The position numbers and the translations under genes are program-made. Below are positions 1 through 16,858 of a stretch of DNA of 16,858 nt, piece by piece. Under the pieces are notes generated by a model. It was not told the origin of the DNA. It saw nothing but the letters and a program-made list of their open reading frames with translations, and searched no databases. Numbering within the stretch: the stretch's first letter is position 1; each line of letters opens with the position of its first letter. The stretch is from assembly GCA_001940725.1 (NCBI GenBank), contig MDVR01000067.1, forward strand, positions 1 to 16,858, read 5' to 3'. Source of the DNA: Candidatus Heimdallarchaeota archaeon LC_2. Its GTDB lineage: Archaea; Asgardarchaeota; Heimdallarchaeia; Heimdallarchaeales; Kariarchaeaceae.

Positions 1-522
1 GAGTGGCAAAAAGAATATCCTGACCTGGATGTTGATTTTGGCTTCATGCCATGGCCAAAAAGATGTATTCCCTTTGTCTTAGATTTATACAGAAAGCAAG
101 GTCGATGGAGGGACCAAATGACGTTATACCATGGCACTCCCCACAAATTTGACACTCTGGAGCCCATGCACGACCAATATTGCTATCGGAAATTTTCAGC
201 TATTTCTACTACCAATGTCCCAACTTATGCGAAAGCGTTCGGATTGATAAAAAACAGCATTTCAAGTGATATAAAGGAAATTTATGTATACAAGTTTGAG
301 GAAGAATCGGTTAAATCAGAATATCAAATCGGCGGTCGAGAAGAGGTTGAAACTGCTTTTGATGTTCTGACAGAGATTCTTGACTTTGAAGTAATAAGGT
401 ATAAGGTCCAAGGTTTCACCGAAGAGAAGAGAATGTGGCTTAATAGAGCACTTTGCAAGGAGATTGACTCAGAGCTTCAGGGTGAAATAGAATCAATGGT
501 GTGTGAAATTCTGAAATTATAA
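1..522 (+). CDS. ADP-ribosyltransferase-like protein, 5' end beyond the window
   Basis: The reading frame is open from base 1 (it begins E-W-Q-K-E-Y-P), so the gene very likely starts left of the window; the first in-frame ATG (46) need not be the true start. Visible motifs are LYHGTPHKF around base 123, followed about 25 residues later by S-A-I-S-T-T-N and A-K-A-F-G. A YHGT strand followed by an STT-type strand and an alanine-rich helix resembles proteins of the ADP-ribosyltransferase fold, including toxins and RNA 2'-phosphotransferases, where the His binds NAD+. This is a motif resemblance only: I cannot place the catalytic acidic residue, although E-E and E-V-E-T around residues 100-105 are candidates. 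The C-terminal part is helical and charged. No partner gene is visible. It could instead be an unrelated hypothetical protein. Confidence 0.6.
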   Translation, partial: EWQKEYPDLDVDFGFMPWPKRCIPFVLDLYRKQGRWRDQMTLYHGTPHKFDTLEPMHDQYCYRKFSAISTTNVPTYAKAFGLIKNSISSDIKEIYVYKFEEESVKSEYQIGGREEVETAFDVLTEILDFEVIRYKVQGFTEEKRMWLNRALCKEIDSELQGEIESMVCEILKL

Positions 523-602
523 TTACTTCAGGTAGCATGGAGAAGACGTAGTATAGAATCAAACATCTCTGACTTGTACAGTTTTCCTAGTGTTGTCACT
601 AA

Positions 603-761
603 CTAGCTAACTTTGCTAAATCATCAAGGAGTGAAAGAATTCTATCAGAAATCACTCCCATCAAATATGATTCGCCATCGGAATCTTCCAATCCTGTTCA
701 CAAACTCTACAGTTTAGGATTGCCAGTAGAGTTTTCAAAATTGTGGGACGAGGAGGTATAA
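603..761 (+). pseudogene. Decayed gene fragment without a start codon
   Basis: This frame of 52 codons follows directly on a TAA at 600-602, has no ATG near its beginning, and ends at TAA 759-761. The composition looks protein-like (KYDSPSESSNPVHKLYSLG, then PVEFSKLWDEE), unlike the stop-rich surroundings. I do not recognise the family. It is best read as the C-terminal remnant of a lost gene; a chance open frame is possible. Confidence 0.3.
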
Positions 762-815
762 TTGCATTTGTTGATATGTGAAGCATTTCTTTTCTTAATT
801 TCATTATCTTGGATG

Positions 816-857
816 AGAGATATGATATAACACCTAAGAAACATATTTTAGTATAGA
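816..857 (+). promoter_or_regulatory. TATA-like promoter of the DUF4365 gene
   Basis: The sequence ATGATATAAC (822-831) is centred about 31 bases before the ATG at 858, the place expected for an archaeal TATA box driving a transcript with a leader of a few bases. The same ATGATATAAC string lies before the minus-strand nuclease gene at the right end of the window. No Shine-Dalgarno sequence is present between box and ATG. Confidence 0.4.
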
Positions 858-2711
858 ATGGTAAATTACAATGAGTTACTTTTGCGATACAAATCTAGAG
901 ATACAAAGGATAAAACAAACCAACGAGGAGTTGGTGAATTCATTAAAAGATTTGCTGGTTGGATTGTAAATGAAGAATTCAATGATTATGGGATGGATTT
1001 CGAAGTTAGAATATCTGTAGACATTGACAGAAAAATGCAGGATGTTCAACTTTTTACCTTTTATTCCCAATTGAAATCGACAGATGTTGTGTCTGAAGAA
1101 TCTAGTTATGATTTCAAGGTTTCAGATTTATTGTTTTTTGAAAATCAAGATCTACCTGTACTACTAGCTAGGTATTTTGATGGAAATTCAAAATTGTACT
1201 ATGTAATTGCTCAGGAGTATATTTGGGATATTCTTGATATTGAAGATTACTCATGGAGATCCCAAAGGACAAAGGTAGTTAAATTTGAAAAGGAGGTTAA
1301 TGACTTAGAGGAAATTCGAGAGGCATTAATGAGATGTCGTGCAAGGATCATTCGTATGCACCTTCACAGTTTAAAAATTGGGGAAGGTTTTTCATTTAGC
1401 TCTCCAAGCTCTCTTGATGCCCTAATCGAAAATAAGAAACGATATGAAAAGGAGGGTCGAGCCTTAAGTTTACACGAAGCACATTTGCGACGAAAAGATG
1501 GAGATTCAGAAGGTGAAATACAGATCTACAAGACACTGATAATTAACCCCGAAGATAGTTATGAGAAGTTATTGGCATATATTAATTTAGAGGAAATTTA
1601 TGTTAGGAAAAACAATGAATTAGAATTTAAGGATATAATTCAAGATGGCTTAATTCTAGCAAAGAACCTCAAGGAACATGGTCTCGGATATTTCCAATTA
1701 ATTTTGGCTTCCTGGTTAAATTATTCTAAATTACATAAGAAAATAGCTCAATCTCAAATAAGAAAGAAATCTATATTACTAGGGAACAGTGACCCATTGG
1801 CACTGTATTATGAATTTCAATTCTATGATGGGATACTTGAAACGATAAAAAATGTTAATGAAAAAATAAATTCTGCGTTGAATTATTTGTGGGATAATTC
1901 TGATCATATGTTTATTACAGGTTTATCAATTGTGATTAGGATTTTTGTCCAAAAAACATCAATTCTGTATCATCTTGACTCAAACGTAATTGAGGAAATT
2001 AAAATATCGGCAAAGATAGTTGTTGATATCCTTGAGTCATATTTAAAATATGATTTTGCTCCTGAGTTCAAAATTGATGTACTCTATGATTTAGGAATAT
2101 ACTATTATCACATTCTTGAATATGATCTAGCTATTGACAAATTAGAACGTGCCATAGAAATTGCAGAAGAGACGAAGAATCTTTCCTTCATGAAATATAC
2201 AACAGTCAAAAAACAAACTTTGATTGACAATCCTAATCCGTATGAAGCAATAGCCGAAAAGGCGAAATCGTCAAAGAAATTAGAAGAACTTTCAGGGGCA
2301 GAATACAAAGAAGACGTCGTTAATTTAATCACGCAACTAGATCTTATTGATTTGAGTGATGTAAATGATGAAATCACAAAGTCAGTACTCAACGCTATTG
2401 ATGACTTAGATCGTACTGAAATTTATCGACATTGTGAATTTCTTAGAATCAGACAAATTAGTACGAGTATCCTAGGACATCAAATACAACTTGAAACATT
2501 AGGACCGAAGGTTATTTGGTGTAAGCATGGTCAGGATTTTCCCATTAACATATCTCTTAAGCACGTATTCAGAATATTTAAATCGAGCAATTGTACAAAT
2601 TGTAGTCATCATACACCTAGAGATCAAAATTGGAAATATACTATAAATGATGCTCGGAATTTGGAAATTGAAACCGACTTTAAAAAATTCTGGGAAAATA
2701 TTCGGTTTTAG
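858..2711 (+). CDS. DUF4365-type nuclease-like protein with TPR region and C-terminal zinc-binding cluster
   Basis: Residues about 20-160 match the DUF4365 pattern: a G-V-G-E-F helix near residue 24, D-Y-G-M-D (Asp47), then Y-S-Q-L-K-S-T (Gln71, Lys73), and a later strand Y-Y-V-I-A. The spaced D and Q-x-K are the active-site layout of PD-(D/E)XK nucleases, so DNA cleavage is plausible (family knowledge). Residues about 200-450 are helical, with TPR-like pairs such as the segment L-G-I-Y-Y-Y-H-I-L-E-Y-D-L-A, suited to protein binding or sensing. Near the end C555, H557, C579 and C582, with H584 and H585 beside them, form a probable zinc site. The nuclease, helical repeat and zinc cluster suggest a single-gene effector with its own sensor. 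It is flanked by its own promoter and a hairpin, so it looks monocistronic. The ATG is supported by the TATA box upstream. Confidence 0.75.
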   Translation: MVNYNELLLRYKSRDTKDKTNQRGVGEFIKRFAGWIVNEEFNDYGMDFEVRISVDIDRKMQDVQLFTFYSQLKSTDVVSEESSYDFKVSDLLFFENQDLPVLLARYFDGNSKLYYVIAQEYIWDILDIEDYSWRSQRTKVVKFEKEVNDLEEIREALMRCRARIIRMHLHSLKIGEGFSFSSPSSLDALIENKKRYEKEGRALSLHEAHLRRKDGDSEGEIQIYKTLIINPEDSYEKLLAYINLEEIYVRKNNELEFKDIIQDGLILAKNLKEHGLGYFQLILASWLNYSKLHKKIAQSQIRKKSILLGNSDPLALYYEFQFYDGILETIKNVNEKINSALNYLWDNSDHMFITGLSIVIRIFVQKTSILYHLDSNVIEEIKISAKIVVDILESYLKYDFAPEFKIDVLYDLGIYYYHILEYDLAIDKLERAIEIAEETKNLSFMKYTTVKKQTLIDNPNPYEAIAEKAKSSKKLEELSGAEYKEDVVNLITQLDLIDLSDVNDEITKSVLNAIDDLDRTEIYRHCEFLRIRQISTSILGHQIQLETLGPKVIWCKHGQDFPINISLKHVFRIFKSSNCTNCSHHTPRDQNWKYTINDARNLEIETDFKKFWENIRF

Positions 2712-2723
2712 ATTTCATCTAAA
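2707..2723 (+). terminator. AT-rich hairpin over the stop codon
   Basis: TTTAGAT, a three-base loop TTC, and ATCTAAA form a perfect 7-bp stem that includes the TAG stop of the DUF4365 gene. It is weak because it is AT-rich and no long T tract follows, so it may be a terminator, an mRNA 3'-end stabiliser or coincidence. Confidence 0.3.
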
Positions 2724-2886
2724 TCTATCCGTGTTATCTATTGCGTTATATGAAGCAAATAGGTTTGTATCATCCGATGAAAATCATACGGAAGATCTTC
2801 CTTAGAAATACACTTAAACCCAGAATTAATTTTCGTTTAGTAAATCAAATACGCAATTTGATCGAATTTGGAATAATATTCACCGC

Positions 2887-2905
2887 GTGTTAGTATTTCT
2901 AACAC
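2887..2905. promoter_or_regulatory. Operator-like inverted repeat upstream of the TATA box
   Basis: GTGTTAG, spacer TATTT, CTAACAC is a perfect 7-5-7 dyad. It occupies the position of the BRE just upstream of the TATA box of the following gene, so a bound dimer would block or stimulate TFB recruitment. A related site lies 32 bases downstream, about three helical turns centre to centre, on the same face of the DNA. Confidence 0.6.
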
Positions 2906-2907
2906 AA

Positions 2908-2917
2908 TAATTTATAT
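2908..2917 (+). promoter_or_regulatory. TATA box between the two operators
   Basis: AATTTATATT is centred about 27 bases before the ATG at 2940, the standard archaeal spacing for a leaderless transcript that begins at or just before that ATG. This is the main reason for choosing 2940 over the upstream GTG at 2919. Confidence 0.55.
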
Positions 2918-2918
2918 T

Positions 2919-2937
2919 GTGTGGATATATCTAACAC
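2919..2937. promoter_or_regulatory. Second, imperfect operator site at the transcription start
   Basis: GTGTGGA, spacer TATAT, CTAACAC keeps one half-site exactly (CTAACAC) and four of seven positions of the other, with the same 5-base spacer as the upstream dyad. It ends three bases before the ATG at 2940, so it would cover the predicted transcription start. Confidence 0.5.
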
Positions 2938-2939
2938 AT

Positions 2940-3575
2940 ATGCCATTTGACAATTATCTCGATGATCTAAGTAAATTCTGTATTCATTACTTTGATGATG
3001 TAAAAAATTTTGGTGTTCATCTCGATCTCAGTAACTTTACATTTGCTATAGATAAAGAAAAATTACATTATACGGACCTTCGGATTGACCATATTCCTTT
3101 TGGAAATCTAATTGGAAAAGAAGAAAATATTACTGAATTAATCTTAGATATTCTCAAAACACAGATAGGGCACTTTGACATTCCTGCAATTATGAGTTAT
3201 GTGTACCATCACAAGTTGGGAATGAAAAAAAAGGAAATTAATAATCACTTTTCTGAAGAGAATCTAACAAAAGGTAAATCTCCATTCAGTATTCTATGCC
3301 AGCATTTGGAAAGATGGAGCTTCAGGCCAAAATATGAAAGGGATCACCTCAATTATGACGATGATGGCATTCATGAAACTATCAAGCTTATGAATTACAC
3401 ATACTCAATTAATAAAGAACCTGGAGAAAAAGTCAGTCAAGCCCAACTGAGAGCATTGATCATAAGTAATTTAGGGTATAGCTTGAATGCAACTGATCGA
3501 TCACACCTATCTAAACTTCGTAAAAAGGTAACCAGATGTCAGGAATTTGTTCAATCAGTATCTACTCTAGTCTGA
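2940..3575 (+). CDS. Uncharacterised protein, possibly autoregulated DNA-binding protein
   Basis: The product is 211 residues from the ATG at 2940; an in-frame GTG at 2919 would add seven residues but lies inside the second operator. I do not recognise the family. The middle (near residues 80-110) is helical, with L-G-M-K-K-K-E-I-N-N-H-F, and the C-terminal 45 residues (V-S-Q-A-Q-L-R-A-L-I-I-S-N-L-G onward, ending in a basic K-L-R-K-K-V-T-R segment) could form a helix-turn-helix; both are inferences. The operator arrangement around its TATA box suggests tight regulation, and autoregulation would be usual for such a layout. It is followed by the repeat cluster at 3611-3849, so a replication-initiator or element-encoded regulator role is possible but not shown. 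Confidence 0.65.
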   Translation: MPFDNYLDDLSKFCIHYFDDVKNFGVHLDLSNFTFAIDKEKLHYTDLRIDHIPFGNLIGKEENITELILDILKTQIGHFDIPAIMSYVYHHKLGMKKKEINNHFSEENLTKGKSPFSILCQHLERWSFRPKYERDHLNYDDDGIHETIKLMNYTYSINKEPGEKVSQAQLRALIISNLGYSLNATDRSHLSKLRKKVTRCQEFVQSVSTLV

Positions 3576-3610
3576 CAATATTTAGTCAAATTAATCTCAA
3601 TTTAATTAAA

Positions 3611-3670
3611 TACTATCAATAATTCTGAAACCACTATCATTTATTTGAAATCACTATCATTATTTCTGAG
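3611..3670 (+). repeat. Three tandem units of about 20 bp with core ACTATCA
   Basis: The core ACTATCA occurs at 3612, 3633 and 3653, and each unit continues with an AT run ending in CTGAAA, TTGAAA or CTGAG. The spacings are 21 and 20 bases, two helical turns, so a protein would contact the same face in each unit. Iterons of plasmid origins and multi-site operators look like this. Confidence 0.5.
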
Positions 3671-3682
3671 TAAATTACAAAA

Positions 3683-3849
3683 TAGTGTCATTTGCAGAAA
3701 GATTGATAGGTAAAAATTGTTGAAATTCAGAATTATTTTTGAGAATTAATGTCCGTCTAATTTTGCAAAATAATGTCACCTTTCCATATTTTTGCAATTT
3801 AGTGTCATAAATTGACCTCGAACAAATAATTATTGATAAATAATGTCAT
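3683..3849 (+). repeat. Cluster of TARTGTCA motifs, some preceded by TTTTGCAA
   Basis: TAGTGTCAT at 3683, TAATGTCC at 3748, TAATGTCAC at 3771, TAGTGTCAT at 3800 and TAATGTCAT at 3841 all lie in the same orientation. The copies at 3771 and 3800 are preceded by TTTTGCAA plus two or three bases. Multiple subterminal repeats of this type resemble, from memory, the ends of IS21-family insertion sequences, but no istA or istB gene is present. The spacing (65, 23, 29, 41) is irregular. Confidence 0.45.
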
Positions 3850-4400
3850 TTTGACAATTCATACCACATCAACGCAATTTTAAAAGTCCAATATCAATTC
3901 TCAATCTTTCTGACTTCAAAAAGCTCAATAAAAAAACACTGCTTTTGTGAGTTTCCAGATTAGATAAGAGCGATGAAAGGGTAGTTTAAATAGTTAATAT
4001 TGAAAATTTACAATTAATTAAGAGTAAGCACAAAAAAAGTGAGTACCATTTAATAAATATTAAAGTAAAATTACATTTCCAATATCCAAAAATAATGAGA
4101 CTGTTTCGAAATCCGAAATAAATTAAGTAATACTGATTTAAAGAATATTTGTCTGTAAATGAACAAACAATAATAATTACATTACGTTTCTTATTTTAAA
4201 AAAAATACTTACTTGTGGTAGATGATTACGAAGTATTTGGATTACTTGTTAGTTATTCATTATTAGAATTACTATAAAAAATAAACACTATGTATTTGTA
4301 GAACTATCCTTCATGAATTCTCAAGTGTAAGAATTTAAACCATAGTTTTGTCCACTGGTCAGTACTATATCTATAAAATATTTAATCCAAGTAACTTAAA
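3850..4400. other. Gene-free, extremely AT-rich stretch
   Basis: No open frame of credible coding quality is seen on either strand. The stretch is dominated by A and T runs and has no GC-rich hairpin or tRNA-like element. It directly follows the repeat cluster, so an easily unwound region next to protein-binding repeats is possible. A TATA-like TATAAAATATTT at 4373-4384 sits near its right end. Confidence 0.4.
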
Positions 4401-4408
4401 TCTTCACT

Positions 4409-4645
4409 TTGAGGATAGTCTCTATTTGGTTATATATCCTCCAATCAATATTAGAACAAGAATCAATGTTAGACTTCGCCAATCAAATAGGTGTAAATAG
4501 ATCAATTTTCTCAAAAAATCAAGAATTGAGGAATATTGTAACTACTGTCAATAACATTAAACAACATGGTAACCCTTCCATTGAACCTAAACAAGCTTTA
4601 ACTATAAATACAATTAAAATAAAACAAGACGTCATAAAGATTTGA
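4409..4645 (+). CDS. Doubtful small ORF with weak HTH resemblance
   Basis: The frame of 78 codons would start at TTG 4409, or at ATG 4466 for 59 residues (M-L-D-F-A-N-Q-I-G-V-N-R-S). That segment resembles the turn and recognition helix of small DNA-binding proteins. The C-terminal half (K-Q-A-L-T-I-N-T-I-K-I-K) looks like translated AT-rich spacer. The TATA box of the next operon lies inside its 3' end, which argues against it being an important gene. It may be a remnant or chance. Confidence 0.2.
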   Translation: MRIVSIWLYILQSILEQESMLDFANQIGVNRSIFSKNQELRNIVTTVNNIKQHGNPSIEPKQALTINTIKIKQDVIKI

Positions 4646-4656
4646 GGGTTGGAGTT
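4600..4656 (+). promoter_or_regulatory. TATA box and Shine-Dalgarno site of the three-gene operon
   Basis: ACTATAAATA (4601-4610) is a good archaeal box A, predicting transcription from about 4633. The short leader carries GAGGG (4644-4648) and GGAG (4651-4654), the latter seven bases before the ATG at 4662. Confidence 0.5.
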
Positions 4657-4661
4657 GCGTA

Positions 4662-5651
4662 ATGATGAGTTCTGATGATGATTTAGATAATGAGGATGTT
4701 GAAGAGATAGGCGAAGAGTATGAAAGACCAGATATTAATTATATTGATTCCAGGGATGGAAAATATGAATTATTATCAAAATTGATGGATTATCGCATAA
4801 ACAAAGAAAATATGCTTTCATATATAGGTAGATCGCTTGGCGATAGAAGTGAAGCAGATATTCTCGAGATGATCACTGATTTAACCGATGATGAGGTATC
4901 CAATTTATATAATGAATTCGCACATACTAAAGGACCAGGTAGATTAATAATTTTAGAGAGACCTCTCAAAGATTACGATTCTTATATCGAAATCGTTGAT
5001 GGGATTGTCAACTTAGCAACGAAACTCCCGAGAATACATTTTATTACCAAGATTGAAGATAAAATTCAAATCAAATTTGTATTCCTTAAAATTAATAAGA
5101 GCCGACAGTTTTACCTCAAAGCAGGGAGACCTACATATATAACACCGAGTCAATACATAGTCATCGTATTTAATAAAGAACTCCAAATTATTGAACTTCG
5201 TGGAACTAATCTTGGACAATTTCCAGAGATTATTAAAAATTCGAAATTAGATGCTATTGAACTCTTAATGGGTACTGAACTATTAATTAAATTAATTGAA
5301 TCATTAAGAGTTAGTTATGCTAATTTTCACTGTGATAGTGAATTAATCACTGAACGTGGAATGAAAACTGACAGAAACGTTAACCTTGCAAATCTTGAAG
5401 AATTTAAAGAACATCTTGGAAATGAGAAAAGGAGACTATATAAAATAACTGCGAGATTAGAGATTGATGGGAGATCAGTATCTTTTAGATATTATCCCCA
5501 AAATGGTAATTTCACATTATTGATCACATGTAGAGAAAATATTCTATACGATGTAATCAAATTATTTAATGCAGTAATATCTGGTATCAATATAGAAGAT
5601 ATTAGGAGTAAAGATGAAAATGCCCAACCAGGAATTGAAACGTACTTTTAG
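4662..5651 (+). CDS. Uncharacterised 329-residue protein, first gene of the nuclease operon
   Basis: I do not recognise the family. The first 25 residues are very acidic (M-M-S-S-D-D-D-L-D-N-E-D-V-E-E). Residues about 30-75 are helical, then come alternating strands and helices with I-V-I-V-F-N-K-E-L-Q-I-I-E-L-R near residues 165-180, and a C-terminal alpha/beta part with R-L-E-I-D-G-R-S-V-S-F-R-Y-Y near residues 265-280. There is no signal peptide or membrane segment. Its 3' end overlaps the next gene by 38 bases, and that gene overlaps a predicted nuclease, so the three products are probably made together. As the largest and first gene it could be the sensor or target-recognition part; this is inferred from context only. 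Confidence 0.75.
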   Translation: MMSSDDDLDNEDVEEIGEEYERPDINYIDSRDGKYELLSKLMDYRINKENMLSYIGRSLGDRSEADILEMITDLTDDEVSNLYNEFAHTKGPGRLIILERPLKDYDSYIEIVDGIVNLATKLPRIHFITKIEDKIQIKFVFLKINKSRQFYLKAGRPTYITPSQYIVIVFNKELQIIELRGTNLGQFPEIIKNSKLDAIELLMGTELLIKLIESLRVSYANFHCDSELITERGMKTDRNVNLANLEEFKEHLGNEKRRLYKITARLEIDGRSVSFRYYPQNGNFTLLITCRENILYDVIKLFNAVISGINIEDIRSKDENAQPGIETYF

Positions 5652-6000
5652 TATATTCATCCAGGATAAATTAAATGAAGGCTCCTATTGGATCAATGGG
5701 GGATCAATCAGATCAGATTTAAATTTATCTTGGCCTGATTTTATAGAGCTAATAAAAGAGAAAGAAAAACACAATATCTTAACTACATTTTGGTATGTTC
5801 TTTGTCCCAATTGTGGCTCTTACCAATTATTTGGTGCAGATGATAAAAATCAAGGATTTGTTCATTGTGATGATGATGATGAACAAATATCTATTGATGA
5901 GCATTCCCAAGTACAAATGAGAATTTATCCGAATTTAGAGAAATTTGATACTACAAACTTCAAAAAAAAACACAATCAAACATTCAATTTATGCATATAA
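5614..6000 (+). CDS. Small zinc-ribbon protein, probable winged-helix N-terminus
   Basis: The ATG at 5614 is preceded by AGGAG (5604-5608) with five bases between, inside the coding sequence of the gene before it. The 128-residue product has an N-terminal segment (about 5-58) whose helix pattern, with S-I-R-S-D-L-N-L-S-W-P-D-F, suits a winged helix, then C64-P-N-C67 and H84-C85, enough for one zinc ribbon. After that comes a D-rich loop (D-D-D-D-E). Zinc-ribbon plus winged-helix proteins commonly bind nucleic acid. The stop codon lies within the start of the following Mrr-like gene (ATGCATATAA), so the two are translationally coupled and may act as two chains of one enzyme. The exact family is unknown to me. 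Confidence 0.7.
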   Translation: MKMPNQELKRTFSIFIQDKLNEGSYWINGGSIRSDLNLSWPDFIELIKEKEKHNILTTFWYVLCPNCGSYQLFGADDKNQGFVHCDDDDEQISIDEHSQVQMRIYPNLEKFDTTNFKKKHNQTFNLCI

Positions 6001-6488
6001 AATCAATTTATAATAGATGGAGATCCTCTTCACCAAAAAACAATAAAGAGAAAGGAGACATTTTTGAAAACTTTGTTGGTGATCTGATTGATCTGATTCC
6101 TGGTTTAAATTTTGCTCGAAAAAATGTATTGACAGAAACCTCCGAAGTTGATTTACATTTCGACATTGGAAAAGAAATTGAAGAGCTATATCCTATAAAG
6201 GGTAAAGTAGCTGTTGTTGAATGCAAAGACGTGGATCGTAAGATAAATGTAAAGGATATTTCTCATATCGTCTGCGAACTTCTAGAAAGAAAAATTACTT
6301 TCGGAGGATTTGTTGCTAACAACTATTTCACAGAAAATGCAAAAAATAGAGTTTTTCATTTTTATAAAAGTCATAACCTAACAATTTTTCTTATTGACAA
6401 AGATGATCTAGAGAATATATACAATCAAACCAATAATATTGAGAAGCTTCTATATCACAGGATTATTGAGGAATTACAATTCCGCTAG
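5991..6488 (+). CDS. Mrr-like restriction endonuclease of the PD-(D/E)XK fold
   Basis: The 165-residue protein has the full pattern of Mrr-type nucleases: helix K-G-D-I-F-E-N-F (Glu26), then S-E-V-D (Asp54) ending the first core strand, and A-V-V-E-C-K-D (Glu77, Lys79) in the next, followed by a helix starting I-N-V-K-D-I. These acidic residues and the Lys form the metal-dependent DNA cleavage site in the family. It is a bare catalytic domain with no obvious DNA-recognition domain; that job probably falls to the two proteins encoded upstream. The ATG overlaps the previous stop by ten bases and has no Shine-Dalgarno site, so translation probably depends on the upstream gene. A hairpin terminator follows 25 bases after the stop. 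Confidence 0.8.
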   Translation: MHIKSIYNRWRSSSPKNNKEKGDIFENFVGDLIDLIPGLNFARKNVLTETSEVDLHFDIGKEIEELYPIKGKVAVVECKDVDRKINVKDISHIVCELLERKITFGGFVANNYFTENAKNRVFHFYKSHNLTIFLIDKDDLENIYNQTNNIEKLLYHRIIEELQFR

Positions 6489-6512
6489 AGTGGAATTATT
6501 ATTTTTAATTTT

Positions 6513-6537
6513 ATTGCTCTTAGGGCAATTTGGTTTT
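6513..6537 (+). terminator. Hairpin and T-rich tail after the nuclease operon
   Basis: ATTGCTC, loop TTA, GGGCAAT forms a 7-bp stem with one G-T pair, followed by TTGGTTTTCTT. It lies 25 bases after the stop of the Mrr-like gene, and a T-rich run (ATTATTATTTTTAATTTTA) also precedes it. Confidence 0.45.
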
Positions 6538-6842
6538 CTTGGATAAAGATAAACATAACCCCTTAACTTCTGAAGTATAGTTACTTAATACAACAGCTTA
6601 AGGATCCTCCGAAATACTAATCCATTGATTACTATAGTTATCCAGTTAAATAATTGACGGATTGTGTGTTTGAACTGTTACATTTTGAATTTAACAACAT
6701 ACTGTTTTCAATTCTCAATGACTACAACCTTTTGATGTTTATTGATATCTAGTTCCTAAAAATATCTGATACAAACATTTTATGTCTAATTTTAGTTTTA
6801 TTTAAGACTGGATATTCAAGAAAATCCTCCCTAAAATGAGAT
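6538..6842. other. Spacer between convergent genes
   Basis: This stretch separates the end of the nuclease operon from the minus-strand gene ending at 6843. I find no sustained open frame, repeat or RNA-like structure in it on either strand. Confidence 0.4.
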
Positions 6843-7106
6843 TTAACGCAGAAGATTATTATCTTTTTCTCGTTGTAATTTTCTGAATCTATTCATAATC
6901 TCCCGACCAGCATTATAATCGCTATTGATAGATGATTTTATTTGAAAGTAGCTTAGATCAATTCCTGTGTCAGTTACTTCTCTTCCAAAAACGTTGTCAG
7001 ATAGCTTAATCAACTGATCTTCCACGAATGCTCCAGCGGTTATTTCCCCAAGTCTTATGAACGATTTAAATAGATTGTCCCAAAAAGAGTCTGTGTTATT
7101 TGACAT
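6843..7106 (-). CDS. Small uncharacterised protein
   Basis: The product is 87 residues from the ATG at 7106; a TTG at 7118 would add four. The TATA-like CTTAAAATATG (7126-7136, minus strand) lies about 25 bases before the ATG, fitting a leaderless start. The C-terminus is charged (R-F-R-K-L-Q-R-E-K). The segment V-T-D-T-G-I-D-L-S-Y-F-Q-I-K-S-S recalls the D-x-G-I-D and Q-x-K motifs of DUF4365-type nucleases, but the gap between them is far too short for that fold, so this is probably coincidence or an internally deleted remnant. It is divergent from the HTH gene at 7226, with 119 bases between. Confidence 0.5.
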   Translation of the reverse strand: MSNNTDSFWDNLFKSFIRLGEITAGAFVEDQLIKLSDNVFGREVTDTGIDLSYFQIKSSINSDYNAGREIMNRFRKLQREKDNNLLR

Positions 7107-7225
7107 AGTACTACTCAAAACTACTCATATTTTAAGATGTTGCTTATTAAATCCCATATAGCAAAAATTTTACATTTATACAACATTATCTTAATAATCA
7201 TTACTAATTAATAATCTATTAATAG

Positions 7226-7666
7226 ATGAAGAGAAAAGAAAAATGGGATTTTATTAAACAAATGCAATATAATGGGTATTCAGATGAAGAAATAGCAAGA
7301 ATGCTTAAGTATAAAAATGTTCAATCACTATGGAATTGGATAAGCAGGAACAAAGACAAATATGAAAACGAAGAGAATCCAGGTCTGTTAGACAAACTTA
7401 TTGGGATTCTTTCTGGACAAGACAAAGAAGGTTATTTGTTTGGTCTGTTTATGGGATACCTTTTCCGTAACGCATTGGACAACGGACTAGAAGCCCTTAA
7501 TAAGGAGACAATAACATTATATGAAACCATTTGGTTCTCTTTTTTGACAAAAGGGGGTCTCAAACGTGGATTGTTACAAGGTTTAGCTATCAAAGATATC
7601 CCAGCCTTAGGAAATGATCTTCAATCTTTCTACGAGGGTCTTCTAAGATATTACAATAACCAATAG
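7226..7666 (+). CDS. Helix-turn-helix protein with a helical C-terminal domain
   Basis: Residues 6-40 (W-D-F-I-K-Q-M-Q-Y-N-G-Y-S-D-E-E-I-A-R-M-L and on through the S-L-W-N-W-I recognition helix) fit a helix-turn-helix of the type found in transposase N-termini and small regulators. Residues about 75-140 are hydrophobic and helical (Y-L-F-G-L-F-M-G-Y-L-F), more like a dimerisation or ligand domain than a membrane anchor because charged residues interrupt it. The ATG has no Shine-Dalgarno site, suggesting a leaderless transcript, although the TATA box is not clear in this AT-rich spacer. Divergence from the 87-residue gene makes it a candidate regulator of that gene and of itself. Family not recognised. 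Confidence 0.65.
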   Translation: MKRKEKWDFIKQMQYNGYSDEEIARMLKYKNVQSLWNWISRNKDKYENEENPGLLDKLIGILSGQDKEGYLFGLFMGYLFRNALDNGLEALNKETITLYETIWFSFLTKGGLKRGLLQGLAIKDIPALGNDLQSFYEGLLRYYNNQ

Positions 7667-7786
7667 TTATGGAGACCCACTGATAATTTTTATGATTTCA
7701 CTTCAGAGAAATTCTTCATTATCACATGAATTAATTTTAGTCATAATAGCCATCTATATAATCTCTTGGATCGTATTTTTCTACAT

Positions 7787-8005
7787 TTACTGAGATTTCT
7801 CTTTTTCGGTTTTTGCTGGTATATCAATAAAGTGTTGTAGTACTTCAAGAGCAAATCCTAATTTCTTGATTTTCTTAACCAATTGATCCTTTTTATTTAG
7901 AATATTTAATGAGGATTTTATGATTAAACGAGAATGGAATTGAACTTCAAATCTTTGTAGGTTTAAAATATGGAGAATTATTGAAACTAAAATGGGAATG
8001 AGTTC
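7787..8005 (-). pseudogene. Decayed gene, C-terminal fragment, possibly transposase
   Basis: Reading right to left there are 72 open codons with protein-like composition (I-L-H-I-L-N-L-Q-R-F-E-V and later K-K-D-Q-L-V-K-K-I-K-K-L-G-F-A-L-E-V-L). The frame is closed upstream by TAA at 8006-8008 and has no start codon. In another frame the protein-like signal continues leftwards to a TAA near 7741 (V-E-K-Y-D-P-R-D-Y-I-D-G-Y-Y-D), indicating a frameshift. The helical tail ending in K-K-L-G resembles the C-terminus of some IS4-type archaeal transposases, but that is only an impression. Its 5' part overlaps the direct repeat at 7912-8050. Confidence 0.4.
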
Positions 8006-8050
8006 TTATGAAAAAGTGGGAATAAAGATGATTTTTATTCGAATTAATAG
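7912..8050 (+). repeat. Left copy of a degenerate ~138-bp direct repeat
   Basis: The segment matches 14309-14446 in the same orientation. The best block is TGGGAATGAGTTC followed by YTATGAAAAAGTGGGAATA (7993-8024 against 14389-14420), with one mismatch in 32. Either side there is weaker but collinear similarity: TTTTATGATTAA at the left, and TTTTTAT with GAATTAAT at the right. In minus-strand translation both copies share F-H-S-x-L-I-I-K, so both are probably remnants of the same coding element. The two copies bracket the four-gene minus-strand block. Confidence 0.6.
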
Positions 8051-8127
8051 TTATAGAATTTGAACTTTTAGAGAATATTTTGCATACTCTGGCCCATATT
8101 TCAAGGAAATTTATTTTTAACTAACTT

Positions 8128-9249
8128 TCACATTAACATTATTGTATTATCTTTTATTGTATAGTTGAGTACTGATATATGTTTGCTAATTATATTTAAC
8201 AAAAACCTCTCTGGGAACTTTTCAATAGGTAAATACTTCCAAATTTGATTTACAATTGTTTTCAGCTTTGTCGTTTTTTGATTTGATCTTTCGATAAGTA
8301 GCAATTCAAGTAAGATCTTTACTAAATCCACTGATTCTCTAAGATAAAAAATATTTAGTTGTGGTGAAATTATAAAATTTGGGATATTATTTTCATTAAG
8401 AAAGTCAAACAATTTAAGAAAATTTTTTTCGGGCTTAGCCATTCGAACCACGATAAATAAATTTGTAGGAAATTTACTGTAAAATTTGTTTATACGTTTT
8501 AAGCTTGAATTATAAGTAAAAAATGGGTAATTCATGAGTGAAATGAGTAACACACACCACTTTTTATTAAACTTTGTAAAATTTATCTCCATATAATTAG
8601 AATATGGACCCCTTCCATTTCTAACAATTGATATCTTAATTTGATGTTTTAAAAATAGCATATCATTTGAATTCTTCAACGATTCTCGAATAGATTTCAA
8701 ATTCTCATACCCAAAATCTTTACTATTTGAATCTTCATTCAATAAATAATACACGGATTCAAAATAAGTTTCAATAATAACTTGTTCTAATTCGGATTGC
8801 GAATAAAGATTATTTGATGGTTTAATCTTATCAAATAATTTCTTGATAATCGTAAAATAATTACTAGTTTCAATCAAACTACGTAATGCATCATCCTGCG
8901 TACCATGAGAAAATACATTATGAGTATATTCATTTCTGATTTCATCATTGTATGTACGCAAAAATTGAATAAGTTTTTCAGGGAGATAGTCATCAAGTAT
9001 TGTAATCACTCCTCCCATTGTAGTTTTTATGTTATTGCCTTTTATTTTTTCTAATAATAGCTTAACTGCACCTTCTACAACAAGATTACAGTGAAGTATT
9101 GTTGAGTAAAAAAATCTCTTATCATTAAACCCTTGATAAAAACAATTTACTGATTGTGTAAAATGATAATCAATTAAGAAAAACCATTTAGAGGAATCGG
9201 ATAGTTCATGCACACTCTTAATAATTGCAATCTGATTTCTCCAATCCAT
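8128..9249 (-). CDS. HEPN-domain RNase-like protein, third gene of the ATPase-TIR operon
   Basis: The N-terminal 145 residues are all helical. The helix Y-S-T-I-L-H-C-N-L-V-V-E-G-A-V-K-L-L-L is followed by I-R-N-E-Y-T-H (Arg105, His110), the R-x4-H active site of HEPN ribonucleases, with Asn after the Arg as in many active members. HEPN domains act as metal-independent RNases in toxins, abortive infection and CRISPR effectors (family knowledge). Residues about 190-330 form an alpha/beta domain (K-W-C-V-L-L-I-S-L, then N-L-F-I-V-V-R-M-A-K-P) that I cannot assign; it may be regulatory. The gene follows the TIR gene by 39 bases on the same strand. The ATG at 9249 has no clear Shine-Dalgarno site. 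A role as an RNA-cutting effector is inferred from the motif. Confidence 0.75.
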   Translation of the reverse strand: MDWRNQIAIIKSVHELSDSSKWFFLIDYHFTQSVNCFYQGFNDKRFFYSTILHCNLVVEGAVKLLLEKIKGNNIKTTMGGVITILDDYLPEKLIQFLRTYNDEIRNEYTHNVFSHGTQDDALRSLIETSNYFTIIKKLFDKIKPSNNLYSQSELEQVIIETYFESVYYLLNEDSNSKDFGYENLKSIRESLKNSNDMLFLKHQIKISIVRNGRGPYSNYMEINFTKFNKKWCVLLISLMNYPFFTYNSSLKRINKFYSKFPTNLFIVVRMAKPEKNFLKLFDFLNENNIPNFIISPQLNIFYLRESVDLVKILLELLLIERSNQKTTKLKTIVNQIWKYLPIEKFPERFLLNIISKHISVLNYTIKDNTIMLM

Positions 9250-9288
9250 AAATTAATCTTGTTATATCCATTATCAAGTATTTGTTTC

Positions 9289-10155
9289 TCATTCATCAAA
9301 ATTCTCAGATATTGCTTTTAATTCATCGCGTATAATCTGATATAATTCATCTCTATCTCCTCGATCCTTGTAGTCCTTCGTGAGTGTTTTACCATCCCTA
9401 GGTTGAAAATGTGTGCTACTTAACCAGTCATGTTCCTTCCATGAGCAGGCAGAGAGAATAATTGGAAATATCACCATTCCATCTTCTTTTCTTTGTTTGA
9501 TGAATTTATTAACCTCTTTGTCCATGATGTATTTAGAATTTAGAAACGGCTCACTAATCAAAAGTAATGCAATATGAGACCTTTTGATGTTGGATTGTAT
9601 TTTTTTATCCCAGATATCCCCCGTAACAATTTTTTTATCAATCCAAAACTCAAAATTATGATAGATTTCTAAACCCTTTAAATATGAAATTAAAGAAGTC
9701 TTATCTTCTAAGTCTACAAAAACAACATCCTCTGAGTTATGACTATGACTTACAAATACAACAGTTTTATTCTCCATTTTTTTCTCAATATTTCGAATTC
9801 CTTCCCTAATATAGTATTTCCCCATTGTCAAGATTGGTAATTTTGATTTATCAACGGATATGCAGTAATAATCTTGTGAACCTCTTGTGAGTTTTTTATA
9901 GTCCAAAATTGGCTGTGAATTTAATTTTTCCAATGCACCGTCCACGACTACTTTATTTCGAAACCCTTTACTTATTCCTAATAGTTTAATCTTACTATCA
10001 TCTGTAACTTTTACTCCAAAAATTATGTAACCCCCTTTAGTATTTGAAAGTGCTGAAATGCATATTCCCAATTTTTCTGGTCCAGGAGGTATTGCAAAAT
10101 ATATAAGCGTCTCATTTTCGGGAACACCAATTAAATCAATTATTTCATTCCTCAA
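9289..10155 (-). CDS. AlbA/Schlafen-like domain fused to a TIR domain
   Basis: Residues about 5-120 match AlbA_2/Schlafen-type domains: I-S-A-L-S-N-T-K-G-G-Y-I-I-F-G-V (33-48), then K-L-L-G-I, and a final Y-Y-I-R-E-G. The usual E-x-x-x-E-F-K segment is replaced by N-E-T-L-I-Y-F, so nuclease activity of this part is doubtful. Residues 131-282 are a TIR domain: T-V-V-F-V-S-H-S-H at the first strand, the box-2-like F-W-I-D-K-K-I-V-T-G-D, and S207-K-Y-I-M-D-K-E214, where Glu214 is in the place of the NADase catalytic Glu. TIR domains of immune systems hydrolyse NAD+ or make signalling nucleotides from it. The start is TTG at 10155, three bases after the ATPase stop, with GAGGT seven bases before it inside the ATPase gene, so the two are translationally coupled. 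Confidence 0.85.
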   Translation of the reverse strand: MRNEIIDLIGVPENETLIYFAIPPGPEKLGICISALSNTKGGYIIFGVKVTDDSKIKLLGISKGFRNKVVVDGALEKLNSQPILDYKKLTRGSQDYYCISVDKSKLPILTMGKYYIREGIRNIEKKMENKTVVFVSHSHNSEDVVFVDLEDKTSLISYLKGLEIYHNFEFWIDKKIVTGDIWDKKIQSNIKRSHIALLLISEPFLNSKYIMDKEVNKFIKQRKEDGMVIFPIILSACSWKEHDWLSSTHFQPRDGKTLTKDYKDRGDRDELYQIIRDELKAISENFDE

Positions 10156-10158
10156 AAT

Positions 10159-12717
10159 TCAAACCTCAAATTTCGTAATTCCATTTCTTCTTAATATTTC
10201 ACCCAACGTCAGCCGTTCTGGATCTTCTTCTCCATTTTGAACCCATAGTTCCATGTTAGGTTGATCTAATGCAGCGAGTTCCTCTTCAAAATGAATTATC
10301 ACTTTTCCAAAGTCAGAAGGACGTGCAATTAAATGGATCTCTTCATCATGTTTTTTTATAATAGCAACAGTTTTCGCAATTATTTTTTTATCTTCAATAT
10401 CATAAACCTTATTCTGTTCTGATAAATAATTTAGTATTCTCTCCATAGCTCGATCTAATATCCGTTCAACAAAACTATAATCAAAATTTCCAGTTGAAAC
10501 ATGTACAAATTTATTTTTGATATATTCTAATCCTAAAACAGCGTCTAACTCCTCTTTGTTTGTAACTCCAAATCTGATTAAAATTTCATTTGTTATTTCT
10601 TCCTTTTGATCTTGGGTGAGAATTCCATTACTATTAATGAGTCCTTCTAACTCATAAATATTACTGACACCATATTTTTCATAGAGTTGCTGCAAATCCT
10701 CAACTTCATCAATTATATGAGGATTTGAACGAATCCTATCAAATAATTCGACTGTTTTTGGAGTTATACCCCTTTCATATAATTGTATAAGTAACTCCTT
10801 CTGATCTTCAGGCATACTACTCATAATCAAGCTGTTTTCTAATTTCTCTATTTTAGGTAAATAATTTCTTGCATTTTTCCTATTTTCCTTGATCCAATCA
10901 ATTATTAGCAATACAGCATCTTTAGTCATGTTCTCAAGGCTGTCAAATGGAAATAACCTCCTTATCTCATCAGTTACATCATCAATTGTTTTTACATTTA
11001 ATTTTAAAAGTGAGGTATCAAAATATTTGTGTACTAAAATTTCCTTCCAATCATTTCCCAAAGCTTCTGTAATATTAACTAGAGCTTCATCGTTGATTGT
11101 ATCATGAAATAAATCTGTTATTTTCTTTAAATCTCCAATTTGATTTGGTACCATCCTGTAATTATGTAGGTGTGAGATACTATCTTGTAAAATAAATTTT
11201 ACTGTCTTATTTAACCAAAGGATTGCTTCTTCTTTCTGCAATTCCAAAACATCTTGTACTTTATTAAGATCCTGTAATTCGTTAATTTGGCTACACAGTT
11301 CAGAATAGTTTAGTTTATCCCATTCGTCCCACATTATTTTATACCAATTTTCAATATGATCTCGCTTAATTAAATAATCACTGGATATTTGCTCATAGAT
11401 TTTCCATATTTCTTCTCTGAGTATTTTTGAAGGCAGGGAAGGAAAATAAAAATCTTCAAATTTCTTTTTTTCATTTGTGTTATCATTTGGTTCTATAATC
11501 TTAGAGTCTGAGATAATCCTTCTTAACTTTTCGAGTATATTCCCAGAAATCCATTTTCTGTCTAATTCATCAGTTTTAAATTTATCAGGATCGGTCTGGC
11601 AAATATAAAATAAATTATGAAACTTATTGCTTTCAAGTTTAAAAAACAGCTCTTCGATCAATTCGATAGCTGATAGAAGTATCTCTTTATTTTCTATTAT
11701 ATCTGGTCTATCTAAACTTCCTAAAAAAATTTCATTTCTACTTTCGTTTGGATTTAAATTTGGACTATTTAATAAAAGAGGAAAAGGGAATTTTTCAGTG
11801 CCAATGAGTGGATAATTAACAAATAATTTTGGTATTTTATTCAAATTTTTCAGATAATATTCTTGATTAATTTTTTCCATTTCACAGGCAATTGACAATT
11901 TATCATTTCCCAATTTGGCAATGAGAACTTTGGAATATTCATTATTTTTTTTCTTCTTAATAACATGAATAAAATCATCTTCTAGCTCTTCGGAGAGAGA
12001 AAATGTAGATGTTATTCCAGTAGTATTGTTTATGATTTTAATTTCTTTAAAATGGGGTACAAACGATAAAACATAAGGGATTAATTTTGTTAATTCTTCA
12101 ATTCCATCCTCACATGTCTGTTTTTCCAAAGGGGAAAAGAGGGGGTATGTAAATCTCGTATTTAATTGGGCTAAATGAATTTTTTTTTCATATTGCTTAA
12201 ATGATTTTTTGAGTAAGTTATGAGTATTCATTAATTTTTTAATTAATTCTTTCTTTGTGTTAGCGTCCCGATCAATAAGACATTTGAATGAATATGAGGC
12301 TTGATCTTTATTTAATGTATAGCCTTGCACTTTGATTTTTTTGGATAATAAATTAGTCGTTAGAAATCCTGTTCCAAATTTTCCTGTTTTTTTAATTTGG
12401 CTTTCTTGAGTTTCATCATTTTCATCATCCTTAGAAGAAGTTTGAAAAACAATACTATTTAGATCCTTTTTCGAAAAAATGTCTCCTGAATGTTTAAAAA
12501 TCAAAGTATCTTTATTCACTGTAAATTCAGCATTTATCTTTCGATTTGACGTAAGAGTATCTTTTGCATTTTGAAGTAACTCCCAAACCCATCTTGTACT
12601 ATTTTTAGTTCGTAAATTTTCTAAATTATTCAGATTTGTTAACATATGACTCGCCATACCGGAATATAACGTCTCTTGAACCCCTTTAGAAAATTCCTCA
12701 GCAAAACCCATTTTCAA
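10159..12717 (-). CDS. HSP90/sacsin-type GHKL ATPase, first gene of the ATPase-TIR-HEPN operon
   Basis: The N-terminal 200 residues carry the GHKL ATP-binding motifs in the sacsin arrangement: R-W-V-W-E-L-L-Q-N-A-K-D (Glu46, Asn50, Asp53), then F-K-H-S-G-D-I-F-S (74-82), and T-G-K-F-G-T-G-F-L-T-T (111-121). The remaining 650 residues are mostly helical and not recognisable. Such proteins are ATP-driven conformational switches; in prokaryotes they occur in defence loci, often fused or next to effectors (family knowledge). Here the partners are TIR and HEPN proteins, so it is the likely sensor or activator. The TTG at 12717 is preceded by GGAGG with five bases between; ATG 12711, two codons on, is the alternative, with 11 bases spacing. 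The stop lies three bases before the TIR start. Confidence 0.85.
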   Translation of the reverse strand: MKMGFAEEFSKGVQETLYSGMASHMLTNLNNLENLRTKNSTRWVWELLQNAKDTLTSNRKINAEFTVNKDTLIFKHSGDIFSKKDLNSIVFQTSSKDDENDETQESQIKKTGKFGTGFLTTNLLSKKIKVQGYTLNKDQASYSFKCLIDRDANTKKELIKKLMNTHNLLKKSFKQYEKKIHLAQLNTRFTYPLFSPLEKQTCEDGIEELTKLIPYVLSFVPHFKEIKIINNTTGITSTFSLSEELEDDFIHVIKKKKNNEYSKVLIAKLGNDKLSIACEMEKINQEYYLKNLNKIPKLFVNYPLIGTEKFPFPLLLNSPNLNPNESRNEIFLGSLDRPDIIENKEILLSAIELIEELFFKLESNKFHNLFYICQTDPDKFKTDELDRKWISGNILEKLRRIISDSKIIEPNDNTNEKKKFEDFYFPSLPSKILREEIWKIYEQISSDYLIKRDHIENWYKIMWDEWDKLNYSELCSQINELQDLNKVQDVLELQKEEAILWLNKTVKFILQDSISHLHNYRMVPNQIGDLKKITDLFHDTINDEALVNITEALGNDWKEILVHKYFDTSLLKLNVKTIDDVTDEIRRLFPFDSLENMTKDAVLLIIDWIKENRKNARNYLPKIEKLENSLIMSSMPEDQKELLIQLYERGITPKTVELFDRIRSNPHIIDEVEDLQQLYEKYGVSNIYELEGLINSNGILTQDQKEEITNEILIRFGVTNKEELDAVLGLEYIKNKFVHVSTGNFDYSFVERILDRAMERILNYLSEQNKVYDIEDKKIIAKTVAIIKKHDEEIHLIARPSDFGKVIIHFEEELAALDQPNMELWVQNGEEDPERLTLGEILRRNGITKFEV

Positions 12718-12722
12718 TCACT

Positions 12723-12730
12723 CCTCCTTA
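12723..12730 (-). promoter_or_regulatory. Strong Shine-Dalgarno site of the ATPase gene
   Basis: TAAGGAGG on the minus strand precedes TTG 12717 by five bases and ATG 12711 by eleven. It shows a leadered mRNA and favours the TTG as start. A transcription start must lie upstream, but no clear TATA box is seen in the AT-rich spacer up to 13009. Confidence 0.55.
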
Positions 12731-12832
12731 AATAATAAGTAATAAAACTCGAAACTAAAGGCTTGTTGATTGCAACTGTAATGAAACCGAAAATCATTAA
12801 GAAACAAATGCAATAATAGTGTGTCTTTTATA

Positions 12833-12849
12833 AAAAATAGTTTATTTTT
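12833..12849. other. AT hairpin in the spacer between the HEPN gene and the ATPase operon
   Basis: AAAAATA, GTT, TATTTTT is a perfect 7-bp inverted repeat. The 292-base spacer 12718-13009 holds no gene. The hairpin could end transcription from the HEPN gene upstream (minus strand), which would make that gene a separate unit, but an all-AT stem may be chance. Confidence 0.25.
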
Positions 12850-13009
12850 GTAGTGTCATGTAAATTCACTTATGTTGAAATGATTAATTCTTAACATAAT
12901 ATCTTCCAGTGTGTGTATGCGATTATTTCATAAAAACTCTAAAATTGATCCAGAGAAGTTTTATATTTAACATTTAAACAGGTTCTTGCGAATGATTTAA
13001 TATAATTTT

Positions 13010-14035
13010 TCAATCAAATTTAAAAAACTCTAAATCTATATTATTCAACCTAGCAATATTATCTATTGCTTTTTCATATTTCTTCAAGTACCTCTGGATA
13101 TAATGGTTTTGAGTTCCCAAAATAATTGTCGTAATTTCAGTTGCAATTTCGTTTGTTATAGATATTTCTTTTGAATTGATATATTCTATTTTATTTTTTA
13201 GTAATTTATGATGATCATTTTCCATATCTTCCAGGAAATATTGAACATATCCATTTTGCCAATTTTTTGTATCCCATTTTTTAATAATATCTGAAGTCAT
13301 TTCTCCAATAAATTGAAAGTGTTCAAGATATTTATTTTCCAAGTAAGCTATATAATATTCTCGGACACTCGTTGAAGATATCAACCATCCACGTAATACA
13401 TGGGGAAAATCAATAAGGGAACTGATTTCATATTCAAATCGTTCTAATTTAATTTCTTTTATACCTCTGTGGATAATTTTATGTCTTTTTTCAATACAAG
13501 ACTCAATGTCTTGTATAAAAGTTGCCCAATCCTCTGATTTCAGCTTACTACTCTTTAAGAAATATTTTTTTAGCTCTGATAAAAATGAATGGTTCAGGCT
13601 TAATAAAGATCCAAATACTTTTTGTATACTATCTAAATTCTGAAAGTTTAAGAATTCTGCAAGAACAATTCCAATTGTTAAATTCGAACTTTCATAAAGA
13701 TATAAATCTTTTAATTGAAGAGAAACATTTGACTTTAGATTCTTGTAAGGAAACTGAAAATCATCAATAATACGTATAAATAGTTCTCTAAGTCTTATTT
13801 CAAAATAAGAAACCGCATTAACATATGCCATCCTCATAAAATGAGTTTTAACAAAAAGAGGTAGAGCATCCACATTTTTAATTAATAGGTCATCTTTAAT
13901 TTCTAATAAATCATAAATATCTTCTACATATGAGGTGTGATCATTTTGACTAAGGTTTTCAAAGATATGCTCGAATTTTCGTCTCATAATTAGTATTAAC
14001 TCAGAAATTGCAAAAACTTTATTGAATTTTTTCAA
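13010..14035 (-). CDS. HEPN-domain protein of the RiboL-PSP-HEPN type
   Basis: The decisive motif is E-K-R-H-K-I-I-H-R-G (Arg184, His189), an R-x4-H HEPN site in the form RHxxxHR typical of RiboL-PSP-HEPN and similar families. The upstream helices A-Y-V-N-A-V-S-Y-F-E-I-R-L-R-E-L-F (70-86) also fit: these families have a conserved S-x-F-E-x-x-L-R helix. Other defence proteins with this domain act as RNases or RNA-end sensors. The C-terminal 140 residues are helical without known motifs. The TTG at 14035 is the longest start, but ATG 13987 (residue 17) is equally possible; neither has a Shine-Dalgarno site. It lies 292 bases upstream of the ATPase operon on the same strand and inside the same repeat-bounded block, so it may be a fourth component or an independent toxin. 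Confidence 0.75.
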   Translation of the reverse strand: MKKFNKVFAISELILIMRRKFEHIFENLSQNDHTSYVEDIYDLLEIKDDLLIKNVDALPLFVKTHFMRMAYVNAVSYFEIRLRELFIRIIDDFQFPYKNLKSNVSLQLKDLYLYESSNLTIGIVLAEFLNFQNLDSIQKVFGSLLSLNHSFLSELKKYFLKSSKLKSEDWATFIQDIESCIEKRHKIIHRGIKEIKLERFEYEISSLIDFPHVLRGWLISSTSVREYYIAYLENKYLEHFQFIGEMTSDIIKKWDTKNWQNGYVQYFLEDMENDHHKLLKNKIEYINSKEISITNEIATEITTIILGTQNHYIQRYLKKYEKAIDNIARLNNIDLEFFKFD

Positions 14036-14222
14036 ATTTTTGTAAATTTAGCTTAACATAATAAACATAAAATTCGTATAAAAGTAATTCGGATTGCTAA
14101 GAATTCTACATTTTAATCAAACCTTCAACATAATATTAATCTCAATTCTTCACCATTTCGCCTAAAATTTGTTCAGTATCGAATCCAAATCGGAGTTGAA
14201 ATGAACATGGTCGATAGGGATA

Positions 14223-14233
14223 CCCCCCCCCCC
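14223..14233 (+). repeat. Run of eleven C residues
   Basis: An 11-base C tract in an AT-rich spacer, followed by TAAGGG. It is not within a credible gene; the minus-strand frame through it is the remnant described for the right repeat copy. Length variation by slippage or a sequencing error is likely here. Confidence 0.8.
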
Positions 14234-14308
14234 TAAGGGTCCAAATTTTGCATTTACAGTAGATTAATAGAGGGTTTCCCACGATAAAAAATTGTACTGT
14301 AGTTTGTG

Positions 14309-14446
14309 AGTCTTTTATGATTAAGTTGGAATGAAAAGAAGACGAAATTTTATGACAGTCCAAAATTCTGCATTTGATTTCACAAGTTTGGGAATGAGTT
14401 CCTATGAAAAAGTGGGAATAGTATCAGTTTTTATATGAATTAATGA
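14309..14446 (+). repeat. Right copy of the ~138-bp direct repeat
   Basis: This is the partner of 7912-8050, 6397 bases away. On the minus strand it reads S-H-F-F-I-G-T-H-S-Q and, further on, F-H-S-N-L-I-I-K, matching the F-H-S-R-L-I-I-K of the left copy. The open frame continues to about 14142 through the C tract but lacks convincing protein character there. The short motif GTCCAAA with TGCATTT occurs twice nearby (14239 and 14358), hinting at a further small duplication. Confidence 0.6.
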
Positions 14447-14561
14447 GATTAAAATTCCAAAATTATTCAGTATAATATCTCTCTAAATCATGAAAATTAA
14501 TACGATAAGCAATAAGAAGATTTGGAAAGATTGAAAGTCTAAAAACTGTAGCTTAATTACA

Positions 14562-15509
14562 GTGACAAAGAGAGATGGAGTTCCTAAAAATCAACATTAT
14601 ATGAATGTCGGTTATCTCCGTCGATTCTCAATTGATCCAAATTTAAAAGAACGGGAAAAATTAATGATCTATAGATTTGGAAAAGGGAATAATAATTTTA
14701 CTGAAGTAAAAATAGTATCACAGTGCAGCGACTTATTTTATTACTCCAGAATTAATGCAGTTAAGTTCGAGAAAACCCTAAAAATCCTTGAGGACAAATT
14801 TTCTGAAATACTCGACAAATTAGATGAAAATCAAGAATTATCAGGCGAAGATGAAGCAATATTATTGCGAGGATTAATTATTCAACATTTACGAACAACT
14901 GCCTACAGAACTGAAATAGAATATATTGAAGTAGAAAAAGGAGAGTACAGGGAATATGAGAATTCTGATCGAATAATAGATGATGCATTTAGGGTTTATA
15001 CGTTGACAAAAATGGTAGATGATTCAGGCAGACATTATTCAAACCTTTCATCTGCTGTCGAGTCTGGATTTAGATGGGGATCTCCAATAGATCCAAAGTG
15101 GAAATTTATCAACTTAATTTTAGATGTCAGCAAGATCTCTACTCACAGATTTGTCACATCTTGCAGACCGGTATTGTTATTTGAAACCCCAGATTCTGAA
15201 ATAGTCTTCTCCTTGATAATACTACCATATAGCCCTGAAAAAGTCTTGATTGCATATTATGAAGATTACCATGAATTGATAGAAGGGAAAGTCGGAAATA
15301 TTAGTGATATTGATTACATTAATTCTCATATTGTTATTCGAGCAGGTGATGCCATTCTCTCAGATATCAAAATCCAGAGAAATGAAAAAAATTCAGATGT
15401 ATTGGACAAGATAGGTAATAAATCCAATTTAGGATACTCAAATGAGGAAGGAATAAACCTCGAAATAACTACTTACAAGAATCAAATATCATTCCTCAAA
15501 AGTAAATGA
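14562..15509 (+). CDS. DUF4238-like protein
   Basis: The N-terminal N-Q-H-Y-M-N-V-G-Y-L-R-R-F (10-22) is the hallmark H-Y-x-P-x-x-Y-L-R-x-F pattern of DUF4238, with D-L-F-Y-Y-S about 40 residues later and the helix I-I-Q-H-L-R-T-T-A-Y-R near residues 105-116, as in that family. Members have no settled biochemical role; from memory they occur often in accessory and defence regions. The GTG at 14562 is used because the conserved block begins only seven residues after it and the next Met is residue 14, within the motif. The C-terminal part (beyond about residue 280) looks low in conservation, and its 116 terminal bases are repeated at 16479-16594. It is convergent with the nuclease-like gene, with 119 bases between the stops. 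Confidence 0.7.
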   Translation: MTKRDGVPKNQHYMNVGYLRRFSIDPNLKEREKLMIYRFGKGNNNFTEVKIVSQCSDLFYYSRINAVKFEKTLKILEDKFSEILDKLDENQELSGEDEAILLRGLIIQHLRTTAYRTEIEYIEVEKGEYREYENSDRIIDDAFRVYTLTKMVDDSGRHYSNLSSAVESGFRWGSPIDPKWKFINLILDVSKISTHRFVTSCRPVLLFETPDSEIVFSLIILPYSPEKVLIAYYEDYHELIEGKVGNISDIDYINSHIVIRAGDAILSDIKIQRNEKNSDVLDKIGNKSNLGYSNEEGINLEITTYKNQISFLKSK

Positions 15510-15773
15510 AGGAGTGTTCCATTTAAGACCGATTATAAATCAGGTGATTTACCCATATTACATTATATCTCAAAACTAAATGAAACTTAAAACTAGATAA
15601 AATGAAATTTCATTCATTTTCAAGTGAATTAATGTGGATGGGATCTCTCATTAACATGATTTATTCGTATTTGTTCTTCTCTTTCAGGATCACTGAAAAT
15701 AAAATACATACGGGGGTAGTTACTTAAATCATAAACTAACTTCTTTGAAGTTACAATTTTCGAGTTATCTAGT
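15394..15773 (+). repeat. 380-bp direct repeat, left copy
   Basis: Matches 16479-16858 at an offset of 1085 bases. I noticed one difference (CAGGTG near 15541, CAGATG near 16626). It contains the last 116 bases of the DUF4238-like gene, the spacer, and the last 145 bases of the convergent nuclease-like gene. The match continues to the window edge, so its true length is unknown. Confidence 0.95.
15601..15614. terminator. 14-bp perfect palindrome between convergent genes
   Basis: AATGAAA followed directly by TTTCATT lies between the stops of the convergent genes, about 90 bases after one and 15 after the other. It could help end transcription from either side, but it has no loop and is AT-rich. 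A second copy at 16686-16699 lies in the direct repeat. Confidence 0.25.
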
Positions 15774-16357
15774 TGCTCTTCAACTGTTCTCCCCTCACCT
15801 AATTCAATAACATCTGGACTTCCTTCTGGTGTTCCTAAAATACCATTAATTAAGAAATCTTGAAAAGACCTACATGAACTTGAAATATCTTTTAGTAATG
15901 GTGGATTTTTGAAATAGGAAAAATCAAGACTTGGCATTACTCGGATATAAGGAAATTGAGTCAGATATCTCATCGAACTATTCTGAAATTGTTTCCAATC
16001 CCTTGACATAAAAAAAAATAGATAACCAGCCCTCTCAGGAAAAGAATTGAGTGTTTCAAGTTGACCACCCGATTTCGTTAAGCGTATATATTCACTTCTT
16101 GACATATGAGAAGTTGGAGGACCAATTAATTTCTTAGCCTCAAATAAACCTGCTTTCAAGACGTTCTTCTCAGGTAGATCAATATATGTAATAATGACAA
16201 AATCTAAACCACCTTTATGTTGAACTGGAGTTGGAATATTTTTAACAATCATGGCGAAATTGAAACTCCTAGGGATAGAATTCAAATTAGATTCGATATT
16301 TGAGTTTTCTGTTTCAAATTTAGTGAACAACCTTGTAACTAATTCCGGTTCAGACAT
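15629..16357 (-). CDS. PD-(D/E)XK nuclease-like protein
   Basis: The 242-residue protein shows K-G-G-L-D-F-V-I-I-T (Asp52) and, 20 residues on, A-G-L-F-E-A-K-K (Glu73, Lys75), followed by S-G-G-Q-L-E-T-L (Gln99). The order D, E-x-K, Q at these distances is the active site of PD-(D/E)XK nucleases such as restriction enzymes. The N-terminal 40 residues are mixed, and the C-terminal 120 residues (several Y-F-x-F strands) are not recognised. The ATG at 16357 has GAGG directly before it, too close to act as a ribosome site; a TATA box about 30 bases upstream suggests leaderless or short-leader mRNA. Codons 169-182 (I-N-G-I-L-G-T-P-E-G-S-P-D-V) are also present, inverted, at 16443-16485. The convergent DUF4238-like gene may be its partner. 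Confidence 0.6.
   Translation of the reverse strand: MSEPELVTRLFTKFETENSNIESNLNSIPRSFNFAMIVKNIPTPVQHKGGLDFVIITYIDLPEKNVLKAGLFEAKKLIGPPTSHMSRSEYIRLTKSGGQLETLNSFPERAGYLFFFMSRDWKQFQNSSMRYLTQFPYIRVMPSLDFSYFKNPPLLKDISSSCRSFQDFLINGILGTPEGSPDVIELGEGRTVEEQLDNSKIVTSKKLVYDLSNYPRMYFIFSDPEREEQIRINHVNERSHPH
15810..15852 (+). repeat. 43-bp inverted repeat, original copy inside the nuclease-like gene
   Basis: The reverse complement of this segment is found exactly at 16443-16485. Here it encodes I-N-G-I-L-G-T-P-E-G-S-P-D-V on the minus strand in an intact frame, so this is the source copy. Confidence 0.9.
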
Positions 16358-16383
16358 CCTCAGATCTTGAAGTGTAAATTTTG

Positions 16384-16393
16384 TTATATCATT
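16384..16393 (-). promoter_or_regulatory. TATA-like box of the nuclease-like gene
   Basis: On the minus strand ATGATATAAC lies about 30 bases before the ATG at 16357. The identical ten bases precede the DUF4365 gene at 822, supporting GATATAAC as a box A variant of this genome. Confidence 0.4.
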
Positions 16394-16442
16394 AACAATT
16401 GTGGATAATTTTTGACATTTAGAATGACCTATCCAATGATCA

Positions 16443-16485
16443 TAATTAATGGTATTTTAGGAACACCAGAAGGAAGTCCAGATGT
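16443..16485 (+). repeat. 43-bp inverted copy joined to the second direct repeat
   Basis: This is an exact inverse of 15810-15852. Its last seven bases, CAGATGT, are also the first seven of the direct repeat, so the junction sits on a 7-base microhomology. An artificial plus-strand frame (about 16412-16594) runs through the junction and fuses I-N-G-I-L-G-T-P-E-G-S-P-D-V to the copied DUF4238 C-terminus; it is unlikely to be a real gene. Confidence 0.9.
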
Positions 16486-16858
16486 ATTGGACAAGATAGG
16501 TAATAAATCCAATTTAGGATACTCAAATGAGGAAGGAATAAACCTCGAAATAACTACTTACAAGAATCAAATATCATTCCTCAAAAGTAAATGAAGGAGT
16601 GTTCCATTTAAGACCGATTATAAATCAGATGATTTACCCATATTACATTATATCTCAAAACTAAATGAAACTTAAAACTAGATAAAATGAAATTTCATTC
16701 ATTTTCAAGTGAATTAATGTGGATGGGATCTCTCATTAACATGATTTATTCGTATTTGTTCTTCTCTTTCAGGATCACTGAAAATAAAATACATACGGGG
16801 GTAGTTACTTAAATCATAAACTAACTTCTTTGAAGTTACAATTTTCGAGTTATCTAGT
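16479..16858 (+). repeat. 380-bp direct repeat, right copy, cut by window end
   Basis: Nearly identical copy of 15394-15773. It holds a headless copy of the DUF4238 C-terminus (16479-16594, plus strand), the intergenic palindrome, and the copied 3' end of the nuclease-like gene. Confidence 0.95.
16714..16858 (-). pseudogene. Second copy of the nuclease-like gene 3' end, continuing past the window
   Basis: The minus-strand frame ends R-I-N-H-V-N-E-R-S-H-P-H, identical to the gene at 15629-16357. Only the last 47 codons plus the stop are in the window. Whether a full second gene, a fragment, or an artefact follows cannot be seen. Confidence 0.6.

What the first reader, a model, noticed from the sequence alone, without database searches (positions are those of the whole stretch)
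8128..12717. HSP90-like ATPase, AlbA-TIR and HEPN operon: candidate undescribed immune system
Seen: three same-strand genes with gaps of 3 and 39 bases, carrying GHKL motifs of sacsin type, a TIR domain with the catalytic-position Glu, and an R-x4-H HEPN site. Known: TIR proteins deplete NAD+, HEPN proteins cut RNA, GHKL ATPases switch conformation on ATP binding. Inferred: an infection sensor controlling two different lethal activities. I do not recall a named system with this exact gene set, but I cannot search.
Basis: partly seen in the sequence, partly recalled or inferred. Interest (0 to 1): 0.88.

Follow-up and report, generated by a model that had tools for sequence, protein, structure and literature searches.

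The report
Hsp90-like immune switch, swappable effectors
An Hsp90-like ATPase gene sits right before a small gene whose front half (an AlbA/Schlafen domain) stays the same across bacteria while its back half is swapped between different likely cell-killing enzymes; this suggests a modular antiviral switch and a possible explanation for the poorly understood Tiamat defence ATPases.

Summary
The three same-strand genes exist, with gaps of 3 and 39 bp. Two are well supported: a sacsin-type GHKL/S5 ATPase whose residues 7-587 match PADLOC's TmtA (Tiamat), and an AlbA_2-TIR protein with the expected Glu. The third gene's HEPN label rests on an R-x4-H motif that 22% of shuffles also contain; no homologue or usable fold was found, and it recurs in 0 of 80 related loci. 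What recurs is a two-gene module: in 60 of 80 loci the ATPase is directly followed by an AlbA_2 protein whose C-terminal half is HEPN-like (40), TIR (7), PD-(D/E)XK-like (7) or CAP12-type TIR (6). Trees show that effector types changed hands repeatedly. Of ATPases with a distinct C-terminal domain 59 of 68 have the partner, of those without it 2 of 13 (both split genes); some of the latter carry a NOV_C nuclease-like domain instead. Best reading: a Tiamat-like sensor ATPase licensing a swappable AlbA-docked effector, here a TIR. The three-gene system as stated is not supported; a four-gene unit between 158-bp direct repeats is possible. New variant of a known kind; function untested.

The parts
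10159..12717 (-). Sacsin/TmtA-type GHKL ATPase, 850-852 aa (TTG 12717 or ATG 12711): GHKL + S5 transducer + helical middle + C-terminal domain
10162..10509 (-). C-terminal ATPase domain (residues 735-850 from the ATG), the part whose presence goes with having an AlbA partner
   Evidence: C domain in 59 of 61 rows with partner, 9 of 20 without (Fisher p 8e-7; related rows are not independent)
12723..12729 (-). AAGGAGG, likely ribosome-binding site of the ATPase
   Evidence: read directly
9289..10155 (-). AlbA-TIR effector protein, 288 aa, TTG start, 3 bp after the ATPase stop
9790..10059 (-). SLFN_AlbA_2 match (residues 33-122); the E-x4-[EQ]-[YF]-[KR] motif of most HEPN-type partners is absent from this protein
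9397..9759 (-). TIR domain (residues 133-253) with Glu 214
8128..9249 (-). Orphan 373-aa protein with an RNEYTH motif (8937-8920): HEPN identity unproven
13010..14035 (-). Orphan 341-aa protein with RHKIIHRG motif (13486-13463), possible HEPN; same strand, 292 bp upstream of the ATPase; possibly part of the same unit
7903..8060 (+). Left copy of an imperfect ~158-bp direct repeat (32-nt core 7993-8024)
14300..14456 (+). Right copy of the direct repeat (core 14389-14420)

Best explanation
The core is a two-gene defence module. A Tiamat-like (sacsin/Hsp90-type GHKL-S5) ATPase is the infection sensor and switch; the adjacent AlbA_2 protein is its effector, docked through the AlbA domain, probably on the ATPase's C-terminal domain. 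In uninfected cells the ATPase holds the effector off; an unknown phage cue changes its ATP state, and the effector is released or assembled. Here the effector is a TIR that cleaves NAD+ (or makes an NAD-derived signal), stopping the infected cell. In relatives the same slot holds a HEPN-like RNase, a CAP12-type TIR or a nuclease-like domain. Shown: gene order, domains, recurrence, effector exchange. Inferred: docking, sensing, ATP control, antiphage role.
For: 60 of 80 ATPase loci have the AlbA partner as next gene; 58 of these 60 gaps lie between -11 and +37 bp. AlbA_2 in 60 of 60 partners scanned, window included, at E<=0.01 (L029 left out for unknown bases; L048 and L072 are below Pfam's own cut-off). 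C-terminal classes of the 61 (window included): HEPN-like 40, TIR 8, PD-(D/E)XK-like 7, CAP12-TIR 6 (Pfam). On the ATPase tree the labels need 15 changes (shuffled mean 36.1) and TIR at least 5 by well-supported branches. Five Bacteroidota AlbA-TIR genes have AlbA domains in one clade (support 100) but their ATPases are not one clade (AU p 8e-42): the effector gene moves between ATPases. ATPase C domain in 59 of 61 with partner, 9 of 20 without; L032, L074, L064 without it carry NOV_C in cis. Upstream neighbours include Lamassu LmuB and LmuC (5 of 88 each), type I restriction R (4), QatC, QatD, PtuA (2 each) (first 25 of 251 families shown). Precedent: VcSduA, a GHKL ATPase fused to a nuclease, lost antiphage activity when either site was changed (PMC12137116 passages).
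Against: No assay. Seven cyanobacterial ATPases have the C domain but no adjacent AlbA gene, so the domain is not sufficient for the partner; L046 and L061 also have a weak C-domain match and another kind of gene next. The window is a lone long branch (2.2) and its partner is only 24-27% identical to the other AlbA-TIRs. The HEPN call for partners rests on sub-threshold Pfam (9 of 60) plus the RH[LV][YF]xH motif (39 of 40); the nuclease-like call rests on motif reading, with one weak LmuA match (E 0.006). Search patterns favoured the ATPase N-terminal motifs and only the best 80 of 187 loci were kept, so 60 of 80 is not a census. No control set was run for the defence-gene neighbours.
Confidence: 0.62

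Rival explanations
1. One reading: one operon with one sensor and two or more killing proteins: ATPase, AlbA-TIR and the 373-aa HEPN candidate, perhaps with the 341-aa upstream RHKIIHRG protein as a fourth part.
For: All four genes are on one strand; 3- and 39-bp gaps; the four lie between 158-bp direct repeats (alignment score 47, best of 200 shuffles 21), as expected of one mobile unit; no terminator-like site was found in 7600-14600.
Against: No match to either orphan gene in the 80 ATPase loci or in the protein database; HEPN motif near chance level; 292-bp gap to the upstream gene; in the 7 other AlbA-TIR loci no same-strand ORF of 80 aa or more starts within 100 bp after the TIR gene. 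The terminator scan expects only 1.7 sites by chance, so its zero says little.
Confidence: 0.2
2. Toxin-antitoxin-chaperone logic: the Hsp90-like ATPase is a chaperone that keeps an otherwise toxic AlbA effector folded and silent, and phage shut-off of the host frees it.
For: Structural matches are led by Hsp90 and include sacsin; exchangeable partner genes fit a chaperone-client relation.
Against: ATPases occur without the partner: 20 of 80 loci, among them seven cyanobacterial ones that keep the C domain.
Confidence: 0.2
3. The TIR makes a signal, as in Thoeris ThsB, and the orphan 373-aa protein is its receptor-effector.
For: Best PADLOC match of the TIR is ThsB, 63.7 bits; a separate gene follows by 39 bp.
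Against: No ThsA-like SIR2, SLOG or Macro domain was found in the 13 window proteins scanned with Pfam; the 7 other AlbA-TIR loci have no such gene directly behind.
Confidence: 0.07
4. The ATPase (Tiamat) works alone and the AlbA gene is an unrelated or regulatory passenger.
For: Tiamat is, as I recall, a one-gene system; AlbA_2 also occurs in regulator-like proteins such as L033:11695-13071 (AlbA + HATPase_c_4).
Against: 60 of 80 linkage at near-zero spacing across Bacteroidota, Bacillota, Campylobacterota, Pseudomonadota, Acidobacteriota, Cyanobacteriota and Chlorobiota, with effector-type C-termini.
Confidence: 0.1

Closest known systems
Tiamat (TmtA), PADLOC PDLC03967
   Same: ATPase residues 7-587 match the model, 407.9 bits; four relatives of 849-1068 aa match it too.
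   Different: Tiamat is filed as one gene (recalled); here a conserved AlbA-effector gene follows, and the best stretch does not cover the ATPase's last 265 residues.
paraMORC4 with TIR (Iyer, Abhiman, Aravind 2008, PMC2292703; section 5 read)
   Same: GHKL-S5 ATPase with a TIR, which can be in a neighbouring gene.
   Different: Described as part of restriction-modification operons with helicase or methylase; the words AlbA, Schlafen and sacsin do not occur in the paper's text.
VcSduA (Shedu with GHKL domain; PMC12137116 passages)
   Same: GHKL ATPase thought to control a nuclease; both active sites needed against phage.
   Different: Effector fused in cis and a DUF4263 nuclease; no separate AlbA partner.
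PADLOC candidate PDC-S35
   Same: The CAP12-type partner of L038 matches it at 304 bits over residues 114-278.
   Different: That is the effector half of one class; the HEPN-type partners scanned (L003, L026) match no PADLOC model at E<=0.01.
Thoeris ThsB / TIR_2
   Same: TIR domain matches.
   Different: No ThsA found; TIR is fused to AlbA_2.
Schlafen / AlbA_2
   Same: Passes the Pfam cut-off.
   Different: The E-x4-[EQ]-[YF]-[KR] motif is absent in the window and all 20 other non-HEPN partners, so here it looks like an adaptor.

Membership tests
Tiamat (TmtA) | sacsin-like GHKL ATPase matching TmtA models | tested here: met
   PDLC03967 407.9 bits, E 3.1e-122
Tiamat (TmtA) | match over the full length of the model | tested here: inconclusive
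   best stretch 7-587 of 852 to 6-584 of 1063; two stretches reported, the second not shown
Tiamat (TmtA) | works as a single gene (recalled definition) | tested here: inconclusive
   genomic linkage of a partner gene in 60 of 80 loci speaks against it; function not tested
Tiamat (TmtA) | antiphage activity | not testable with these tools
   needs an assay
TIR | TIR_2 domain above curated cut-off | tested here: met
   41 bits vs 28
TIR | catalytic-position Glu | tested here: met
   E214 invariant in 8 of 8 aligned; its catalytic role is recalled
TIR | NAD+ cleavage | not testable with these tools
   needs an assay
Schlafen/AlbA_2 | domain above curated cut-off | tested here: met
   31.7 vs 25.3 bits
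Schlafen/AlbA_2 | nuclease acidic pair E-x4-E (role recalled) | tested here: not met
   window reads E-x4-I; E-x4-[EQ]-[YF]-[KR] in 37 of 40 HEPN-type partners, 0 of 21 others
HEPN (gene 8128-9249) | R-x4-6-H motif | tested here: inconclusive
   present once, but in 22% of shuffles for R-x4-H and 52% for R-x4-6-H
HEPN (gene 8128-9249) | all-helical HEPN fold or family match | tested here: inconclusive
   no Pfam match; single-sequence model pLDDT 42.6
Thoeris | ThsA receptor gene | tested here: not met
   no SIR2/SLOG-type match among 13 window proteins scanned; a gene beyond the contig cannot be excluded
Shedu type I with GHKL (VcSduA) | DUF4263 nuclease | tested here: not met
   no such match among the 13 window proteins scanned
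paraMORC4 | restriction-modification neighbours (methylase, SFII helicase) | tested here: not met
   none among 13 window proteins scanned
paraMORC4 | sequence membership of the GHKL domain | not tested
   no paraMORC4 reference was at hand

The most novel reading that the evidence does not exclude
Tiamat-type ATPases are general immune switches that work like an effector socket: an Hsp90/sacsin-type ATPase senses infection and passes the signal through its C-terminal domain to an AlbA/Schlafen fold used as a plug (catalytically dead in the TIR and nuclease-like classes), to which NADase, RNase or nuclease domains have been fitted and traded between lineages; some ATPases without the plug carry a NOV_C nuclease-like domain of their own.
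Probability: 0.4. Interest if true: 0.85.

Novelty: new variant of a known kind. Interest (0 to 1): 0.7.

Why it matters
A 2026 review lists Tiamat among systems of unknown mechanism (PMC12926258, one passage). A conserved, swappable effector gene beside the ATPase says what the output may be and makes it directly testable. It would also put Hsp90/sacsin-like ATPases beside other modular sensors with exchangeable effectors, and suggest that the Schlafen/AlbA fold can serve as a protein adaptor. In the listings of my ten paper searches (titles and starts of abstracts) and the passages I opened I saw no paper describing this pair; preprints outside PMC and most subscription journals are not held, so this is weak evidence of absence.

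Tried and rejected
Rejected or led nowhere: HEPN identity of 8128-9249 by homology (PHROGs only E 0.08; in 296 genomes of one phylum one match at E 4.7e-4, not significant after 296 searches), by profile or pair comparison and by fold. Identity of 13010-14035 with the partner HEPN domain: hhalign not significant; no relatives. Solved structures by sequence for the ATPase profile: only a chance-level match. ATPase relatives in IMG/VR (30 pattern matches, 0 confirmed), phages (none), plasmids (two cyanobacterial). Window in plasmids at DNA level: none. First single-sequence scan of genome contigs: 46 pattern matches, none confirmed; the alignment scan worked (208 matches, 187 confirmed, best 80 kept). 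Organism not identified: no genome held. RNA families: none. tRNA: none. Repeat core outside the window: 0 in IMG/VR; right repeat copy against phages none. Genome samples: matches in 14 of 395 (phylum of L001's genome), 3 of 398 (phylum of L053's) and 8 of 292 (phylum of L056's). AlbA lies beside the four strongest hits of the first sample (L081-L084), but L082 is L001 again and others may also repeat the 80, so I do not count them as new. The cyanobacterial full-length hits have no AlbA match in the roughly 1.5 kb held on either side; one C-domain fragment (L110) has.

Dropped before counts: one search classed only partners over 180 aa (97-aa L037_10 left out); L046, L061, L063, L074 have other downstream genes and count as without partner. 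ORFs under 80 aa were not considered. One search used 76 of 81 rows: five with fragments under 690 aa or unknown bases left out. One search scanned 60 of 61 partners. One search used 60 of 61. One search left out the window and all partnerless rows (56 of 76 kept). A4 held 88 of 124 neighbours (upstream ones only). ATPases split over two ORFs in L022, L036, L041, L047 were counted as pieces, not joined; L022 and L036 are the two 'partner without C domain' cells.
Full report

The third gene is not shown to be HEPN. Its RNEYTH motif is of a kind found in 22% of shuffled sequences (4.5% for the stricter form). It has no relatives found in the protein database, IMG/VR or plasmids, no Pfam, PADLOC or NCBIfam match, and the single-sequence model is unusable (pLDDT 42.6).

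The conserved unit. An alignment-driven scan of one genome per species gave 80 loci (187 confirmed, 80 kept). In 60 the next gene downstream is an AlbA_2 protein; 58 of the 60 gaps are between -11 and +37 bp; the exceptions are L023 (-85, probably a start chosen too far upstream) and L036 (+79, split ATPase). All 60 partners scanned, window included, match SLFN_AlbA_2 at E<=0.01, though L048 and L072 stay below Pfam's own cut-off. Behind AlbA the protein changes: clustering of the C-terminal part gave 40 HEPN-like, 7 TIR, 7 PD-(D/E)XK-like and 6 CAP12-type, with the window's TIR as a singleton. TIR_2 matches 8 of 60 and CAP12-TIR 6 of 60; HEPN_RiboL-PSP matches only 9 of 60, below its cut-off in the two whose scores I saw, but RH[LV][YF]xH is in 39 of 40 (the 40th is a truncated ORF). 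The nuclease-like class matches no nuclease family in Pfam and is read from a GE-D-IEAL pattern plus one weak LmuA match; it is the weakest call.

Effector exchange. On the ATPase tree (76 rows, quick method) the five labels need 15 changes (shuffled mean 36.1); TIR needs at least 5 by well-supported branches. The AlbA domains of five Bacteroidota AlbA-TIR partners group with support 100 (a long branch, L034, joins them), yet their ATPases as one clade are rejected (AU p 8.3e-42; the group was named after the tree was seen). So the AlbA-effector gene seems to move as a whole between ATPases, which implies a common socket. The AlbA E-x4-[EQ]-[YF]-[KR] motif is in 37 of 40 HEPN-type partners and 0 of 21 others, so in the TIR, CAP12 and nuclease-like classes the domain is more likely adaptor than enzyme.

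Where the socket may be. The ATPase's last ~115 residues are found in 59 of 61 rows with partner and 9 of 20 without (Fisher p 8e-7; related rows are not independent). Both exceptions with partner are ATPases split over two ORFs. L032, L074 and L064, which lack this domain and the partner, have NOV_C above its cut-off at the C-terminus; L021 has it just below (19.9 vs 22.1); L063 has none; the other partnerless rows without the domain were not scanned. Against a simple rule: seven cyanobacterial ATPases have the domain but no adjacent AlbA gene, and L046 and L061 have a weak match to it with a different gene next.

Setting. Of 88 upstream neighbours scanned, PADLOC models at E<=1e-10 include LmuB (5), LmuC (5), type I restriction R (4), QatC and QatD (2 each), PtuA (2) (the first 25 of 251 families are shown); no matched control set was run. 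In L052, L065, L066, L068 the gene before the ATPase ends 9-27 bp away; in L065 I scanned the three preceding genes: CTD6, MC2 and AAA_23 (the last just under its cut-off), an ABC-three-component, Lamassu-like set; the other three have genes of like size and order.

In the window, a 341-aa gene with RHKIIHRG lies upstream on the same strand, and the four genes sit between imperfect direct repeats (7903-8060, 14300-14456; 65% overall, core 31 of 32 identical; score 47 vs at most 21 in 200 shuffles). This may mark a mobile unit and is the best support for the orphan genes belonging to the system.

Prior art. GHKL + TIR pairing was reported in 2008 for paraMORC4 (PMC2292703, passages and section 5). 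VcSduA suggests that a GHKL ATPase can control a nuclease in phage defence (PMC12137116, passages). The 2013 HEPN survey (PMC3710099, passages) notes HEPN in animal sacsin, an Hsp90-like protein, a striking parallel to the ATPase/HEPN pairing here. Tiamat's mechanism is listed as unknown (PMC12926258, passage). The original Tiamat paper was not held under the DOI I tried, so its one-gene definition is recalled. Other papers seen in passages only: PMC8195603, PMC12839542, PMC12409356, PMC10482375, PMC13092281; PMC9519451 had none of the terms.

Verdict. Partly confirmed observation; interpretation partly supported; a new variant of a known kind, with the recurring two-gene, swappable-effector module as the real find.

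Noticed in passing
window 15384-15773 and 16469-16858: 390-bp direct duplication, 98.7% identical, reaching the contig end, with a 46-nt inverted repeat (15810-15855 / 16440-16485); tandem duplication or assembly artefact.
   Followed up: partly
window 858-2711: DUF4365 domain followed by weak TPR matches, 617 aa; likely another defence gene.
   Followed up: no
window 5991-6488: Mrr_cat restriction-endonuclease-like protein, 165 aa.
   Followed up: no
window 14562-15509: DUF4238 protein beside the operon, divergent; weak PADLOC DUF4238-Pers match.
   Followed up: no
L052, L065, L066, L068: A gene set that in L065 is CTD6 protein, MC2 and AAA_23 (ABC-3C, Lamassu-like) lies 9-27 bp before the ATPase + AlbA-nuclease-like pair, perhaps a joint system.
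   Followed up: partly
L012, L016, L017, L020, L042 upstream genes: A 346-356-aa gene ends 8-10 bp before the ATPase; in L016 it is NA37-like, and 5 of 88 neighbours match NA37.
   Followed up: no
L046, L061: ATPase relatives followed by what looks, by my reading of the sequence, like an ABC-type ATPase gene instead of an AlbA gene.
   Followed up: no
L033:11695-13071: AlbA_2 + HATPase_c_4 regulator-like protein 89 bp after the AlbA-HEPN gene.
   Followed up: no
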